A DNA stretch of 64,000 nt from Bradyrhizobium sacchari (GTDB taxonomy: Bacteria > Pseudomonadota > Alphaproteobacteria > Rhizobiales > Xanthobacteraceae), in assembly GCF_002068095.1 (NCBI RefSeq), contig NZ_LWIG01000007.1, positions 576,078-640,077 on the forward strand, given 5' to 3'. Position 1 is the first letter of the stretch; every line of letters starts with the position of its first letter. Below, one piece after another: positions 1-64,000 of the stretch. The notes under the pieces were generated by a model. It saw only the letters and a program-made list of their open reading frames with translations. It ran no database searches and was not told where the DNA came from. Position numbers and translations under genes: made by a program.

Positions 1-1
1 G

Positions 2-307
2 TTGAGCCCGAACTTCGCAGCCGAGGTCGGATGGGGAGATTTGATTGCCGCCACTCTCGCACTCGCGTCAATGGCAGCACTGTCGCGGCGATGGTCGTTC
101 GCCGTTCCGGTGGTCTGGGCGTTCAACGTCTGGGGCACGCTGGACCTCTTGAATGCCTACTATGTAGGCGTGACGAAAATCCAGGATCCCGGCCTCTTCG
201 GCGCCGGCGTTTACATTCCAGCCCTCTACGTGCCGCTGCTGCTCGTCAGCCATGTTCTCGTCTTCATGATTCTGCTGAGGACCGGACCAGAGGAAAAAGC
301 CGCCTGA
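2..307 (+). CDS. Membrane protein, partial (5' end outside window)
   Basis: The open frame runs from the window edge to a TGA at 305-307, so only the C-terminal 101 residues or so are visible. At least three hydrophobic segments are present (about residues 14-28, 34-52 and 70-93). I do not recognise the family. The motif FNVWGTLDLL and a following proline-rich stretch before the last helix resemble the C-terminal third of the next gene (WNVFGLADF), so the two may be distant paralogues. The TTG at position 2 is simply the first possible start in the window and is probably not the real one. Confidence 0.6.
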   Translation: MSPNFAAEVGWGDLIAATLALASMAALSRRWSFAVPVVWAFNVWGTLDLLNAYYVGVTKIQDPGLFGAGVYIPALYVPLLLVSHVLVFMILLRTGPEEKAA

Positions 308-368
308 TTTGGCCGCTGGTCGCGATCTCCTGCCTCCGCCACAACCGATCTCTCTCGAAGGAACGCCG

Positions 369-1208
369 ATGAACAGCGACGCTGTTTCCGTTGCCGTCCC
401 GCCCCAGCCTCCCATCCGGATCGGCTTGATGTGGACCGTTCTGTTCACGATCCTGTGGACCTGGATGATCTACGCGGTCCCTGCACTTCCGGAGAGCGGT
501 TTTCCCGCCCTCGGCGTTCGCCTGCTGGCTCATGGGCTCATTGCACTCGGCCTGTGGCTCGGGCTCGAAAACACCGCGCTGATGCCGGAGCAACGCCGGG
601 CGACCTGGCTGGTCGTCATAGTCCCCTTCACGCTTTGGGCTGCCCTCGCCTGGACGGCCGCCATCAATGGTGCATTCCGCACGGGTGCGTCCTACTTGCC
701 GCTGCTTCCCATGGCGATCCTGCTGCCTGTGATCGTCGGCACTCCGGCGCTGATGCTCTCGAAGCGGGTGGGACAATTGCTCGATGCAATGCCGACGACG
801 TGGCTCGTCGCCCTTCAGGTCTATCGCATCTTTGGCAGTCAATGGCTCGCTTACTGGCTGCGAGGGGCGCTCCCGGGCTTGTGGGCATTGCCGGCAGGAG
901 CAGGCGACGTGCTGACCGGACTGTTCGCCGTTCCGGCGGCGCTCGCCTTGGCGACAGGAACGGCCGAGGGGCGGACAGGTGCGATCGTCTGGAATGTCTT
1001 CGGCCTCGCAGACTTCGCCGTCGCGATTGCCCTGGGAATGGCGATGTCGCCTGGCCCCTTCCAGTTGATCTTTCCCGATGGCCCGAGCATGGCGGTAGAC
1101 ACCTTTCCGAACGTGCTGACCCCTGCCTTCGTTGTGCCAAGCTCGATCCTGCTGCATGCACTGTCGCTGCGCCAACTGCGCCGGCGCAGCCAGGCGGAGA
1201 CGATGTGA
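369..1208 (+). CDS. Multi-pass membrane protein of unknown function
   Basis: The protein has 279 residues and about seven hydrophobic segments, so it should sit in the inner membrane. ATG 369 is preferred over an in-frame upstream start because GAAGGAAC precedes it at good ribosome-binding spacing. It follows the previous gene by 61 bp on the same strand, so the two may be cotranscribed. No enzyme motif, binding motif or known domain is visible. Near the C-terminus WNVFGLADF and FPNVLTPAFVVPSSI resemble the end of the preceding protein. Its gene converges with the Lrp-type gene only 14 bp away. Function is not assigned. Confidence 0.75.
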   Translation: MNSDAVSVAVPPQPPIRIGLMWTVLFTILWTWMIYAVPALPESGFPALGVRLLAHGLIALGLWLGLENTALMPEQRRATWLVVIVPFTLWAALAWTAAINGAFRTGASYLPLLPMAILLPVIVGTPALMLSKRVGQLLDAMPTTWLVALQVYRIFGSQWLAYWLRGALPGLWALPAGAGDVLTGLFAVPAALALATGTAEGRTGAIVWNVFGLADFAVAIALGMAMSPGPFQLIFPDGPSMAVDTFPNVLTPAFVVPSSILLHALSLRQLRRRSQAETM

Positions 1209-1222
1209 GTGCCGTCGCTGTC

Positions 1223-1678
1223 TCAGAACGGCAGCGCGACGCCCGTCTTGATCTCCTTCAGCACCACATTGCTGCGGACATAACGGATGCCGGGAATGCG
1301 GAACATGAACTCGTCGAGGAAGCGGTTGTAGGCCGCCATGTCCTGCACGACGACGCGCAAATGATAATCAGCATCGCCCGTGGTCGCGAAACATTCCAGC
1401 ACCTCGCGGCGCGTCCTGACCCTGGCTACGAACTCGTCCACGAACTTCGCATCGTGCCGCTCCAGCGAGACGTGAAGGATGGCCGACATCGTAAATCCCG
1501 CCTCCTCGCGTGCGACCAGCGCCGCATAGCCCTGGATGACGCCGCCCTCCTCCAGCGCCCGCACCCGGCGCCAGCACGCGGAGGTGGACATGCCGACCTC
1601 GTCTGCGAGTTGCTGGTTGGTGGCGCGGCCGTCCCGCTGAAGATGGGCGAGTATGCGCGTGTCCTGCTCTTCGATCAT
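1223..1678 (-). CDS. Lrp/AsnC-family transcriptional regulator
   Basis: This 151-residue protein has the standard two-part layout: an N-terminal winged helix-turn-helix (about residues 1-60, with STSACWRRVRALEEGG as the recognition helix region) and a C-terminal RAM ligand-binding domain (about 65-145). Length matches the family. It is transcribed divergently from the 2-oxoacid ferredoxin oxidoreductase at 1834, a classic arrangement for a local Lrp-type activator that senses an amino acid and controls the neighbouring catabolic gene. The 155-bp gap holds regularly spaced CTACC repeats, likely its binding sites. The effector is unknown; an aromatic or branched-chain amino acid is my inference from the target enzyme. 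Confidence 0.93.
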   Translation of the reverse strand: MIEEQDTRILAHLQRDGRATNQQLADEVGMSTSACWRRVRALEEGGVIQGYAALVAREEAGFTMSAILHVSLERHDAKFVDEFVARVRTRREVLECFATTGDADYHLRVVVQDMAAYNRFLDEFMFRIPGIRYVRSNVVLKEIKTGVALPF

Positions 1679-1701
1679 GGAAGCCTCCCGAACCGGGAAC
1701 C

Positions 1702-1777
1702 TCTACCAAATTTGATGCCCTCACGCAAAATTCTACCGGATTTGTGATATCAACGGGATAAATAGGTAAGACCTACC
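1702..1777. promoter_or_regulatory. Phased CTACC repeats, probable Lrp-type operator
   Basis: Two 13-mers of the form TCTACC-RR-ATTTG lie at 1702-1714 and 1732-1744 and differ only at the two purines. A third CTACC at 1773-1777 overlaps the small palindrome TAGGT-AAG-ACCTA (1763-1775). The CTACC cores start at 1703, 1733 and 1773, that is 30 and 40 bp apart, on the same face of the helix. Phased sites are typical of Lrp/AsnC octamers wrapping DNA. The block fills the gap between the regulator and the oxidoreductase. Confidence 0.5.
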
Positions 1778-1833
1778 AGCTTCCCAGGCATAACCTTCCA
1801 CCACTAGGGCCAGGATGCTGCGCGAGGTCCGCC

Positions 1834-4800
1834 ATGGACGCCATTCCGTCACTCGACAGTTACGATCTCTCCGACCGTTACGATCGCGAGGAGGGCCGCG
1901 TCTTCCTCACGGGCACGCAGGCCATCGTCCGCATCGCGCTCGACCAGGCGAGGCGCGACCGCGCGAGCGGCCTCAACACCGCGGGCTTCATCTCCGGCTA
2001 TCGCGGCTCGCCGCTCGGCGGCATCGATCTCGAACTGTGGCGCATCCAGGAACACCTCAAGCGAGACCGCATCGAATTCCTTCCCGCCGTGAACGAGGAC
2101 CTCGCGGCAACCGCGGTGCTCGGTTCGCAGCAGGTCGAGACGCAAGGAGACCGCGAGGTCGATGGCGTGTTCGGCCTCTGGTACGGCAAGGGCCCCGGCG
2201 TCGATCGCTCCGGCGATGCGCTCAAGCACGGCAATGCCTACGGCTCCTCGCCGCATGGCGGCGTGCTGGTGGTCGCCGGCGACGACCATGGCTGCGTGTC
2301 GTCTTCGATGCCGCACCAGTCCGATGTCGCCTTCATGAGCTGGTTCATGCCGACGCTGCACCCGGCCGATGTCGGCGAATACCTGGCGTTCGGCGAATAT
2401 GGCTACGCGCTGAGCCGCTTCTCCGGCATGTGGGTCGGCTTCAAGGCGGTCTCGGAAATCGTGGAATCAGGCGCATCCGTCGTGCTGCGCCCGCCGCGCC
2501 TCTTCCGCACGCCCGACTTCACGCCGCCGCCCGGCGGCCTGCATTATCGCTGGCCCGATTTGCCGGGTCCGCAGATCGAGGAACGGCTGGAGGCGAAGAA
2601 GCACGCCGTCTACGCCTTCGCCAAGGCCAACCCGATCGATCGCCACATCTACGACATCCCCGGCGCGACCTACGGCATCGTCACGACAGGCAAGGCACAT
2701 CTCGACCTGATGGAAGCGTTGCGGCTGATGGGCCTCGATGAAGCCGCCTGCCGCAGCATCGGCATCGACGTCTACAAGGTCGGCATGGTCTGGCCGCTGG
2801 CGTTGCATGACGCCATGGACTTCGTGAAGGGCAAGCGCGAGATCCTCGTGGTCGAGGAGAAGCGCGGCATCATCGAAAGCCAGTTCAAGGAATATTTTTA
2901 CGACTATCCCGGCAGCAAGCCGGAGCGCATGGTGGGCAAGCACGATGAGCGAGGGGCACGGCTGATCTCCTGGATCGGCGAATTGTCGCCGCGCGCGCTC
3001 GCGAGCGTGCTGGCCCGGCGGCTCGACCCGATGTTTCCGGGCCTCAATCTCGCCGCCCGCGCTGCGAGCTTGATGCCGGAGGCCGCGCGCACGATCAACG
3101 TGTCAGGCGCAACGCGCACGCCCTATTTCTGCTCGGGATGTCCGCACAACATTTCGACGAAGGTGCCGCAAGGATCGAAGGCTCTGGCCGGCATCGGCTG
3201 CCATTTCATGGCGAGCTGGATGGACCGGGAGACCTCGTCGCTGATCCAGATGGGCGGCGAGGGCGTGAACTGGGCTGCTTCATCGCGATTTACCGGCAAG
3301 AAGCACGTCTTCCAGAATCTCGGCGAGGGCACCTACTATCATTCGGGCTCGATGGCGATCCGGCAGGCGATCGCCGCCAAGGCCAACATCACCTACAAGA
3401 TCCTGTTCAATGACGCGGTGGCGATGACCGGCGGCCAGCCGGTCGACGGCCCGATCAGCGTGCATGCCATCGCGCACAGCGTCCGCGCCGAAGGCGTTGA
3501 GCGCATCGCGCTGGTGTCGGACGATCCAGCACATTTCAGCCCGGCGGACCTGCCCAGCGGCGTGACCATTCATCCTCGCGAGGAGATGGACGCCGTGCAG
3601 CGCGAGTTGCGCGACATCCCTGGCGTATCCGTCCTGATCTATCAGCAGACCTGCGCCACCGAAAAGCGGCGCCGGCGCAAACGTGGGCAGATGGCCGATC
3701 CAAAACGCTTCGCCTACATCAACGATCTCGTCTGCGAAGGCTGCGGCGATTGCTCGGTCGAATCCAACTGCCTCAGCGTCGAGCCGAAGGAGACGCCGTT
3801 CGGCCGCAAGCGCCAGATCAACCTGTCGGCCTGCAACAAGGACTTTTCCTGCCTCAACGGCTTCTGCCCGAGCTTTGTCACCGTCGAAGGCGCGACACGC
3901 CGGAAGAAGAGCGCGAGCCAGATCGACGCCGCCGGCCGCGCCGCCACACTTCCCCTACCCGCTCCCGCCACGCTCGACCGGCCTTACGACTTGTTGGTAA
4001 CAGGCGTGGGCGGCACCGGCGTGATCACGGTCGGCGCACTGATCGGCATGGCCGCGCATCTGGAACGTCGCGGCGTCTCGGTGCTCGACTTCACCGGCTT
4101 CGCGCAGAAATTCGGCCCGGTGCTGAGCTATATCCGCCTGGCCGCCAGCCCAGAAGCGCTGCATCAGGTCCGTATCGACCAGGGCGCGGCCGACGCGCTG
4201 ATCGGCTGCGACCTCGTCGTCAGCTCCTCGCCAAAGGCATCGGGCACCTATCGCCGCGGCACGCGTGCGGCAGTCAACACCGCGGAGATGCCGACCGGCG
4301 ACGTCGTCCGCTTCCGCGACGCCGATCTCGCCTCACCTGTCCGCCTGCGCGCGATCCGGCAGGTGATTGGCGACGGAAATCTCGACACGATCAACGCCAA
4401 CGCGTTGGCCGAGCGGCTGCTCGGCGATGCCGTCTATGCCAACATCATCATGCTGGGCTTTGCCTGGCAGCACGGCCTGATCCCCGTCTCGCTGCAAGCG
4501 CTGTTGCGCGCGATCGAGCTCAACGGCGTCGCCGTCGAACGCAACAAGCAAGCCTTTGCCTGGGGCCGGATCGCAGCTTGCGATCCGGACTTTCTGCTTA
4601 ATTCGGACGATGCCCCCAAAGCCGAGACGCTCGACCAGCTCATCACCCGGCGCACCGAATTCCTTGCGGCCTATCAGAACGCGGCCTATGCGGCGCGCTA
4701 CCGGGCGACCATCGAGAACGTCCGCCGCGCTGAAGCCCCGCTGAGCAGCGAGGCCCTGACCGAGGCCGTCGCACGCGCCCTGTTCAAGCTGATGGCCTAC

Positions 4801-5283
4801 AAGGACGAGTACGAGGTGGCGCGGCTGCACATGCAGAGCGGCTTCCTCGAGGAGCTGAAGCGCGAATTCGAGGACGGGTTCCGTGTCCAGTACCATCTTG
4901 CCCCACCGTTCCTGTCGTCCAGGCACGACGCCCGCGGCCGTCCGCGCAAGCGCGTCTTCGGCCAGTGGATCCAGATGCCACTCGCTGCGCTGTCGCGGTT
5001 GAAGAGGTTGCGCGGAACACCGTTCGATCCGTTCGGCTACACGAATGAGCGGCGCGCCGAGCGGGAGCTGATCACCTGGTACGAAGGCTTGATCGAGCGC
5101 ATCCTCGGCCAGCTCGACGCTGCGTGTCTGCCCGACCTCGTTGCCATCGCAAAGGCGCCGATGGAGATCCGCGGCTATGGCCCGGTGAAAGACGCCGCGA
5201 TCGCCAAGGTGAAGCCCGAGGTCGAGCGGCTCCTTGCGAATTTGACGACATCGGTAACGCAAATGATGCGCGCGCAAGGTTGA
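1834..5283 (+). CDS. Fused indolepyruvate-type 2-oxoacid ferredoxin oxidoreductase
   Basis: This 1149-residue protein joins the parts of archaeal-type indolepyruvate ferredoxin oxidoreductase in one chain. The N-terminal pyrimidine-binding domain (about 15-250) is followed by the ThDP-binding region with CSGCPH (about 432) and GEGTYYHSG...AMTGGQP (497-535), an iron-sulfur segment CEGCGDCSVESNC near 633 plus three further cysteines, the gamma-subunit domain starting LLVTGVGGTGVITVG (about 718) and a C-terminal DUF6537-like region. Family members oxidatively decarboxylate aryl- or branched-chain 2-oxoacids to acyl-CoA with ferredoxin as acceptor; substrate cannot be read from sequence. Regulated probably by the divergent Lrp-type gene. 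Length is normal for the fused proteobacterial form. Confidence 0.92.
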   Translation: MDAIPSLDSYDLSDRYDREEGRVFLTGTQAIVRIALDQARRDRASGLNTAGFISGYRGSPLGGIDLELWRIQEHLKRDRIEFLPAVNEDLAATAVLGSQQVETQGDREVDGVFGLWYGKGPGVDRSGDALKHGNAYGSSPHGGVLVVAGDDHGCVSSSMPHQSDVAFMSWFMPTLHPADVGEYLAFGEYGYALSRFSGMWVGFKAVSEIVESGASVVLRPPRLFRTPDFTPPPGGLHYRWPDLPGPQIEERLEAKKHAVYAFAKANPIDRHIYDIPGATYGIVTTGKAHLDLMEALRLMGLDEAACRSIGIDVYKVGMVWPLALHDAMDFVKGKREILVVEEKRGIIESQFKEYFYDYPGSKPERMVGKHDERGARLISWIGELSPRALASVLARRLDPMFPGLNLAARAASLMPEAARTINVSGATRTPYFCSGCPHNISTKVPQGSKALAGIGCHFMASWMDRETSSLIQMGGEGVNWAASSRFTGKKHVFQNLGEGTYYHSGSMAIRQAIAAKANITYKILFNDAVAMTGGQPVDGPISVHAIAHSVRAEGVERIALVSDDPAHFSPADLPSGVTIHPREEMDAVQRELRDIPGVSVLIYQQTCATEKRRRRKRGQMADPKRFAYINDLVCEGCGDCSVESNCLSVEPKETPFGRKRQINLSACNKDFSCLNGFCPSFVTVEGATRRKKSASQIDAAGRAATLPLPAPATLDRPYDLLVTGVGGTGVITVGALIGMAAHLERRGVSVLDFTGFAQKFGPVLSYIRLAASPEALHQVRIDQGAADALIGCDLVVSSSPKASGTYRRGTRAAVNTAEMPTGDVVRFRDADLASPVRLRAIRQVIGDGNLDTINANALAERLLGDAVYANIIMLGFAWQHGLIPVSLQALLRAIELNGVAVERNKQAFAWGRIAACDPDFLLNSDDAPKAETLDQLITRRTEFLAAYQNAAYAARYRATIENVRRAEAPLSSEALTEAVARALFKLMAYKDEYEVARLHMQSGFLEELKREFEDGFRVQYHLAPPFLSSRHDARGRPRKRVFGQWIQMPLAALSRLKRLRGTPFDPFGYTNERRAERELITWYEGLIERILGQLDAACLPDLVAIAKAPMEIRGYGPVKDAAIAKVKPEVERLLANLTTSVTQMMRAQG

Positions 5284-5358
5284 CGCGGCTCCAGCGAGGG
5301 CTCAGCCTCCGGACGTTAAGGGACGCCCTGTGGCGCCTCCGCAATCAGGTGACGCATC

Positions 5359-6777
5359 ATGGATTTCGATCAGTTGACCCTGACCCAGGCTGCAGCCGAC
5401 CTCCGTTCCGGCAAGGTGACGAGCACCGCACTCACGACGGAAGCTGTTTCCCGCGCCAAAGCGAATGCCGATCTCAACGCCTTCGTTACTCTGGATGAAG
5501 CCGGCGCCTTGAAGGCCGCGGCCGCGTTCGACGCGGCGGGCGACAAGACAAAGCCGCTCGGCGGCGTGCCCATCGTGATCAAGGACAACATTGAGGTCGG
5601 AGGGCTGCCGTGCAGCGCCGGGACGCCGGCGCTGCAGGATTACATTCCGAAGGCCGACGCGCCTGTCGTCGCAAAGCTTCGTGCCGCGGGTGCCGTCATC
5701 ATCGGCAAGACCAGCATGCACGAGCTCGCCTTCGGCATCTCCGGCTACAACACCGCGTTCAAGACCGGCGCGGAGTTCGGCGTGCGCAACGCCTATGATC
5801 GCGCCCTGATCGCCGGCGGTTCCTCGTCGGGCACCGGCGCGGCGATCGGCGCGCGGATCGTCGCGGGCGGGCTCGGCACCGACACCGGCGGATCGGTGCG
5901 AATCCCCGCGGCCCTGAACGGATGCGCCTCACTGCGTCCGACCGTCGGCCGCTATCCGCAGGACGGCATCGCGCCGATCTCGCACACCCGCGATACCGCA
6001 GGGCCCATGGCCGCAATCATGGCCGACGTCGCGCTGCTCGATCGCGTCATTGCGGGCGGCGGTGCTGTCGCACCGGCCGATCTGAAGCAGGTCCGGATCG
6101 GCGTCGCCAAGACCATGCTGACCAATCTCGATGCCGACACCGACGCCGCTTTCCAGGCGGCAGTCGCAAGAGTGAAGGCGCAGGGTGTTACGGTCGTCGA
6201 GATCGAGATGCCGCAGCTGGCCGACCTCAACGGCCAGCTCAGCTTTCCGGTCGCACTGTACGAGGCCTATGACGATCTGGTCGCGTATCTCAAGCACACT
6301 GGTACCGGACTCAGCATCGAGGCGCTGGCGCGGGACATCTCCAGCGCTGATGTGAAGGGCACCTATGGCGACCTTGTGATCCCGCGCAAACTCCCCGCCC
6401 CTGATGGCACAGTGGTCGATGCCAAGCCGATCTATGACGCCGCGATCAAGTCCGTGCGCCCGGCGCTGCAGGCGCTCTACAGCAAGACGTTCGCCGACAA
6501 TCGGCTCGACGCGATCGCCTTCCCGACCACGCCGCGCGTGGCGATCCCCTCCAATCCGGAGTCCAGCACGATGGAGACTCTCGTCCTGTTCATCCAGAAC
6601 ACCGATCCCGGCAGCAATGCCGGCATCCCGGGGATCCAGATCCCGATCGCGCTCGGCGCCAGCAGCAAATTGCCGATCGGGCTTGAGCTCGATGGTCCCG
6701 CGGGAAGTGATCGTCGGCTGCTCGCGATCGGAATGGCGCTCGACAGCGTGTTCGGGAGATTGCCGCCGCCACGTTGA
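5359..6777 (+). CDS. Amidase-signature hydrolase, indoleacetamide hydrolase-like
   Basis: The 472-residue protein has the amidase signature: catalytic lysine in VIKDNI (K75), the serine cluster GGSSSGTG (155-157) and nucleophile serine in DTGGSVRIP (S179). Segments such as ISHTRDTAGPM and the C-terminal KLPIGLELDG closely match the plant-associated IaaH pattern as I recall it, so hydrolysis of indole-3-acetamide to indole-3-acetate is the favoured function, with a general aryl amidase as the alternative. It starts 75 bp after the indolepyruvate-type oxidoreductase on the same strand and may share its transcript. A palindromic repeat follows its stop. Confidence 0.85.
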   Translation: MDFDQLTLTQAAADLRSGKVTSTALTTEAVSRAKANADLNAFVTLDEAGALKAAAAFDAAGDKTKPLGGVPIVIKDNIEVGGLPCSAGTPALQDYIPKADAPVVAKLRAAGAVIIGKTSMHELAFGISGYNTAFKTGAEFGVRNAYDRALIAGGSSSGTGAAIGARIVAGGLGTDTGGSVRIPAALNGCASLRPTVGRYPQDGIAPISHTRDTAGPMAAIMADVALLDRVIAGGGAVAPADLKQVRIGVAKTMLTNLDADTDAAFQAAVARVKAQGVTVVEIEMPQLADLNGQLSFPVALYEAYDDLVAYLKHTGTGLSIEALARDISSADVKGTYGDLVIPRKLPAPDGTVVDAKPIYDAAIKSVRPALQALYSKTFADNRLDAIAFPTTPRVAIPSNPESSTMETLVLFIQNTDPGSNAGIPGIQIPIALGASSKLPIGLELDGPAGSDRRLLAIGMALDSVFGRLPPPR

Positions 6778-6805
6778 CGGAATTATGCCCAACGCTACGC
6801 CCCTC

Positions 6806-6890
6806 GTCATTGCGAGGAGCGCTTGCGACGAAGCCATCCGGAATCTTTCGGCGGAGGAATTCTGGATTGCGTCGCTTCGCTCGCAATGAC
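6806..6890. repeat. Intergenic palindromic repeat, GTCATTGCGAG family, copy 1
   Basis: An imperfect inverted repeat starting GTCATTGCGAG and ending TCGCAATGAC, with an inner pair around ATCCGGAATC / ATTCTGGAT. It is more diverged than the copies at 19119 and 21604. It lies between two convergent genes and could act as a bidirectional terminator or mRNA-stabilising hairpin. Confidence 0.85.
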
Positions 6891-6899
6891 GATGGGATC

Positions 6900-6933
6900 G
6901 TGGACACGGCGCAAGTGCGCCTTTGCCCAACCC
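6900..6933. repeat. Fragment of GTGGGCAC...TTTGCCCAACC repeat
   Basis: The stretch contains ACACGGCGCAAGTGCGCC followed by TTTGCCCAACC. It matches the right half of the fuller repeat at 11593-11685. Only a half copy is present here, joined directly to the preceding palindrome. Confidence 0.7.
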
Positions 6934-6951
6934 GCGGCTCCGTCACCGCGC

Positions 6952-7863
6952 TCACGAATACGGATTGATCAGCTTCTGCTGCTCGGCGCTGTGCTGCGCG
7001 AGAAGGTCGATGAAGGTCCTGACCTTCGCCGACAGATGATGGCGATGCGGATAGACCGCATTCATGGACAGCTCGACCGTCCGATATTCCGGCAACAGGC
7101 GCACGAGGCGGCCGGCTTCGAGATCGTCCTGAATGAGAAATCCCGCCATCAGGCACACGGCAGCGCCCCCAAGCGCGACCTTCCGCAGCGCCTCCCCGCT
7201 GTTGGTGACGAAGCTGCCGGAGATGCGCACCGAAGCCGGCGCGCCCTTCCGATCAAGGAAGCGCCATTCATCGCCAAAGGGATAGTTGAGGTGACGGCCG
7301 CAATTGTGCGCCGTGAGCTCGTCGAGCTTCTGCACCCGGCCGTGCTTCTCGATGTAATCGTGGGAACAGCACAGCACGTGACGCCAGGTGGCGAGGCTCC
7401 GTACGATCAGGCTCGAATCCGGCGGCGGCGTCATGCGCAGGGCAACATCGTAGCCCTCCTCGATGAGATCGACATCGGCCTCGCCCATGCGCAGATCGAT
7501 CTTGAGCTCGGGATAGGCGGACAGAAGCTTTGCCACCACCGGCGTCACGAACGGCACCATGTGGGTGGCGACGTGAATGCGCAGCGTGCCGCGGGGCACC
7601 GACTGCAATTCACCGGCGATGTCGTCGGCCTGTTCGATGTCGGCGAGGATCTGGATGCAGCGGTCGTAATAGGCCTTGCCGATCTCGGTGAGATTGACCT
7701 TACGCGTGGTGCGGTGGAGCAGCCTCACCCCGAGCCGGTCCTCCAGCGCCTGCACGTGGTTGCTCACCATGGTGGTCGACATGTTGAGCTTACGCGCTGC
7801 TGCGGAGAAGCCGCCGGTCTCGACCACCCGGCTGAACACTTCGAGGCTGGTCAACCGATCCAT
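6952..7863 (-). CDS. LysR-family transcriptional regulator
   Basis: From ATG 7863 the protein has 303 residues and begins MDRLTSLEVFSRVVETGGF, the typical LysR start; an upstream in-frame start at 7905 would add 14 unusual residues. The N-terminal helix-turn-helix (about 1-60) and the C-terminal effector domain (about 90-295) are complete. It is divergent from the efflux genes at 8162 and is the obvious candidate regulator for them. The gap carries a 25-bp inverted repeat and the first copy of a duplicated 31-bp element. The inducer is not predictable. Confidence 0.92.
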   Translation of the reverse strand: MDRLTSLEVFSRVVETGGFSAAARKLNMSTTMVSNHVQALEDRLGVRLLHRTTRKVNLTEIGKAYYDRCIQILADIEQADDIAGELQSVPRGTLRIHVATHMVPFVTPVVAKLLSAYPELKIDLRMGEADVDLIEEGYDVALRMTPPPDSSLIVRSLATWRHVLCCSHDYIEKHGRVQKLDELTAHNCGRHLNYPFGDEWRFLDRKGAPASVRISGSFVTNSGEALRKVALGGAAVCLMAGFLIQDDLEAGRLVRLLPEYRTVELSMNAVYPHRHHLSAKVRTFIDLLAQHSAEQQKLINPYS

Positions 7864-8064
7864 GGCCGCGTGACTATCCGCTCTTGATCGATAATCGCGA
7901 GACATTCGCCCCGGATCATCAGTTCACACACATCGCCTGTCCCGCCTGCAGCTTCGCCTGCAAGAGGACGCACGCCTCGGCCGCAATCGCGCGACAGAGG
8001 CGGCAATCGCTCTGGGGCAGCCGCGGTCCCGGCTGGGTAGACATCCCGAACCAGCGACGGCTCC

Positions 8065-8089
8065 GATTATCCACCTCTAATGGATAATC
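8065..8089. promoter_or_regulatory. Inverted repeat upstream of efflux operon
   Basis: GATTATCCA (8065-8073) and TGGATAATC (8081-8089) form a perfect 9-bp inverted repeat with a 7-bp spacer. It is 72 bp upstream of the HlyD-type gene and overlaps the beginning of the 31-bp duplicated element. Position and symmetry suit a LysR-type operator; this is inference. Confidence 0.55.
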
Positions 8090-8112
8090 CTTCCAGAATT
8101 TTGCCAATTATC
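8082..8112 (+). promoter_or_regulatory. Duplicated 31-bp element, copy 1
   Basis: The 31 bases match 9381-9411 at 26 positions. The identical core is ATCCTTCCAGAA, followed by TTNGCCNATTATC. This copy precedes the HlyD-type gene by about 50 bp. Confidence 0.6.
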
Positions 8113-8161
8113 ACCCGGGCCGGCAAGACCGATAGTCTCAGCGAGCCGACAGGAGATCGCA

Positions 8162-9343
8162 ATGTCCGAGATGCCCCGTACCGAGACCTTCGAGCAAGCG
8201 ACTGAAATCACACGCGATTTTTCCAAGGCGCCGCCGGCTATCCCGGCCCGGAACACGGTCCGGCGCGCCGCCCTGGTGCTCGCCCTCCTCGCAGGCACGG
8301 CAACCATGGCCTACTACGGCCAGGATTACTGGACCCACGGCCGCTACCTCGAAACCACCGACGACGCCTATGTGAAGGCGGACTCCACGATCATCGCGCC
8401 AAAAGTCTCCGGCTACATCGCCAGGGTGCTGGTCGGCGACAACGAGAAGGTCAAGGCTGGCAAACCCCTCGCAAAGATCGACGACCGCGACTTCAAGGCG
8501 GCGCTGGAACAGGCCCGCGCTGATGTGGCCGCCGGCGAAGCATCGGTGCGCAATATCGACGCCCAGCTCGAGCTGCAGCAACCGGTCATCGAACAGAGCA
8601 CGGCCGACGTCGCGGCTGCTGATGCCAATCTGAAGTTCGCGCAGGAGGAGCGCGCCCGCTACGACGAGCTCATGAAGTCGGGCTCCGGCACGATCCAGCG
8701 CGCACAGCAGACCGATGCGGCGCTGCGCGCCAGCAATGCGCAATTGCAGCACGCGAAATCGGGCCTCGTGGCCGCGCAGCGCAAGGTCGACGTGCTCACC
8801 ACCCAGCGCGCCCAGGCCACCGCCCAGCTCGAACGCGCCCGCGCGGTCGCTCAGCAGGCGGCGTTGAACCTGTCCTACACCGAAATCACCGCGCCGGTGG
8901 ACGGCACGGTCGGCGCCCGCAGCTTGCGCGTCGGCCAGTATGTGCAGGCCGGCACGCAGTTGATGGCGGTGGTGCCGCTCGATGCGGTCTATGTCGTCGC
9001 CAACTTCAAGGAGACGCAGCTGACGCATGTCCGCCCCGGCCAGCCGGTCGAGCTCCACGTCGACAGTTTTCGCAACCAGACGCTGCGCGGCCATGTCGAC
9101 AGCCTGTCACCGGCCAGCGGGCTCGAATTCGCGCTGCTGCCGCCTGACAACGCTACCGGCAATTTCACCAAGATCGTGCAGCGCGTGCCGGTGAAGATCG
9201 TGCTCGACGACTACAGCTTGAGCGGCCTGCTGCGCCCCGGCATGTCGGCGGTGCCGACCGTCGACACCAAGGCAACGGTGCTGGCCGAACGCGAGACGGC
9301 CAAGCGCCTCGCCGACAACACGACGCGCCCGAACGGCGGTTGA
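8162..9343 (+). CDS. HlyD/EmrA-type membrane fusion protein
   Basis: The 393-residue protein has a short cytoplasmic N-terminus, one membrane helix (about 35-52), a lipoyl-like half-motif beginning TTDDAYVKADSTIIAPKVSG, a long coiled coil (about 110-240) and a second lipoyl half followed by a beta-barrel. This is the layout of EmrA periplasmic adaptors that join a 14-helix MFS exporter to an outer-membrane channel. An AGGAG site precedes the ATG. The partner exporter starts 118 bp downstream; no outer-membrane TolC homologue is in the window. Function: efflux of hydrophobic compounds, substrate unknown. Confidence 0.93.
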   Translation: MSEMPRTETFEQATEITRDFSKAPPAIPARNTVRRAALVLALLAGTATMAYYGQDYWTHGRYLETTDDAYVKADSTIIAPKVSGYIARVLVGDNEKVKAGKPLAKIDDRDFKAALEQARADVAAGEASVRNIDAQLELQQPVIEQSTADVAAADANLKFAQEERARYDELMKSGSGTIQRAQQTDAALRASNAQLQHAKSGLVAAQRKVDVLTTQRAQATAQLERARAVAQQAALNLSYTEITAPVDGTVGARSLRVGQYVQAGTQLMAVVPLDAVYVVANFKETQLTHVRPGQPVELHVDSFRNQTLRGHVDSLSPASGLEFALLPPDNATGNFTKIVQRVPVKIVLDDYSLSGLLRPGMSAVPTVDTKATVLAERETAKRLADNTTRPNGG

Positions 9344-9380
9344 AGGCGGGAAGGATCCGGCAGGATTGTCAATTCGTTCC

Positions 9381-9411
9381 GGACGATCCTTCCAGAACTT
9401 CGCCGATTATC
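9381..9411 (+). promoter_or_regulatory. Duplicated 31-bp element, copy 2
   Basis: This is the second copy of the element at 8082-8112 (26 of 31 bases identical). It lies in the unusually long gap between the adaptor gene and the exporter gene, 50 bp before the exporter ATG. It suggests that the exporter has its own regulated promoter. Confidence 0.6.
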
Positions 9412-9461
9412 GAAACCGACCGCCTAACGCATCCTGTCTCTGTACCCGAGACGAGGCTTCC

Positions 9462-11075
9462 ATGAGCACGCTCCAACCGGCCCTCAACGCCACCTCCGCC
9501 AATCTCCCCGCGCCTGCTGCGGCCGCGACGCCGGCGGTCTCCACAAAAACCTGGATCGCGGTGATCGGGGCGACGCTCGGCGCTTTCATGGCCGTACTGA
9601 ACATCCAGATCGTCAACGCCTCGCTCGCCGACATCCAGGGCGCGATCGGCGCCGGCATCGACGACGGCGGCTGGATCTCGACCTCCTATCTGATCGCCGA
9701 GATCGTGGTGATCCCGCTGTCGGGTTGGCTGGCGCAGGTGTTCTCGATCCGCATCTATCTGCTCACCAACGCGATCCTGTTTCTGGCTCTGTCCGCAGCC
9801 TGCGCGCTGGCGCAGGACCTGCCGCAGATGATCGTGCTGCGCGCGGTGCAGGGCTTTACCGGCGGCGTACTGATCCCGATGGCCTTCACGCTGATCATCA
9901 CGCTGCTGCCGCGTGCCAAGCAGCCGGTCGGGCTTGCGCTGTTCGCGCTGTCGGCGACGTTTGCACCGGCGATCGGCCCGACCATCGGCGGCTATCTCAC
10001 CGAGAATTTCGGCTGGCAGTACATCTTCTACGTCAACCTCGTGCCCGGCGCGATCATGGTCGGCATGCTCTGGTACGCGCTCGAGGCAAAGCCCATGAAG
10101 CTCGCGCTGCTCGGCGAGGGCGACTGGGCCGGCATCATCACCATGGCGATTGGCCTCTCCGCGCTCCAGACCGTGCTGGAGGAAGGCAACAAGGACGACT
10201 GGTTCGGCTCGCCCTTCATCGTCAAGCTGTCGGTGATCGCGGCTGTTGCACTGACCGCCTTCCTGGTCATCGAGCTCACGGTGAAGAAGCCGCTGCTCAA
10301 TTTGCGCCTGCTCGCCCGCCGCAATTTCGGCTTCGGCATGCTCGCCAACTTCCTGCTCGGCGTGGCGCTGTACGGCTCGGTGTTCATCATGCCGCAATAT
10401 CTGGCGCGCATCCAGGGCTACAATGCCGAACAGATCGGCCTGGTGCTGGCCTGGACCGGACTGCCGCAGCTGGTGCTGATCCCGCTGGTGCCGCGCCTGA
10501 TGCAGAAGTTCGACGCGCGCATCATCATCGGCATCGGCTTCGTGCTGTTCTCGGCCTCGAACTTCATGAACATCTATATGACCAACGACTACGCCGCCGA
10601 CCAGTTGTTGTGGCCCAATGTCGTCCGCGCCATCGGCCAGGCGCTGGTGATGGCGCCGTTGTCGGCGGTGGCGACCGCAGGCATCGAAGCGGAGAATGCG
10701 GGCTCGGCTTCCGGCCTATTCAACATGATGCGCAATCTCGGCGGCGCCGTCGGCATCGCGCTGCTGCAGACGGTGCTGACCAAGCGCGAGCAATATCACT
10801 CCAACGTGCTGATGCAGTCGGTCTCCGTGTTCGAGCAGGCGACGCGGACGCGGCTGGAACAACTCACGCAATATTTCGTCAATCACGGCATCCTCGACCG
10901 TGCGGACGCGTCGCATCGCGCCTATGTTGCGATCGGCCATGTCGTGCAGAAGCAGGCTTACATCTTCGCCTTCAGCGACACCTTTTATCTGCTCGGCACG
11001 GCGCTGATCGTCGCCCTCATCGCCGTATTCTTTCTGAAGAAGCCCGGCCAGACCTCCGCCGGCGGAGCCCACTGA
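9462..11075 (+). CDS. DHA2-family MFS exporter, EmrB-like
   Basis: From ATG 9462 the protein has 537 residues and about 14 membrane helices, the size and topology of drug:H+ antiporter family 2. The start KTWIAVIGATLGAFMAVLNI and the segment DDGGWISTSYLIAEIVVIPL carry the usual helix-1 and helix-2 signatures of EmrB-like pumps. An earlier in-frame start at 9366 would add a polar 32-residue leader that is partly made of the upstream regulatory element, so I reject it. It should work with the HlyD-type adaptor encoded just upstream. Confidence 0.93.
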   Translation: MSTLQPALNATSANLPAPAAAATPAVSTKTWIAVIGATLGAFMAVLNIQIVNASLADIQGAIGAGIDDGGWISTSYLIAEIVVIPLSGWLAQVFSIRIYLLTNAILFLALSAACALAQDLPQMIVLRAVQGFTGGVLIPMAFTLIITLLPRAKQPVGLALFALSATFAPAIGPTIGGYLTENFGWQYIFYVNLVPGAIMVGMLWYALEAKPMKLALLGEGDWAGIITMAIGLSALQTVLEEGNKDDWFGSPFIVKLSVIAAVALTAFLVIELTVKKPLLNLRLLARRNFGFGMLANFLLGVALYGSVFIMPQYLARIQGYNAEQIGLVLAWTGLPQLVLIPLVPRLMQKFDARIIIGIGFVLFSASNFMNIYMTNDYAADQLLWPNVVRAIGQALVMAPLSAVATAGIEAENAGSASGLFNMMRNLGGAVGIALLQTVLTKREQYHSNVLMQSVSVFEQATRTRLEQLTQYFVNHGILDRADASHRAYVAIGHVVQKQAYIFAFSDTFYLLGTALIVALIAVFFLKKPGQTSAGGAH

Positions 11076-11101
11076 GATCAACCCAGCAAAGGAGAACGAC
11101 C

Positions 11102-11563
11102 ATGAAACCCCGCATGAACTTCTATCAGGCCGCCCCCGACACGATGAAGGCGCTGATGGCGCTGGAAGAGCAGATCCAGTCGACGGGCCTGGAGAAATCG
11201 TTGATCGAGCTGGTCAAGATCCGGGCATCGCAAATCAACGGCTGCGCCTTCTGCATCAACATGCATACCGAGGACGCCCGCAAGCGCGGCGAGACTGAGC
11301 AGCGCATCTACCTGCTGAATGCGTGGCGCGAATCCCCGCTCTATTCCGACCGCGAGCGCGCCGCGCTGGCCTGGACGGAGGCCGTGACGCTGATCTCGGA
11401 GACCCACGCGCCTGACGACGTCTACGGACAGGTTCGCGCGCAATTCTCCGACGCGGACACGGTGAACCTGACCATGCTGATCGGCGCCATCAATGCCTGG
11501 AACAGGATCGCGATCGCGTTCCGCGCGGTGCATCCGGTGAAGGTGAAGGCGTCGGTGGCGTAG
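11102..11563 (+). CDS. AhpD-like carboxymuconolactone decarboxylase-family protein
   Basis: The 153-residue protein carries the AhpD-type redox motif CAFCINMH (Cys-x-x-Cys with following His) near residue 43 and the all-helical CMD fold expected for peroxidase-linked reductases. AAAGGAG lies 8 bp upstream of the ATG. It begins 26 bp after the exporter gene, so it probably shares that transcript and may protect against or modify the exported compound. The exact substrate is unknown; homologues are often just annotated as CMD domain proteins. Confidence 0.9.
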   Translation: MKPRMNFYQAAPDTMKALMALEEQIQSTGLEKSLIELVKIRASQINGCAFCINMHTEDARKRGETEQRIYLLNAWRESPLYSDRERAALAWTEAVTLISETHAPDDVYGQVRAQFSDADTVNLTMLIGAINAWNRIAIAFRAVHPVKVKASVA

Positions 11564-11592
11564 GCCGCAGTGCCGCTTCGGACGCAGGTCTC

Positions 11593-11685
11593 GTTGGGTG
11601 GGCAAAGCGAAGCGTGCCCACCTTGCTTCTGCGAACGTGAAAGAAGTGGTGGGCACGGCGCAAGTGCGCCTTTGCCCAACCTACG
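11593..11685. repeat. Intergenic repeat GTTGGGTGGGCAAAG...TTTGCCCAACC
   Basis: A long imperfect inverted repeat: GTTGGGTGGGCAAAGCGAAG on the left and GTGCGCCTTTGCCCAACC on the right, with an inner CGTGCCCACC / GGTGGGCACG pair. It separates two convergent genes. A half copy occurs at 6900-6933. Confidence 0.85.
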
Positions 11686-11702
11686 ACAGCGGAGTATGCC
11701 GC

Positions 11703-12563
11703 TTAGACCGCCGTTGCCTTGGCGAACTCCACATAGATCTCGCGCAGGCGCGTTGCCGTCGGGCCGGGCTTGCCGTCGCCGATGGTCTTGCCGTCGATTG
11801 CGATCACCGGCTGCACGAACGACGAGGCCGAGGTGATGAACGCTTCCTTGGCGGCAAGCGCCTCGGCGACCGTGAAGGCGCGCTCCTCGACGCGGAGCTG
11901 GCGCTCTTCGGCAAGCGCGATCACCGCCTTGCGGGTGCAGCCCGGCAGGATGGCGTTGGAGTTCTGGCGGGTGACGATGACGTCGTCCCTGGTCAGGATG
12001 AACGCCGTGGACGAGCCGCCTTCGGTGACGTAGCCATCCTGCAGCATCCAGGCTTCGCCAGCGCCGGCTTCGGCGGCGGCCTGCTTCGCCAGCACCTGGG
12101 CCAGCAGCGCGACGCTCTTGATGTCGCGGCGCTCCCAGCGGATGTCGGGCACCGTGATCACGTTGATACCGGTCTTTGCGACGGAAGCGTTGATGATGTC
12201 CTTTTCCGAGGTGAACATCACCAGGCTCGACTTGACGTCTTCCTTGGGAAACGGGAAGTCGCGGCCTTTGTCGGCGCCGCGCGTGACCTGGAGGTAGACG
12301 AGGCCGCTCTCGAGCTTATTTCGCGCGATCAGCTCCTTCTGCAATTCCGTGATGCGCTCGACCGTCTCGGGCAGCTTCAACTTGATCTCACCGACCGAGC
12401 GCTCCAGCCGCGCCAGATGCGAGGCGTTGTCGACCAACTTGCCGTCCAACACGGCGGACACCTCGTAGATGCCGTCGGCAAACAGGAAGCCGCGATCGAG
12501 CACCGAGATTTTGGCTTCCGAGAGCGGGACGAATGAGCCGTTGACGTAGGCGATCGAGTCCAA
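11703..12563 (-). CDS. D-amino-acid transaminase-like class IV aminotransferase
   Basis: The 286-residue protein is a fold-type IV PLP enzyme. ISVLDRGFLFADGIYEV near residue 20 and EGGSSTAFIL near 180 are typical of the D-alanine aminotransferase / branched-chain aminotransferase group, and RGADKGRDFPFP near 115 fits the D-amino-acid branch better. The PLP lysine is expected in WERRDIKSVALL (about K149). The reaction would move an amino group between D-amino acids and 2-oxoacids, or make branched-chain amino acids if specificity differs. It lies downstream of the amino-acid importer on the same strand but is separated by a 186-bp gap with a repeat. Confidence 0.88.
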   Translation of the reverse strand: MDSIAYVNGSFVPLSEAKISVLDRGFLFADGIYEVSAVLDGKLVDNASHLARLERSVGEIKLKLPETVERITELQKELIARNKLESGLVYLQVTRGADKGRDFPFPKEDVKSSLVMFTSEKDIINASVAKTGINVITVPDIRWERRDIKSVALLAQVLAKQAAAEAGAGEAWMLQDGYVTEGGSSTAFILTRDDVIVTRQNSNAILPGCTRKAVIALAEERQLRVEERAFTVAEALAAKEAFITSASSFVQPVIAIDGKTIGDGKPGPTATRLREIYVEFAKATAV

Positions 12564-12640
12564 GGCAGGTCTCCTGGGAGGGGAAGGGGATTTGCCTGCT
12601 CGTATACGAGATTTGTTGGGGCCACGAAACCCTCAACCTG

Positions 12641-12741
12641 TCATTCCGGGGCGGCGCGAAGCGACGAGCCCGGAATCCATTTCGCCCTGCGCACGCCGCC
12701 CGATGGATCCCGGGCTCGCGCTACGCGCGTCCCGGGATGAC
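12641..12741. repeat. Intergenic repeat TCATTCCGGGGCGGCGCG...GGGATGAC
   Basis: The two arms begin TCATTCCGGGGCGGCGCGAA and end CGCGCGTCCCGGGATGAC, with inner CCGGAATCC / GGATCCCGG halves. It occupies most of the space between the importer ATPase gene and the transaminase gene. Confidence 0.8.
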
Positions 12742-12749
12742 GCCGGTGG

Positions 12750-13490
12750 TCAATGCGACAAAATCTTCGACAAGAACTTCTGCGCACGGTCGCTGCGGGG
12801 CTTGCCGAAGAAATCATCCTTCGGAGCATCCTCGACGATCTCGCCGCGGTCCATGAAGATCACGCGGTTGGCGACCTTGCGGGCGAAGCCCATCTCGTGG
12901 GTGACGACCATCATGGTCATGCCCTCGCGGGCGAGGTCGACCATGACGTCCAGCACCTCGCTGACCATTTCAGGGTCGAGCGCCGAGGTCGGCTCGTCGA
13001 ACAGCATGACGATCGGATCCATCGCGAGCGCACGTGCAATCGCAACGCGCTGCTGCTGGCCGCCAGAGAGCTGCGCCGGAAACTTCTGCGCCTGCTCCTT
13101 CAAGCCGACGCGCTCCAGCAGCTGCATGCCCTTGGTGACCGATTTGTCGTGGGCCCGGCCCAGCACCTTCTCCTGGGCGAGACAGAGATTGTCGATGATC
13201 TTGAGGTGCGGGAACAGCTCGAAATGCTGGAACACCATGCCGACGCGCGAGCGCAGCTTCGGCAGATTGGTCTTGGGATCGTTGACCTTGGTACCGTCGA
13301 CCGAGATGTCGCCGCTCTGGAACGGCTCCAGCGCGTTGACGCATTTGATCAGCGTCGACTTGCCCGAGCCCGAGGGGCCGCAGACGACGACGACCTCACC
13401 CTTGGTGACGCTGGTGGTACAGTCGGTCAGCACCTGGAAGGTCGGGCTGTACCATTTGTTGACGTGGCTGATTTCGATCATGACCGACAC
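12750..13490 (-). CDS. gltL: Polar amino acid ABC transporter ATPase
   Basis: The 246-residue ATPase has Walker [10 protein letters not shown] (38-46), signature LSGGQQQR, Walker B VMLFDEP and the switch histidine in VVTHEM. Family and length match GltL/GlnQ/AapP. It is the last gene of a four-gene operon with the binding protein and two permeases and starts only 3 bp after the second permease gene. It powers uptake of acidic or related polar amino acids across the inner membrane. The gene symbol rests on operon order and on the similarity of the binding protein to GltI. Confidence 0.93.
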
Positions 13491-13493
13491 ACT

Positions 13494-14186
13494 CTAGCGA
13501 ATGATGGCGATGCGCGACTGCAGGCGGCGAACGCCGAAGGACGCGATGCAGGAAATGGTGAAGTAGACGACGGCGGCGAACAGATACATTTCGACCAGAC
13601 GCCCGTCGCGCTGGGCGACCTTGCTGGCCGCGCCCAGGAAGTCCGGGATCGACAGCACGTAGACCAGCGAGGTGTCCTGGAACAGCACGATGGTCTGGGT
13701 CAGCAGCACGGGGAGCATATTGCGGAACGCCTGCGGAAGCACAACGTAGCGCATGGTCTGGGCGTAGCTCAGGCCGAGCGCGGAAGCCGCGGCCGGCTGG
13801 CCGCGCGAGATCGACTGGATGCCGGCGCGCATGATCTCGGAGAAATACGCTGCCTCGAACATGATGAAGGTGATGAGCGAGGAGGCGAACGCGCCGACGC
13901 TGATCGGGCGCGAGGCGCCGGTCAGCCACTGCCCGATATAGGGCACCAGGAAGTAGAACCAGAAGATCACCAGCACCAGCGGCAGCGAGCGCATGAAGTC
14001 CACATAGAGGCCGGCAATGCGCCCAAGGGTTTTGTAGCCGGACAGCCGCATCAGCGCGATCGCCGTGCCGAAGATCAGGCCGCCGAGCGCGGCAAGCGCG
14101 GTCAGCGTCAGCGTGAAGGTCATGCCCTCATAGAACAGATAGGGCAGTGACCGGCGGATGACGTCGAAATCGAAACTTCCGAGCAT
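13494..14186 (-). CDS. gltK: Amino acid ABC transporter permease, GltK-like
   Basis: This 230-residue protein has about five membrane helices and the cytoplasmic EAA-type loop (EIMRAGIQSISRGQPAAASA) that docks to the ATPase. It is one of two homologous permeases of a polar amino acid importer. Spacing is 4 bp from the upstream permease and 3 bp to the downstream ATPase, so translation is probably coupled. Confidence 0.92.
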   Translation of the reverse strand: MLGSFDFDVIRRSLPYLFYEGMTFTLTLTALAALGGLIFGTAIALMRLSGYKTLGRIAGLYVDFMRSLPLVLVIFWFYFLVPYIGQWLTGASRPISVGAFASSLITFIMFEAAYFSEIMRAGIQSISRGQPAAASALGLSYAQTMRYVVLPQAFRNMLPVLLTQTIVLFQDTSLVYVLSIPDFLGAASKVAQRDGRLVEMYLFAAVVYFTISCIASFGVRRLQSRIAIIR

Positions 14187-14190
14187 GGCG

Positions 14191-14922
14191 CTATTTCCCC
14201 GTGATGTAGCCGGGGATCGCGACGTAGCGCTCGAGGAAGCGCATCGCGGTCACGACGACGGCGTTGACGAGGAGATAGAGGATGGTCGCGGCCGTGAAGG
14301 CCTCGAACACCTGGAACGAGAATTCCTGCATCGAGCGCGCCTGTCCGGTCAGCTCGATCAGGCCGATGGTGATGGCGACCGCCGTGTTCTTGATGGTGTT
14401 GAGGAACTCGGAGGTCAGCGGCGGCAGGATGATGCGGAACGCCATCGGCAGCAGCACATAGCGGTAGCCCTGCACGGTGGTGAGCCCGAGCGCGGTCGCG
14501 GCCATCTTCTGCCCGCGCGGCAGCGAGGAGATGCCGGCCTGCAACTGCACGGCAACGCGCGCCGACATGAACAGGCCGACGCCGATCGCGGCCGTCCAGA
14601 ACGGCGCGTTCGGCAATTGCTTCAGCCAGAGGCCGGCGGCCTTCGGCAGCAATTCCGGCAGCACGAAGAACCACAGGAAGAGCTGCACCAGCAGCGGCAT
14701 GTTGCGGAAGAACTCGACCCAGCAGAAACCGAACCAGTATGCGCCCCGCGACGGCAGCGTGCGCATGACGCCGACGATCGAGCCGAAGATCAGCGCGATG
14801 ACCCAGGCGAGCAGCGCCGTCTTGATGGTCAGCACCAGTCCCGACAGCAGCATGTCGAGATAGGTGCCGGTCCCCATCGGGTTCGGCTCGAAGAAAATTC
14901 CCCAGTTCCAGTGGTAGTTCAC
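14191..14922 (-). CDS. gltJ: Amino acid ABC transporter permease, GltJ-like
   Basis: The 243-residue membrane protein starts MNYHWNWGIFFEPNP, as GltJ homologues do, and has about five helices plus the EAA-type loop (VQLQAGISSLPRGQKMAATA). It pairs with the following permease. It is separated from the binding-protein gene by 121 bp containing a strong hairpin at 15008-15033, an arrangement that often lowers permease expression relative to binding protein. Confidence 0.92.
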   Translation of the reverse strand: MNYHWNWGIFFEPNPMGTGTYLDMLLSGLVLTIKTALLAWVIALIFGSIVGVMRTLPSRGAYWFGFCWVEFFRNMPLLVQLFLWFFVLPELLPKAAGLWLKQLPNAPFWTAAIGVGLFMSARVAVQLQAGISSLPRGQKMAATALGLTTVQGYRYVLLPMAFRIILPPLTSEFLNTIKNTAVAITIGLIELTGQARSMQEFSFQVFEAFTAATILYLLVNAVVVTAMRFLERYVAIPGYITGK

Positions 14923-15007
14923 GTGTCCCCCGCGCGAACGCGCCCATATTGTCCCGGGCGCCTATGCAAATGTCCGGCCACCCCCTCCAGAGTGGCTGGA
15001 ATTTCTT

Positions 15008-15033
15008 CCCTCTCCCCGCTTGCGGGGAGAGGG
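15008..15033 (-). terminator. Hairpin between binding-protein and permease genes
   Basis: CCCTCTCCCCGC and GCGGGGAGAGGG form a perfect 12-bp inverted repeat around TT. It lies directly after the stop of the binding-protein gene (minus strand). There is no T-run, so it more likely stabilises the upstream message or partly attenuates than fully terminates. It belongs to the same family as the longer CCCTCTCC repeats at 42329 and 58854. Confidence 0.7.
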
Positions 15034-15043
15034 AGACAGCATC

Positions 15044-15955
15044 TTACTTATAATCGTCCGGGTTCGGCGAGTCCGTCGGCTTGGCGAATTCGTTCTTCAG
15101 TTCCGACGAGATCGGCGTGTTCAGGTTGAGACCCTTCGGCGGGATCTTGGCCGTGAACCATTTGGCGTAGATCTTCTCGCCCTCGCCGGAGGTGTAGAGC
15201 GCAGCGGTTGCCGCATCGACCACCTTCTTGAACGGCGCGTCGTCCTTGCGCAGCATGATGCCGTAGGGCTCGGGCTTGGAGAACGCGTCCTTGGAGATGG
15301 CATAGTCATCCGGCGACTTCGAGCCGGCGACGAGGCTGGCGAGCAGGATGTCGTCCATGACGAAGGCGACCGCGCGGTCGGTCTCGACCATCAGGAAGGC
15401 TTCAGCATGGTCCTTGGCCGGGATGATGTTGGCGCCGAGGCCCTTGGCGACGTTGGCTTCGGTGAGCTGCTTGATGTTGGTGGTGCCGGCGGTCGAGACC
15501 ACCGTCTTGCCCTTGAGGTCGTCGATCGACTTGATGCCGCTCGACTTCTTGAACACGTAGCGGCTGGCGGTCAGGAAGTGGGTGTTGGTGAAGGAGACCT
15601 GCTTCTGGCGCTCGGCATTGTTGGTTGTCGAGCCGCATTCGAGGTCGATGGTGCCGTTGGCCATCAGCGGGATGCGCGTCGCGGAGGTCACCGGATTGAG
15701 CTTGACCTCGAGTTTGTCGAGCTTGAGCTCCTTCTTCACGGCGTCGACGATCTTGTAGCAGATGTCCATCGCGAAACCGACCGGCTTCTGGTTGTCGTCC
15801 AGATAGGAGAACGGGATCGAGGAGTCGCGGAAGCCCAGCGTGATGGCGCCGGTGTCCTTGATGTTCTTCAGCGTGCCGGTCAGCTCCTGGGCCCCGGCCT
15901 GGCTGACGGCGAAGGTCGCGGCGAGCGCGAGCCCGATGTAACGGAAATGTTTCAC
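15044..15955 (-). CDS. gltI: Glutamate/aspartate-type periplasmic binding protein
   Basis: The 303-residue protein has a signal peptide (about 1-22, MKHFRYIGLALAATFAVS, AQA-like cleavage) and a family 3 solute-binding fold with GFRDSSIPFSYLDDNQKPVG and DLECGSTTNNAERQKQV, both typical of GltI/DEBP. It is the first gene of the gltIJKL operon and should deliver glutamate or aspartate to the permeases. Specificity for one over the other, or for glutamine, cannot be fixed from sequence. Confidence 0.92.
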   Translation of the reverse strand: MKHFRYIGLALAATFAVSQAGAQELTGTLKNIKDTGAITLGFRDSSIPFSYLDDNQKPVGFAMDICYKIVDAVKKELKLDKLEVKLNPVTSATRIPLMANGTIDLECGSTTNNAERQKQVSFTNTHFLTASRYVFKKSSGIKSIDDLKGKTVVSTAGTTNIKQLTEANVAKGLGANIIPAKDHAEAFLMVETDRAVAFVMDDILLASLVAGSKSPDDYAISKDAFSKPEPYGIMLRKDDAPFKKVVDAATAALYTSGEGEKIYAKWFTAKIPPKGLNLNTPISSELKNEFAKPTDSPNPDDYK

Positions 15956-16041
15956 TTTTTTCTTCCCCTTTCAGGATGATGCGGCCGGATGCAAGCACAA
16001 ATCGGGCCGGATTAGAATGTGACTTTCGGCTGGATGGCCGC

Positions 16042-17454
16042 TCAGGTTAACGGCTTAGCGAGTGGCTTCGGCAATTCCCCGAGATCCCAGAACAGCCCGG
16101 CCATCACCGTCAAGGCCTCTTCGGTCAATGGCAGCAGGATATGCTCATTGGGCGCATGCTGGGAGCAGCCGGGATAGGAGTGGGGGACCCAGATCGTCGG
16201 CAGGCCCAGGATCTCGGAGAAGACGTCATTGGGCAGCGAGCCGCCGAAATTCGGCAGAACCGCAGGCGCCTTGCCGGTGGTCTCGAGCACCGAATCCGCC
16301 GCCCACTTGATCCAGGGGCTGTCGAAGTCGGTGCGCGAGGCGGCAAAGCTCTGGGCCGCACGCACCTCGACCATCGGAAAGCCCTTTGCGACCAGATGCG
16401 CACGCACAGCATCGATCAGGCCGTCGATTTTCGTGCCGACCACGAAACGCAGTTGCAGCACGGCATTGGCGTGCCCGGGAATGGCATTGGCCGGCTTCTC
16501 GATATTGCCCGAGGACATCGCCAGCACTTCCAGCGTGTTCCAGGCGTAGAGCCGCTCCGCCGCCGACAGCCCTTCCTCGCCCCAGTTCTCCGCGAGCGCC
16601 GGCTCATCTGCGGTGGGCACCACCTCGACGTCGGCGAGATAGCTGCGGATCTGGTTGGTGAGCCGCGGCGGCTTCAGCGCCTCGAGTTGCAGGCGACCAT
16701 GACCATCGACCAAAGTCGAGATCGCGTTGACCAGGATGGTCGCGGGGTTGGCGAGCACGCCGCCCCAATTGCCGGAATGGTGCCCACTATCGCGCAAATT
16801 CACGTCGAGATGAATGCGGATGCCGCCGCGGCAGCCCAGGAACAGCGTCGGACGGTCGGCGGAGAGGCGCGGCCCGTCGGAGGCCATGAACAAATCGGCC
16901 TTCAGCGCGTCGCGATTGAGGTCGCAGACCTTTCCGAGATCGGGCGAGCCGATCTCCTCGCCCATCTCGACGATGAATTTGGCATTGAAGCCGAGCTTGC
17001 CGCCACGGGCCTCGCGCACCGCGCGGAGCGCCGCCATATTGATGCTGTGCTGGCCCTTGTTGTCGGCGGTGCCCCGGCCATAGAGCCGCGTGCCCGAAAC
17101 CGTCGTGCGCCAGGGATCGCGGCCCTCGCGCCACTCGCCTTCCATGCCGTCGACGACGTCGCCATGGCCGTAGACCAGCACGGTTGGCAGCGTCGCGCTC
17201 TCGTGGTGCTCGGCGAACAGGAAGGGGGCCTTGCCGCTCGGGGATTCGACGATGCGGCTGGTGAAGTCGAGCGCAGCAAAGGCCGGCTGCATCTCCTGTT
17301 CCAGATAGGCGCGCAGCTCGGCGCCGCGCGACGGATTCTGACTCTCGGTCTTGTAAGCGACGCGGCGGTCGAGTTCGGCAAGGAACGCACCGGATGTGAA
17401 ATCGTCACGGGCGCGGGCGATGGCGTCGGCTCTGGTCATTGCTTTCGTTTTCAA
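16042..17454 (-). CDS. M20-family metallopeptidase (dipeptidase-like)
   Basis: The 470-residue protein has the M20 zinc motifs: VLVYGHGDVV (His and catalytic Asp, near 95-100), GRGTADNKG (bridging Asp) and VEMGEEIGSPD (catalytic and metal Glu), plus a late histidine in WVPHSYPGCSQHAPNE. The inserted lid domain (about 210-350) is present. It should hydrolyse dipeptides or N-acyl amino acids in the cytoplasm. The start may be 17454 or 17439 (MTRADAIARA). It stands between the gltIJKL operon and the flavin monooxygenase and is divergent from the latter. Confidence 0.9.
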   Translation of the reverse strand: MKTKAMTRADAIARARDDFTSGAFLAELDRRVAYKTESQNPSRGAELRAYLEQEMQPAFAALDFTSRIVESPSGKAPFLFAEHHESATLPTVLVYGHGDVVDGMEGEWREGRDPWRTTVSGTRLYGRGTADNKGQHSINMAALRAVREARGGKLGFNAKFIVEMGEEIGSPDLGKVCDLNRDALKADLFMASDGPRLSADRPTLFLGCRGGIRIHLDVNLRDSGHHSGNWGGVLANPATILVNAISTLVDGHGRLQLEALKPPRLTNQIRSYLADVEVVPTADEPALAENWGEEGLSAAERLYAWNTLEVLAMSSGNIEKPANAIPGHANAVLQLRFVVGTKIDGLIDAVRAHLVAKGFPMVEVRAAQSFAASRTDFDSPWIKWAADSVLETTGKAPAVLPNFGGSLPNDVFSEILGLPTIWVPHSYPGCSQHAPNEHILLPLTEEALTVMAGLFWDLGELPKPLAKPLT

Positions 17455-17560
17455 GGTTTCGACGCGGGCGAACGTAGCGGGCTACATAGGCCGTCGAAAG
17501 TGGCGGGGAGTTGGATCGTTCTTGGGTAGTTCTTGTGATTTCGTTCTTGCTCTCTTGAGA

Positions 17561-17671
17561 TTGGCTTGCCAAGGACATCCGCGCTGCTGATCTTGGTCTT
17601 GCCAATACCTAAGCCTTTCTATTCTTGGCCCTTGCCAAGGGCCAATTATATGCAAGAACTTCGCCAAGTTG
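17561..17671. promoter_or_regulatory. Cluster of TTGGC/GCCAA inverted repeats
   Basis: Four dyads lie in the 271-bp divergent gap: TTGGC-TT-GCCAA (17561-17572), TTGG-N5-CCAA (17593-17605), a perfect 10-bp arm dyad TTGGCCCTTG-C-CAAGGGCCAA (17625-17645) and AACTT-CGCC-AAGTT (17658-17671). Three GTTCTTG repeats precede them (about 17518, 17529 and 17543). This looks like an operator region for the monooxygenase gene at 17726, but no regulator gene is adjacent. Confidence 0.5.
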
Positions 17672-17725
17672 GGGCGCACATCTATCATTCGAAGAGCGCT
17701 CAGTACAGGGCGCCGAGGGACCAGC

Positions 17726-19105
17726 ATGGCCAAAGAGATCAGGCTCAACGCCTTTGCGATGAATTGCGTCGCACACCAGTCACCGGGCCTGTGGACCCAT
17801 CCGCGCGACCGCACTGCCGAATATAACCGCCTGCCCTACTGGATCGATCTGGCCAGGACGCTGGAACGCGGCCGTTTCGACGGTTTGTTCCTGGCCGACG
17901 TGCTCGGCGTCTACGATGTCTATGGCAACAGCCCTGACGCAGCTTTGCGCAACGCAGCACAAACCCCGTCGAACGAGCCGCTGCTGCTGCTGTCGGCGAT
18001 GGCGGCGGTGACGCAAAATCTCGGATTCGGCGTCACCAGCAATCTGTCGTTCGAGCCGCCCTACCCGTTCGCGCGGCGGATGTCGACGCTGGACCATCTC
18101 ACCGAGGGGCGGATCGGGTGGAACGTCGTCACCGGCTATCTCGACAGCGCCGCGCGCGGTGCCGGCAAGGACAAGCAGACCGGGCATGATGACCGCTACG
18201 ACATCGCCGATGAATATATGGAGGTGGTGTACAAGCTCTGGGAAGGCAGCTGGGAAGACGACGCCGTGCTGCGCGACCGGGCGCGCGGCATCTTCACCGA
18301 TCCCGCAAAAGTCCATCGCGTCAATCATGAGGGCGCGAACTACCGTATCAACAACACCATCCACCTCAGCGAGCCGTCGCCACAGCGTACGCCGGTGCTG
18401 TACCAGGCCGGCACATCGCCGCGGGGCCGGCAATTCGCAGCGCGTCACGCCGAATGCGTGTTCATGTCGGGGCCGTCGGCCAAGGTGATCGCGCCGCGCG
18501 TTGCCGCGATCCGCCAGGAGGCCGCCGCGCTCGGCCGCAACCCGGCGGAGATCCTGATGTTCTCGATGATGACGATCATCCTCGGGCGGACCGAGGCCGA
18601 GGCGACGGCGAAATACGCCGACTATCGCCGCCATATCAGCCCCGAAGGCGCGCTGGCGCTGATGTCAGGCTGGACCGGCGTCGACTTCTCAGGATACGAC
18701 CTCAATCAGCAGGTGCGTCACGTCCAGAACGATGCCGGCCGCAGCGCGATGGACAACGTCACCCGCGCCGACCCTGATCGGGTCTGGACCGTGCGCGACG
18801 TCATCGAGCATGTCGGCATCGGCGGCGCCGGTCCGGTCGTCGTGGGAACGCCCGAGATGGTCGCGGACAAGATCGAGGACTGGTTCGAGAAGACCGACGT
18901 CGATGGCCTCAATGTCGCCTTCGCGATCTCGCCCGGCGATTTCGAGGACATCGCCGACATGCTGGTGCCGGAACTGACCCGGCGCGGCCGGTACAAGAGC
19001 GCGTATGGCAAGGGCACGCTGCGGGAGAAACTGTTCGGCCAGGGCCGTGCGAGGCTCGATGCCCCGCATCCCGCGGCGGGGTACCGGGTTGGGAAGAAAG
19101 GGTAG
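17726..19105 (+). CDS. FMN-dependent luciferase-like monooxygenase (NtaA/DszA group)
   Basis: The 459-residue protein from ATG 17726 starts MAKEIRLNAFAMNC and contains GRFDGLFLADVLG, SFEPPYPFARRMSTLDHLT, GWNVVTGYLD and ARGAGKDKQ-GHDDRYD, the standard blocks of the nitrilotriacetate / dibenzothiophene-sulfone type flavin monooxygenases. These use reduced FMN delivered by a separate reductase, which is not encoded nearby. Substrate could be an organosulfur or aminopolycarboxylate compound. A longer frame from 17669 adds 19 arginine-rich residues and is unlikely. The dyad cluster upstream may control it. Confidence 0.9.
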   Translation: MAKEIRLNAFAMNCVAHQSPGLWTHPRDRTAEYNRLPYWIDLARTLERGRFDGLFLADVLGVYDVYGNSPDAALRNAAQTPSNEPLLLLSAMAAVTQNLGFGVTSNLSFEPPYPFARRMSTLDHLTEGRIGWNVVTGYLDSAARGAGKDKQTGHDDRYDIADEYMEVVYKLWEGSWEDDAVLRDRARGIFTDPAKVHRVNHEGANYRINNTIHLSEPSPQRTPVLYQAGTSPRGRQFAARHAECVFMSGPSAKVIAPRVAAIRQEAAALGRNPAEILMFSMMTIILGRTEAEATAKYADYRRHISPEGALALMSGWTGVDFSGYDLNQQVRHVQNDAGRSAMDNVTRADPDRVWTVRDVIEHVGIGGAGPVVVGTPEMVADKIEDWFEKTDVDGLNVAFAISPGDFEDIADMLVPELTRRGRYKSAYGKGTLREKLFGQGRARLDAPHPAAGYRVGKKG

Positions 19106-19118
19106 CTGTCTCCCCCTC

Positions 19119-19196
19119 GTCATTGCGAGCGAAGCGAAGCAATCCAGAATCGCTCCGCGGACACAGCCTGGATTGCTTCGCTACGCTCGCAATGAC
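19119..19196. repeat. Intergenic palindromic repeat, GTCATTGCGAG family, copy 2
   Basis: Arms GTCATTGCGAGCGAAGCGAA and CTTCGCTACGCTCGCAATGAC surround an inner GCAATCCAG / CTGGATTGC pair. The stem is about 25 bp, with an unpaired centre. It lies between convergent genes. Confidence 0.92.
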
Positions 19197-19211
19197 GGTG
19201 GAGACAGCTGC

Positions 19212-20873
19212 CTACACCTTCCCGTCCACGATCACCTCGATCAGCTTCGTGCCGGGCCGGCCGAACGCCGACGCCAGCGTCGCCTTCAGCTCGCCGGGAT
19301 CGCTGACCTTGATCGCCTCGCAGCCGAGCGCTCTGGCGATGCCGGCAAAATCCACGGGTGGATCGACGAAGTCCATGCCGACGTAATTGTCGTCGCCATG
19401 AAAGGCGAGCAGCCGCTGCTTGATGATGCGGTAGCCGCCATTGTTGGCGATGACGACGTTGAGCGGCAGCTTGTGATGCGCCGCTGTCCACAGCGACTGG
19501 ATCGAATACATCGCGCTGCCGTCGCCGGAGAAGCACACGACCGGGCGATCCGGATTGGCAATGCTGACGCCGACCGAGGCCGGCAGACCCCAGCCGATGC
19601 CGCCGGAGGCAAGTCCGTGATAGCCGTAGCGGTCGCGGTGCGGACGCAGCGCCGTCACCTGGCGGCTGGAGGTGAGTCCTTCATCGACGAGGATCCCGTG
19701 ATCGGGCATGGCCTCGACCATTTGCAGCACCAGGAAATCGGGATCGATGGGGCTGCGGCTGGCGCTCTTTCCAATCTGCTCGACCAGCGCGGCGCGCCGC
19801 GCGCTCCAGTTCTTCGGCGCGAGCTCGGCGAGACGCTGCTTCGCACGGCTCGAAAGCGTCGTGCCGCCCATCTCCTTCAGCACCGGAATCAACGCGCGCA
19901 GCGTTTCCTTCAGATCCGCCTTCAGCGCGATCTCCGCACCGTAGTTCTTGGCGATCTCCCAATCGACGAGCCCGATCTGCACGACGCCGAGGCCGTCAGG
20001 CAGCGCGTCGACCTCGCTGTAGACCGACATCCGCAGCGGATCGCCGCCCAGCGCGATCAGGAGATCGTAAGGGGCGAGCGTATCGCGCGCCGCCTTCTGC
20101 ACGCGCGCAAGCGTGCCGACGAAGCTCGGGCTCTCCGAGAGGAAGTGCGCGCCATAGGGTGTCGAGGATTGGTAGGCGGCCGCGCCGAGCAGCTCGGCCA
20201 ATTCCGCGGCCTCCTTGAGGGCATCGCTCTTGACCACCTCGTCCATGGTGACGACCACCGGGTGCTCGGCCTTGAGCAGCCGCGCGGCAAACGCCCGCAA
20301 CGCTTCATCCGACGGTTTTGTGCGCGCATCGATGCGGGTGGAGCGGCCGAGGTCGATCCCGGCCTCGCTGTTGAGGATATCGCCGGGCAGCGAGATGAAA
20401 ACCGGCCCGGTCGGCGGCGTCATCGCGACCTTGGCGGCGCGGCGCACGATGCGCGGCAGGTCCTCCAGCCGCGTCACCTCGACCGCCCATTTCACCAGCG
20501 GCTCTGCCATGCGCACCAAGGGGCCATAGAGCACCGGCTCCATCAGTCCGTGGCCCTGCTCCTGCTGGCCCGCGGTCAGGATCATCGGCGTGCCCGTGAA
20601 CTGCGCGTTGTAGAGCGAGCCCATGGCGTTGCCGAGGCCGGGCGCGACGTGAACGTTGCAAGCGACGAGCTTTCCCGAGGCGCGGCTGTAGCCATCGGCG
20701 ATCGCGACCACCAGGCTCTCCTGCATCGCCATCACATAGGTGAGATCGGGATGGTCCTTCAGCGCATGCATGATCGGCAGCTCGGTGGTACCGGGATTGC
20801 CGAACAGATGCGTGATGCCCTCGTCCTTGAGCAGCGCAAGAAAGGCGGAGCGGCCGGTGATCTTGTTCTTCAT
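19212..20873 (-). CDS. ThDP-dependent decarboxylase-like enzyme
   Basis: The 553-residue protein has the three-domain layout of the benzoylformate decarboxylase / acetolactate synthase group: FGNPGTTELP and catalytic Glu in MQES (E52), a middle domain, and the ThDP motif GDGSAMYSIQSLWTA...NNGGY near 447-475. Segments such as LFGNPGTTE and YGYHGLASGGIGWGLPASVG resemble benzoylformate decarboxylase most. Substrate is not certain. ATG 20873 has GGAG 8 bp upstream, so the upstream start at 20903 is rejected. Confidence 0.88.
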   Translation of the reverse strand: MKNKITGRSAFLALLKDEGITHLFGNPGTTELPIMHALKDHPDLTYVMAMQESLVVAIADGYSRASGKLVACNVHVAPGLGNAMGSLYNAQFTGTPMILTAGQQEQGHGLMEPVLYGPLVRMAEPLVKWAVEVTRLEDLPRIVRRAAKVAMTPPTGPVFISLPGDILNSEAGIDLGRSTRIDARTKPSDEALRAFAARLLKAEHPVVVTMDEVVKSDALKEAAELAELLGAAAYQSSTPYGAHFLSESPSFVGTLARVQKAARDTLAPYDLLIALGGDPLRMSVYSEVDALPDGLGVVQIGLVDWEIAKNYGAEIALKADLKETLRALIPVLKEMGGTTLSSRAKQRLAELAPKNWSARRAALVEQIGKSASRSPIDPDFLVLQMVEAMPDHGILVDEGLTSSRQVTALRPHRDRYGYHGLASGGIGWGLPASVGVSIANPDRPVVCFSGDGSAMYSIQSLWTAAHHKLPLNVVIANNGGYRIIKQRLLAFHGDDNYVGMDFVDPPVDFAGIARALGCEAIKVSDPGELKATLASAFGRPGTKLIEVIVDGKV

Positions 20874-20903
20874 GTTTTCTCCAGGGAGCGGATGTTGCCG
20901 CAA

Positions 20904-21086
20904 GGACGGAAAGCATGATGGCCGAAGTGGGAGGATGCGCGCAAGGAAGCGCGGTCATGGCTGCGTTGCGTATGACGGTCTCGTATTCCGGACGCGACGC
21001 GGCGCGCGGTGACGCGGCGCAGGGCCGGGACCCAGATTCGCTGCGAGCTCGCCGCTACGTGGGCCCCGGCTCCGCAGTGCAGCGCG
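20904..21086. repeat. Gene-free stretch with ATTCCGGACGCGACG-type repeat
   Basis: The 183 bp between two minus-strand genes contain no plausible gene. From about 20970 the sequence consists of GCGACGCGGCGCGCG, GACGCGGCGCAG and GGCCCCGGCTCCGC blocks that look like a degenerate copy of a dispersed GC-rich repeat. I cannot define exact borders. Confidence 0.45.
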
Positions 21087-21587
21087 CTACATCTCCCGCC
21101 CCAGCTCAAAAGGATCCTCGCCGCTAGCGCGCGTCTTCTTTTTCGAGCGCTGCCAGACCACGCCCGGAAACCCCTTCAGCGGCACCAGCGGCTCGCCGGT
21201 ATAGGCCCATTCCTGCAGCTCCTCGATGGCGATGTGATAGAGCGGCTGACGACCGGTGCGCTCCCTGAACAGCGCGCGCGGGATGTTGACCATGTGCGGG
21301 GCGCGCGGGCGCTCATAGGCGATCGGCGTGCCGCAATGCGAGCAGAAGCTGCGCGCGGTCTTCGTCGCCTTGTCCTCGTAACGGGTCAGCGCAGTCTTGC
21401 CGGAGGTGATGCGAAAGCGCTTCTTCCAGCTTCCGACATAGGTGGCGTAAGCCGCGCCGTGGGCACGACGGCTACTGGCAGAGTGATCATGCCAGGCCCA
21501 GCGCGCCGGGACGTCGATCTCGAAGGTGACCTTGCCGCACAGGCATTGGCCGGTGGCGGTTCCTGCGGCAGCTGCGGCTTTGGCCAT
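21087..21587 (-). CDS. GFA-like (CENP-V fold) protein lacking the central zinc cluster
   Basis: The 166-residue protein has the GFA opening GQCLCGKVTFEI (C15, C17) and the late CSHCGTPI (C82, C85) that bind the structural zinc. In ordinary members a CHCxxC block follows at about residue 33 and supplies the second metal site; here the stretch reads WHDHSASSR with no cysteine. It may therefore bind metal differently or be non-catalytic. ATG 21587 has GGAGG upstream; the longer frame to 21791 runs through repeat sequence. Enzymatic glutathione-formaldehyde activity should not be assumed. Confidence 0.85.
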   Translation of the reverse strand: MAKAAAAAGTATGQCLCGKVTFEIDVPARWAWHDHSASSRRAHGAAYATYVGSWKKRFRITSGKTALTRYEDKATKTARSFCSHCGTPIAYERPRAPHMVNIPRALFRERTGRQPLYHIAIEELQEWAYTGEPLVPLKGFPGVVWQRSKKKTRASGEDPFELGREM

Positions 21588-21603
21588 GGTAGGTCCCTCC
21601 GTC

Positions 21604-21681
21604 GTCATTGCGAGCGCAGCGAAGCAATCCAGAATCTTTCCGCAGAGGCAGTCTGGATTGCTTCGCTGCGCTCGCAATGAC
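21604..21681. repeat. Intergenic palindromic repeat, GTCATTGCGAG family, copy 3
   Basis: GTCATTGCGAGCGCAGCGAA and CTTCGCTGCGCTCGCAATGAC are near-perfect arms, with inner GCAATCCAGA / TCTGGATTGC. It sits only 17 bp upstream of the GFA-like gene start, so it lies in or next to its 5' untranslated region. Confidence 0.92.
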
Positions 21682-21715
21682 GGAGTTTGTGGTGGCGGTC
21701 GGAGCGACACAATAG

Positions 21716-21801
21716 TGGCGTAGCCCGGATAAGCGAAGCGACATCCGGGAACGCCAGAGCTGAAGCAAAGAAAGGATATCGCTTCGCTCATCCGAGCTAC
21801 G
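21716..21801. repeat. Repeat GCGTAGCCCGGAT...ATCCGAGCTACG
   Basis: The left arm is GCGTAGCCCGGATAAGCGAA and the right arm CGCTTCGCTCATCCGAGCTAC, an imperfect inverted repeat around ACATCCGGGAACG. It follows directly after the preceding palindrome and fills the gap to the old-yellow-enzyme gene. Confidence 0.8.
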
Positions 21802-21818
21802 GCAGTGTCACGCCGGCG

Positions 21819-22934
21819 TCAGCTCGCGTGCTCCGGATAGTCCGTGTACCCCTTCTCCTCGCCGCCATAGAACGTCGCGCGGTTATACGGCGTGATCGGA
21901 TAGTCGTGCTCCAGACGCCGCGGCAGATCCGGGTTGGAGATGAAGATGCGGCCGAAGGCGATGATGTCGGCATGGCCATCGGCGATCGCCGCGTTCGCGC
22001 TCTCGCCGGTGAAGCCGCCGGCGGTCATCAGCACGCCGCTGTAAAGCGGTCGGAACAGCATCATGGCGGAAGGCACGTTCTCCCAGTGGACGTCGGCGCG
22101 GCCGGTGCCGCTGGAGCGCGGCTCGATGAAATGCAGATAGGCGAGATCCAGTCTGTCGAGCGCCTTCACCACGTGGGTGTAGAGCGGCATCGGATCGGGC
22201 TCACCGGAGTCATTGGCGATACCGTGTGGTGACAGCCGCACGCCGACGCGGCTCGCGCCCCAAACGTCGATCGCGGCCTGAGTGACCTCGAGCAGCAGCC
22301 GCGCGCGGTTCTCGATCGAGCCGCCATATTGATCGGTGCGCTGGTTGCTGCGCGACTGCAGGAACTGCTCCAGCAGGTAGCCGTTGGCGCCGTGGATCTC
22401 GACGCCGTCGAAGCCGGCGGCGAGCGCGTTCTTCGCGCCCTGCCGGAAGGCCTCGACGATGCCCTTGACCTCCTCCGTCTCGAGCGCGCGCGGAGTCTCA
22501 TAGTCCGAAATCTTGCCGTCGGCGGTCATCGCCTTCATGCCCTCGGCCTTGATCGGGATCGCAGAGGCTGAAACCGGCAACTCCCCGTCGTGGAAGGAGG
22601 AATGCGAGACGCGACCGACATGCCAGAGCTGGAGGAAGATGATGCCGCCCTTGGCGTGCACGGCATCCGTCACCTTGCGCCAGCCGGCGATCTGCGCGTC
22701 GGTATAGATGCCCGGCGTCGCCGGGTTGCCGCGGCCGTGCGACAGAACCGGCGAGGCTTCGGCGACGATCAGGCCGCCCTTCGTTGCGCGCTGACCATAA
22801 TATTCGGCGTTGAGCGTGCGCGGCGAAAAGCTCTCGCGCTCGGCCCGCATGCGCGTCAACGGCGCCATCGCGACGCGATGCGCAAGCTTGTACGGACCGA
22901 CCTGCAACGGTCTAAACAACGCCGGAAATTTCAT
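21819..22934 (-). CDS. Old yellow enzyme-family alkene reductase (NemA-like)
   Basis: The 371-residue FMN enzyme has APLTRMRA near the N-terminus, QLWHVGRVSH, the substrate-binding His/Asn pair in HGANGYLLEQF (H181, N184), RTDQYGGSIENR and the phosphate-binding GRIFISNPDL. These are the standard OYE/NemA blocks. It reduces activated C=C bonds or nitro groups with NAD(P)H. No linked transcriptional repressor of the NemR type is next to it; its neighbours are catabolic enzymes. Confidence 0.93.
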   Translation of the reverse strand: MKFPALFRPLQVGPYKLAHRVAMAPLTRMRAERESFSPRTLNAEYYGQRATKGGLIVAEASPVLSHGRGNPATPGIYTDAQIAGWRKVTDAVHAKGGIIFLQLWHVGRVSHSSFHDGELPVSASAIPIKAEGMKAMTADGKISDYETPRALETEEVKGIVEAFRQGAKNALAAGFDGVEIHGANGYLLEQFLQSRSNQRTDQYGGSIENRARLLLEVTQAAIDVWGASRVGVRLSPHGIANDSGEPDPMPLYTHVVKALDRLDLAYLHFIEPRSSGTGRADVHWENVPSAMMLFRPLYSGVLMTAGGFTGESANAAIADGHADIIAFGRIFISNPDLPRRLEHDYPITPYNRATFYGGEEKGYTDYPEHAS

Positions 22935-23054
22935 GCTGGCCCCGATTGGCTATGGAAGGATGCGGATCATATAGCGAGGGGCGGCCCCTCGAAAGGGCGC
23001 CGCCCCTGCAAAAAGTCGATATTCCCTGCCGCGGAACGCGGGAGGAAATACGCG

Positions 23055-24551
23055 TTACGCCGTCTTGATCCAGACGGCCTTCACGTTGAGATATTCCTCG
23101 ACATGCTGCTTGCCGGATTCCCGACCGTAGCCGCTCATCTTGTAGCCGCCGAACGGCACCGCCGGATCCATTGCCTGGTAGCAGTTCACCCACACCGAGC
23201 CGGCGCGCAGCCTCTTCGCGACCGCATGGGCCTTGGTGACGTCGCGCGTCCACAAGCCCGAACCGAGGCCGAACGTGGTGTTGTTGGCGCGCTTGACGAG
23301 CTCGTCCATGTCCTTGAACGCGATGGCGGAGATGACGGGGCCAAAGATCTCCTCCTGTGCGATCCGCATGTTGTCCTGCACGCCCGCAAACACCGTCGGC
23401 GAGACGAAGAAGCCCTTCGACAGCGCCCCTTCCGTGACGCGGCCGCCGCCGGCGAGCGCGCGTGCGCCTTCTCTCTGGCCGATGTCGAGATAGCCGGTGA
23501 CGCGCTCGAGCTGCTGCTCGGACACCAGCGGGCCGATCTGCACGTTGGGATCGAGGCCGTTGCCGACCTGCAGCTTCTTGCCGAACTCGGCGACGCGGCC
23601 GACGAACTCCTCGTAGATCGCCTGCTCGACGAACAGCCGCGTGCCGGCGCTGCAGATCTGCCCCGAATTGGCGAACACCGCCATCGCCGCGCCCGGCACG
23701 GCGGCATCGAGATCGGCATCCGCGAACACGATGTCCGGAGACTTGCCGCCGAGTTCGAGCGAGACGCGCTTGAGGTTGCCGGCCGACGCCCGGATGATCG
23801 ACTGCCCGGTGACATGCGAGCCGGTGAAGGCGACCTTGTCGACGTCATGATGCGAGGCAAGCGCGGCGCCCGCGGTTTCGCCATAGCCGGGCACGACATT
23901 GACGACCCCGGGCGGAATGCCGGCCTCCATTGCGAGTTCGGCGATGCGAAGCGAGGTCAGCGGCGCTTCTTCCGCGGGCTTGAGCACCACGGTGCAGCCG
24001 GTCGCGATCGCAGGCCCAATCTTCCAGATCGTTGCGCTGAGCGGGCCGTTCCAGGGAATGATGGCGCCGACGACACCAATCGGCTCTTTCAGTGTGTAGG
24101 AGAAGATCTCGCCGGGCAGCGAGTTCTCGATGGTCTCGCCGTGGATCGCCGTGGTCTGGCCGGCATAGTAGCGCAGCATGCCAATGGCGCGCAGGCGATA
24201 GGCGCGGGTGCGGCTGAGCGGCGCGCCCATGTCGAGCGTGTCGAGCTGCGACAATTCGTCGAAATTCTTCTCGACGAGGTCGGCGAGCCTGAGCAGCAGG
24301 TTCTGCCGCTCGAACGGCTTGACCTTGCTCCACGGGCCCTCGAAAGCGCGGCGAGCGGCGGCGACCGCGCGGTCGATGTCTTCCTTGTCGCCCTCGGCGA
24401 CCGTCGCGAGCAGCTCGCCGGTGGCTGGATTGCGGGTCTCGAAGCGCTTGCCGGAGGCTGCGTCCACCCACTTGCCGTCGATCAGCATCTGCTTGTAGGA
24501 CCCGTTGGCGAACGGGTGGCGCGTGATCGGAATCGCCTGCGACACAGCCAT
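23055..24551 (-). CDS. NAD(P)-dependent aldehyde dehydrogenase
   Basis: The 498-residue protein has the ALDH fold with PWNGPLS, the catalytic Glu in LELGGKSPDIVF (about 266), catalytic Cys in NSGQICSAGTRLF (about 300) and the C-terminal AVPFGGYKMSGYGRESG. Length is typical. The start at 24551 (MAVSQAIPIT) is used because the longer frame to 24746 would overlap the divergent SDR gene by nine bases and has no family similarity. Substrate range cannot be predicted closely; it resembles broad aliphatic/aryl ALDHs. Confidence 0.93.
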   Translation of the reverse strand: MAVSQAIPITRHPFANGSYKQMLIDGKWVDAASGKRFETRNPATGELLATVAEGDKEDIDRAVAAARRAFEGPWSKVKPFERQNLLLRLADLVEKNFDELSQLDTLDMGAPLSRTRAYRLRAIGMLRYYAGQTTAIHGETIENSLPGEIFSYTLKEPIGVVGAIIPWNGPLSATIWKIGPAIATGCTVVLKPAEEAPLTSLRIAELAMEAGIPPGVVNVVPGYGETAGAALASHHDVDKVAFTGSHVTGQSIIRASAGNLKRVSLELGGKSPDIVFADADLDAAVPGAAMAVFANSGQICSAGTRLFVEQAIYEEFVGRVAEFGKKLQVGNGLDPNVQIGPLVSEQQLERVTGYLDIGQREGARALAGGGRVTEGALSKGFFVSPTVFAGVQDNMRIAQEEIFGPVISAIAFKDMDELVKRANNTTFGLGSGLWTRDVTKAHAVAKRLRAGSVWVNCYQAMDPAVPFGGYKMSGYGRESGKQHVEEYLNVKAVWIKTA

Positions 24552-24737
24552 GGCTGCACTCCCTGTCAAATCGTTGATTGGGTTCGATCTCGGTGGGACC
24601 GTTAGGTCGGTAAGAATACAGCGGTGCCGGAGGGGCGTAAAGGCGGCGTGGAACGAAGACCTCCCATGCCGACTTGTGCAGGGTCGCGCGAGCGCCATGT
24701 TATAGCTCGACCGAGCCCCTTGCTGCGGAGACGAGCC

Positions 24738-25583
24738 ATGCCACATCCTGCCATCATCAAGGACAATGTTGCCGTGATCACCGGCGGCGCCTCCGGCATC
24801 GGATTTGCTGCCGCCATGGCTTTCGCGCGCGCCGGCATGAAAGTGTGCATCGCTGATGTCGACGAGGCGCGGCTGGCAGAGGCTGCAACAAAACTGTCAT
24901 CTATCACGTCCGCCACAGATGTGATGACCTTCGCCGTCGATGTCAGCCGCGCCGAGAGCGTGAGGGAACTGGAACGCGCCGTAGGCGCGCATTACGGCGG
25001 CACCGACCTCCTCATGAATAATGCGGGGATTCAGCCGGGCAGCACGCTGTTTGCGGAACCCGACAATTGGCAGCGCATCATCGGCGTCAACATGTGGGGC
25101 ATCATCAACGGCTCGCGCATCTTCGCGCCGGGCATGATCGCACGCGGCAAAGCCGGCCTCATCATCAACACCGGCTCCAAGCAGGGCATCACCACCCCGC
25201 CGGGCGATCCCGCCTACAACGTCTCCAAGGCCGGCGTGAAGGCGTTCACCGAGGCGCTGCAGCACGAGCTGCGCAATACCAGCGATTGCCACATCACCGC
25301 GCATCTTTTGATTCCCGGCTTCGTGTTCACCGGCCTGACTGCAAAGGGCCGCACCGAAAAGCCGGCCGGCGCCTGGACGCCGGAGCAGACCGTGGATTTC
25401 ATGCTGGCGCGGCTCGATGCCGGCGACTTCTACATCCTGTGCCCGGACAACGACGTGCCGCGCGCGCTCGACGAGAAGCGCATGCTCTGGGCCGCCGGCG
25501 ATATCGTCGAGAACCGTCCGCCGCTGTCGCGTTGGCATCCGGATTATGCGGACGCGTTCGCGACGTTCGTGAAGGGGGAGTAG
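24738..25583 (+). CDS. Short-chain dehydrogenase/reductase
   Basis: The 281-residue protein has the NAD(P)-binding motif TGGASGIG (15-22), NNAG near 95, and the catalytic serine and Tyr-x-x-x-Lys in NTGSKQGIT and YNVSK (Y160, K164). It belongs to the classical SDR family. It is divergent from the aldehyde dehydrogenase, 186 bp from its start, and the two may act on one alcohol-to-acid route, though nothing in the sequence proves it. ATG 24738 has CGGAGACGAG upstream. Confidence 0.92.
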   Translation: MPHPAIIKDNVAVITGGASGIGFAAAMAFARAGMKVCIADVDEARLAEAATKLSSITSATDVMTFAVDVSRAESVRELERAVGAHYGGTDLLMNNAGIQPGSTLFAEPDNWQRIIGVNMWGIINGSRIFAPGMIARGKAGLIINTGSKQGITTPPGDPAYNVSKAGVKAFTEALQHELRNTSDCHITAHLLIPGFVFTGLTAKGRTEKPAGAWTPEQTVDFMLARLDAGDFYILCPDNDVPRALDEKRMLWAAGDIVENRPPLSRWHPDYADAFATFVKGE

Positions 25584-25615
25584 GCTTGCACCACTCTCGT
25601 GAGAGGTGCAGAAAG

Positions 25616-25822
25616 CTAAAGCGTCTCTTGCCTGTGCCCGCAATTCTTGCAGGCGAACTTGACGCGGGTCTGGCCTTTTTCCGCCTGAACCCGGTTTGGC
25701 GCGCCGCACTTGCCGCAGACCGCCTCGATGCGGGTCGTGCCCTGCTTGACGACGATGGTCTTCTTTTCCATCGATTCGCGGATCAGGCGCTCGGCCTCTT
25801 CACGCAGGGATTGTTTCGACAA
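25616..25822 (-). CDS. Small zinc-ribbon protein
   Basis: This 68-residue protein has an N-terminal helix (SLREEAERLIRESMEKK) and two Cys-x-x-Cys knuckles, CGKC and CKNC, separated by 20 residues, which predicts one bound zinc. I do not recognise a named family. It converges with the SDR gene 32 bp away. Its size and charged sequence suggest nucleic-acid or protein binding. It is a real gene by codon use and motif, not a shadow frame. Confidence 0.8.
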   Translation of the reverse strand: MSKQSLREEAERLIRESMEKKTIVVKQGTTRIEAVCGKCGAPNRVQAEKGQTRVKFACKNCGHRQETL

Positions 25823-25890
25823 AGCTCGTCTCCGCCTCTGAAAGCGCGAGAGCCATATCGCACCTGCGGTGGAATCTCAATGCGTGATCA

Positions 25891-25990
25891 GTCATTCCGG
25901 GATGGTCCGAAGGACCAGACCTCAGGTGCGCAATTGCGCACCGGGGAATCTCGAGATTCCGCATTCGATGCTTCGCATCGCTCCGGAGGG
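25891..25990. repeat. Intergenic repeat GTCATTCCGGGATGG...CATCGCTCCGG
   Basis: The block starts GTCATTCCGGGATGGTCCGA, has the central palindrome GAATCTCGAGATTC (25948-25961) and ends in GATGCTTCGCATCGCTCCGG. It is related to the repeat at 12641 and separates two minus-strand genes. Confidence 0.75.
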
Positions 25991-25995
25991 TGGCC

Positions 25996-26409
25996 TCACA
26001 CCTCGACGATCACGTAACTATCCTCGACATGCACCGGAAACGTCTCGGCGACATAAGGACCCTTCTGCAGTTCCGCGCCGCGCTCCACCGCAACCGGATA
26101 TGACCGGATCTTGACACGCTTGGGATCGAACCAGGACTGGCCGTTGCGCATGTCGAATTCCCAGCCGTGCCAGGGACAGCGCAGCATCTCGCCGACGCGC
26201 GAGCGCTCATAGACGCCGGGCTCGGGCGAGGTCAGGCGCGCCACGCAAGCCGCCTTCTCCAGCGGCGCGCCTTCGTGCGGGCAGCGGTTCAGCAGCGCGA
26301 AGAACTCGCCATTGACGTGGAACACGACGATGTCGCGGCCGGCGATATCGACGACCTTATTGCCGCCGGGCGGGATCTCCGAGGTGGTGGCGACGATGTG
26401 CCGGGCCAT
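25996..26409 (-). CDS. Rieske [2Fe-2S] protein
   Basis: The 137-residue protein has the two Rieske motifs: CPHEGAPL (Cys-x-His) and CPWHGWEF (Cys-x-x-His), separated by about 35 residues. It has no signal peptide and no membrane helix, so it is a soluble ferredoxin-like component, as used by ring-hydroxylating and related oxygenases or found as an accessory subunit. It starts 7 bp after the amidohydrolase gene and is likely cotranscribed with it. No oxygenase alpha subunit is in the window. Confidence 0.9.
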   Translation of the reverse strand: MARHIVATTSEIPPGGNKVVDIAGRDIVVFHVNGEFFALLNRCPHEGAPLEKAACVARLTSPEPGVYERSRVGEMLRCPWHGWEFDMRNGQSWFDPKRVKIRSYPVAVERGAELQKGPYVAETFPVHVEDSYVIVEV

Positions 26410-26416
26410 GCTGGGC

Positions 26417-27529
26417 TCAGAGTTTGTAGACCGCGCGGGCATTGGTGCTGAAGATTTTCTTCCGTTCCACCTCCGTCAGCGGCGTCTTGAAGGCGAAGCG
26501 CGGATCGTCAAAGTCCCAGTGTGGATAGTCCGATGAGAACAGGAGACGGTCGACACCGACCCATTCGATCAGCGCGCGCAGGTGCCGCGCCTCGTCGGGC
26601 TCGTCGATCGGTTGGGTCGTGAACCAGAAATGCTCGCGGACATATTCCGACGGCTTGCGTTTGAGATGCGGCACCTCGCTGCGGAAGCGCTCGAAATGCT
26701 GGTCCATCCGCCACACCGCCGAGGGAATCCAGCCGAAACCGCCTTCGATGAAGACGATCTTCAGCTTAGGAAACCGCTCCGGCACGCCCTCGATGACGAG
26801 GCTCGCAAGCTGTGCCGCGATGGTGTGGGCATTGGACTGGTGCTCCTCTACATAATAGGACGGCCAGCCGCCGCCGGTTGGCGCGTGGCCGCCATAGCCG
26901 CCGACATGAATGCCGAGGGGCAGGTCGAGCGCCTCGGCACGCTCGTAGATCGGCCAGTAGCGACGACGGCCGAGCGGCTCGTTGGCGCGCGGTGAGACGT
27001 TGATCTGGATGTACTCACCGATCCTGGCGCAGCGCTCGATCTCGGCAATGGCGAGATCCACCCCATCCTGCCCGACCAGGATCGAGGCCTTCAGGCGCGG
27101 ATCGCGGTGCGACCAGAACGCCAGCTGCCAGTCGTTGATCGCGCGCTGGATCGCGGCGCCGAATTCGAGATTCTGCTGCGAGAAGATGAAGAGATCGAGC
27201 ACCTGCAGGATGCCGAACTCGACGTCCAGCGGATCGAGATGCTGCTTCTGCATGAAGGCGAGATCCGAGCCCGGCGGCCCGCCAGTCGGCGGCCAGGCAT
27301 CGCGCCGTGCAATCAGCGGCGAGGAGCGCGGATAGGGCGTCGTGAAGAGATAAGGCGTGCGCAGGTGGCTGCCATATTCCCTCAAATGCTGCTGCCAGCG
27401 TTTCGGCAGGAACTCGTTCAGGTCGTTGACCGAGTGCAGGCTCGGATGCACGTCGCAATCGACAATGCGCAGCCGTGAAGCGGCGGGCTTCTCATCATCA
27501 CGCAGCGGACGGTCGATGACCTCACTCAT
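26417..27529 (-). CDS. Amidohydrolase-2 (ACMSD-like) family protein, copy 1
   Basis: The 370-residue protein is a metal-dependent TIM-barrel amidohydrolase of the family that includes ACMSD and other non-hydrolytic decarboxylases. The Asp-x-His metal motif is in VDCDVHPS, further His in HVGGYGGH, and the late Asp in SSDYPHWDFDD. GGAGG precedes ATG 27529. It is paralogous to the next gene upstream: both share CDxHP, GSDL, INDW and SDYPHW blocks. It is followed by the Rieske gene, 7 bp away. Confidence 0.9.
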   Translation of the reverse strand: MSEVIDRPLRDDEKPAASRLRIVDCDVHPSLHSVNDLNEFLPKRWQQHLREYGSHLRTPYLFTTPYPRSSPLIARRDAWPPTGGPPGSDLAFMQKQHLDPLDVEFGILQVLDLFIFSQQNLEFGAAIQRAINDWQLAFWSHRDPRLKASILVGQDGVDLAIAEIERCARIGEYIQINVSPRANEPLGRRRYWPIYERAEALDLPLGIHVGGYGGHAPTGGGWPSYYVEEHQSNAHTIAAQLASLVIEGVPERFPKLKIVFIEGGFGWIPSAVWRMDQHFERFRSEVPHLKRKPSEYVREHFWFTTQPIDEPDEARHLRALIEWVGVDRLLFSSDYPHWDFDDPRFAFKTPLTEVERKKIFSTNARAVYKL

Positions 27530-27552
27530 GCGAACCTCCAAGCTCTTTGTTT

Positions 27553-27600
27553 GCGCATGATCTCGTCGGAAAACCGGTTCCCACTTTCCGGATCATGCGC
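27553..27600. repeat. Repeat GCGCATGATC...GATCATGCGC, copy 1
   Basis: Perfect 10-bp outer arms GCGCATGATC and GATCATGCGC surround GGAAAACCGGTTCCCACTTTCC. A second copy lies at 33878-33922 in the opposite orientation. It occupies the short gap between the two amidohydrolase genes. Confidence 0.88.
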
Positions 27601-28661
27601 TAGTTGATCGACAGCCGCGGAAACGTCTCCAGCGGATTGTCGACGCACATTTTCGCGATCAGGCTGTTCGGCAAGTTCGGCGGGATCGGATCGTCGCCGT
27701 CGAACTGCCAGTGCGGATAGTCGGATGCGAATAAGAACATCTTTTCCGAGCCGATCTGGTCGATGATCTCCTCGACGCTTTTGGCATCGCCCGGCGCATC
27801 GAACGGCTGCATGGTAACGCGGAAATTCTCGCGGATGATCGCGGCCGGCTCGCGCTCGACCCAGGGCACCTCGACGCGCACGCCGCGCCAGGTCTTGTTG
27901 GCGCGCCACATGAAGGCCGGCAGCCAGCTGACGCCCGACTCCATCAGCACGACCTTGAGGTTCGGAAACTTGCCGAACACGCCTTCGTAGATCAGGCTGA
28001 GGATCTGCGCCTGAAACGCCTGTGCCTCGACAAAGTAATATTCGTAGCGATGCGAGGGCCAGCCGGCCGAGCTCGGTGCCTGCCGATATTGCGTGCCGGC
28101 GTGGATCGCGAGCGGCAGCTTGGACTTTTCCGCGAGCTGATAGACTGGCCAGAAGTGCCGCCGTCCGAGCAGCGTCTCGCCTTGCGCCAGCACCAGGATG
28201 GAGACGAAGCGGTGGTCGCCGGCGCGGCGCTCGATCTCCTCGATCGCCAGATCCGGCGCCTGCATCGGCACCACGATGGAGGCGCGCAGGCGCGGATCGC
28301 GCGACAGCCACTCGGCGGCGATCCAGTCATTAATGGCCTTGCAGAAGTCGGCCGCCATATAGGCGTCGAACACGGCCTGCGCGCCATAGAGCACGTTCAG
28401 GATCGCGTGGCTGGAACCCAGTTGATCGAACGCGCCCTTCTGCACCATGGCGAGATCGGAGCCGGGCTTGGCACCACCCGCCGGTCGCCAGTCGGCGCGG
28501 CCCGAAAGCGGCATGCCTGGTGGATAGGAGGTGAGATCGAGCCCGTCGATGGCGCGGCTCACCACCTGCTCTTTCCAATGATCGCTGAGATAGGGAAGCA
28601 GCGTCGTACGCGTGCCACCAACCGCCGGATGGATGTCGCAGTCGATCCGCGTCGCCACCAT
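27600..28661 (-). CDS. Amidohydrolase-2 (ACMSD-like) family protein, copy 2
   Basis: The 353-residue protein has the same layout as its paralogue: IDCDIHPA (Asp-x-His), AIHAGTQYR, and FASDYPHWQFDGDD for the late metal Asp. ATG 28661 is preceded by GAGGAAAC; the upstream in-frame region to 28793 is arginine-rich and is left out. Family members catalyse hydrolysis or decarboxylation of aromatic or muconate acids. The substrate is not known. It is probably in one operon with copy 1 and the Rieske gene. Confidence 0.9.
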   Translation of the reverse strand: MVATRIDCDIHPAVGGTRTTLLPYLSDHWKEQVVSRAIDGLDLTSYPPGMPLSGRADWRPAGGAKPGSDLAMVQKGAFDQLGSSHAILNVLYGAQAVFDAYMAADFCKAINDWIAAEWLSRDPRLRASIVVPMQAPDLAIEEIERRAGDHRFVSILVLAQGETLLGRRHFWPVYQLAEKSKLPLAIHAGTQYRQAPSSAGWPSHRYEYYFVEAQAFQAQILSLIYEGVFGKFPNLKVVLMESGVSWLPAFMWRANKTWRGVRVEVPWVEREPAAIIRENFRVTMQPFDAPGDAKSVEEIIDQIGSEKMFLFASDYPHWQFDGDDPIPPNLPNSLIAKMCVDNPLETFPRLSIN

Positions 28662-28889
28662 TGAAGGTTTCCTCGGAGCTTCCTCGTGCAGTCCTTGCTG
28701 GCGGCGTTCTTCGCGCCGCCTCCGTAGACTGCGCCGGTCGGCGCCGCCACGCAAGCGCGCGCACCCGCGCGATACGTCATGGCTCGGTTGCATTTCGCAA
28801 TCGCGATATGCGGATCAGGCACGCGGTGGATGTTCCGGCACCCACCGCGTCAGATTGCAAGCCGCTGCGCACTTCCGGGCGCTCTTGCC

Positions 28890-29165
28890 TCAAGCCGCCT
28901 TGGAGACCTCCATCAGCAGCCGCTCGGCCTTGGCATCCTCGATGCGATTCACCAGCCGGCTGCTCTCGTGATTGTCGCGCACGGTCTTGGTCAGGGTGAT
29001 GCAGGTCTGGATCAGCATCACGACGCCCATGGTGAGATAGCCCTTCATCCAGAGATCGATCGGCAGGAAGAAGATGCCGACGGCGACCAGGAAGGCGGAG
29101 GCCGCGAAGGACACGTAAGTGAAGGTGATCCAGGCGCTGCTATGGGGCTGGCCGTTCTGGTTCAT
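28890..29165 (-). CDS. YiaA/YiaB-family inner membrane protein
   Basis: This 91-residue protein has two membrane helices (about 12-32 and 40-60) and a charged C-terminal tail, the YiaA/B two-helix domain. It follows pspA by 40 bp on the same strand and is probably its operon partner. The pairing suggests a role in the inner membrane under stress, perhaps as an anchor or sensor for the PspA-type protein; that role is inference. Confidence 0.9.
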   Translation of the reverse strand: MNQNGQPHSSAWITFTYVSFAASAFLVAVGIFFLPIDLWMKGYLTMGVVMLIQTCITLTKTVRDNHESSRLVNRIEDAKAERLLMEVSKAA

Positions 29166-29205
29166 GATGGTCTCCTGTTGGTTCGAATGATGATGAAATC
29201 CGAGT

Positions 29206-29901
29206 TCAGGCCGTCTGGGTGCGCTTGGACTTCAACCGCGCCAGCACGTCGTCGGCGGTCGTCTTGAGCCGGGGGCCAAAACCCTGCTCGGCAAGTCTCT
29301 CGGCGGTCGCGAGCGGCCCGGTCGCCGCATCGAGCTCGACCAGCGCGTCGTCGGCAGCCTGGGCTTCCATCTGACGCTCGCGCAGACGCCTCAAGGTGCT
29401 CTCGGCCTCCGGCAGCGTGGATTCATAGGGACGTGCCGCCTCAATGCCGCTGCGGCGGAGCGAGCGCACCGCTTCCGAGGCACGGGCGAGGCGACGGCCG
29501 CGATCGAGCTCGGTGATGCGGGCCTGCGCAGTCGCGACGTGGCGCTTCAGCCGGGCGATCTCGGCCGCGAACAGCGCGCGAGCCGTCATCGCCGCATCGC
29601 GGTCGGCTTCGAGGCCCGCGATGGCTTCGGCGGCCTCCTTGGCGAGATCCTCGCGGCCGCCATCGAGCGCGGCAACCGCGCGGGTCTCGAGATCGGCGAT
29701 CCGGACGCAGGTCGCCTCGAGCTTGCGGCCCTCCTGCTGGTCCTGCGCAATCGCCAGCGCCAGCGTCCGTTTGCTGCGCTCCACCGCGGCGGCGGCATCG
29801 CGCATCTGCTGATCGAGGATCAGCAGGGCCGTACGGTCCTCCAGCTCCTCGCCTGCGGCGGCTACGCTGCCGCGGAAAAGTGTCACGACGGTCTTGAACA
29901 T
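29206..29901 (-). CDS. pspA: PspA/IM30-family protein
   Basis: The 231-residue protein starts MFKTVVTLFRGSVAAAGEEL and is almost wholly predicted coiled coil with many Ala, Arg and Glu residues, as in PspA/IM30 (ESCRT-III fold). It should bind the inner face of the membrane and protect it under stress. There is no PspF, PspB or PspC; instead, a TetR-type gene is divergent and a YiaA/B gene is downstream. GGGAG precedes ATG 29901, so the longer frame from 29967 is rejected because it crosses the operators. Confidence 0.88.
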   Translation of the reverse strand: MFKTVVTLFRGSVAAAGEELEDRTALLILDQQMRDAAAAVERSKRTLALAIAQDQQEGRKLEATCVRIADLETRAVAALDGGREDLAKEAAEAIAGLEADRDAAMTARALFAAEIARLKRHVATAQARITELDRGRRLARASEAVRSLRRSGIEAARPYESTLPEAESTLRRLRERQMEAQAADDALVELDAATGPLATAERLAEQGFGPRLKTTADDVLARLKSKRTQTA

Positions 29902-29917
29902 CTTCGGCTCCCTGTTA

Positions 29918-29930
29918 TGAGCGTTGCTCA
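29918..29930. promoter_or_regulatory. TetR-type operator dyad 1 (pspA-proximal)
   Basis: TGAGC-GTT-GCTCA has perfect 5-bp arms. It ends 17 bp before the pspA start and shares its pattern with the two dyads at 29953 and 29974. Confidence 0.65.
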
Positions 29931-29952
29931 CATATGCTTTGTAGCAGGAAAC

Positions 29953-29967
29953 TTGAACATCGTTCAA
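29953..29967. promoter_or_regulatory. TetR-type operator dyad 2 (central)
   Basis: TTGAAC-ATC-GTTCAA has perfect 6-bp arms. The TTGAAC on the minus strand (29967-29962) with TACAAA at 29943-29938, 18 bp apart, makes a good promoter for pspA, so a bound repressor would cover the -35 box. Confidence 0.7.
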
Positions 29968-29973
29968 TCGAAA

Positions 29974-29990
29974 TTTGAGCGATGCTCAAA
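29974..29990. promoter_or_regulatory. TetR-type operator dyad 3 (tetR-proximal)
   Basis: TTTGAGC-GAT-GCTCAAA has perfect 7-bp arms and ends 13 bp before the tetR ATG. Together the three dyads follow the pattern TTGARC-N3-GYTCAA. Confidence 0.7.
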
Positions 29991-30003
29991 AAATTGGTTG
30001 CTG

Positions 30004-30612
30004 ATGACTAAGGCCTTGGAACGTCGAGCGAAACTTCGGACCGACCTGATCCAGACAGCCGAGCGGATGATCGCTGAGCGGGGATTGGCGGGTCTGAAAA
30101 CCCGCGATTTGGCCCGCGCGATCGGCTGCGCCAATGGCGCGGTCTACAATCTCGTCACCGATGTGGACGAACTCGTCCTGCGCGTCGGCTCGCGCACATT
30201 GCTTCGCCTCGACGAAGCACTCAGCACGGCGGAAAGCACCGGTGAGCCTTCGCCACGGGAGACGCTGGTCCGCATCGCCATTGCCTATTGCGACTTCGCC
30301 GCCGAAAACCTCGAGCTCTGGCGCGCGCTGTTCGAGCACCGCATGGCGGCCGACAAGATCCTGCCCGACTGGTCGGTCAACGACCAGCTGCAGCTGTTCC
30401 GTCACATCTATCATCCGCTGGCGCTGCTGTTTCCCAAGCGCAGTCAGGAGGACCTCGGCATCACCGCACGCAGCCTGTTCTCGGCCGTGCATGGCATGGT
30501 GGCGCTAGGGCTGGAGCAGAAGCTGGTCGCCGTTCCCCTGCCGGCGCTTCGCAAGGAGATCGCGGACCTCGTCCGCGCGATGATCGACGGGCTGGTCGCG
30601 CGGACGGAGTAA
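30004..30612 (+). CDS. TetR-family repressor divergent from pspA
   Basis: The 202-residue protein has the TetR helix-turn-helix (LKTRDLARAIGCANGAVYNLV, about residues 33-53) and an all-helical C-terminal domain resembling the TetR_C_33 type (SILHAL-like end, LWRALFEHR). ATG 30004 is used because the frame further upstream runs antisense through pspA. Three related palindromes fill the 102 bp between the two start codons, so autoregulation and control of pspA-yiaA are likely. The inducing signal is unknown. Confidence 0.92.
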   Translation: MTKALERRAKLRTDLIQTAERMIAERGLAGLKTRDLARAIGCANGAVYNLVTDVDELVLRVGSRTLLRLDEALSTAESTGEPSPRETLVRIAIAYCDFAAENLELWRALFEHRMAADKILPDWSVNDQLQLFRHIYHPLALLFPKRSQEDLGITARSLFSAVHGMVALGLEQKLVAVPLPALRKEIADLVRAMIDGLVARTE

Positions 30613-30707
30613 AAAGATCGGCGGCGACTGACTAAAATTTCGCCTGTCGCATCGCCAGTGCCGCGCTTAGCTTTCGGGCCGTCCCTCACCTCTCCCCGGA
30701 GTCTCTC

Positions 30708-32162
30708 ATGCCCCTCCTCATCCGCGGCGGCATCGTCGTCAATCACGATCATTCGCGCCGTGCGGACGTGCTGCTCGACGGCGAGACCATCGTGGCGGTG
30801 GGCCCGTCGATCGAGGCGCCCACAGGCACCGAGATCATCGATGCCGGCGGCGCCTACATCATCCCGGGCGGGATCGATCCGCACACGCATCTCGAAATGC
30901 CGTTCATGGGCACGGTGACCGCCGACGATTTCGAATCGGGAACCAAGGCGGCACTGACCGGCGGCACCACGATGGTGGTCGATTTCTGCCTGCCCGATCC
31001 CGGCCAGTCCATGCTCGCGGCCTATCAGGAGTGGCGGCACAAATCCGAGAAGGCGGCGAGCGACTACGGCTTCCACATGGCGGTGACGTCGTGGTCGAAG
31101 CAGATCTATGACGAGATGGAGACCGTGGTCAAAACCTACGGCATCAACACCTTCAAACATTTCATGGCCTACAAGGGCGCGCTGATGGTGAACGATGACG
31201 AGCTCTACAACTCGTTCGCGCGCTGTGCGCATCTCGGCGCCATGCCTGTGGTCCATGCCGAGAACGGCGACGTCGTCGCCCTGATGCAGGAGGCGCTGAT
31301 CGCGCGCGGCGTCACCGGCCCGGAGGGCCACGCCTATTCGCGGCCGCCGGAGGTCGAGGGCGAAGCCACCAACCGCGCCATCATGATCGCCGACATGACC
31401 GGCACGCCGGTCTATATCGTGCACACCAGCTGCCGCGAGGCGCATGAGGCGATCGCGCGGGCGCGGGCGGCGGGAAAGCGGGTCTACGGCGAGCCGCTGA
31501 TCCAGCATCTGCTGCTGGATGCCGGTGAGTACCAGAACAAGGACTGGGACCATTCCGCCCAGCGCGTGATGTCGCCGCCGTTCCGCGACAGGCAGCATCA
31601 GGACAGCCTCTGGGCCGGCCTGCAAGCCGGCTCACTGCAGGTGGTCGCAACCGATCATTGCGCCTTCACCACCGAGCAGAAGCGGTTCGGGCTCGGCGAT
31701 TTCAGGAAGATCCCGAACGGCACCGGCGGCCTCGAAGATCGGCTCTCACTGTTGTGGACCGCGGGCGTCGCCACGGGGCGGCTGACAAAAGAGGAATTCG
31801 TCGCGGTGACCTCGGCGAACATCGCCCGCATCCTCAACATCTATCCGCGCAAGGGCGCGGTCGCCGTCGGCTCGGATGCCGATGTCGTGGTGTGGGATCC
31901 CAAGGCGACGAAGACCATCAGCGCCAAGCGGCAGATGAGCCGGATCGATTACAACGTGTTCGAAGGCTTTGCCTGCACGGGCGGAGCGGCGGCGACGCTG
32001 TCGCGCGGCCGTATCGTCTGGAAGGACGGCGATCTGCGCGCCGAGGCAGGCGACGGGCATTATGTCGAGCGTCCGGCTTTCTCGCCGGTGCACGTTGCGA
32101 ATTCGACCTGGAAAGAGCTGACCGCCCCGCGCGCGGTCGCACGCGGAGCGGTCACGCCGTAG
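30708..32162 (+). CDS. Dihydropyrimidinase / D-hydantoinase
   Basis: The 484-residue protein has the cyclic amidohydrolase metal site: DPHTHLE (H59, H61), the lysine of FMAYKG (K156) expected to be carbamylated, VVHAEN, YIVHTSC and TDHCAF. Together these mark dihydropyrimidinase / hydantoinase, which opens the ring of dihydrouracil or hydantoins. The usual partners (beta-ureidopropionase, dihydropyrimidine dehydrogenase) are not in the window. It is followed by a binding protein that may import its substrate. GGAG is 11 bp upstream of the ATG. Confidence 0.93.
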   Translation: MPLLIRGGIVVNHDHSRRADVLLDGETIVAVGPSIEAPTGTEIIDAGGAYIIPGGIDPHTHLEMPFMGTVTADDFESGTKAALTGGTTMVVDFCLPDPGQSMLAAYQEWRHKSEKAASDYGFHMAVTSWSKQIYDEMETVVKTYGINTFKHFMAYKGALMVNDDELYNSFARCAHLGAMPVVHAENGDVVALMQEALIARGVTGPEGHAYSRPPEVEGEATNRAIMIADMTGTPVYIVHTSCREAHEAIARARAAGKRVYGEPLIQHLLLDAGEYQNKDWDHSAQRVMSPPFRDRQHQDSLWAGLQAGSLQVVATDHCAFTTEQKRFGLGDFRKIPNGTGGLEDRLSLLWTAGVATGRLTKEEFVAVTSANIARILNIYPRKGAVAVGSDADVVVWDPKATKTISAKRQMSRIDYNVFEGFACTGGAAATLSRGRIVWKDGDLRAEAGDGHYVERPAFSPVHVANSTWKELTAPRAVARGAVTP

Positions 32163-32173
32163 CACGATCGAGC

Positions 32174-32219
32174 GCAAGGCGTGTGACACCGTGAAGCGCG
32201 CCGATGGCACACGCCTTGC
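32174..32219. terminator. 12-bp inverted repeat after dihydropyrimidinase gene
   Basis: GCAAGGCGTGTG (32174-32185) and CACACGCCTTGC (32208-32219) are perfect arms around a 22-nt loop, 11 bp after the stop codon. A weak T-rich stretch follows (CTCTTTGTAT). It may terminate or attenuate transcription. The right arm also contains TGGCAC-N5-TTGC, the sigma-54 -24/-12 pattern, so a promoter for the next gene is the alternative reading. Confidence 0.5.
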
Positions 32220-32256
32220 CTCTTTGTATCGCAGATTTCTCGCAAAAGAGGCACCG

Positions 32257-33876
32257 ATGAGCGCATCACCTTTGGACATCAGCCGACGCAATGTGGTGCT
32301 TGGCGGCCTCGGCGCCGGAATGACAGCATTTGCTCCGTCTCTCGCCCCGGCGCAGGGGCGCAGCGAGACGCTGCTGGTGGTGCAGGAGCTCGGGCCGAAT
32401 TCGCTGGACATGCAGGGCGTCGGCTCCAACCAGACCGTCAATGGTCTCTCCTGGAACTGCTACGACCGCTTGCTGACCTACGCCTCCAAAACACTGCCCG
32501 ATGGGACGACGTCATACGACCGTGAGAGGCTCGCGCCTGAACTCGCCGAGAGCTGGGAGGTCGCGGCTGATGGCATGTCCTGCACTTTCCGCTTGCGCAA
32601 GGACGCGAAATTCCACGACGGCACGCCAGTTACCGCCAAGGATGTCAAATGGTCGTTCGATCGCGCCGTGAAGGTCGGCGGCTTCCCGACCTTCCAGATG
32701 TCGGCGGGATCGCTGGAGAAGCCCGAGCAGTTCGTGGTGGTCGACGACCACACCTTCCGCATCGACTATGTCCGCAAGGACAAGATGCTGCTGTTTAACG
32801 TCGCCGTCGTCGTGCCCTTCATCATCAATTCCGAGCTCGCCAGGAAGAACGCGACGCCGGAAGACCCGTGGGCGCTGGCGTGGCTGAAGAACAACGAGGC
32901 CGGCGGCGGCGCCTACAAGATCGAGAGCTGGAAGCCGGGCAGCGAGACGATACTGGCGCGCTTCGACGACTGGAAGAGCGGGCCGCTGCCGAAGGTCAGG
33001 CGCGTCATCGCGCGCGACGTCCCCTCCGCCGGCACCCGTCGCGCCATGCTGGAGCGCGGCGATGCGGATATTTCCAGCGGCTTTGCGCCGCGCGATTTCG
33101 AGCAGCTCATCAAGGAAGGCAAGGTCAAGGTCTCGGGCGTGCCGATCCCGAACGCGCTCTGGTACGTGGCGCTGAACACCGCGAGGCCGCCGTTCGACAA
33201 TGCCAAGCTACGCCAGGCCATCGCATGGGCCATGCCCTACGAGCAGATCCAGACCAGCGCCTTCTTCGGCCGCGCCGTTCCCATGTATGGCGGCGCGGCC
33301 GACGTCTCAAAGCCGGTCTGGCCGCAGCCGTTTCCCTACGTCACCGATCTCGACAAGGCCAAGGCCTTGATGAAGGAAGCAGGATTCGAATCCGGCCTGG
33401 AGACGACACTGTCGCTGGACACGGGCACGGCCACCGTCGGTGAGCCGACCGCCATCCTGATCCAGGAGAACCTCGCCAAGATCGGCATCAAGACGGGAAT
33501 CGAAAAAATCCCCGGCGCGAACTGGCGCACGACGCTGAACAAGAAGGAGCTGCCGCTCGCGCTCAACCGCTTCAGCGGCTGGCTCGACTATCCCGAATAT
33601 TACTTCTACTGGAATTTCCACGGCAACAATTCGATCTTCAACATCTCCTCCTACCAGAACAAGGAGATGGACGCGCTGATCGACAAGGCGCGCTTCACTA
33701 CGGATGCCTCAGAGTACGACAGATGCGTGAAGGATTTCATCTCGCTCTGCATGCGTGACGTCCCCGTCATTCCGCTCAACCAGCCGATCCACGACGTCGC
33801 CATGCAGAAGAACGTCGGCGGCTACGAATTCTGGTTTCACCGCGAACCGGACTACCGCCAGTTCTCGAAGGGCTAA
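32257..33876 (+). CDS. Peptide/opine-type ABC binding protein (SBP family 5)
   Basis: The 539-residue protein begins with a likely Tat-type signal (SRRNVVLGGLGAGMTAFA, ending near APAQG at residue 33) and continues with the family 5 fold: AESWEVAADGMSCTFRLRKD-KFHDGTPVTAKDV. It should bind a peptide-like, opine or other solute in the periplasm. No permease or ATPase is encoded next to it, so it is an orphan in this window. The preceding dihydropyrimidinase suggests, without proof, a hydantoin or pyrimidine ligand. Confidence 0.9.
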   Translation: MSASPLDISRRNVVLGGLGAGMTAFAPSLAPAQGRSETLLVVQELGPNSLDMQGVGSNQTVNGLSWNCYDRLLTYASKTLPDGTTSYDRERLAPELAESWEVAADGMSCTFRLRKDAKFHDGTPVTAKDVKWSFDRAVKVGGFPTFQMSAGSLEKPEQFVVVDDHTFRIDYVRKDKMLLFNVAVVVPFIINSELARKNATPEDPWALAWLKNNEAGGGAYKIESWKPGSETILARFDDWKSGPLPKVRRVIARDVPSAGTRRAMLERGDADISSGFAPRDFEQLIKEGKVKVSGVPIPNALWYVALNTARPPFDNAKLRQAIAWAMPYEQIQTSAFFGRAVPMYGGAADVSKPVWPQPFPYVTDLDKAKALMKEAGFESGLETTLSLDTGTATVGEPTAILIQENLAKIGIKTGIEKIPGANWRTTLNKKELPLALNRFSGWLDYPEYYFYWNFHGNNSIFNISSYQNKEMDALIDKARFTTDASEYDRCVKDFISLCMRDVPVIPLNQPIHDVAMQKNVGGYEFWFHREPDYRQFSKG

Positions 33877-33877
33877 A

Positions 33878-33922
33878 GCATGAACCGGAAAAGTGCGAAG
33901 CGGTTTTCGGAAAAGATCATGC
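33878..33922. repeat. Repeat GCATGA...GATCATGC, copy 2
   Basis: GCATGAACCGGAAAAGTGCG followed by AAGCGGTTTTCGG and AAAAGATCATGC matches the reverse of the block at 27553-27600. It begins right after the binding-protein stop codon. Confidence 0.85.
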
Positions 33923-33936
33923 GTTAGACAACGACG

Positions 33937-33977
33937 TAAAGCGCGATAACGATTCATCCAAGTCTCATCGCGCTTTA
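33937..33977. terminator. Inverted repeat between convergent genes, likely bidirectional terminator
   Basis: TAAAGCGCGAT (33937-33947) and ATCGCGCTTTA (33967-33977) are perfect 11-bp arms around a 19-nt loop. The right arm includes the stop codon of the GH3-type gene on the minus strand. Its position between convergent genes fits a shared terminator, and it looks like a dispersed repeat. Confidence 0.7.
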
Positions 33978-35318
33978 GTTCCGACGGACGATGCTGATTG
34001 CGCCCGAAGAGGCGCGCGCCTGCGCGGTGGGAAAGCCTCGCTCGAGCCGCGCGGCGCTCGCATGCAGCATCGCCGCATCGAGCCTGCCCTGCCGCGATCC
34101 CTCCAAGGCGCAGGCAAACACCCGGTAGAACTGCGCGCCGTCATAGGCGACCAGCAGCAGATCGACACCGGCATTGATCGCCTCGACGACGGCCTTGCAG
34201 ACGTCGTTCTGGTAGATCGCGCCCATCACGAGATCGTCGGTCATCACCATGCCCTGATAGTCCCATTTGCCGCGGATGATCCCGTCGACAACGAGCTTTG
34301 AATGCGAGGCGGCGCGGTCGGGATCGACGGCGGTGAGCCTGACATGGCCGACCATGAGGGCGCTGCGCGAATGCGACAGCACCTCGCGGAACGGCAGCCA
34401 ATCGGTTGCCTCCAGCTCCTTCACCGGCGTGTTGAGACTGGCACCGAAATGATGCGTGTCGGTGCGCACGCGGCCGATCCCGGGAAAATGCTTCAGCGTG
34501 GCGCCGACGCCTGTCTCTTCCAGACCACGCACATAGGCACTCGCAATCGTGCTGACGACGACAGGATCGGTGGCTATCGCGCGCTGGCCGATCAGCGTAT
34601 GGAAATCGAGGCGATTGCGCCGCTGCGGCGGCTTGAGATCGAGCACGGGCGCGAGATTGAGGTTGACGCCGAGGCTCGCGAGCTCGTGGCCATGGATGCG
34701 GCCGAACTCTTCGGCCCTGGCCTGCTGGTCATCCGGCGCAAGCCCGGTGAGCGTCGCCAGCGCCGGCATCTTTGTCAGCGGCGGCGCGAGATGCCCGACG
34801 ATCCCACCCTCCTGGTCCGCAGCGACGACCATCGGCGGCAGGCCGGCCGCACGGCGCTTATCCTGGAGCGCTGCGATCTCGGCACGCAGCGCCTCGATGC
34901 TCCGGCCGCGGATGTTGTGCCGGGTGACGTAGATGCCGCCTATCAGGCCCTGCTCGGCCAGGCGCGCGACCTCGGGGAAGGAGGAATAGCCGACCATGAA
35001 GTGAGGTCCGAGCTGCCGCGCCTCCGTCGCGCTCGCGCCAAGGACATCGCGCTTGCGCAGCTCGAACTTCAGATGCGCGGCAGACATCAGCAGCGGCGGC
35101 AGGCACCAGAGCATGATGAGCAGCTTGCCGGCGATGGTGTGCCAGCGACCTCTGCGCAGCAGAAGGATGACGATCGCGACGCTTGCAACGACGAGCACGA
35201 TGTTTCCGGCGCCGCGCAGCGGGACCAGATAAGGATCGTTCTTGTTCGCGGCCGCGAATGCAAGGACCGGCGCGGCCAGCCAGAGCAGAATGAGAGCGAT
35301 ATGGCGGAGGAATTGCAT
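33975..35318 (-). CDS. Membrane-anchored GH3 protein, NagZ-like
   Basis: The 447-residue protein has about three hydrophobic segments at the N-terminus (about 5-23, 37-53, 63-80) followed by a glycoside hydrolase family 3 barrel. KHFPGIGRVRTDTHH has the KHFPG motif and the Asp-x-His pair that NagZ uses as acid/base, and VMTDDLVMGAI carries the nucleophile Asp. Ordinary NagZ is cytoplasmic, about 330-350 residues, and lacks a membrane part. So this is probably a beta-N-acetylglucosaminidase tethered to the membrane, acting on cell-wall fragments. Confidence 0.82.
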   Translation of the reverse strand: MQFLRHIALILLWLAAPVLAFAAANKNDPYLVPLRGAGNIVLVVASVAIVILLLRRGRWHTIAGKLLIMLWCLPPLLMSAAHLKFELRKRDVLGASATEARQLGPHFMVGYSSFPEVARLAEQGLIGGIYVTRHNIRGRSIEALRAEIAALQDKRRAAGLPPMVVAADQEGGIVGHLAPPLTKMPALATLTGLAPDDQQARAEEFGRIHGHELASLGVNLNLAPVLDLKPPQRRNRLDFHTLIGQRAIATDPVVVSTIASAYVRGLEETGVGATLKHFPGIGRVRTDTHHFGASLNTPVKELEATDWLPFREVLSHSRSALMVGHVRLTAVDPDRAASHSKLVVDGIIRGKWDYQGMVMTDDLVMGAIYQNDVCKAVVEAINAGVDLLLVAYDGAQFYRVFACALEGSRQGRLDAAMLHASAARLERGFPTAQARASSGAISIVRRN

Positions 35319-35507
35319 GATGCGTCACGCGCAGGGAGTGGCGAATGCCTCGCACCTATCAAAGCGATTTGCGCTGTACGAGAGGCAAAAGCGCGCCTGC
35401 ACGAAAACTGCAAAAGACTCCTGAAACCGTGCAGACGATGATCCCGCCGTCTGCACAGACGCCGTTCAGACTTCGTGATGCCACCCATCACGAAAGGTGT
35501 TCTGGAC

Positions 35508-37010
35508 ATGACGAGCCTGGCTTCGACGATCGCAGCGGACATCCAGCCGGACAAAAACTCCTCGATTCCGGCCAAGCTTGGCTGCGCGCTGGCACTGGCC
35601 GCGCTCGCCGACTGGCTGCTCTATGGCGAGCGGATCGGACTGTCGCTCACGTTGTTCGCGTTCGCGATCGCCTGCGCGTCGGTGCTGTTCAATCAAGCGT
35701 CACTCGATCTGCGACGCACGGGGATTGGCGCAGCCGTTCTCGTTGCCGGCCTCGTGCCAGCCGTCGAGGAGCTCAACACACTGTCCTTCCTGGTCCTCGT
35801 CGCATCGCTGACGATTGCGCTGCTGCTCACGACCAATCCGGAGACCGCCGAGCTCGCCGACCGTGCTCGCGCACTGCGCAACTTCGTCCTGTTCGGTCCC
35901 TTCCGGCTCGTCCCCGAGGCGCTCCAGATCTTCAACATGTCGGCCTTCACCCGCGGTATCGCACTGTGGCTGTTGCCGGTAACGCTCGGCACTGTGTTCG
36001 TCGCGCTGTTCGCGGCGGCCAATCCGGTGATCGAGCAGTGGATGTCCCTGCTCAATCCCAAGGTCATCTTCGAATATGTCAGCGTGCGGCGCGTTCTGTT
36101 CTGGATCACGATGCTGGCGCTGGTCTGGCCTTTCATCCATGTGCGCTGGCGGCGCAAGACGATGGTCACCGCCACAGGGGCCGATGGCCCTGTGCCGCCG
36201 CCGTTATCGCCTCCAGTCTCGGCGGAGTTTCTTGGCCCCTCCACCATCCTGCGCTCGCTGACCCTGTTCAACCTGCTGTTCGCGGCGCAGTCCATTCTCG
36301 ACGGCATCTATCTCTGGGGTCACGTGGCCCTGCCCGACAACATGACCTATGCGGCCTACGCGCATCGCGGCGCCTATCCGCTGATCGTCACCGCCCTGCT
36401 CGCCGCGGCCTTCGTGCTGGTGGCGATGCGGCCCGGCGGGCCGGCGGAGAAATCGCAGGTGATCCGGCTGCTGGTCTATCTCTGGGTCGGGCAGAACGTG
36501 CTGCTGGTCGCCTCCTCGATCCTACGGCTCGATCTCTATGTCGGCATTTACATGCTGACCTATTGGCGGATTGCGGCCTTCATCTGGATGGGACTGGTGG
36601 CGCTGGGGCTGATCCTGATCGTCGCCCGCATCGCGCTCAACCGATCCAACCAGTGGCTCGTCTGCGCCAACCTGATCGCGTTGACGATTGCGCTCTACAG
36701 TGCCTCGCTGGTGAACTTCGATGCGTTCATTGCCGACTACAATCTGAAGCACAGCAGTGAAATGGGAGGAAACGGCGTGAAGATCGATGCCAACTACCTC
36801 CTCACATTGGGCCCGCAGGCGCTGCCTGCGATCGACAAGGTCATCGCACTGCGCGGCGGCGATTACTGTCTTGCGGGACGTCGGGATCGGCTTGTAGAAG
36901 GTCAACGACAGGACCTGACGTGGCGGGCCTGGGGCTTTCGGAGCTGGCGGCTGCAACGCAGACTGGATGCGCAAGCCAAGAGCCCGCCGAGCACTTCGCC
37001 GGCAGGATGA
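35508..37010 (+). CDS. Large membrane protein, DUF4173/DUF4153-type
   Basis: The 500-residue protein has about ten to twelve membrane helices and ends in a polar, arginine-rich tail of about 50 residues (LAGRRDRLVEGQRQDLTWRA). It resembles the DUF4173/DUF4153 group from memory; the exact Pfam name is uncertain. The start at 35508 follows AAGGTG; an upstream ATG at 35475 would add 11 residues. It lies 12 bp before the response-regulator gene and is almost certainly in one operon with it, so a role in signal input is plausible but unproven. Confidence 0.78.
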   Translation: MTSLASTIAADIQPDKNSSIPAKLGCALALAALADWLLYGERIGLSLTLFAFAIACASVLFNQASLDLRRTGIGAAVLVAGLVPAVEELNTLSFLVLVASLTIALLLTTNPETAELADRARALRNFVLFGPFRLVPEALQIFNMSAFTRGIALWLLPVTLGTVFVALFAAANPVIEQWMSLLNPKVIFEYVSVRRVLFWITMLALVWPFIHVRWRRKTMVTATGADGPVPPPLSPPVSAEFLGPSTILRSLTLFNLLFAAQSILDGIYLWGHVALPDNMTYAAYAHRGAYPLIVTALLAAAFVLVAMRPGGPAEKSQVIRLLVYLWVGQNVLLVASSILRLDLYVGIYMLTYWRIAAFIWMGLVALGLILIVARIALNRSNQWLVCANLIALTIALYSASLVNFDAFIADYNLKHSSEMGGNGVKIDANYLLTLGPQALPAIDKVIALRGGDYCLAGRRDRLVEGQRQDLTWRAWGFRSWRLQRRLDAQAKSPPSTSPAG

Positions 37011-37022
37011 GCGGAGAGATTC

Positions 37023-37727
37023 TTGGCGCATCGCATTCTCATCGTCGATGACGAAGGCCACATTCGCGAGGTCATCCGCGTCGCCCTGAAGAAGGCCGGC
37101 ATGGACGTGATCGAGGCCCGCGATGGCAAGGAGGCGCTCGCCCGCTTTGCCGCCGACAGGCCCGATCTGATCGTGCTCGACATCGGCATGCCCGAGTTCG
37201 ACGGCCTCGACGTCTGCCGCGAGATCCGAAAAGTCTCCGACGTGCCGATCCTGTTCCTGTCGGCGCGCGACGAGGAGATCGACCGCATCCTTGGCCTCGA
37301 GATCGGCGGCGACGACTACGTCACAAAACCGTTCAGCCCCCGCGAGCTGGTGGCCCGGGTCAACGTCATCCTGCGCCGGCTCAGCCCGCGCAATGGCGAG
37401 TCCAAGGCCGGGCCCACGGCGCTCACGCAAGGCGGCCTCTTGATCGATCCCGAGCAGCATGTCGCGTCCTTTGCCGGCACGCCGCTGAAGCTCACCGCGA
37501 TCGAGTTCGGCATCCTGCGCGCCTTCCTGACGCGGCCGACCTCGGTGTTCAACCGCGAGCAGCTGATGCGCGCGGCCTATCAGCTCAACATCCAGGTCTC
37601 CGACCGCACCATCGACAGCCACATCCGCAACATTCGCGCCAAGCTCTCCGCGCTCGCCTGCGACAACGTCATCGAGACCATTCACGGCGTCGGCTTCAAG
37701 CTCGGCCGCTGCGAGAAAGAGGCATGA
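37023..37727 (+). CDS. creB: OmpR-family response regulator, CreB-like, TTG start
   Basis: The 234-residue protein has a receiver domain (phospho-acceptor D53 in VLDIGMPEFDG, lysine K102 in VTKPFS) and a C-terminal winged helix (RTIDSHIRNIRAKL). The family resembles CreB. The best start is TTG at 37023: GGAGAG lies 5 bp upstream and the product begins MAHRILIVDDEG as in homologues. A TTG start may lower translation. The stop overlaps the kinase start by 4 bp (ATGA). Confidence 0.9.
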   Translation: MAHRILIVDDEGHIREVIRVALKKAGMDVIEARDGKEALARFAADRPDLIVLDIGMPEFDGLDVCREIRKVSDVPILFLSARDEEIDRILGLEIGGDDYVTKPFSPRELVARVNVILRRLSPRNGESKAGPTALTQGGLLIDPEQHVASFAGTPLKLTAIEFGILRAFLTRPTSVFNREQLMRAAYQLNIQVSDRTIDSHIRNIRAKLSALACDNVIETIHGVGFKLGRCEKEA

Positions 37728-39310
37728 GCGCGGCGCCCGACAAATGGCGGCCGTCGCTGGGGCTCGTGATTTTCGCGGTGCTGGCGACCGTCGCGGTGCT
37801 GCCGCTGGTCGGCCTGTTCTTCTTCCGCCTCTACGACAACCAGCTGATCCGCCAGACCCAGGCCGAGCTGATCGCGCAGAGCCGGGTGCTCGCGACGATC
37901 TACGCGCAAGAGGTCACGGCAAGGCTCGGCAGCGGCCTCACGCTCGGCCCCGAGGTACCGCCGAACGTGCTGCCCGACCCCGGCGACGAGGTCACCCCGA
38001 TCCGCCCTGCGCTCGACCTCACCGCCAACGACCTCTTGCGGCGGCGGCCCGATGCGCTGCCGGCGCCGCAAGCCGCGCAAGCAGCCTATGTCGAAATCGG
38101 CGCAAAGCTGACGCCGATCATCCGCGAGACCCAGAAGGTGACCCTGGCGGGCTTTCGCATACTCGATCCGCAAGGCGTGGTGATCGCGGGGCGGCAGGAG
38201 ATCGGCCAATCGCTTGCGCATATCGAGGAGGTGGCGGATGCACTGCACGGACAGTATCGCGCCACCTTGCGCAACCGCGTGCCGGACAAGCCGCCGCCGC
38301 CGATCTACTCCTTCAGCCGCGGCCTCGGCGTGCACGTGTTCTCGGCGATGCCGGTCATCGTCAACAACCGCGTCGCCGGGGTGATCTACACCACGCGGAC
38401 GCCGAGCAACATCTTTGACCATCTCTACCAGGAGCGGGCCAAGTTCGTGCTGGCTGGGCTAGCCGTGATCCTCGGCACAATCCTGATTGGGCTGGTGTTC
38501 TCTCGCACCATCACGCTGCCGATGCGCGAATTGATCGACCGCGCTGCTCGAATCGGCCGCGGCGACCGCGAGGCGTTTCGGCCGCTGCGGCATTACGGCA
38601 CGCGCGAGTTCGCCCAGCTCTCGCACAGCTTCCTCGGCATGGCCGAGCAGCTGGCACGGCGCTCCGACTATATCGCGACGTTCTCGGCCCATCTCACCCA
38701 CGAGCTGAAATCGCCGCTGACATCGATCAAGGGCGCGGCCGAGCTGTTGCAGGATTCGGTTCAAGGCAAGGCCGGCAGCCTGACGCCGGCCGAGCAGAAC
38801 ATGTTCATCGCCAACATCCTGTCCGACACCCAGCGGCTGGAGGCGATGGCGCAGCGGCTGCGCGAGCTCGCCCGCGCCGAGAGCCTGCCGCAGAACGAGC
38901 GCACCGAACTTGCACCCGTGATCGCCGACCTCAGGACCAGGTTTCCGGAAAGCTTCATCGAGGCCAGCGGCAGCCTCGACAGGGCGATCGGCATGTCCTC
39001 GGAGAAGGCGCTGATCGTGCTGTCACACCTCACCGATAACGCGGTGCGGCACAAGGCCGGGACGATCAGGCTGGAGGCCGTGGACGCGCGGACGACCCTG
39101 CTTGTGACGGTCACCAATGACGGCGAGCCGATATCGGCGCCGAACCGCGACAGGATCTTTGATGCGTTCTTCACCACCCGTCGCGACCAGGGCGGTACAG
39201 GAATGGGGCTGGCGATCGCGCGCGCGGTGATGGCGAGCCATGGCGGCTCGATCAGGCTCAAGCCCACCGACCAGGGGGCCGCCTTCGAGCTTCAGTTTCC
39301 GGTCGCCTAG
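37724..39310 (+). CDS. creC: Sensor histidine kinase, CreC-like
   Basis: The 528-residue kinase has a first membrane helix (about 14-34), a periplasmic sensor domain (about 35-235), a second helix (about 240-260), a HAMP segment, the phospho-accepting histidine in FSAHLTHELKSPL (about H326) and an ATPase domain with TDNAVRHK and GGTGMGLAIARAV. It overlaps the regulator gene by 4 bp. CreC-like stimulus sensing is inferred from family resemblance; the ligand is unknown. Confidence 0.92.
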   Translation: MSAAPDKWRPSLGLVIFAVLATVAVLPLVGLFFFRLYDNQLIRQTQAELIAQSRVLATIYAQEVTARLGSGLTLGPEVPPNVLPDPGDEVTPIRPALDLTANDLLRRRPDALPAPQAAQAAYVEIGAKLTPIIRETQKVTLAGFRILDPQGVVIAGRQEIGQSLAHIEEVADALHGQYRATLRNRVPDKPPPPIYSFSRGLGVHVFSAMPVIVNNRVAGVIYTTRTPSNIFDHLYQERAKFVLAGLAVILGTILIGLVFSRTITLPMRELIDRAARIGRGDREAFRPLRHYGTREFAQLSHSFLGMAEQLARRSDYIATFSAHLTHELKSPLTSIKGAAELLQDSVQGKAGSLTPAEQNMFIANILSDTQRLEAMAQRLRELARAESLPQNERTELAPVIADLRTRFPESFIEASGSLDRAIGMSSEKALIVLSHLTDNAVRHKAGTIRLEAVDARTTLLVTVTNDGEPISAPNRDRIFDAFFTTRRDQGGTGMGLAIARAVMASHGGSIRLKPTDQGAAFELQFPVA

Positions 39311-39447
39311 ATTGCGAACACCCAGGCGGCGACGATGGTGCCGATGGTGACGAGACCGGCGATGGTCCAGCCGGCGGCATATTCCAGCTCGGGATGACCG
39401 GTCGCCCGCATGATCTCTGCCGGATCGGCGGTATGCTTCTCTGCCAT
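39307..39447 (-). CDS. 46-residue single-helix membrane protein
   Basis: ATG 39447 to TAG 39309-39307 encodes a 46-residue protein: a polar N-terminus (MAEKHTADPAEIMRATGHPE) and one clean membrane helix (about residues 26-46, AGWTIAGLVTIGTIV). It overlaps the end of the kinase gene by 4 bp on the opposite strand. The polar-then-hydrophobic layout and the fit of start and stop in the gap suggest a real gene, of a type common in Rhizobiales. Ribosome-binding signal is weak. Function unknown. Confidence 0.55.
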   Translation of the reverse strand: MAEKHTADPAEIMRATGHPELEYAAGWTIAGLVTIGTIVAAWVFAI

Positions 39448-39518
39448 GACAGCCTCGCACGTGTTTCCCCGTGTCATTAGATAAGTCGCACCAGCCGCGA
39501 TTAGGTTCCATCACGGAA

Positions 39519-40103
39519 ATGCGAGGAATGACACAGCAGCAGCTAGGCTTGTTCGCCGATCCGCATGAAGGCCCGGCCGGCCTTCGCTATGCGGAGAATT
39601 TTATCGATGCCACCGCCGAACAGGAGCTGATCGGCCGCGTCGCAACATTGCCGCTTCAGCGATTCCAGTTCGGCGCGTTCGAGGGCAACCGTCGGGTCGC
39701 CTCGTTCGGCTACCGCTATGACTATGCGCTGCAGCGGCTCGCCGAGGCCGATCCGATTCCGGATTGGGTGCTGCCGGTCGCGCGCCAGGCCGAGGCATGG
39801 GCGGGGCTGGCGGAGGGCAGCGTCCGGCAGGTGCTGTGCACCGAATACGAGGCCGGCATCGGCATCGGATGGCATCGCGACAAACCTCACTTTGACAAGG
39901 TGCTCGGGCTGTCGCTGGGCGCGCCTTGCAAATTCCGCTTCCGCCGCCGCAGCGGCGACAAATGGGAGCGCCATACGCTCGAGGCCCTGCCGCGCTCGCT
40001 CTACCTGATCGACGGCGAGGCGCGGTCGCAATGGGAGCACAGCATTCCGCCGGTCGAGGCAAAGCGCTACTCCATCACCTTCCGGACGATGAAGGGGCGT
40101 TAG
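39519..40103 (+). CDS. AlkB-like 2-oxoglutarate/Fe(II) oxygenase
   Basis: The protein of about 194 residues has the iron ligands His-x-Asp in WHRDKPHF (about H118, D120), the distal His in EHSIPP and the 2-oxoglutarate Arg in KRYSITFR, the AlkB signature. It should remove alkyl groups from nucleic acid bases or act on another substrate. ATG at 39519 and 39528 are both possible; neither has an ideal ribosome-binding spacing. It is divergent from the small membrane ORF. No Ada-type regulator is adjacent. Confidence 0.87.
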   Translation: MRGMTQQQLGLFADPHEGPAGLRYAENFIDATAEQELIGRVATLPLQRFQFGAFEGNRRVASFGYRYDYALQRLAEADPIPDWVLPVARQAEAWAGLAEGSVRQVLCTEYEAGIGIGWHRDKPHFDKVLGLSLGAPCKFRFRRRSGDKWERHTLEALPRSLYLIDGEARSQWEHSIPPVEAKRYSITFRTMKGR

Positions 40104-40125
40104 GCAGGCCATCGAAACAAAAACT

Positions 40126-40228
40126 GCGAAAACAACCCCATGCACAGTAGAACGCCCGCTCCGGCGTGAGGCCGGCTCACGCCGCCCAACAGCTTGACAC
40201 AGCGGTGCAAAACGCCCCCTCCGCACAA
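40126..40228. repeat. Dispersed repeat with GCGAAAACAACCCCATGCACAGTAG core, copy 1
   Basis: A 25-base core at 40126-40150 is identical to 54239-54263. About 70 bp further, TTGAC (40194-40198) followed by GTGCAAAA corresponds to TTGAC and GGGCAAAA in the second copy. The borders beyond the core are uncertain. Confidence 0.7.
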
Positions 40229-40305
40229 TCGTCGGGCGAGTGCCGTCTTGCCTCTCAAATCCGGTTGCATGCTAGACTGGATGCCATCCACGGCAGGAGG
40301 GAAGC

Positions 40306-40716
40306 ATGGCCGACAACAAGGCAAAGCGGGGCGGCGCCGATCGCGCCCTGATCGCGCTCACCGAGAAATACGAAGTCGCCTACTGGTCGAACAAGTTCAA
40401 GGTGACCCCGGCCAAGCTGAAATACGCCGTGAAGAAGGTCGGCCACTCCGCCAGGAAGGTCGAGGAATACATCAAGCTCCAGAAGCACCGTGCCGCCGAC
40501 AAGAGCCGGATCGCGCTCGGCGAGGCCTATGAGGTCCGCTACTGGTCGAAGAAGTTCAAGATCACCCCGGCGAGGCTGAAGGCCGCCGTGGCCGCAGCCG
40601 GACATTCCTCCAGGAAGGTCGAGGCCTACCTTGCGTCCCGGACGGCGACGAAGAAGGCCAAAAAGACCGTCAAGAAGTCCGCGAAGAAGACCGCCAAGCG
40701 CAAGAAGGCCGCCTGA
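40306..40716 (+). CDS. Tandem DUF3606 protein with histone-like lysine tail
   Basis: The 136-residue protein contains two copies of one helical unit: TEKYEVAYWSNKFKVTP...GHSARKVEEYI (about 18-57) and GEAYEVRYWSKKFKITP...GHSSRKVEAYL (about 68-108). I recognise the unit as DUF3606. A tail of 23 residues rich in Lys and Ala (KKAKKTVKKSAKKTAKRKKAA) follows and resembles the C-terminus of histone H1 or AlgP-like proteins. Net charge is strongly positive, so DNA binding is likely. GGAGGGAAGC precedes the ATG closely. Function is otherwise unknown. Confidence 0.85.
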   Translation: MADNKAKRGGADRALIALTEKYEVAYWSNKFKVTPAKLKYAVKKVGHSARKVEEYIKLQKHRAADKSRIALGEAYEVRYWSKKFKITPARLKAAVAAAGHSSRKVEAYLASRTATKKAKKTVKKSAKKTAKRKKAA

Positions 40717-40733
40717 AACGCCGGGAGAGAGGG

Positions 40734-41228
40734 ATGAGATCCGGTCCAGCGACTCTCGCCTGCGCCCTCGTGCTTGCTGGGGCATCTCACGTCCCCGGTG
40801 CGGCCGCAGCCACGCCCGCAAAGGTCTCGGGCGCGACCGCGCTGGCGCTCGCGGGGGTGATCGCGCCGCTGTCGCCGGACCTGACCGGGCCTGAGAAGAA
40901 GGCGGTGGCGATGCTGTTCGCCGCCAACGCCGACATCCCCTACAAGAAGGCCATTGTGGTGACCGCCGACCGGATCGTCTGTCGCACCGGCAATGTCGAC
41001 ATCACCATTCGCAGTTGCGAAGTGACCTTCGGCAAGAAGGTGAAGACCGTGAACGGCTCCACCGCCAACGAGATCTTCGCCACTGAAGCGCTGGCCGGCG
41101 TTCCGCCCGACGGCGCGGCGGGATCGAACTTCGAGAGCCTCTCCAAGCTGAGCTGCACGATCGATCCCAATGCGATCAGGCGGAAGGACGGCAGCGGGGC
41201 GGATTGCACATTCCAGCCGGGGAATTGA
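40734..41228 (+). CDS. Secreted hypothetical protein
   Basis: The 164-residue protein has a signal peptide (about 1-26, ATLACALVLAGASHVPG, AAA-A cleavage) and then a mixed alpha/beta domain with four cysteines (VCRTG, RSCEV, LSCTI, DCTFQ) that could form two disulfides in the periplasm. It starts 17 bp after the DUF3606 gene, with GGGAGAGAGGG upstream, so the two are probably one operon. I do not recognise the family. Confidence 0.8.
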   Translation: MRSGPATLACALVLAGASHVPGAAAATPAKVSGATALALAGVIAPLSPDLTGPEKKAVAMLFAANADIPYKKAIVVTADRIVCRTGNVDITIRSCEVTFGKKVKTVNGSTANEIFATEALAGVPPDGAAGSNFESLSKLSCTIDPNAIRRKDGSGADCTFQPGN

Positions 41229-41347
41229 TCGGGCCGGCGCACAGCCGCAGGTGCCGTGAAATCGCCTCAACATCAGCCAAGTAATAAGGCGAATTGAGAA
41301 GACAGGCCCAGGAAGCGAGCCAATATCAGGCGCGCAAAGCCCGCATC

Positions 41348-42280
41348 ATGATGAAGAATTACCTCGCATTTTTCCTGTTTCTGACCGTGACCGCGGCTTC
41401 CGCCCATGGCCCGTTGCCGACACCGCAGACGCTGCCGTCCGATCTCGTCCTGGCAGGCCTCACCGATTCCGACACGACGGCCGGCGGCACCGCGCGGCTG
41501 TGCGAGCAGGTGACCTTCTCGCGCGCCCTGCGCTACGGCGAGGGCGAAGCCAATGTGCTCGATGTCGCCGCCAGCACGGCCAAGGCGGACACGCCGCGCC
41601 CGGTGCTGCTGTTCGTGGCCGGCGACACTTTCACCGGCGACCGCACCGCGCCCGACCTGTCCCGCGAAATCCAGGACCAGGCCATGTGCTTTGCCGCGCG
41701 CAACGACATGATCGGAGTCCGCGTCAACTATCGCCTGGCGCCATCGGCGACCTGGCCGACCGGGGCGACCGACGTGGCGGCGGCCTTGTCGTGGGTCCAC
41801 GGCAATATCGACCTGTTCAACGGCGATGCCCGCGAGATCGTCGCGGTCGGCTACGGCGCCGGCGCCTTCCACGTCGCCACCCTGCTGGCGCATCCGGAGT
41901 TGCAGACCGACCGGGCCGATGTCGCCGGCGTCGTGCTGGTGTCCGGGATCTACCGCGTCGGCAAGGACGCCAGCGACAGCGAGAAGGCCTATCTCGGCAC
42001 GGATCCCACTCAATACGACAAGCGATCGGTCTTTCCCGGCATCCTCAATGTCGACGTTCCCATCGTGCTGGCCTGGGCCGCCGACGATTCCGCCGGCCTC
42101 GTGGCGCAGGGCGAGACGCTGAAGAAGACGCTGTGCGGCGCCGGCCATTGCCCGCGCAGCGCATTGCTGCGCAGCCGCGACGGCATCGCCGCCGCGTTCG
42201 GCCTGGATGGTTCCGGCAACAGCCTCGCCGAACCGACGCTGCTGCTCGTGCACCAGCTCGAGGCGCGCGGGCTGCCGTAG
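41348..42280 (+). CDS. Secreted alpha/beta-hydrolase-fold protein without nucleophile serine
   Basis: From ATG 41348 (or 41351) the protein of 310 residues has a signal peptide (FLFLTVTAASAHG) and the alpha/beta hydrolase layout of carboxylesterase / kynurenine formamidase relatives: VNYRLAPSATWP after the oxyanion strand and a nucleophile-elbow position reading GYGAG (about 168-172). The usual serine of GxSxG is glycine here, and the oxyanion HGG is replaced by VAGDT. So it is likely a non-catalytic relative, or uses another residue. GAP with 120 bp to the gene before. Confidence 0.72.
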   Translation: MMKNYLAFFLFLTVTAASAHGPLPTPQTLPSDLVLAGLTDSDTTAGGTARLCEQVTFSRALRYGEGEANVLDVAASTAKADTPRPVLLFVAGDTFTGDRTAPDLSREIQDQAMCFAARNDMIGVRVNYRLAPSATWPTGATDVAAALSWVHGNIDLFNGDAREIVAVGYGAGAFHVATLLAHPELQTDRADVAGVVLVSGIYRVGKDASDSEKAYLGTDPTQYDKRSVFPGILNVDVPIVLAWAADDSAGLVAQGETLKKTLCGAGHCPRSALLRSRDGIAAAFGLDGSGNSLAEPTLLLVHQLEARGLP

Positions 42281-42662
42281 GGGCGCGCGCTCCTTGTCGC
42301 CGGCTCGCACACGCTATTTGCTGGGCTACCCCTCTCCCCCGCCCTCCCCCGCAAGGGGGGAGGGAGCGCGGCGGAGTGCCGGGTGCACCGTGGCTCATCA
42401 CAAGAGCCTGGCGAATCTTATCACCTGCCGCGCACACGGCATGTTCCCTCCCCCCTTGCGGGGGAGGGTTAGGGAGAGGGGTACCACACAGGGATTCTCT
42501 CGATCACAAATCGCCGCGTCCTCGTCGGCGCGTCAGCGGGCCTGCCGCTTTGATTGAAGCGCGCCAGCCCAGCCACACGTTTGCCAAACGCTTGACGTAG
42601 ATCAACCCGCCTTGGTGCGGATTGAGCCGACCTCGTTGGGGGCCAACGACAAGGTGTCGAGC
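42281..42662. other. Gene-free 382-bp stretch with CCCTCTCC repeat
   Basis: No plausible gene is seen. From 42329 to 42484 the region is a long inverted repeat: CCCCTCTCCCCCGCCCTCCC and GCAAGGGGGGAGGGAG on the left, CCTCCCCCCTTGCGGGGGAG and GGTTAGGGAGAGGGG on the right. It is the same family as at 58854-59008. The rest, up to the next gene, has no recognisable signal except a possible 5' untranslated region. Confidence 0.75.
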
Positions 42663-43889
42663 ATGCGCGTCACCGGTAGACTATTGTTCGCTCTGACCGT
42701 CGCCCTCGCATCGCTCGGCGCGATGTCGCAGCAACAGCACTCGGAGCAACAGCCGAGCGACAAGGAGATCCGCATCGGCAATGTCATGCCGTATTCGGGG
42801 CCGCTCTCGGAATTCGGCGCGATCGGCCAAGCGGAAGCCGCCTATTTCGACATGGTCAATGCGCGCGGCGGCATCAACGGGCGCAAGATCCGCTTCATCA
42901 CGCGCGACGACAATTCCGATCCGGCGACCGCGCTGGAGCTGACCCGCAACCTAGTCGAGAAGGACGACGTGCATGTGATGTTCGGCTCGTTTGGCACGCC
43001 CGGCAATCTCGCCACGCGCTGGTACCTGAACGACAAGAAGATCCCACAGCTGTTCGTCGCCTCCGGCGACGAGGAGCTGAGCCAGGCCAGGGCGTTTCCC
43101 TGGACCATGGGCTGGCAGCCGTCATTCCGGTCGGAAGGGCGCATCTACGCCAACTACATCCAGGCCTATTACCCCAGGAAGAAGATCGTCGTGCTCTGGC
43201 AGAACGACCAGTTCGGGCGCCAGCTCTACAAGGGCATCCAGGAAGGCCTTGGCGATCTGAACCGCCACGTCCTCGTCGACATCGCTTTCGACATCAACGA
43301 CGAGCATCTCGAAGGACACGTCTCGATCCTGAAGCGGGCGGGCGCCGACATCTTCGTCTTTCTCGGCGTGCCCTCGACCGCGTCCAAGGTGATCAAGCTC
43401 GCGGCGTCGCTGAAATGGCGGCCGGTCTTCATCGTGAACGATGCCTCGGCCACGATCGCCAATGCAATGGCGCCGGCGGGCCTGGAGAACTCGGCCGGCG
43501 TGATCTCGGCCGCCTTCCTGAAGGATCCGAGCGACCCCGCCTGGAAAGACGATGCCGCCATGAAGGAATGGTTCACCTTCATGGACAGGTACCATCAGGT
43601 CGAAAGCACCAACAACAGCGCGGCGGTCTACGGCTACGCCGCGGCCGAGGCGCTGACCCAGGTGCTGAAGCAATGCGGCGACGATGTCTCGCGCGAGAAC
43701 ATCATGCGCCAGGCGGCCTCGCTCAGGGACTATCAGCCTTCGGTCGCCTTGCCCAATATCAGGATGAACACGTCGCCCGACCGCTATCTGCCGATCAAGC
43801 AGATGCGGCTGGTGCAGTTCGACGGGCGGTCGTGGCAGCCGTTCGGGGACGTGATCGAGACAGCGTTCACGGAAGGCGCGGCAAGGTGA
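42663..43889 (+). CDS. LivK-like branched-chain-type ABC binding protein
   Basis: The 408-residue protein has a signal peptide (about 1-22, GRLLFALTVALASLG) and the type I binding fold of LivK relatives: IRIGNVMPYSGPLSEFGAIG, NARGGINGRKI, VLWQNDQFGRQL and AAVYGYAAAEAL. It should bind a small amino acid or aromatic acid in the periplasm. No livHMGF permease or ATPase genes are adjacent, so it is an orphan here. ATG 42663 fits the signal peptide; an upstream start at 42612 adds 17 unlikely residues. Confidence 0.9.
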   Translation: MRVTGRLLFALTVALASLGAMSQQQHSEQQPSDKEIRIGNVMPYSGPLSEFGAIGQAEAAYFDMVNARGGINGRKIRFITRDDNSDPATALELTRNLVEKDDVHVMFGSFGTPGNLATRWYLNDKKIPQLFVASGDEELSQARAFPWTMGWQPSFRSEGRIYANYIQAYYPRKKIVVLWQNDQFGRQLYKGIQEGLGDLNRHVLVDIAFDINDEHLEGHVSILKRAGADIFVFLGVPSTASKVIKLAASLKWRPVFIVNDASATIANAMAPAGLENSAGVISAAFLKDPSDPAWKDDAAMKEWFTFMDRYHQVESTNNSAAVYGYAAAEALTQVLKQCGDDVSRENIMRQAASLRDYQPSVALPNIRMNTSPDRYLPIKQMRLVQFDGRSWQPFGDVIETAFTEGAAR

Positions 43890-43999
43890 GGTGGCGAGGG
43901 TAGCGCACCTGCCTGTGCCGATTACTGACACCTTTTCTTGGCCACCCTCTCCAACAGGGGGAGATGGCGCAGCGTGCTCGCCGCACTATCTCGTAAATA

Positions 44000-44467
44000 T
44001 CAGAATGGCTCGGTCCCCAGCCCCGGCACATCGGCCGGCCGCGGCCCGGGCGCGGCCCAATGAAAGCGGCGGTCCTTCTCGGCGATCGCGATGTCGTTGA
44101 TCGAAGCCTCGCGGCGTTTCATCAGGCCGTGCTCGTCGAACTCCCACTGCTCGTTGCCGTAGGAGCGATACCACTGGCCGTTTCCATCGTGCCATTCGTA
44201 CTGGAAGCGCACGGCGATGCGGTTCTGGTCGAAGGCCCAGAGGTCCTTGATCAGGCGGTAGTCCTGCTCCTTCTCCCATTTGCGGGTGAGGAAGGCGACG
44301 ATGGCCTCGCGGCCCTGGAACACCTCGGAGCGATTACGCCAGCGGCTGTCCTCGGTATAGGCGAGCGAGACCCGCACCGGATCGCGGGAATTCCAGGCGT
44401 CCTCGGCCATGCGGGCCTTCTGCGCGGCGGTCTCTCGGGTAAAGGGCGGTAGCGGCGGGCGCGACAT
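44000..44467 (-). CDS. DUF1348 / NTF2-like protein
   Basis: The 155-residue protein has the NTF2-like cone fold pattern and the DUF1348 motifs [22 protein letters not shown] and [21 protein letters not shown]. It is a small cytoplasmic protein of unknown activity, sometimes annotated SnoaL-like. The 24 residues upstream to 44539 lack conservation and are left out. It converges with the LivK-like gene 110 bp away. Confidence 0.88.
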
Positions 44468-44561
44468 GATGGCCTCATCGGTTGCTCGGGGCCGCAAATC
44501 TATCGCTGCAATTGGCGGAGTCGATAGGCCATCAGCCATCAGCCGATCACTTATCGGGCGA

Positions 44562-45011
44562 TCAGGAAATCAAATCGGCCTTCATCAAGGTGCGGATCGA
44601 TTTCGGGATCGGCTGGGCGCGGCCGCCGCTGATGAAGGCGACCCGCACCTCGGCCTTGACCAGCACATCATCAGCCCGGCGCACCTCCTGCGCCAGCATG
44701 ATCGAGGCGCCCTTCACGGCGATCGGCCAGGTCACGACGTCGAGCACGTCATCCATCCGTGCGGGCTTGAGGAAATCGAGATGCATCGAGCGCACGACGA
44801 AGGCAAAGCCTGCGCCTTCGGTCTCGACCTGCTCGAACAGCGCCTGCTGCTCGGCCCCCATCAGCCTGAGATGATTGGTCCGGCCGCGTTCCATGTAGCG
44901 CAGATAATTGGCGTGATAGACGATGCCGGAAAAATCCGTGTCCTCGTAGTAGACCCGGACCTGCATGTGGTGGCGGCCGTCGCGGATCTCGCCGTCGAGA
45001 TGGGCAGTCAC
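44562..45011 (-). CDS. ybgC: YbgC-family acyl-CoA thioesterase
   Basis: The hotdog-fold protein has the YbgC signature [20 protein letters not shown] with the catalytic Asp and His. Homologues start near [12 protein letters not shown], so GTG 45011 is favoured (149 residues), but ATG 45077 or GTG 45089 would give up to 175 residues. Members hydrolyse acyl-CoA or acyl-ACP and are normally the first gene of the tol-pal cluster. Here no tolQRAB-pal follows; the next gene is a DUF1348 protein. It lies 67 bp after the phosphoesterase gene. Confidence 0.9.
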
Positions 45012-45078
45012 GTCGCGAGCCTCTTCGCTAGTCGCTGTCGGTCCGTTTTGCGCAAAAACCGCGGCCCGCGCAAGCATG

Positions 45079-45996
45079 TCAGGACACAACCGGTCCGCCC
45101 CGCCCCAGCGTCACCTCGACGATCTCGGGCGGCACGCCGAAGCGGACAGGCATGAGGCTGCAACCGAGGCCGCCGGAGATGATGACGTCGCATTTCAGCC
45201 TGACGTGACCATAGGCAAGCCGCAGGCCATGCTGCTTCGGAACGGCCGGCGACCAGCCGAGCAGGCGGACCTGGCCGCCATGGGTGTGGCCGGACAATTG
45301 CAGCGCGACGCGCCCTGGCACGCGCGGCGCGATGTAAGGCTCATGGGCGAGCAGGATCACGGGCGCATCGTCCGTGACCTTGGCGAGCGTCGCGGTGAGA
45401 TCGTCGGCACCGACGCGCCCCGTGCTGCGGAAGCGCCGCGCCGGCAGGAAGGCGAGCTGATCGCCGAGCCCGGCGAGCCAGAACGGGCGGCCGTCCTTGC
45501 TGAGGCGCACGGCGTCATTCTCGTAGACCGGAATGCCGGCCGCCTCCAACGCGCGATGGGCGACCGTCGGCCCATGCCCCGCCTGCTGCACGATCCTGTC
45601 GACCCAATAATCGTGATTGCCCATGACGGCATGGACGCCGAGCGGCGCCTTCAGACCCGCCAGCACCCCCGCCCATTCGCTCGACGGAATGATGCGCGTG
45701 ACCTGGTGAACACCGGCGACATAATCGCCGAGCAGCACGATGAGGTCGGCGTTGAGCGCATTGGTGCGATCGACGATGCCTTCGATCCGCTCCAGCGACA
45801 TCCAGGGATCGCAGGCATGGATGTCGGCGATGACGGCGATCTTGAGCGGAAAATCCGCCGGCCATTGCCGCGGCATCGGATGATAGCGGGTGACGCGGAG
45901 CCGCAGGGGCTCGATCCCGACGCCGTAGGCAGCGGTCGAAACACCGAGGGCGGACAGGCCGCCGATGGAACGGATGAGATGCCGGCGCGTGATCAT
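45079..45996 (-). CDS. Metallophosphoesterase with twin-arginine signal
   Basis: The 305-residue protein opens with MITRRHLIRSIGGLSALG, a Tat-type or membrane-anchor signal. It has the calcineurin-like motifs IADIHA (Asp-x-His), LLGDYV (Gly-Asp), MGNHDYW (Gly-Asn-His-Asp), AHEPY and SGHTHGGQ. It should hydrolyse phosphodiesters or phospholipid-type substrates on the outer face of the inner membrane, like YaeI. GGAG lies upstream of ATG 45996. The longer frame to 46098 is rejected. Confidence 0.9.
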   Translation of the reverse strand: MITRRHLIRSIGGLSALGVSTAAYGVGIEPLRLRVTRYHPMPRQWPADFPLKIAVIADIHACDPWMSLERIEGIVDRTNALNADLIVLLGDYVAGVHQVTRIIPSSEWAGVLAGLKAPLGVHAVMGNHDYWVDRIVQQAGHGPTVAHRALEAAGIPVYENDAVRLSKDGRPFWLAGLGDQLAFLPARRFRSTGRVGADDLTATLAKVTDDAPVILLAHEPYIAPRVPGRVALQLSGHTHGGQVRLLGWSPAVPKQHGLRLAYGHVRLKCDVIISGGLGCSLMPVRFGVPPEIVEVTLGRGGPVVS

Positions 45997-46101
45997 GGAC
46001 GCTCGATGGTGATGCTCCTTCGTGATGCGACCCGATTGGAGCGGAATTGGGGTGCGCTCGTGCAGGCCGTCTGCATCTGCGTGCAGAAGTCTGCACAAAC
46101 C

Positions 46102-46971
46102 TTACCAGCGGCTTTCACCGATTAGCGCATCCAGCCGCGTCTTCAGTTCGTCGGACGCCCGGTAATACCATACACCGCCGAGCAGATCACGAAAACGTTC
46201 GTTGCTCCGCGCCTCGTGCTCGATGCGGTCGATCGTGCCGGCGCTGATCACGTCCTCGAGAGGCCCGGCGGCCAGCAGCGCCAACAGCACCGGATTGGAC
46301 TCGATCTTCAGGATCCCCAGGATCAGGTCGATCATTCGATCGGGATCGTCCTCGCGCAGGTCGCGCTCGAAATCCATGATCGTGAACAGATTGTCGTCCT
46401 GGTCGCGCTCTGACCTGGAATATTGCTCGACCCAGGCGCGCGCGAGTTCGGAAACCGACATGCTGGCGCAATCGAGCGGTTCGCGGGGCGTGCGATGCGC
46501 CAGATGGTCGGCCTGCCAGGCCTCGCTGTCGGCGATGCGCGCGATGCGAGGCATCAGCGGGCCGTCGGGACCGGCATGCACGCCGCCAAGCAGCCAGCGC
46601 AGGCGGTCATTGTGCGCGGCTTCGCGCTCGATCCGTGCGATCACGTCCGGGCCGTGCGCATAGAGCAGCGCCAGCAGGAACTTGTCGTTGAGTTGCATCA
46701 CCGTCGGCTTGTCGGCCTCCGTCTTCAGTACCTCCAGCACGAGATCGAGCGCAGCCTGTGGCAGGCGATGCGGCAGATGGTCGAAATAGAGCTTGATGGC
46801 CCAGATGCTGCCGATCTGGTCGCGCCGGCTGACGCGCTGAAGCGCGCACCACATCGACGCCAGCTCACTGATCGGCAGGGAATCGAGGAATGCTTCGGTC
46901 TCGTCGGGCGTGCGCAGCTCAGGTGCCGCCGCGACGGTCTCGAGCAATCCGCTATTGTCCGCTGGCGCCAT
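46102..46971 (-). CDS. Duplicated-domain hypothetical protein (DUF6869-like)
   Basis: The 289-residue protein consists of two similar halves: LPISELASMWCALQRV ... RIEREAAHNDRLRWLLGGV (about 30-130) and MSVSELARAWVEQYSR ... RIEHEARSNERFRDLLGGV (about 168-272). Each half is mostly helical and ends in LLGGV. I associate the unit with DUF6869, with moderate certainty. It is cytoplasmic and highly acidic. It lies between ruvB and the phosphoesterase on the same strand. Function unknown. Confidence 0.8.
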   Translation of the reverse strand: MAPADNSGLLETVAAAPELRTPDETEAFLDSLPISELASMWCALQRVSRRDQIGSIWAIKLYFDHLPHRLPQAALDLVLEVLKTEADKPTVMQLNDKFLLALLYAHGPDVIARIEREAAHNDRLRWLLGGVHAGPDGPLMPRIARIADSEAWQADHLAHRTPREPLDCASMSVSELARAWVEQYSRSERDQDDNLFTIMDFERDLREDDPDRMIDLILGILKIESNPVLLALLAAGPLEDVISAGTIDRIEHEARSNERFRDLLGGVWYYRASDELKTRLDALIGESRW

Positions 46972-47064
46972 TCCTTCCCACTCCGATCCATCAGCGGCGA
47001 TCCCGTTCGCCGCGCGTTCGGATTAGTGATCGGATGGAACTGGCGGGTTCACCGGCTGCGGCGA

Positions 47065-48114
47065 TCAGTCGTCGCTCTCGTCGGTCCCGAACAGGCCGAA
47101 CTGCGCCGCATCGCGATTGGGCTCGGCGAGGCCGAGATGGCGGAAGGCGTGCGAGGTGAGCAGGCGGCCGCGCGGGGTGCGCTGGAGATAGCCGCACTGG
47201 ATCAGATAGGGCTCGATGATGTCCTCGATCGCATCGCGCGGCTCGGACAGCGCGGCGGCCATGGTCTCGACGCCGACAGGCCCGCCCCCATAATTGAGCG
47301 CGATGGTCGACAGATAGCGGCGGTCCATGGCGTCCAGGCCCGCGGCGTCGACCTCGAGCGCGCTCAATGCATGATCGGCGATCTTGCGATCGATCGTGTC
47401 GGCGTTCGCCGCCGAGGCAAAATCGCGGACACGGCGGAGCAGGCGCCCGGCGATGCGCGGCGTGCCGCGGGCGCGGCGCGCGATCTCGTTGGCGCCATCA
47501 GCGCTCATGCCGACATTGAGCACGCGCGCGCCACGGCTGACGATGCTCTCGAGCTCCTCGATCGTGTAGAAATTCAGCCGGACCGGAATGCCGAAGCGAT
47601 CGCGCAAGGGATTGGTGAGGAGCCCTGCGCGCGTGGTGGCGCCGACGAGGGTGAATTTCGACAGCTCGATCTTCACCGAGCGCGCCGCCGGGCCCTCGCC
47701 GATGATGAGGTCGAGCTGGAAATCCTCCATCGCGGGATAGAGCACCTCTTCGACCGCCGGGCTGAGGCGATGGATCTCGTCGATGAAGAGCACGTCGCGC
47801 TCTTCGAGATTGGTGAGCAGCGCCGCGAGATCGCCGGCCTTGGCGATCACCGGGCCCGAGGTGGCGCGAAAGCCGACGCCGAGCTCTTTCGCCACGATCT
47901 GCGCCAGAGTGGTCTTGCCGAGGCCGGGGGGACCGACGAACAGCACGTGATCCAGCGCCTCGCCGCGCTTGCGCGCCGCCTCGATGAAAATGGAGAGGTT
48001 CTTGCGCGCCTGCTGCTGACCGACGAAATCGGACAGCGATTGCGGACGCAGCGCGGTGTCTCCGACATCGTCGCTGCGGCGTTCGGGCGAAACCATGCGG
48101 GAGGGAGTAGTCAT
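47065..48114 (-). CDS. ruvB: Holliday junction branch migration ATPase RuvB
   Basis: The 349-residue AAA+ ATPase has Walker [11 protein letters not shown], Walker [10 protein letters not shown], sensor motifs GATTRAGLL and the arginine finger / winged helix region at the C-terminus ([18 protein letters not shown]). It drives branch migration of Holliday junctions with RuvA, and RuvC cuts the product. It is separated from ruvA by an unusual membrane-protein gene. Length and motifs are fully normal. Confidence 0.97.
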
Positions 48115-48120
48115 TTGCCC

Positions 48121-48576
48121 TTACTGCTCTCCTGCTCTCGCGGCGGGCGCAAAAGCGAACTTGGTTGCCACAAATCTCGCGCAAAGCAATTCGGCGGGGG
48201 TCACGACGAGCATCCAATACAGCAGCGTGCGAAAGTCTTCTCTCTGCAACGTCTTGTCGCGGTCAGATATATTTCGATAAGTGACGATTGACCCGCAGAG
48301 TGGAATGACAACCAAAAGCACAAACCAAACTGGAATGCGCTTGAAGAACGAAAAATATAGGCTGGCGAGAACCGAGACAAAGGCTTGGGCTGGCAGGATG
48401 TACGCGCAGGATAGAACAAACGAACCGAACAGGCCTATTGGTAGAAAACCCTCAAGCGATTCAGGAGGATTTTGAGCGAATAGGAAGATGCGTTCGGTCG
48501 CCCAGAATAGCAACCACGAAAGAAATGTACCTCCCACCAGGAAGGTTGCGAAGACGTACGGAGTTCGCATGCTCAC
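48121..48576 (-). CDS. AT-rich membrane protein inserted between ruvA and ruvB
   Basis: The 151-residue protein has about four membrane helices. Its start (GTG 48576 or ATG 48570) overlaps the ruvA stop in a GTGA arrangement, and it ends 6 bp before the ruvB start, so it is cleanly inside the operon. Base composition differs: 52 G/C in the 120 bases 48241-48360 (43%), far below the neighbouring genes. No family is recognised. Codon use and composition suggest recent acquisition that kept operon coupling. Confidence 0.72.
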
Positions 48577-49190
48577 TTCGCCAGTTCCTTCAGGCCGAGG
48601 CGGATGAGCTGCGCCGTCCCGGCGTTCTCACCCGCACTGCGCGAGGCCGATGCGATCGCTGCAGCCGCCTGCGGCTGGCCGTAGCCGAGATTGACCAGCG
48701 CGGAGATCGCATCGGCCACCGGGCGCGGCGCGCGCTGGTCGTCGACGGCGCCGGCGAGATGCACGACGGCGGGATCGACGCTCGCGAAGGCCGGCGCCTT
48801 GTCCTTCAATTCGGTGACGATACGCTCGGCGACCTTGGGGCCGACCCCGGGGGTGCGCGCCACCGCCGCCTTGTCGCGCAGCGCGATGGCGTTGGCGAGA
48901 TCGGACGGCTGTAGGGTGCCGAGCACCGCGAGCGCGACCTTGGCGCCGACGCCCTGCACGGTCTGGAGCAGGCGAAACCATTCGCGCTCCTGGTCGGTGC
49001 GGAAGCCGAACAGCTTTATTTGATCCTCGCGGACATAGGTCTCGATCGACAGCACGGCGGCTTCGCCCGGCGCGGGCAGATGCTGCAGCGTGCGCGACGA
49101 GCAGTGCACCTGGTAGCCGACGCCGCCGACGTCGAGGATGACGAAATCCTCACCGTAGGAATCGATCAGGCCCTTGAGCTTGCCGATCAT
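48573..49190 (-). CDS. ruvA: Holliday junction DNA-binding protein RuvA
   Basis: The 205-residue protein has the OB fold ([19 protein letters not shown]), two helix-hairpin-helix units ([14 protein letters not shown] and [17 protein letters not shown]) and the C-terminal RuvB-binding domain. Its start overlaps the ruvC stop by 4 bp. It is the DNA-binding part of the RuvAB branch-migration machine. Confidence 0.97.
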
Positions 49191-49714
49191 ATCCCGACCA
49201 CCTTCAGCCTGAGCGCTGCGCTCTGGCGGTGATGGGCGTGGGTGATGGCGATGGCGAGCGCGTCGGCCGCATCCGCGGACGGCGGCTCGGCTTTCGGCAG
49301 CAATATCTTCAGCATCATCGCGATCTGTTGCTTGTCGGCGTGGCCGGCGCCGACCACCGTCTTCTTGACCTGGTTCGGCGCGTATTCGGCGACACTGATG
49401 CCGAACATTGCGGGCGCCAGCATGGCGACGCCGCGGGCCTGGCCGAGCTTCAGCGTCGCAACGCCGTCCTTGTTCACAAAGGTCTGCTCGACCGCGGCTT
49501 CCATCGGCTGGTGGCTGGACAGGACGGAGGCGAGGCCTTCATGGATCGAGAGCAGCCGGCTCGACAGCGGCAGATCGTCCGGCGGTTCCACCGAGCCGCA
49601 GGCGATGTAGATCAGGCGATTGCCCTCGGCCTCGATCACGCCCCAGCCGGTGCGGCGCAGGCCGGGGTCGATGCCGATGATACGAACGGGGCCACGAATC
49701 GGAAGCGCAGTCAT
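49187..49714 (-). CDS. ruvC: Holliday junction resolvase RuvC
   Basis: The 175-residue nuclease has the first catalytic Asp in [14 protein letters not shown], a Glu in MEAAVEQTF and late acidic residues in [12 protein letters not shown]. Starting at ATG 49714 gives the typical RuvC length; the frame to 49852 runs through repeat DNA. It cleaves Holliday junctions after RuvAB migration and overlaps ruvA by 4 bp. Confidence 0.96.
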
Positions 49715-49813
49715 GGGCCAGTGATAGCCGCTGGCCGCGGCGGGGGAAACAGAAACAGAACGGAAGTAACAGGGGAAAGGGTGAGACGGGAGCTGCCCGC
49801 CGCGTACTCCGAT

Positions 49814-49913
49814 GTCATACCCCGCGCAGGCGGGGTATCCAGTACGCCGCAACCTCGCCTTGTCCCTCCGGCGTCTCTGGAATACTGGATCGCCCGCCTT
49901 CGCGGGCGATGAC
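49814..49913. repeat. Intergenic repeat GTCATACCCCGC...CGCGGGCGATGAC
   Basis: Nested palindromes: CCCCGC-GCAG-GCGGGG on the left and CGCCCGC-CTTC-GCGGGCG on the right, with ATCCAGTA / AATACTGGAT bridging. It fills the gap between the YebC-type gene and ruvC. Confidence 0.85.
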
Positions 49914-49938
49914 AGCGAGTATGTGGGGCGAGCGTGCC

Positions 49939-50685
49939 CTACCCGCCCATCTTCGCAACAAGCGCGTCCGACACCTCGAAATTGGCGTAGACGTTCTGGA
50001 CGTCGTCGTGCTCGTTGAGCAGGTCCATCAGCTTGAGCAGCTTCTCGCCGGTCTCGTCATCCACCGCGACCGTGTTCTGCGGCTTCCAGATCAGCGCGGC
50101 CTTGCGCGGCTCGCCGAACTTGGCTTCCAGCGCCTTGGCGACATCGCGATAGCCTTCGGTCGAGGCGTAGATCTCGTGGCCGCCTTCGCCGGAGATCACG
50201 TCGTCGGCACCGGCCTCGATCGCGGCATCCAGCACCGCGTCGTCGGAAGCGACGCTGCGGTCATATTCGATGATGCCGGTACGGTCGAACATGAACGAGA
50301 CCGAGCCGGTTTCGCCGAGATTGCCGCCGGATTTGGTGAAGAAGGAGCGGATGTCGGAGGCGGCGCGGTTGCGGTTGTCGGTCAGCGCCTCGACAATGAC
50401 GGCGACGCCGCCGGGGCCATAGCCCTCGTAGCGGATCTCGTCATAGTTCTCGCCGTCGCTGCCGAGCGCCTTCTTGATGGCGCGCTCGATATTGTCCTTC
50501 GGCATGTTCTCCTGACGCGCGGCGATCACGGCAGCGCGCAAGCGCGGATTCATGGCGGGGTCGGGCGTCCCCAGCTTGGCGGCGACGGTGATTTCCCGCG
50601 CCAGCTTGCCGAACAGTTTCGACTTCTGCGCATCCTGCCGCCCCTTGCGGTGCATGATGTTCTTGAATTGGGAATGTCCGGCCAT
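49939..50685 (-). CDS. YebC/PmpR (TACO1)-family protein
   Basis: The 248-residue protein begins [20 protein letters not shown] and continues through the three domains of the YebC/TACO1 family. Recent family knowledge places these as ribosome-associated translation factors for proline-rich stretches, and older annotation as transcriptional regulators. It precedes the ruv genes as in many bacteria, but a 224-bp repeat-containing gap separates it from ruvC, so it may have its own transcript. Confidence 0.95.
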
Positions 50686-50903
50686 GCGTGGTCTCTTGAG
50701 GAATAGTCAGCCAAAGGTGAGCGTGGGAAGCGCGGCCTTATAGGCCGCCAACCCACCGGAATCAAAGGGCCCTGAGACTTCAAGGTAGCACTGTAAAGAT
50801 AGCGACCGTAATGGCCCGTGCCCAGATATCGGGCATTGTTAACCCTGATTTCATTCCGAGCTGCGAAAATAGTGTCCGCCCGCCCCCCGACAAGAGAGAG
50901 CTG

Positions 50904-52652
50904 ATGGCGTTCGGACTGTTTCGGAAACGTCTGCCGGATATGGCTGCACCTGCGGTCGCCCCGCAGGCTGCGCAGCCGGCGGCCATTCCCGAGCCGGCGC
51001 TGGCCGATGAGGGCGATTCGGCCAGGGAGATCCTGGAACTGCTGGAACTCGAGCTCGGGGCCATGATTCGCCAGCTCGAACGCGCCGCCAATTCGGTGGC
51101 CGGCGGCGCCGAGGCGACCGCCGCGACGCTGGCCGCCATTCGCGACCGCACCGACGCCCTGACCGGCCGCACCAATGCCGCCCAGTCGACCGCCTCCACC
51201 TTCGCCGATGCCGCCGACAAGTTCACCCAGTCCGCGCAAGGCATCGGGGCGCAGGTCCGCGCGGCCGGCAAGCTCGCCGACGAGGCCAGTGCCGCCGCGC
51301 AAGAGGCCCGCGCCAATGTCGACCGCTTGCGCGAGTCCTCCGCCGCCATCGGCAACGTCGTCAACCTGATCGCGCAGATCGCGCGGCAGACGACGCTGCT
51401 CGCGCTCAACTCGACCATCGAGGCTGCGCGCGCGGGTGCCGCCGGCAAGGGATTTGCGGTGGTCGCCACCGAGGTGAAGGCGCTCGCGGTGCAGACGCAA
51501 GGCGCGACGGAAGAGATCACGAAGAAGATCGACGCGCTGCAGCGCGATGCCGCGGGCTCAGCCGATGCCGTGCACCGCATCTCGCAGGCGATCGAGGCGA
51601 TCCGCCCGGTGTTCGAGACCGTCAACGGCGCGGTGGCCGAGCAGAACGCCACCACGAGCGAAGTCTCCGGCAACGCCGCCAGCGCCTCGGAGTTCATCAT
51701 CTCGGTCGGCGAGAGCGCGGCCGAGATCGACGCCGCGACCAAGGCGGCCGAGACCCATGGCGAGAGCGTCGCCAGCGCCGGCAAGGCCGTCACCACCTTC
51801 GCCCAGAAGCTGAAATCGCGCTGCGCGGTGCTGCTGCGCCAGAGCGAGCATGACGACCGCCGCAAGACCGAGCGCCTGCCCTGCCATCTCAAGTTCGAGA
51901 CCGCGCGCGGGGTGATGCCGGTCTATGAAATTTCGATGGACGGCGTGCTGATCGGCGGCCCGGATGCCGGACGGCTGGCCCCGCAGGCGATCATCGAGGG
52001 CACCCTCGAACAGGTCGGTGCCTGCCGCCTGCGCGTGGCGGAGCAAACCAAGGCCGGAGCTCGCGCGCAATTCGTCAGCCCCGATGCCGATCTCCGCGAG
52101 AAGGTCGAGGACAAGCTCTGGTCGATCCACGAGGAGAACACCGAGTTCGTCACCCGCGCCATGGAAGCGGGCAACGCGCTGACCGCGATCTTCGAGCAGG
52201 CCGTTGCGCGCGGCGAGATCAAGGTCGACGACCTCTTCGACACCGACTATGTGGAGATTGCCGGCAGCAATCCGCAGCAATACCGCACGCGCTATCTGGA
52301 CTGGGCGGACCGCGCGCTGCCGCCGTTCCAGGAGGCCTTCCTCGCCAAGGACCCGCGCATGGCGTTCTGCGCCATGGTCGACCGCAACGGCTTTTTGCCG
52401 GTGCACAACAAGATCTATTCGCATCCGCAGCGGCCGGGCGACGTCGCCTGGAACACCGCCAACAGCCGCAACCGGCGCATCTTCAACGATCCAGCGGGGC
52501 TCGCCGCCGCGCACAACCAGCGCTCGTACCTGGTCCAGAGCTATGCCCGCGACATGGGCAACGGAAATACGGTGATGATGCGGGAGATCGACGTTCCGAT
52601 CCGCGTCAAGGGCCGGCACTGGGGCGGATTCCGCACAGCTTATAAACTGTAA
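50904..52652 (+). CDS. Soluble chemoreceptor with central PilZ domain
   Basis: The 582-residue protein has no membrane helix. A coiled-coil methyl-accepting signalling domain (about 100-300) carries the hairpin tip [19 protein letters not shown], close to consensus but with T for the usual N. A PilZ-like domain follows (about 313-395, RRKTER and YEISMDGVLIGG), so c-di-GMP binding is possible though its DxSxxG is ExSxxG. The last 165 residues are a sensor-like domain shared with the next gene. No CheA or CheW gene is nearby. ATG 50904 has AAGAGAGAG upstream. Confidence 0.85.
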   Translation: MAFGLFRKRLPDMAAPAVAPQAAQPAAIPEPALADEGDSAREILELLELELGAMIRQLERAANSVAGGAEATAATLAAIRDRTDALTGRTNAAQSTASTFADAADKFTQSAQGIGAQVRAAGKLADEASAAAQEARANVDRLRESSAAIGNVVNLIAQIARQTTLLALNSTIEAARAGAAGKGFAVVATEVKALAVQTQGATEEITKKIDALQRDAAGSADAVHRISQAIEAIRPVFETVNGAVAEQNATTSEVSGNAASASEFIISVGESAAEIDAATKAAETHGESVASAGKAVTTFAQKLKSRCAVLLRQSEHDDRRKTERLPCHLKFETARGVMPVYEISMDGVLIGGPDAGRLAPQAIIEGTLEQVGACRLRVAEQTKAGARAQFVSPDADLREKVEDKLWSIHEENTEFVTRAMEAGNALTAIFEQAVARGEIKVDDLFDTDYVEIAGSNPQQYRTRYLDWADRALPPFQEAFLAKDPRMAFCAMVDRNGFLPVHNKIYSHPQRPGDVAWNTANSRNRRIFNDPAGLAAAHNQRSYLVQSYARDMGNGNTVMMREIDVPIRVKGRHWGGFRTAYKL

Positions 52653-52771
52653 GGCCCGCTCTCGTGCACTCCTGGGCAAGACGCCCGGCGCGAATCATCC
52701 TCTAAGGTCAAAACTGGAATGGGAATGCCGCCGAGAGCCGATCACCGGCTCTGACCGGAGAAAGCGCGTAC

Positions 52772-54196
52772 ATGTCCCTTGCACAACTTGCAGTACTGGA
52801 TACCGGCTCCAACCGGACGCTCGCCGAACGCCTGATCGACCAGCTCGCCGACCGCATCGGCGGCCTCGGCGTCGAGCTCGCCGACATCGCCGGCAACGTC
52901 CAGGAAGTCGCGAACCGCGTCGCCAACCAGTCGGAACGGTTTCATCATCTCCAGAAGACGGCGGAGACGATGGTCTCAGCCAACCACGACATCGCCAACG
53001 CATCGCAGGCGGTGCAGACGACGACGTCCGCCGCGGTCGGCGAGATCGCGCAGTCGCGCAGCGCCGTCGATACCGCCGTCAGCCACATCTCGGAGCTCGT
53101 CGCCGCCGTGGAACGCATCGAGGCGCGCCTCAGCGCCGTCGGCTCGGCGCTGGCGCAGGTGGCAAAGGTGTCCGGCTCGATCGAGGCGATCGCGAAGCAG
53201 ACCAACCTGCTGGCGCTGAACGCAACCATCGAAGCCGCCCGCGCCGGCAATGCCGGACGCGGCTTTGCCGTGGTCGCAAGCGAGGTCAAGAATCTTGCGG
53301 AGGCCACCCGCCAGGCCACGCACCAGATCTCCGATACCGTGCGCGATCTCGACGGCCAGATCGAAGGCCTGATCGGCGAAAGCAGCGATGCCTCGCAGCG
53401 CGCCAAGACCGCGGGCGAAGGTGCCCAGCAGATTTCCGGCATCATCTCGCGGGTCCAGCAGGGCTTTGCCTCGGTGGAAGCGGAGATCGACAGCGTCGCG
53501 CGCGCGGCGACCTCGAATCTCGGCCATTGCGACACCGTCATCAGCGAGCTCAACGAGCTCGCCAAGGGCGTCGACCTCTCCTCGCGCGACCTCAGGAATG
53601 CCGACCAGCGGGTGGCGAAGCTGCTCGACACCTCCGAAAGCCTGATCGCGCTGATCGCCGACAGCGGCGTCGAGACGTCGGACGCGCCGCTGATCCGCGT
53701 CGTGGTCGAGACCGCCAGGCAGATCTCGGCCGAGTTCGAGGCCGCGATCGAGCGCGGCGAGATCACGCTCGACCAGCTCATGGACGAGAACTATCGCGAG
53801 ATCCCCGGCACCGATCCGAAGCAGTACAACACCGCCTATGTCGAGTTCACCGATCGCGTGCTGCCCGCGATCCAGGACCCGATCCAGAAGTCCGATCCCC
53901 GCATCGTGTTCTGCGTCGCCTGGGCCAAGGGCGGTTATCTGCCCACCCACAATCCGAACTACCGGCTCCCCCAGGGCAAGGACCCGGTCTGGAATAACGC
54001 CAACTGCCGCAACCGCCGCCTGTTCACCGATCGCGCGGTGAAGAAGGTCGCGGCCAACACAAAACCGTTCCTGCTCCAGACCTATCGCCGCGACATGGGC
54101 GGCGGGCAGTTCGTGCTGATGAAGGACTTGTCCTCGCCGATCATGATCCGCGGCCGGCACTGGGGCGCCTTCCGGATGGGTTTTCGCCAGGGCTGA
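52772..54196 (+). CDS. Soluble chemoreceptor paralogue without PilZ
   Basis: The 474-residue protein has no membrane helix. The signalling domain (about 60-275) has the full consensus tip [19 protein letters not shown]. The C-terminal domain (about 310-474) matches that of the preceding gene, sharing DPR-FC, LPTHN, NRR-F and the end [10 protein letters not shown], and could bind a ligand in the cytoplasm. It starts 119 bp after the first chemoreceptor on the same strand, and the pair looks like a tandem duplication with PilZ gained or lost. Confidence 0.87.
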
Positions 54197-54238
54197 CGGC
54201 CGCCGCGGCGACGTTTCGCGAGCCCTGAAAGTAAAAGC

Positions 54239-54341
54239 GCGAAAACAACCCCATGCACAGTAGGCGGTGTGTGTGGAATCAATAGCTTACGCCGACAGGC
54301 CGCGGCGCGCTTTGACTCGTCGGGCAAAAGAGGGGCATAAT
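54239..54341. repeat. Dispersed repeat with GCGAAAACAACCCCATGCACAGTAG core, copy 2
   Basis: The core 54239-54263 is identical to 40126-40150, and TTGAC at 54312 with GGGCAAAA downstream corresponds to the right part of copy 1. In this copy TTGACT (54312-54317) and CATAAT (54336-54341) form a sigma-70-like promoter. Confidence 0.7.
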
Positions 54342-54389
54342 GCTATTATTCCGAAATCGCATATTTGAGCTTGGCAGGGCCTGAGCGCG

Positions 54390-54524
54390 CCTCGTCCTTC
54401 GAGACGACCGCTTCGCGGTCTCCTCAGGATGAGGCTAAGCCGCATTGGTGCTCGTCAAAACTACGGCCGCACGCTTGGTCCTCATCCTGAGGGCCCGCCA
54501 ACGGCGGGCGTCTCGAAGGATGGC
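54390..54524. repeat. Repeat CCTCGTCCTTCGAGACG...CGTCTCGAAGGATGG, copy 1
   Basis: The left part has CCTCGTCCTTCGAGACGACC and CTCCTCAGGATGAGG; the right part has CCTCATCCTGAGGGCCCGCC and GGGCGTCTCGAAGGATGG. Together they form a large inverted repeat of smaller dyads. The second copy is at 60827-60951. Confidence 0.88.
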
Positions 54525-54852
54525 CGCAAGCAAGGACGTGCCGTCGCCCGACTTTCCCAATCGCACGAATTTCGTCATCGCATGGTTTTGCGCATTCGCA
54601 CGATCCTCTGCGGCGACCATCGACGCGCGGGACGAAAATGTGTCAAAACATGACGATTATCATATCAATTAGCCCGAACTCCTGCAGCAATGGCCGCACA
54701 AATTCGTGAATGTCATGGCCCGGCGCCTCGCTCGCGCAAATATGCATTGCGAGAAATAACGATGCTTCATCGTTTCGCGCCGTTATGATTAGGGTCGCGC
54801 GCAAGTTCGTCGACCTGATCGCCGCAAGCGATCGTCGAGCAAGGGGATGCAT

Positions 54853-55317
54853 ATGGCAACAACTCTCACCATCAACGGCGAAACGAAATCGTTCGACGCG
54901 CCACCTGACATGCCCTTGCTGTGGGTGCTGCGCGACATCCTCGGCATGACCGGCACCAAGTTCGGCTGCGGGATCGCGCAATGCGGCGCCTGCACGGTGC
55001 ATGTCGACGGCAAGGCGGTGCGCTCCTGCGTGTTGCCGGTCAGCGCGGTCGCGAATCGCGCCATCACCACCATCGAACATGTCGGCAGTACACCCGCGGG
55101 CGCCAAGGTGCAGAAGGCCTGGCTGGATGCCGAAGTGGTCCAGTGCGGCTATTGCCAGTCCGGCCAGATCATGGCCGCCGCCGCACTGCTGGCGGCAACG
55201 CCCAACCCCGACGATTCCGACATCGACGCCGCGATGGCCGGCAACATCTGCCGCTGTGGCACTTATGTCCGCATCCGCGAGGCCATCAAGCACGCCGCCA
55301 ACGGCCGGCAGTCGTGA
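54853..55317 (+). CDS. Molybdenum hydroxylase small subunit, [2Fe-2S] (IorA-like)
   Basis: The 154-residue protein has the plant-type ferredoxin motif [13 protein letters not shown] and the second cluster motif CGYCQSGQ...CRCGTY, typical of isoquinoline 1-oxidoreductase alpha and other two-[2Fe-2S] subunits. ATG 54853 has AAGGGG 6 bp upstream; an ATG at 54847 is also possible. It starts a three-gene operon with the large subunit and a cytochrome c, so electrons should pass from the molybdenum centre through these clusters to the cytochrome. Confidence 0.92.
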
Positions 55318-55325
55318 GGTCCGCC

Positions 55326-57491
55326 ATGAATGCACACAACAGCGTTTCCCGCCGCGCGCTTCTGACCGGGGGTCTCGCCGGCGGCTTCCTGCTCGCCTTC
55401 CACCTGCCGCTGCGCGCCGCCGCCAACGAGCCGGTGCAACGCGATGTGACCGACGGCAAATTCGCGCCCAACGCCTTCATCCGCATCGACGGGACCGGGC
55501 GCACCGTGCTGATGATGCCGCAGGTCGAGATGGGCCAGGGCACCTACACCTCGATCTCGGCCGTGATCGCCGAAGAGCTGGATGCCGACTGGAGCAAGGT
55601 CGAGGTCCAGCACGCACCGCCCAACGACAAGCTCTACGGCAACCCGACCTTCGGCCTGCAAGTCACCGGCAACTCCAACTCGATCCGCGCCTGGTGGCTG
55701 CCGCTGCGCAAGGCCGGTGCCACCGCGCGCGCGATGCTGGTGCAGGCGGCGGCCAGCCAATGGGGCGTCGAGCCGGCAAGCTGCACCGCGTCGAAGGGCG
55801 TGGTCACGCATGCCGCAAGCGGCCGCACGCTCGGCTATGGCGAACTGGCGCTTGCCGCGCAGGGCCAGACGCCGCCCAAGGACGTCGCCGTCAAGGACCC
55901 CAAAGATTTTGTCCTCATCGGCCAGCCGTTGAAGCGGCTCGACACGCCAGACAAGGTCAACGGCAAGGCGCTCTACGGCATCGACGCGATCCTGCCGGGC
56001 ATGAAGATCGCAGCGATCGCCAATTGCCCGGTCTTCGGTGGCAAGGTCGGCAAGGTCGACGACAGTGCCGCGACGAAAGTCGCCGGCGTGCGCAAGGTCG
56101 TCGTGCTCGACGACGCCGTCGCCGTGATCGGCGATCACATGTGGGCGGCAACGAAAGGTCTCGAAGCGCTCAAGATCGAGTGGAACGAGGGACCAAACGC
56201 TGAGATCACCACCAAGGATATCTGGGACGATCTGCGCAAGGCCAGCCAGAAGGACGGGGCGGTCGCAAAATCCGACGGCGACATCGCCAAGGCGCTGGCG
56301 AGCGGCGACAGGTTCGAGGCGGCCTTTGAGCTGCCGTTCCTGGCGCATGCCTCGATGGAGCCGATCAACGCCACCGTCCACGTCAGGCCGGATGCCTGCG
56401 AGATCTGGACCGGCACGCAGATCATGACGCGCGTGCAATCGGAGGCAGCGAAGGCGGCGGGCCTTCCCGTCGACAAGGTGATCGTCAACCAGCACCTGCT
56501 CGGCGGCGGCTTCGGCCGCAAGCTCGAGCCGGACATGGCCGTCGCGGCGGTGAAGATCGCCAAGCAGGTCGACTATCCCGTGAAGGTGGTGTGGACCCGC
56601 GAGGAGGACATCCAGCATGACGTCTACCGTCCGGTCTATCGCGACCAGATCACGGCATCGCTGGTGGACGGCAAGGTCGCGGGCTGGAAGTACAAGGTCG
56701 CCGGCTCCGCCGTGCTGGCGCGCTGGCTGCCGCCGGCGTTCCAGAAGGGCATCGACATCGACGCGATCGACGCCGCGGTGGATGCGCCCTACGACTTCGC
56801 CAACTTCCATGTCGAATATGTCCGCGCCGAGCCGCTGTCGGTGCCGACAGGCTTCTGGCGCGGCGTCGGCCCCAACAACAACGTGTTCGCGGTCGAATGC
56901 GCGATGGACGAGCTCGCGCGCAAGGCCGGCAAGGACCCGATCGAATTCCGCAAGTCCATGCTGACGAAGAACCCGCGCATGCTCGCGGTGCTCAATCAGG
57001 TCGCCGAGAAATCCGGCTGGGGCCAGCCACTGCCGCCGCGCGTCGGCCGCGGCGTCTGCGTGCAGCCGTCATTCGCAAGCTTCATCGCGACCGTGGTAGA
57101 GGCCGAGATCGACGACATCGGCGAGATCACGCTCCGCCGCGTCACCTCGGTGGTGGACACCGGCATCGCTGTGAACCCCGACACGGTGAAGGCGCAGATC
57201 GAGGGCGGATTGATCTTCGGCCTTACCGCCGCGCTCTATGGCGAGATCACCATCGACAAGGGCCGCGTGCAGCAGTCGAACTTCCACGACTACCGCATGA
57301 TGCGCATCAACGAGACGCCGAAGATCGAGGTGGTCGTCGTCAAGAGCGGCGAGGCGCCCGGCGGCATCGGCGAGGCCGGCGTCAATGCCGGACCGCCGGC
57401 GCTGCGCAACGCGATTTACGCGGCAACCGGCGTGGCGCTGCGGCGCCTGCCGATCGATCGGAAACTGCTGGCTGCGGGGAAGAAGGCATGA
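55326..57491 (+). CDS. Molybdenum hydroxylase large subunit, Tat-exported (IorB-like)
   Basis: The 721-residue protein begins with a twin-arginine signal (SVSRRALLTGGLAGGFLLAF) and then the xanthine-oxidase-family large subunit fold. Motifs are QVEMGQGTYTS, GGGFGRKLEPD, and GGIGEAGVNAG near the C-terminus with the glutamate that acts as base. It resembles isoquinoline 1-oxidoreductase beta. It binds a molybdopterin cofactor and hydroxylates an aldehyde or N-heterocycle in the periplasm. It lies 8 bp after the small subunit and overlaps the cytochrome gene by 4 bp. No maturation factor (XdhC, MocA) is adjacent. Confidence 0.92.
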   Translation: MNAHNSVSRRALLTGGLAGGFLLAFHLPLRAAANEPVQRDVTDGKFAPNAFIRIDGTGRTVLMMPQVEMGQGTYTSISAVIAEELDADWSKVEVQHAPPNDKLYGNPTFGLQVTGNSNSIRAWWLPLRKAGATARAMLVQAAASQWGVEPASCTASKGVVTHAASGRTLGYGELALAAQGQTPPKDVAVKDPKDFVLIGQPLKRLDTPDKVNGKALYGIDAILPGMKIAAIANCPVFGGKVGKVDDSAATKVAGVRKVVVLDDAVAVIGDHMWAATKGLEALKIEWNEGPNAEITTKDIWDDLRKASQKDGAVAKSDGDIAKALASGDRFEAAFELPFLAHASMEPINATVHVRPDACEIWTGTQIMTRVQSEAAKAAGLPVDKVIVNQHLLGGGFGRKLEPDMAVAAVKIAKQVDYPVKVVWTREEDIQHDVYRPVYRDQITASLVDGKVAGWKYKVAGSAVLARWLPPAFQKGIDIDAIDAAVDAPYDFANFHVEYVRAEPLSVPTGFWRGVGPNNNVFAVECAMDELARKAGKDPIEFRKSMLTKNPRMLAVLNQVAEKSGWGQPLPPRVGRGVCVQPSFASFIATVVEAEIDDIGEITLRRVTSVVDTGIAVNPDTVKAQIEGGLIFGLTAALYGEITIDKGRVQQSNFHDYRMMRINETPKIEVVVVKSGEAPGGIGEAGVNAGPPALRNAIYAATGVALRRLPIDRKLLAAGKKA

Positions 57492-58831
57492 GCAGGACAA
57501 TGCGTATCCTCGGAAGCCTCGTCGTGATCGCCATCGTGGTGGCGGGACTTGCGGTCTGGATCATCCGCGGGCCCGGCCCGCTCGACTTCGCGGCCGGCCC
57601 GAAAGTGGCGCTGGCGGATTACCGCGCCGGCAAGCCGACGGGCGTGCCGGCCAAACTGGAGAAAGCCGGCATCGTCGAACGCGGCGAGTATATCGCCAAG
57701 GCCGCCGACTGCATGGTCTGCCACACCAAGCCGGGCGAGAAGGATTATTCCGGGGGGCTCGCCTTCAAGCTGCCGTTCGGCACGCTCTATTCCACCAACA
57801 TCACGCCGGACAAGGACACCGGCATCGGCAATTACAGCGACCAGGATTTTCTGAACGCGGTCCAGCACGGCAAGCGTCGTGACGGCGCGCGGCTCTATCC
57901 GGCGATGCCCTACACGTCCTACACCTTCATGACCGACGAGGACGTGCTGGCGGTGAAGGCCTATCTGTTCAGCCTGCCGGCGGTGCGCGCCAAGGCGCCC
58001 GACAATACGCTGTCGTTCCCGTTCAACCAGCGCTGGGCGATGATCGTCTGGTCGGCCGTGTTCAATCCGGACACGCGATTTACGCCCGACACCTCGAAGA
58101 GCCCGGAATGGAATCGCGGCGCGTATCTCGCCGAAGCGCTGGCGCATTGCGGCGAATGCCACACGCCGCGCAATCTCGGCTTCGCGCTGGACAACCGCAA
58201 GAAGTTCGCCGGCGCCATCACCGCCGGCTGGCGCGCCTTCAACATCTCCTCCGACAAGGCGACCGGTCTCGGCAATTGGAGCGATAAGGATCTGATTGCC
58301 TATCTGTCGCTCGGCCATGCGCCGGGCCACGGCTCGGCCTCGGGTCCGATGGGCGAAGCGGTCGACCACAGCTTCAGCCAGTTCGCCCCCGAGGACATCA
58401 GCAGCATCATTGCATATTTGCGCAGCGTGCCGCCGCAGCCCTCACCCGACCTGCCGGCCACCACAGCACCCGTCGCTCCCGCCTCGCACCGCGAGGGCGT
58501 CACGGCGGACGCGCGCGGCAAGAAGGTGTTCGCCAGCGCCTGCGCCAGCTGCCATGGCTGGAGTGGTGAGAGTCCGGTCTCGCCGATGGCAACGCTCACC
58601 GGCACCTGGGCCGTCAACGACCCCGCCGCCACCAACGTCGCGCAGATCGTGATCTCAGGCACCAAGCGGCATACGCCTGACGGTGCACTGTCGATGCCGG
58701 CGTTCGGCAATGCCTATACCGACGACGAGATCGCGGCGGTGGCGAACTACGTCACGGCGCGGTTCGGTGCGAAGGGCTCGAAGCTGACGGCGAAGGACGT
58801 GGCGGAGCTGCGGGGGCAGACGGCGGAGTAG
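57488..58831 (+). CDS. Triheme cytochrome c, partner of molybdenum hydroxylase
   Basis: The 447-residue protein has an N-terminal signal anchor (about 6-26) and three heme sites: CMVCH (75-79), CGECH (221-225) and CASCH (352-356). This is the layout of the cytochrome subunit of membrane-bound alcohol and aldehyde dehydrogenases. It overlaps the large-subunit gene in ATGA. It probably passes electrons from the iron-sulfur subunit to ubiquinone or a terminal oxidase. Confidence 0.93.
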   Translation: MSRTMRILGSLVVIAIVVAGLAVWIIRGPGPLDFAAGPKVALADYRAGKPTGVPAKLEKAGIVERGEYIAKAADCMVCHTKPGEKDYSGGLAFKLPFGTLYSTNITPDKDTGIGNYSDQDFLNAVQHGKRRDGARLYPAMPYTSYTFMTDEDVLAVKAYLFSLPAVRAKAPDNTLSFPFNQRWAMIVWSAVFNPDTRFTPDTSKSPEWNRGAYLAEALAHCGECHTPRNLGFALDNRKKFAGAITAGWRAFNISSDKATGLGNWSDKDLIAYLSLGHAPGHGSASGPMGEAVDHSFSQFAPEDISSIIAYLRSVPPQPSPDLPATTAPVAPASHREGVTADARGKKVFASACASCHGWSGESPVSPMATLTGTWAVNDPAATNVAQIVISGTKRHTPDGALSMPAFGNAYTDDEIAAVANYVTARFGAKGSKLTAKDVAELRGQTAE

Positions 58832-58853
58832 ATCTCGCCGCGATTGACGCTGC

Positions 58854-59008
58854 ACCCTCTCCCCTTGCGGGAGAGGGTGGCCTCGCGAAGCGAAGCCGGG
58901 TGAGGGGTTCTCTCCGCGAGTCCAACTCTCGTTTGAGCGCGCGGAGAGAACCCCTCATCCGGCGCATCGCGCCACCTTCTCCCGCAAGGGGAGAAGGTGC
59001 AGCGGAAT
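58854..59008. repeat. Intergenic CCCTCTCC...GGGGAGAAGG repeat
   Basis: The block is a large inverted repeat: CCCTCTCCCCTTGCGGGAGAG, GAGGGGTTCTCTCCGCGAG on the left and CGCGGAGAGAACCCCTC, TCCCGCAAGGGGAGAAGG on the right. It is related to 42329-42484 and to the hairpin at 15008-15033. It separates the cytochrome gene from the convergent phosphodiesterase gene. Confidence 0.88.
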
Positions 59009-59020
59009 TTGCCGCGCTAG

Positions 59021-59845
59021 CTAGCTCCACCAGAATCTCGGCGTCGCCGGCTCCAGCCTTCCGCCGACGCGCACCGGCGCAATCTTCAGCGCGAGGCCCG
59101 TGGCGTCGTCCGTTTCCACGGCGACGCCGCTGAGCGTCGCGACGCCCGCGGCCGGCTCGAAGCGGCCTGACGGAATTCCGGACGTGAACCGGCGTAGCGG
59201 CTCTTCCTTCTGCATGCCGATGATGGAATCGTAATCGCCGGTCATGCCGGCATCGGTCATGTAGGCGGTGCCGCCTGCGAGGATCTGGTGGTCGGCGGTC
59301 GGCACATGGGTGTGCGTGCCGACGACGAGGCTGGCGCGGCCGTCGCAGAAGAAGCCGATGCCCTGCTTCTCGCTGGTCGCCTCGCAATGGAAATCGACGA
59401 CGATGGCATCGGCGGCAACGCCGAGCGGACAGGCCCCTAGCTCGCGCTCGAGCGCGGCAAAGGGATCGTCGAACGGCGTCATGAAGACGCGGCCCAGCGC
59501 GTTGACGACGAGGGCGTGCTTGCCGTTCTTGGTCTCGACCAGAGCGGCGCCGCGGCCGGGCGTGCCGCGCGGATAATTCGCGGGGCGCACCAGGCGGTCG
59601 GCGCGCTCGATGAACACCAGGGCCTCGCGCTGGTCCCAGGAGTGGTTGCCGAGCGTCACCGCGTCGGCGCCGGCATCGAGGAATTCCTGATAGATCGCTT
59701 CCGTGATGCCGAAGCCGCCGGCCGAATTCTCGCCGTTGACGACGACGAAATCGAGCGACCAGTCCTTGACCATGCCGGGCAGATATTCGGCGATGGCGTT
59801 ACGCCCGCTACGGCCGACGACATCACCCACGAAGAGAATGCGCAA
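59021..59845 (-). CDS. YmdB-like metallophosphodiesterase
   Basis: The 274-residue protein starts MRILFVGDVVGRSGRNAI and carries the YmdB/TIGR00282 motifs VVNGENSAGG, LGNHSWDQ, VDFHCEATSEK and GTHTHVPTAD. Homologues hydrolyse 2',3'-cyclic nucleotides or cAMP. It overlaps the cyclo-ligase gene by 23 bp, so the two are translationally linked. It is cytoplasmic, without a signal peptide. Confidence 0.94.
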   Translation of the reverse strand: MRILFVGDVVGRSGRNAIAEYLPGMVKDWSLDFVVVNGENSAGGFGITEAIYQEFLDAGADAVTLGNHSWDQREALVFIERADRLVRPANYPRGTPGRGAALVETKNGKHALVVNALGRVFMTPFDDPFAALERELGACPLGVAADAIVVDFHCEATSEKQGIGFFCDGRASLVVGTHTHVPTADHQILAGGTAYMTDAGMTGDYDSIIGMQKEEPLRRFTSGIPSGRFEPAAGVATLSGVAVETDDATGLALKIAPVRVGGRLEPATPRFWWS

Positions 59846-60419
59846 CTTCAGAACTCCGGAAATCGAACACGTCCGTTTCCGTTAGCACATAATCCAGCGC
59901 CACGTCGTGGGATAGTGCCGGAACCGCCTCGATCTCCTGCGCTGCAAACGCAAGGCCGATGCCGACGATGTGCTTGGCTTTGCGCAAATGCGCGAAGGTG
60001 AAATCGTAATGCCCCGCGCCATAGCCGATGCGATGGCCGAGACGGTCGAAGGCGGCGAGCGGCGTCAGCATGATGTCGGGAACGACCTCGGCCGCTGCTG
60101 GCGACGGCTCGGGAATGCCGAGCGGGCCGAGCATCAGGCGGTCGTTCGGATGGAAGATGCGGAAGATCAGCGACTGGCCGCGCGCGGTGACGCAAGGCAG
60201 CGCCAACCTGGCGCCCTCCTCCGCGAGCTTCTTCAGCAGCGGCATCGGGTCCATCTCGCTGCGGATCGGCGAATAGCCGGAGACGATGCTGCCCGGCAGC
60301 AGCTCGAACGGCAGCCCGCGCTTGGCGAGCTTTGCGGCCGCAGCCGCGCGCTTCTTCTCGCTCAGCGCGTCGCGCTTGGCGAGGGCTTTGGCACGGAGCT
60401 CGGCTTTGGAGTTGGACAT
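59823..60419 (-). CDS. 5-formyltetrahydrofolate cyclo-ligase
   Basis: The 198-residue protein has the cyclo-ligase hallmarks: SNSKAELRAKALAKRDALS at the start, SGYSPIRSEMDPMPLL and GYGAGHYDFT for the ATP/substrate site. It converts 5-formyl-THF to 5,10-methenyl-THF. ATG 60419 is typical; the frame further upstream has no similarity. In this bacterium, as in E. coli ygfA, the gene lies directly downstream of the 6S RNA gene and may be read from the same transcript. Confidence 0.93.
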   Translation of the reverse strand: MSNSKAELRAKALAKRDALSEKKRAAAAAKLAKRGLPFELLPGSIVSGYSPIRSEMDPMPLLKKLAEEGARLALPCVTARGQSLIFRIFHPNDRLMLGPLGIPEPSPAAAEVVPDIMLTPLAAFDRLGHRIGYGAGHYDFTFAHLRKAKHIVGIGLAFAAQEIEAVPALSHDVALDYVLTETDVFDFRSSEVAHSLRG

Positions 60420-60610
60420 GCGCGCTTTCCCCCGAAGCGGAGCCCTGCTCCGCTGCCATCGCCCGCCTGGTGCGCAATCACGCGCAGGATGGGCGAACCG
60501 ATATTGCAGAAACGCCAGTGCAAGAACCTCGACGCCGCGGCAGGACACCGAGCCTCAATTGAACCGCAAGCGTGTCGGGGACGCAATTCGACAGAGCAGA
60601 AGAAAACAGT

Positions 60611-60770
60611 GCGAAGCCGCGTACGCCGTTGAAGCACTCGATCCCGGAGTTCCCTACGAAAGTAGGTGGGCACCATATGTCCGGGCCCACGGGCCCGGCC
60701 AGGGACAGTTCCCTAAAGGATCGATAAGGCCCCGGGGATATATGGCTCCTGACGCACGTCGCAGCTTCGC
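60611..60770 (-). ncRNA. ssrS: 6S RNA
   Basis: The 160-nt region on the minus strand has the 6S layout. GCGAAGCTGCG at the 5' end pairs with CGCGGCTTCGC at the 3' end (11 bp, one G-U). Further in, AUCCCCGGGG pairs with CUCCGGGAU with one bulge, a central bubble contains the small hairpin CCUAC-UUUC-GUAGG on its 3' side, and a terminal hairpin CCGGGCC-CGUG-GGCCCGG caps the rod. The location between zapA and 5-formyl-THF cyclo-ligase is the conserved 6S locus. A T-rich stretch (TGTTTTCTTCT) follows the 3' end. It binds and inhibits RNA polymerase holoenzyme. Confidence 0.88.
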
Positions 60771-60776
60771 CCGCGC

Positions 60777-60782
60777 AATGTA
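60777..60782 (-). promoter_or_regulatory. Likely -10 box of the 6S RNA gene
   Basis: TACATT on the minus strand occupies positions -12 to -7 relative to the predicted 5' end at 60770. A weak -35-like TGGCGA lies 17 bp upstream. The agreement supports both the strand and the 5' end of the RNA. Confidence 0.6.
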
Positions 60783-60826
60783 ACAACGATACTGACGAAT
60801 CGCCAGTGGCGCGAAGCCCCATGCGA

Positions 60827-60951
60827 CCATCCTTCGAGACGCCCGCTTTGCGGGCTCCTCAGGATGAGGACTGAGTGCTTAGCAGCAGATTTTACAGGCA
60901 AGCTGCCCGTCAGCCTCATCCTGAGGAGACCGCGGAGTCTCGAAGGACGAG
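60827..60951. repeat. Repeat CCTTCGAGACG...CGTCCTTCGAGA, copy 2
   Basis: The left part has CCATCCTTCGAGACGCCCGC and GGGCTCCTCAGGATGAGGA; the right part has CTCATCCTGAGGAGACCGCG and GTCTCGAAGGACGAGG. It matches the copy at 54390-54524 and lies upstream of the 6S promoter. Confidence 0.88.
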
Positions 60952-60980
60952 GCGCTTGCGCAGGTCGCGCGGCAGCAGCC

Positions 60981-61364
60981 TCAGCCGATCGCAATCCCGT
61001 TGCCGACGGTCCGGTTCAGCACCTGGGTCGACTTCTCGATGCGCTCGGCGGCGGCGTTCAGGGCGTTCACCACGGCGGTCTGGGTCATGCGGGCGCGCTC
61101 GACGGCGGCGTTGCGGAAATCCCGCAGCTCGGTCAGCTCCTGCTCGAGGGTGCGGACACGGTTGGTGGTGTCGATCAGCTCGTCGCAGACGGTCAGCGCG
61201 GCCATCACGGTCAGCCTTGCATCGCCGATCTCGCCGAACTTTCCGCGCAGCGACTGGATGCGTGTCTCCAGGGCTTCGGCGAGCTTGAGCAGCCGCACCT
61301 CCTGGCCCTCCTCGCAGGCCATGCGGTACTGCCGGCCGTTGATGGTGACGTTGATGTGGCTCAT
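60981..61364 (-). CDS. zapA: Cell division protein ZapA
   Basis: The 127-residue protein begins with the ZapA core MSHINVTINGRQYRMACEEGQE and continues as a long coiled coil (about 60-115), as expected for an FtsZ-ring-associated dimer/tetramer. It overlaps the DUF4164 gene upstream by 4 bp. The order DUF4164-zapA-6S RNA-cyclo-ligase is characteristic of this group of Alphaproteobacteria. Confidence 0.94.
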   Translation of the reverse strand: MSHINVTINGRQYRMACEEGQEVRLLKLAEALETRIQSLRGKFGEIGDARLTVMAALTVCDELIDTTNRVRTLEQELTELRDFRNAAVERARMTQTAVVNALNAAAERIEKSTQVLNRTVGNGIAIG

Positions 61365-61681
61365 CCGTCCTCTCCGGTATCGAGCACCGAGCGTATCGTG
61401 ACGATCGCGGAATCCAGCCGGTCGGAGATCTCGCGATTGGTGCGCTCGAGCTTGCGCGCCTTCACCAGCGCGCCGTCGAGCTCGTCGGCAAGCCGCGAGC
61501 GGTCGGCGCCGAGCGCCTGGATTCGCGCCGCAAGCTCGTTCTCGTCGCGATCGGCATCGCGCCGCCGCTCGACCGCGCTTTCGAGCGAGTCGAGCGCCGC
61601 CATGAGCCTGCGGGTCGCGATCTCGATCTCGACGGCAGACGACTCCGTCATGGCAGAGCTGTTGGACACGCGATCGTTCAT
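61361..61681 (-). CDS. DUF4164 coiled-coil protein
   Basis: The 106-residue protein (or 96 from ATG 61651) is a continuous coiled coil: ATRRLMAALDSLESAVERRR followed by heptads up to SVLDTGEDG. I recognise it as DUF4164, found next to zapA in Rhizobiales. It is probably a partner of ZapA at the division site, inferred from fold and position. Its stop overlaps the zapA start in an ATGA. Confidence 0.88.
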   Translation of the reverse strand: MNDRVSNSSAMTESSAVEIEIATRRLMAALDSLESAVERRRDADRDENELAARIQALGADRSRLADELDGALVKARKLERTNREISDRLDSAIVTIRSVLDTGEDG

Positions 61682-62037
61682 GCAGTCAGCGGCGGAACCT
61701 GTAGCCTATCCCCTGGGAGCCTGCCGTCCGGCAAAAGACTCGGTTCGGCAAGCGGTTAGAAGCAGAAATTTACGTGGCAAGCTAGCCAAGCGCAACGCCG
61801 CCCGGAAACTATGCACCGATAGATCGGAAGGCATCGTCCTGATCCGTCAATTCCTCCCGGTGTAATCACGGGGGAAAACCGGTCTCCACACAGGCAACTT
61901 TTACGGTCAAACCGGCGTTTGATTGCCTTGGACTCCCGGAACTGAGGTGCTATCCCAGCCCCGACCTTCCAGCGGCCGAAAGGCTCCTTCCCGCGCGGCG
62001 TGCACGCCAAGCGCCTCATTTCAGACGGATTTCAGAC
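61682..62037. other. Divergent control region between DUF4164-zapA and transketolase
   Basis: No gene is visible in 356 bp. It must carry promoters for both sides. I see no strong operator: only a weak dyad TCACGGGGGAAAACCGGT... and CGTGCACGCC near 61998. A CbbR-type site was considered because of transketolase but no clear T-N11-A dyad stands out. Confidence 0.55.
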
Positions 62038-64000
62038 ATGACGCAGGTCGACCACACCCGTATGGCCAACGCCATCCGCGGCCTTTCGATGGACGCTGTC
62101 GAGAAGGCGAAATCGGGCCATCCCGGCCTGCCGATGGGCGCCGCCGACATCGCCACGGTGCTGTTCACGCAATTCCTGAAATTCGACGCCTCAGCGCCCG
62201 CCTGGCCGGACCGCGACCGCTTCGTGCTGTCGGCCGGCCATGGCTCGATGCTGCTCTATTCGCTGTTGTATCTCACCGGCAATGCCGAGATGACGCTTGA
62301 CCAGATCAAGCAGTTCCGCCAGGTCGATTCGCTGACGCCCGGCCATCCCGAGAACTTCCGCACCAAGGGCATCGAGACCACGACCGGCCCGCTCGGCCAG
62401 GGCATCTCGACCGCGGTCGGCATGGCGCTCGCCGAGAAGATGCTCGCCGCCGAGTTCGGCAAGAAGATCGTCGACCACCATACCTATGTGCTCGCCTCCG
62501 ACGGCGACCTGATGGAAGGCGTCTCGCAGGAAGCGATTGCGATGGCCGGGCACTGGAAGCTCAACAAGCTGATCGTGCTCTATGACGACAACGGCATCTC
62601 GATCGACGGCCCGACCTCGCTCGCCGATTCCGTCGACCAGGTGAAGCGCTTCAAGTCCGCGGGGTGGGCCGCCGAGAAGATCGACGGCCAGGACCAGGCC
62701 GCCATCGCCGCTGCGATCACGCGCGCGCAGAAATCCAACAAGCCGACGCTGATCGCCTGCCGCACCACCATCGGCTTCGGCGCGCCGAACAAGGCCGGCA
62801 CCTCGAAGGTGCACGGCGAGGCGTTGGGGGCCGACGAGCTCAAGGCCGCCAAGGAAAATCTCGGCATCTCGCTCGAACCGTTCACGGTCGCCGATGACGT
62901 GCTGAAGGCATGGCGCGCGGCCGGCAGCCGCGGCGCATCAGTGCGCCAGGAATGGGAGGCTCGGCTCGGCGAGCTCGGCAGCCGCAAGCGCGCCGAGTTC
63001 GAGCGCCGCCTGCGCCATGAGCGTCCGGCTTCGCTCGCGAAGGCGCTGCGCGCGCACAAGAAGGAGCTGCTGGAGAAGCCGCTCGTTGCCGCCACGCGCA
63101 AATCGTCGGAAGCGGCGATCGAGGCGATCGCAGCGGCAATGCCGATGGAATTCCTCGCAGGCTCGGCCGACCTCACCGGCTCCAACAACAACAAGGCGAA
63201 GTCGGCGACCGCCTTCTCGGCGAAGACGCCGAAGGGCCGCTTCATCCATTACGGCATCCGCGAGCACGGCATGGCCGCCGCGATGAACGGCATCTTCCTG
63301 CACGGCGGCTTCGCACCGAACGGCGCGACCTTCCTCGTCTTCACCGACTACGCGCGGCCTGCGATGCGCCTTGCCGCGCTGATGGGCGCCGGCGTGGTCT
63401 ATGTGATGACGCACGATTCCATCGGCCTCGGCGAGGACGGCCCGACCCATCAGCCGGTCGAGCATCTCGCCGCGCTTCGCGCCATTCCGAACATGCGCGT
63501 GTTCCGCCCGTGCGATTCCATCGAAGTGGCCGAGTGCTGGGAACTGGCGCTCAACCGCGTCGACGGTCCGACCGTGCTGGCGCTGACGCGGCAAAACCTG
63601 CCGCAGCTCCGCACCAACGCCCCGAACGACAACCCTTGCGCAGCCGGCGCCTATGAACTGGTTCCGGCGCAGGGCGAAGCCAAGGTATCGCTGTTCGCGT
63701 CCGGCTCGGAGGTCGAGATCGCGGTTGCCGCGCAGAAGCAGCTCGCCGAGCGCGGCATCGCGTCACGGGTGGTGTCGGTGCCTTCGCTCGAGCTTTTGTT
63801 AGCGCAACCAGAAGCCAAGCGTGCCGCCATCATCGGCAATGCGCCGGTGAAGATCGCGATCGAGGCCGCGGTACGCTGGGGCTGGGACGCCGTGATCGGC
63901 CAGGATGGCGAATTCATCGGCATGCATTCCTTCGGCGAAAGCGGCCCGGCGAAGGAGCTTTACAAGCATTTCGGCATTACCGCCGAGGCTGCGGTTAACG
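62038..64000 (+). CDS. tkt: Transketolase, 3' end outside window
   Basis: The frame is open from ATG 62038 to the window edge, giving 654 residues, so only the last few residues are missing relative to the usual length. Motifs: [12 protein letters not shown], the ThDP site [13 protein letters not shown]...DDN, HGIR-type [13 protein letters not shown] with the catalytic glutamate, and [18 protein letters not shown]. It transfers two-carbon units in the pentose phosphate and Calvin cycles. It is divergent from the zapA operon. Whether gap or cbb genes follow cannot be seen. Confidence 0.96.

Follow-up and report, generated by a model that had tools for sequence, protein, structure and literature searches.

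A pspA-yiaA unit with a TetR-type regulator gene and three putative operator dyads in Bradyrhizobium sacchari, and its recurrence across Alphaproteobacteria

Proteins of the PspA/Vipp1/ESCRT-III type have been intensively studied. Less is known about how PspA-type proteins are controlled apart from the classical models. The LplT/Aas system has its role in lysophospholipid re-acylation. Altered PspFABC operons occur in some Alphaproteobacteria (PMC11237479), and a word search of the main texts of two PSP surveys (PMC11237479, PMC9239133) returned neither TetR nor YiaA. In the literature searched, no paper among the matches listed combined PspA, YiaA and TetR, joined YiaAB with PspA or mentioned the TetR structure 3CJD, and no description of a TetR-pspA-yiaA system was found among them.

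The locus described here lies in a stretch of 64,000 nucleotides of the Bradyrhizobium sacchari genome (hereafter the window), in which a tetR-type gene is divergent from pspA and yiaA (Table 1). The genes and coordinates given in the earlier note were confirmed. The window PspA carried a PspA/IM30 domain (PF04012, E 5.5e-22) and shared 30.1% identity with the E. coli protein annotated yjfJ; it had no NCBIfam match at 0.001 and only marginal matches in the PDB (best 4whe, E 0.06). A second match to the PspA/IM30 family, above the Pfam cut-off, was present elsewhere in the genome (G000:C33:228351-228848). The YiaAB domain was complete in the window YiaA (PF05360, E 1.6e-19, positions 1-53 of 53), which was the sole match to this family in its genome and found nothing better than E 0.27 in the PDB. 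The regulator matched TetR_N (PF00440) and TetR_C_33 (PF13305), both above cut-off; its AlphaFold2 model displayed nine helices with a mean pLDDT of 96.7, and the nearest solved structure was 3cjd (40-42% identity, TM 0.81-0.92 with Foldseek). None of the three proteins had a match in PHROGs. A test for aas directly behind yiaA was negative, this place being taken by a co-oriented Amidohydro_2 gene. The unit was flanked by catabolic-type genes: one side has two amidohydrolase-like genes (26417-28661, one of them checked by Pfam), and the opposite side (30708-33876) encodes a dihydropyrimidinase and an ABC substrate-binding protein. The proposal of a separate psp system fits the gene content of the genome, where neither PspF (TIGR02974, 9 matches, best 291.6 bits for a cut-off of 443.55) nor PspC (PF04024, one match of 19.5 bits for a cut-off of 25) was found above the curated cut-off.

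Table 1. Coordinates of the features at the pspA-yiaA locus (positions in the window) and at the second locus of the same genome (G000:C63, positions in L033)
Feature	Position	Strand	Description
yiaA-like gene	28890..29165	-	91 aa YiaAB two-helix membrane protein; second gene, behind pspA
pspA-like gene	29206..29901	-	231 aa, PspA/IM30 family
Dyad D1, putative operator site	29918..29930	.	TGAGC-GTT-GCTCA (13-mer core)
Putative -10-like element of pspA	29940..29946	-	TGCTACA, 9 bp from D1
Dyad D2, putative operator site	core 29954-29966, full 29953..29967	.	TTGAAC-ATC-GTTCAA; just upstream of the -10-like element
Dyad D3, putative operator site	core 29976-29988, full 29975..29989	.	TTGAGC-GAT-GCTCAA; nearest tetR
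tetR-type regulator gene	30004..30612	+	202 aa; TetR_N and TetR_C_33
Second locus, tetR2	L033:4972-5538	-	paralogous TetR
Second locus, two dyads	L033:5558-5600		TGAACATTGTTCA; putative operator of the same kind
Second locus, conserved open frame	L033:5623-5886	+	88 aa, divergent
Second locus, aas fusion gene	open frame to L033:9642	+	about 0.6 kb past the 88-aa frame

The gap between pspA and tetR (29902-30003, 102 bp) contained three dyads, as noted earlier, although the single pattern TTGARC-N3-GYTCAA assigned to all of them was retained in its full form by D2 and D3 only: D1 with its flanks reads ATGAGC-GTT-GCTCAC, and the core common to the three is TGARC-N3-GYTCA. Of the outer dyads, D1 lies 16 bp from the pspA ATG, and D3 is separated by 14-15 bp from the start codon of tetR (ATG at 30004). 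The 15-mer TTGARC-N3-GYTCAA occurred at 2 places in the genome of 8,698,798 bases, both in the gap, and the reversed control at none. The 13-mer core was found at 10 places versus 12 for its control, and therefore has no rarity by itself; taken alone, it was rejected as a genome-wide marker of a regulon. The 10 places comprised three in the gap, two before the paralogous tetR and five singletons, so that clustering of the 13-mer was restricted to the gap and to the region before the paralogous tetR.

A likely -35 box of pspA, previously placed under the middle dyad, was not supported by a sigma-70 consensus promoter scan of the gap, which gave 0 matches. The TGCTACA block was exact in 18 of the 24 orthologous loci of the genus described below and stood at the same distance from D1 in 17 of these 18, its distance to D2 being variable; since it was conserved at a constant distance from D1, a -10-like element is plausible. 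If TGCTACA is indeed the -10 element, the -35 region would lie under D2 and the start site under D1, which is the usual layout of repression by occlusion.

Thirty-six genomes of the genus, including that of B. sacchari itself, were compared. A close ortholog of the window TetR (71-100%) was present in 24 of them. Loss of the gene order or of the dyads in relatives had been named beforehand as a refuting test; the pspA-yiaA order and the three dyads were kept at all 24 loci, own genome included, with start-to-start distances of 34-36 and 22-23 bp. The variable base was symmetrical in 71 of 72 dyads, and D2 displayed TGAAC/GTTCA in 8 orthologs and TGAGC/GCTCA in 16, which indicates that its two arms change together. 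Occurrence of the three genes was, in this comparison, all or none: PspA, YiaA and TetR were all detected in 24 genomes at the E-values used, while 11 of the 36 had neither PspA nor YiaA nor a TetR closely orthologous to that of the window; just a paralogous TetR was retained in two of these 11. Within a set of 60 relatives, a PspA of the window type was encoded in 31, and a TetR homolog adjoined it in every one. The dyads and the gene arrangement are not due to chance. One genus member (G032) harbored a diverged PspA and YiaA beside a paralogous TetR, with a small open frame first (L031:1501-3474), in place of aas. In five others (G001, G012, G019, G024, G031) a second YiaA copy was found about 1-2 kb past the first.

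Beyond the genus, the three-dyad pattern matched in 6 of 387 genomes of the class (reversed control, 0), and all 6 matches directly adjoined a TetR found independently by a profile search. Of the 387 genomes, 47 gave TetR homologs with this profile; a recognizable relative of the TetR is thus missing from most genomes of the class. A scan of named genomes with the pattern in its TGAAC form yielded at least 120 stretches and, from these, 80 readable loci; as the loci were chosen for their TGAAC sites, counts of TGAAC obtained from them are biased. Among the matches listed, PspA, TetR or Aas was adjacent in 76 of the 80 readable loci, the D1-D2 distance was 32-37 bp and the D2-D3 distance was 22-24 bp in 80 of 80 (20-26 being allowed), and D1 lay 16-18 bp from the start of PspA homology in 37 of 56. 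Again among the matches listed, PspA was found in 55 of the 73 loci with at least 300 bp on the D1 side and Aas in 11 of the other 18; YiaA followed PspA in 50 of 51 loci with at least 1100 bp, and Aas followed PspA in only 12 of 41 with at least 1800 bp, including loci of Rhizobium, Bosea, Ensifer, Aureimonas and Methylobacterium. Four of the 80 triple-dyad loci listed had none of PspA, TetR and Aas (L155, L166, L168, L182), two of them (L155, L166) with no sequence on the D1 side. The match at L182:6751-6823 came from a record labelled Deltaproteobacteria (MAG), and no TetR, PspA, YiaA or Aas homolog was found in its 8 kb. The three-site switch is widespread in Alphaproteobacteria, in some cases accompanied by a phospholipid-repair enzyme.

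We consider it quite likely that the locus is an autoregulated, TetR-repressed membrane-damage response module outside the PspF/PspC paradigm. The three TGARC-N3-GYTCA dyads would be bound by a dimer of the TetR-type repressor: D2 and D1, on either side of the -10-like element, would block the pspA promoter, and D3, spaced from D2 by about two helical turns on the tetR side, would together with D2 allow autoregulation. Damage to the cytoplasmic membrane would generate a small hydrophobic signal, most likely from phospholipid turnover, able to release the repressor (acid would be one known inducer, in a relative), and PspA, an ESCRT-III-like membrane coat, would then be made along with YiaA, its presumed membrane partner. 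In some relatives the same operator would also drive Aas, a fusion of MFS, acyltransferase and ligase parts re-acylating phospholipid, while in the B. sacchari genome the aas gene is found elsewhere, at a second locus that has a paralogous tetR to itself and two such dyads (Table 1).

Rhizobium tropici CIAT 899 harbored the three-dyad operator and pspA-yiaA-aas on plasmid pRtrCIAT899c, where PspA matched only once at the threshold applied. In published RNA-seq data, the PspA gene RTCIAT899_RS28825 of this plasmid reached a log2FC of 4.87 in cells adapted to pH 4.5, and of 4.42 after 45 min of acid shock, when it was one of only 11 genes up, in an expression table whose footnote admits p < 0.15 (PMC5936775). 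These values correspond to a rise of about 21- to 29-fold. The TetR gene RTCIAT899_RS28830 was named there among possible transcription factors of acid stress (PMC5936775). From the consecutive tags and the single PspA on the plasmid, we infer that RS28825 and RS28830 are the operator-linked pspA/tetR pair.

The Aas proteins tested at three loci, including the second locus of the B. sacchari genome, were all above the NF005291 cut-off (acyl-[ACP]--phospholipid O-acyltransferase), and the B. sacchari protein contained MFS, acyltransferase and AMP-binding domains. The 88-aa frame of the second locus had a similar counterpart at each of the 15 paralog loci compared. In a tree of 101 dereplicated TetR proteins out of 155 gathered, psp and aas labels needed at least 7 changes, and the named rows nearest to the window TetR were two Bosea proteins beside pspA-yiaA-aas; as 42 of 98 inner branches were weak, the tree supports only the recurrence of both targets. 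Further neighbors of this TetR family included a CDP-alcohol phosphatidyltransferase, a CdsA-type cytidylyltransferase, Methyltransf_20, Hydrolase_4 and DUF676 proteins, along with proteins without evident lipid role (2-oxoglutarate dehydrogenase-like, VIT/VWA, MarC). TetR relatives beside genes of the Methyltransf_20 and CDP-alcohol phosphatidyltransferase types were seen at L050, L083 and L180 (checked by Pfam) and at L052 (by eye), with an additional CdsA-type gene at L050 and a Hydrolase_4-Methyltransf_20 fusion at L180; these relatives possibly mark a phospholipid-synthesis unit. Because of the recurrent partners, the module probably senses a signal of phospholipid damage. A more specific version, to which we give somewhat less than an even chance, is that this TetR subfamily senses a phospholipid breakdown product (lysophospholipid, free fatty acid or acyl thioester) and derepresses PspA, YiaA and Aas through the three-site operator, as a dedicated alphaproteobacterial response to phospholipid damage.

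Most characterized TetR regulators are of the xenobiotic-sensing kind, and the main alternative is a TetR sensing an external toxic compound, with PspA-YiaA as a generic protective output and no phospholipid signal. Efflux control was indeed suggested for the acid-stress TetR genes of R. tropici (PMC5936775). However, no efflux pump was found by Pfam among the 30 neighbor proteins selected for the search, in which MFS domains came from Aas-type proteins, and the partners that recur are PspA, YiaA and Aas; we regard a xenobiotic sensor as unlikely.

Orientation of tetR varied among the 73 listed loci with room for it: 46 had a divergent tetR and 15 a same-strand one, and the other 12 showed no TetR. 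Same-strand loci were those of roseobacters and relatives, with the operator between the tetR end and pspA. Among the matches listed, the three dyads stood directly before pspA in 14 of these 15 loci, the fifteenth (L175) having just 36 bp there, and at one same-strand locus (L149) tetR ended 1.3 kb away. The arrangement of the dyads is thus tied to the pspA promoter, also where tetR is on the same strand. This speaks against a TetR acting mainly on itself, with dyads serving tetR alone and pspA-yiaA under another factor, as do the triple dyads placed before aas with no TetR in the stretch examined (L129, L135-L137, L164, L183). Divergent TetR genes usually autoregulate, and a single dyad preceded tetR in the same-strand loci L073-L076, but control restricted to tetR seems very improbable to us.

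The match between regulator and operator, like the palindromes themselves, supports binding of the TetR to the dyads. In 44 loci picked by protein alone (L072-L115), an exact dyad was found near the tetR start in 30 and the reversed pattern in none; the 14 loci without exact dyad count against the repressor-operator explanation. In the window TetR, the predicted recognition helix (H44-50, AlphaFold2 model) begins with residue 44. All 24 genus orthologs had N at this position and TGAGC in 127 of 144 half-sites; most other TetRs, which use TGAAC, had V, L or P (exceptions with one G arm being L078 and L086, with V44, and L091, with S44). Among paralogous TetRs, V44 went with TGAAC only (9 of 9), and 5 of 6 with I44 had one TGAGC dyad, L031 being the exception. 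This covariation of residue 44 with the G/A of the half-site is the pattern predicted for direct contact, and since N44/TGAGC forms one clade it rests on few independent events. A role of the dyads as hairpins or terminators of leader RNAs, instead of operators, is extremely improbable: a terminator-like scan flagged D3 (minus strand) and D1 (plus strand), and D1 could fall within the pspA leader, but the three sites keep a fixed phase, their G/A identity tracks TetR residue 44, and the -10-like element is downstream of both D2 and D3.

With a module of this kind, a defined PspA system that is inducible would be established for Alphaproteobacteria (rhizobia, roseobacters and relatives), PspA would be linked to the re-acylation of phospholipids, and YiaAB would acquire a context. 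If the phospholipid breakdown product is the signal, membrane remodeling and lipid repair would form one regulon, YiaA would gain a function and PspA a lipid-sensing control. The system is compact for a ligand search, a related crystal structure (3cjd) being already solved, and the acid induction reported for the R. tropici gene would make it testable under a symbiosis-relevant stress.

Compared with known systems, the unit resembles PspF-PspABC of E. coli by its PspA/IM30 protein, a presumed inducible membrane protector, and by its divergent regulator gene; it differs by a TetR-type gene in place of the PspF activator, by its YiaA partner, by three repeated dyads and, in relatives, by Aas as a partner. 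It has in common with the PspA operon variants outlined in PMC11237479 that PspA is combined with varied regulators and membrane partners. The best structural and sequence neighbor of the window TetR is the TetR of Jannaschia sp. CCS1 (3cjd), whose entry title gives no function. The YiaAB two-helix domain is shared with E. coli YiaA (PRK11383), whereas the window protein of 91 aa matched only positions 62-122 of that model (25.1 bits versus a cut-off of 150) and is encoded behind pspA. As in LplT/Aas re-acylation, the Aas of relatives and of the second locus matches acyl-[ACP]--phospholipid O-acyltransferase above cut-off; unlike in that system, transporter, acyltransferase and ligase are fused behind a dyad operator, in some relatives directly after pspA-yiaA.
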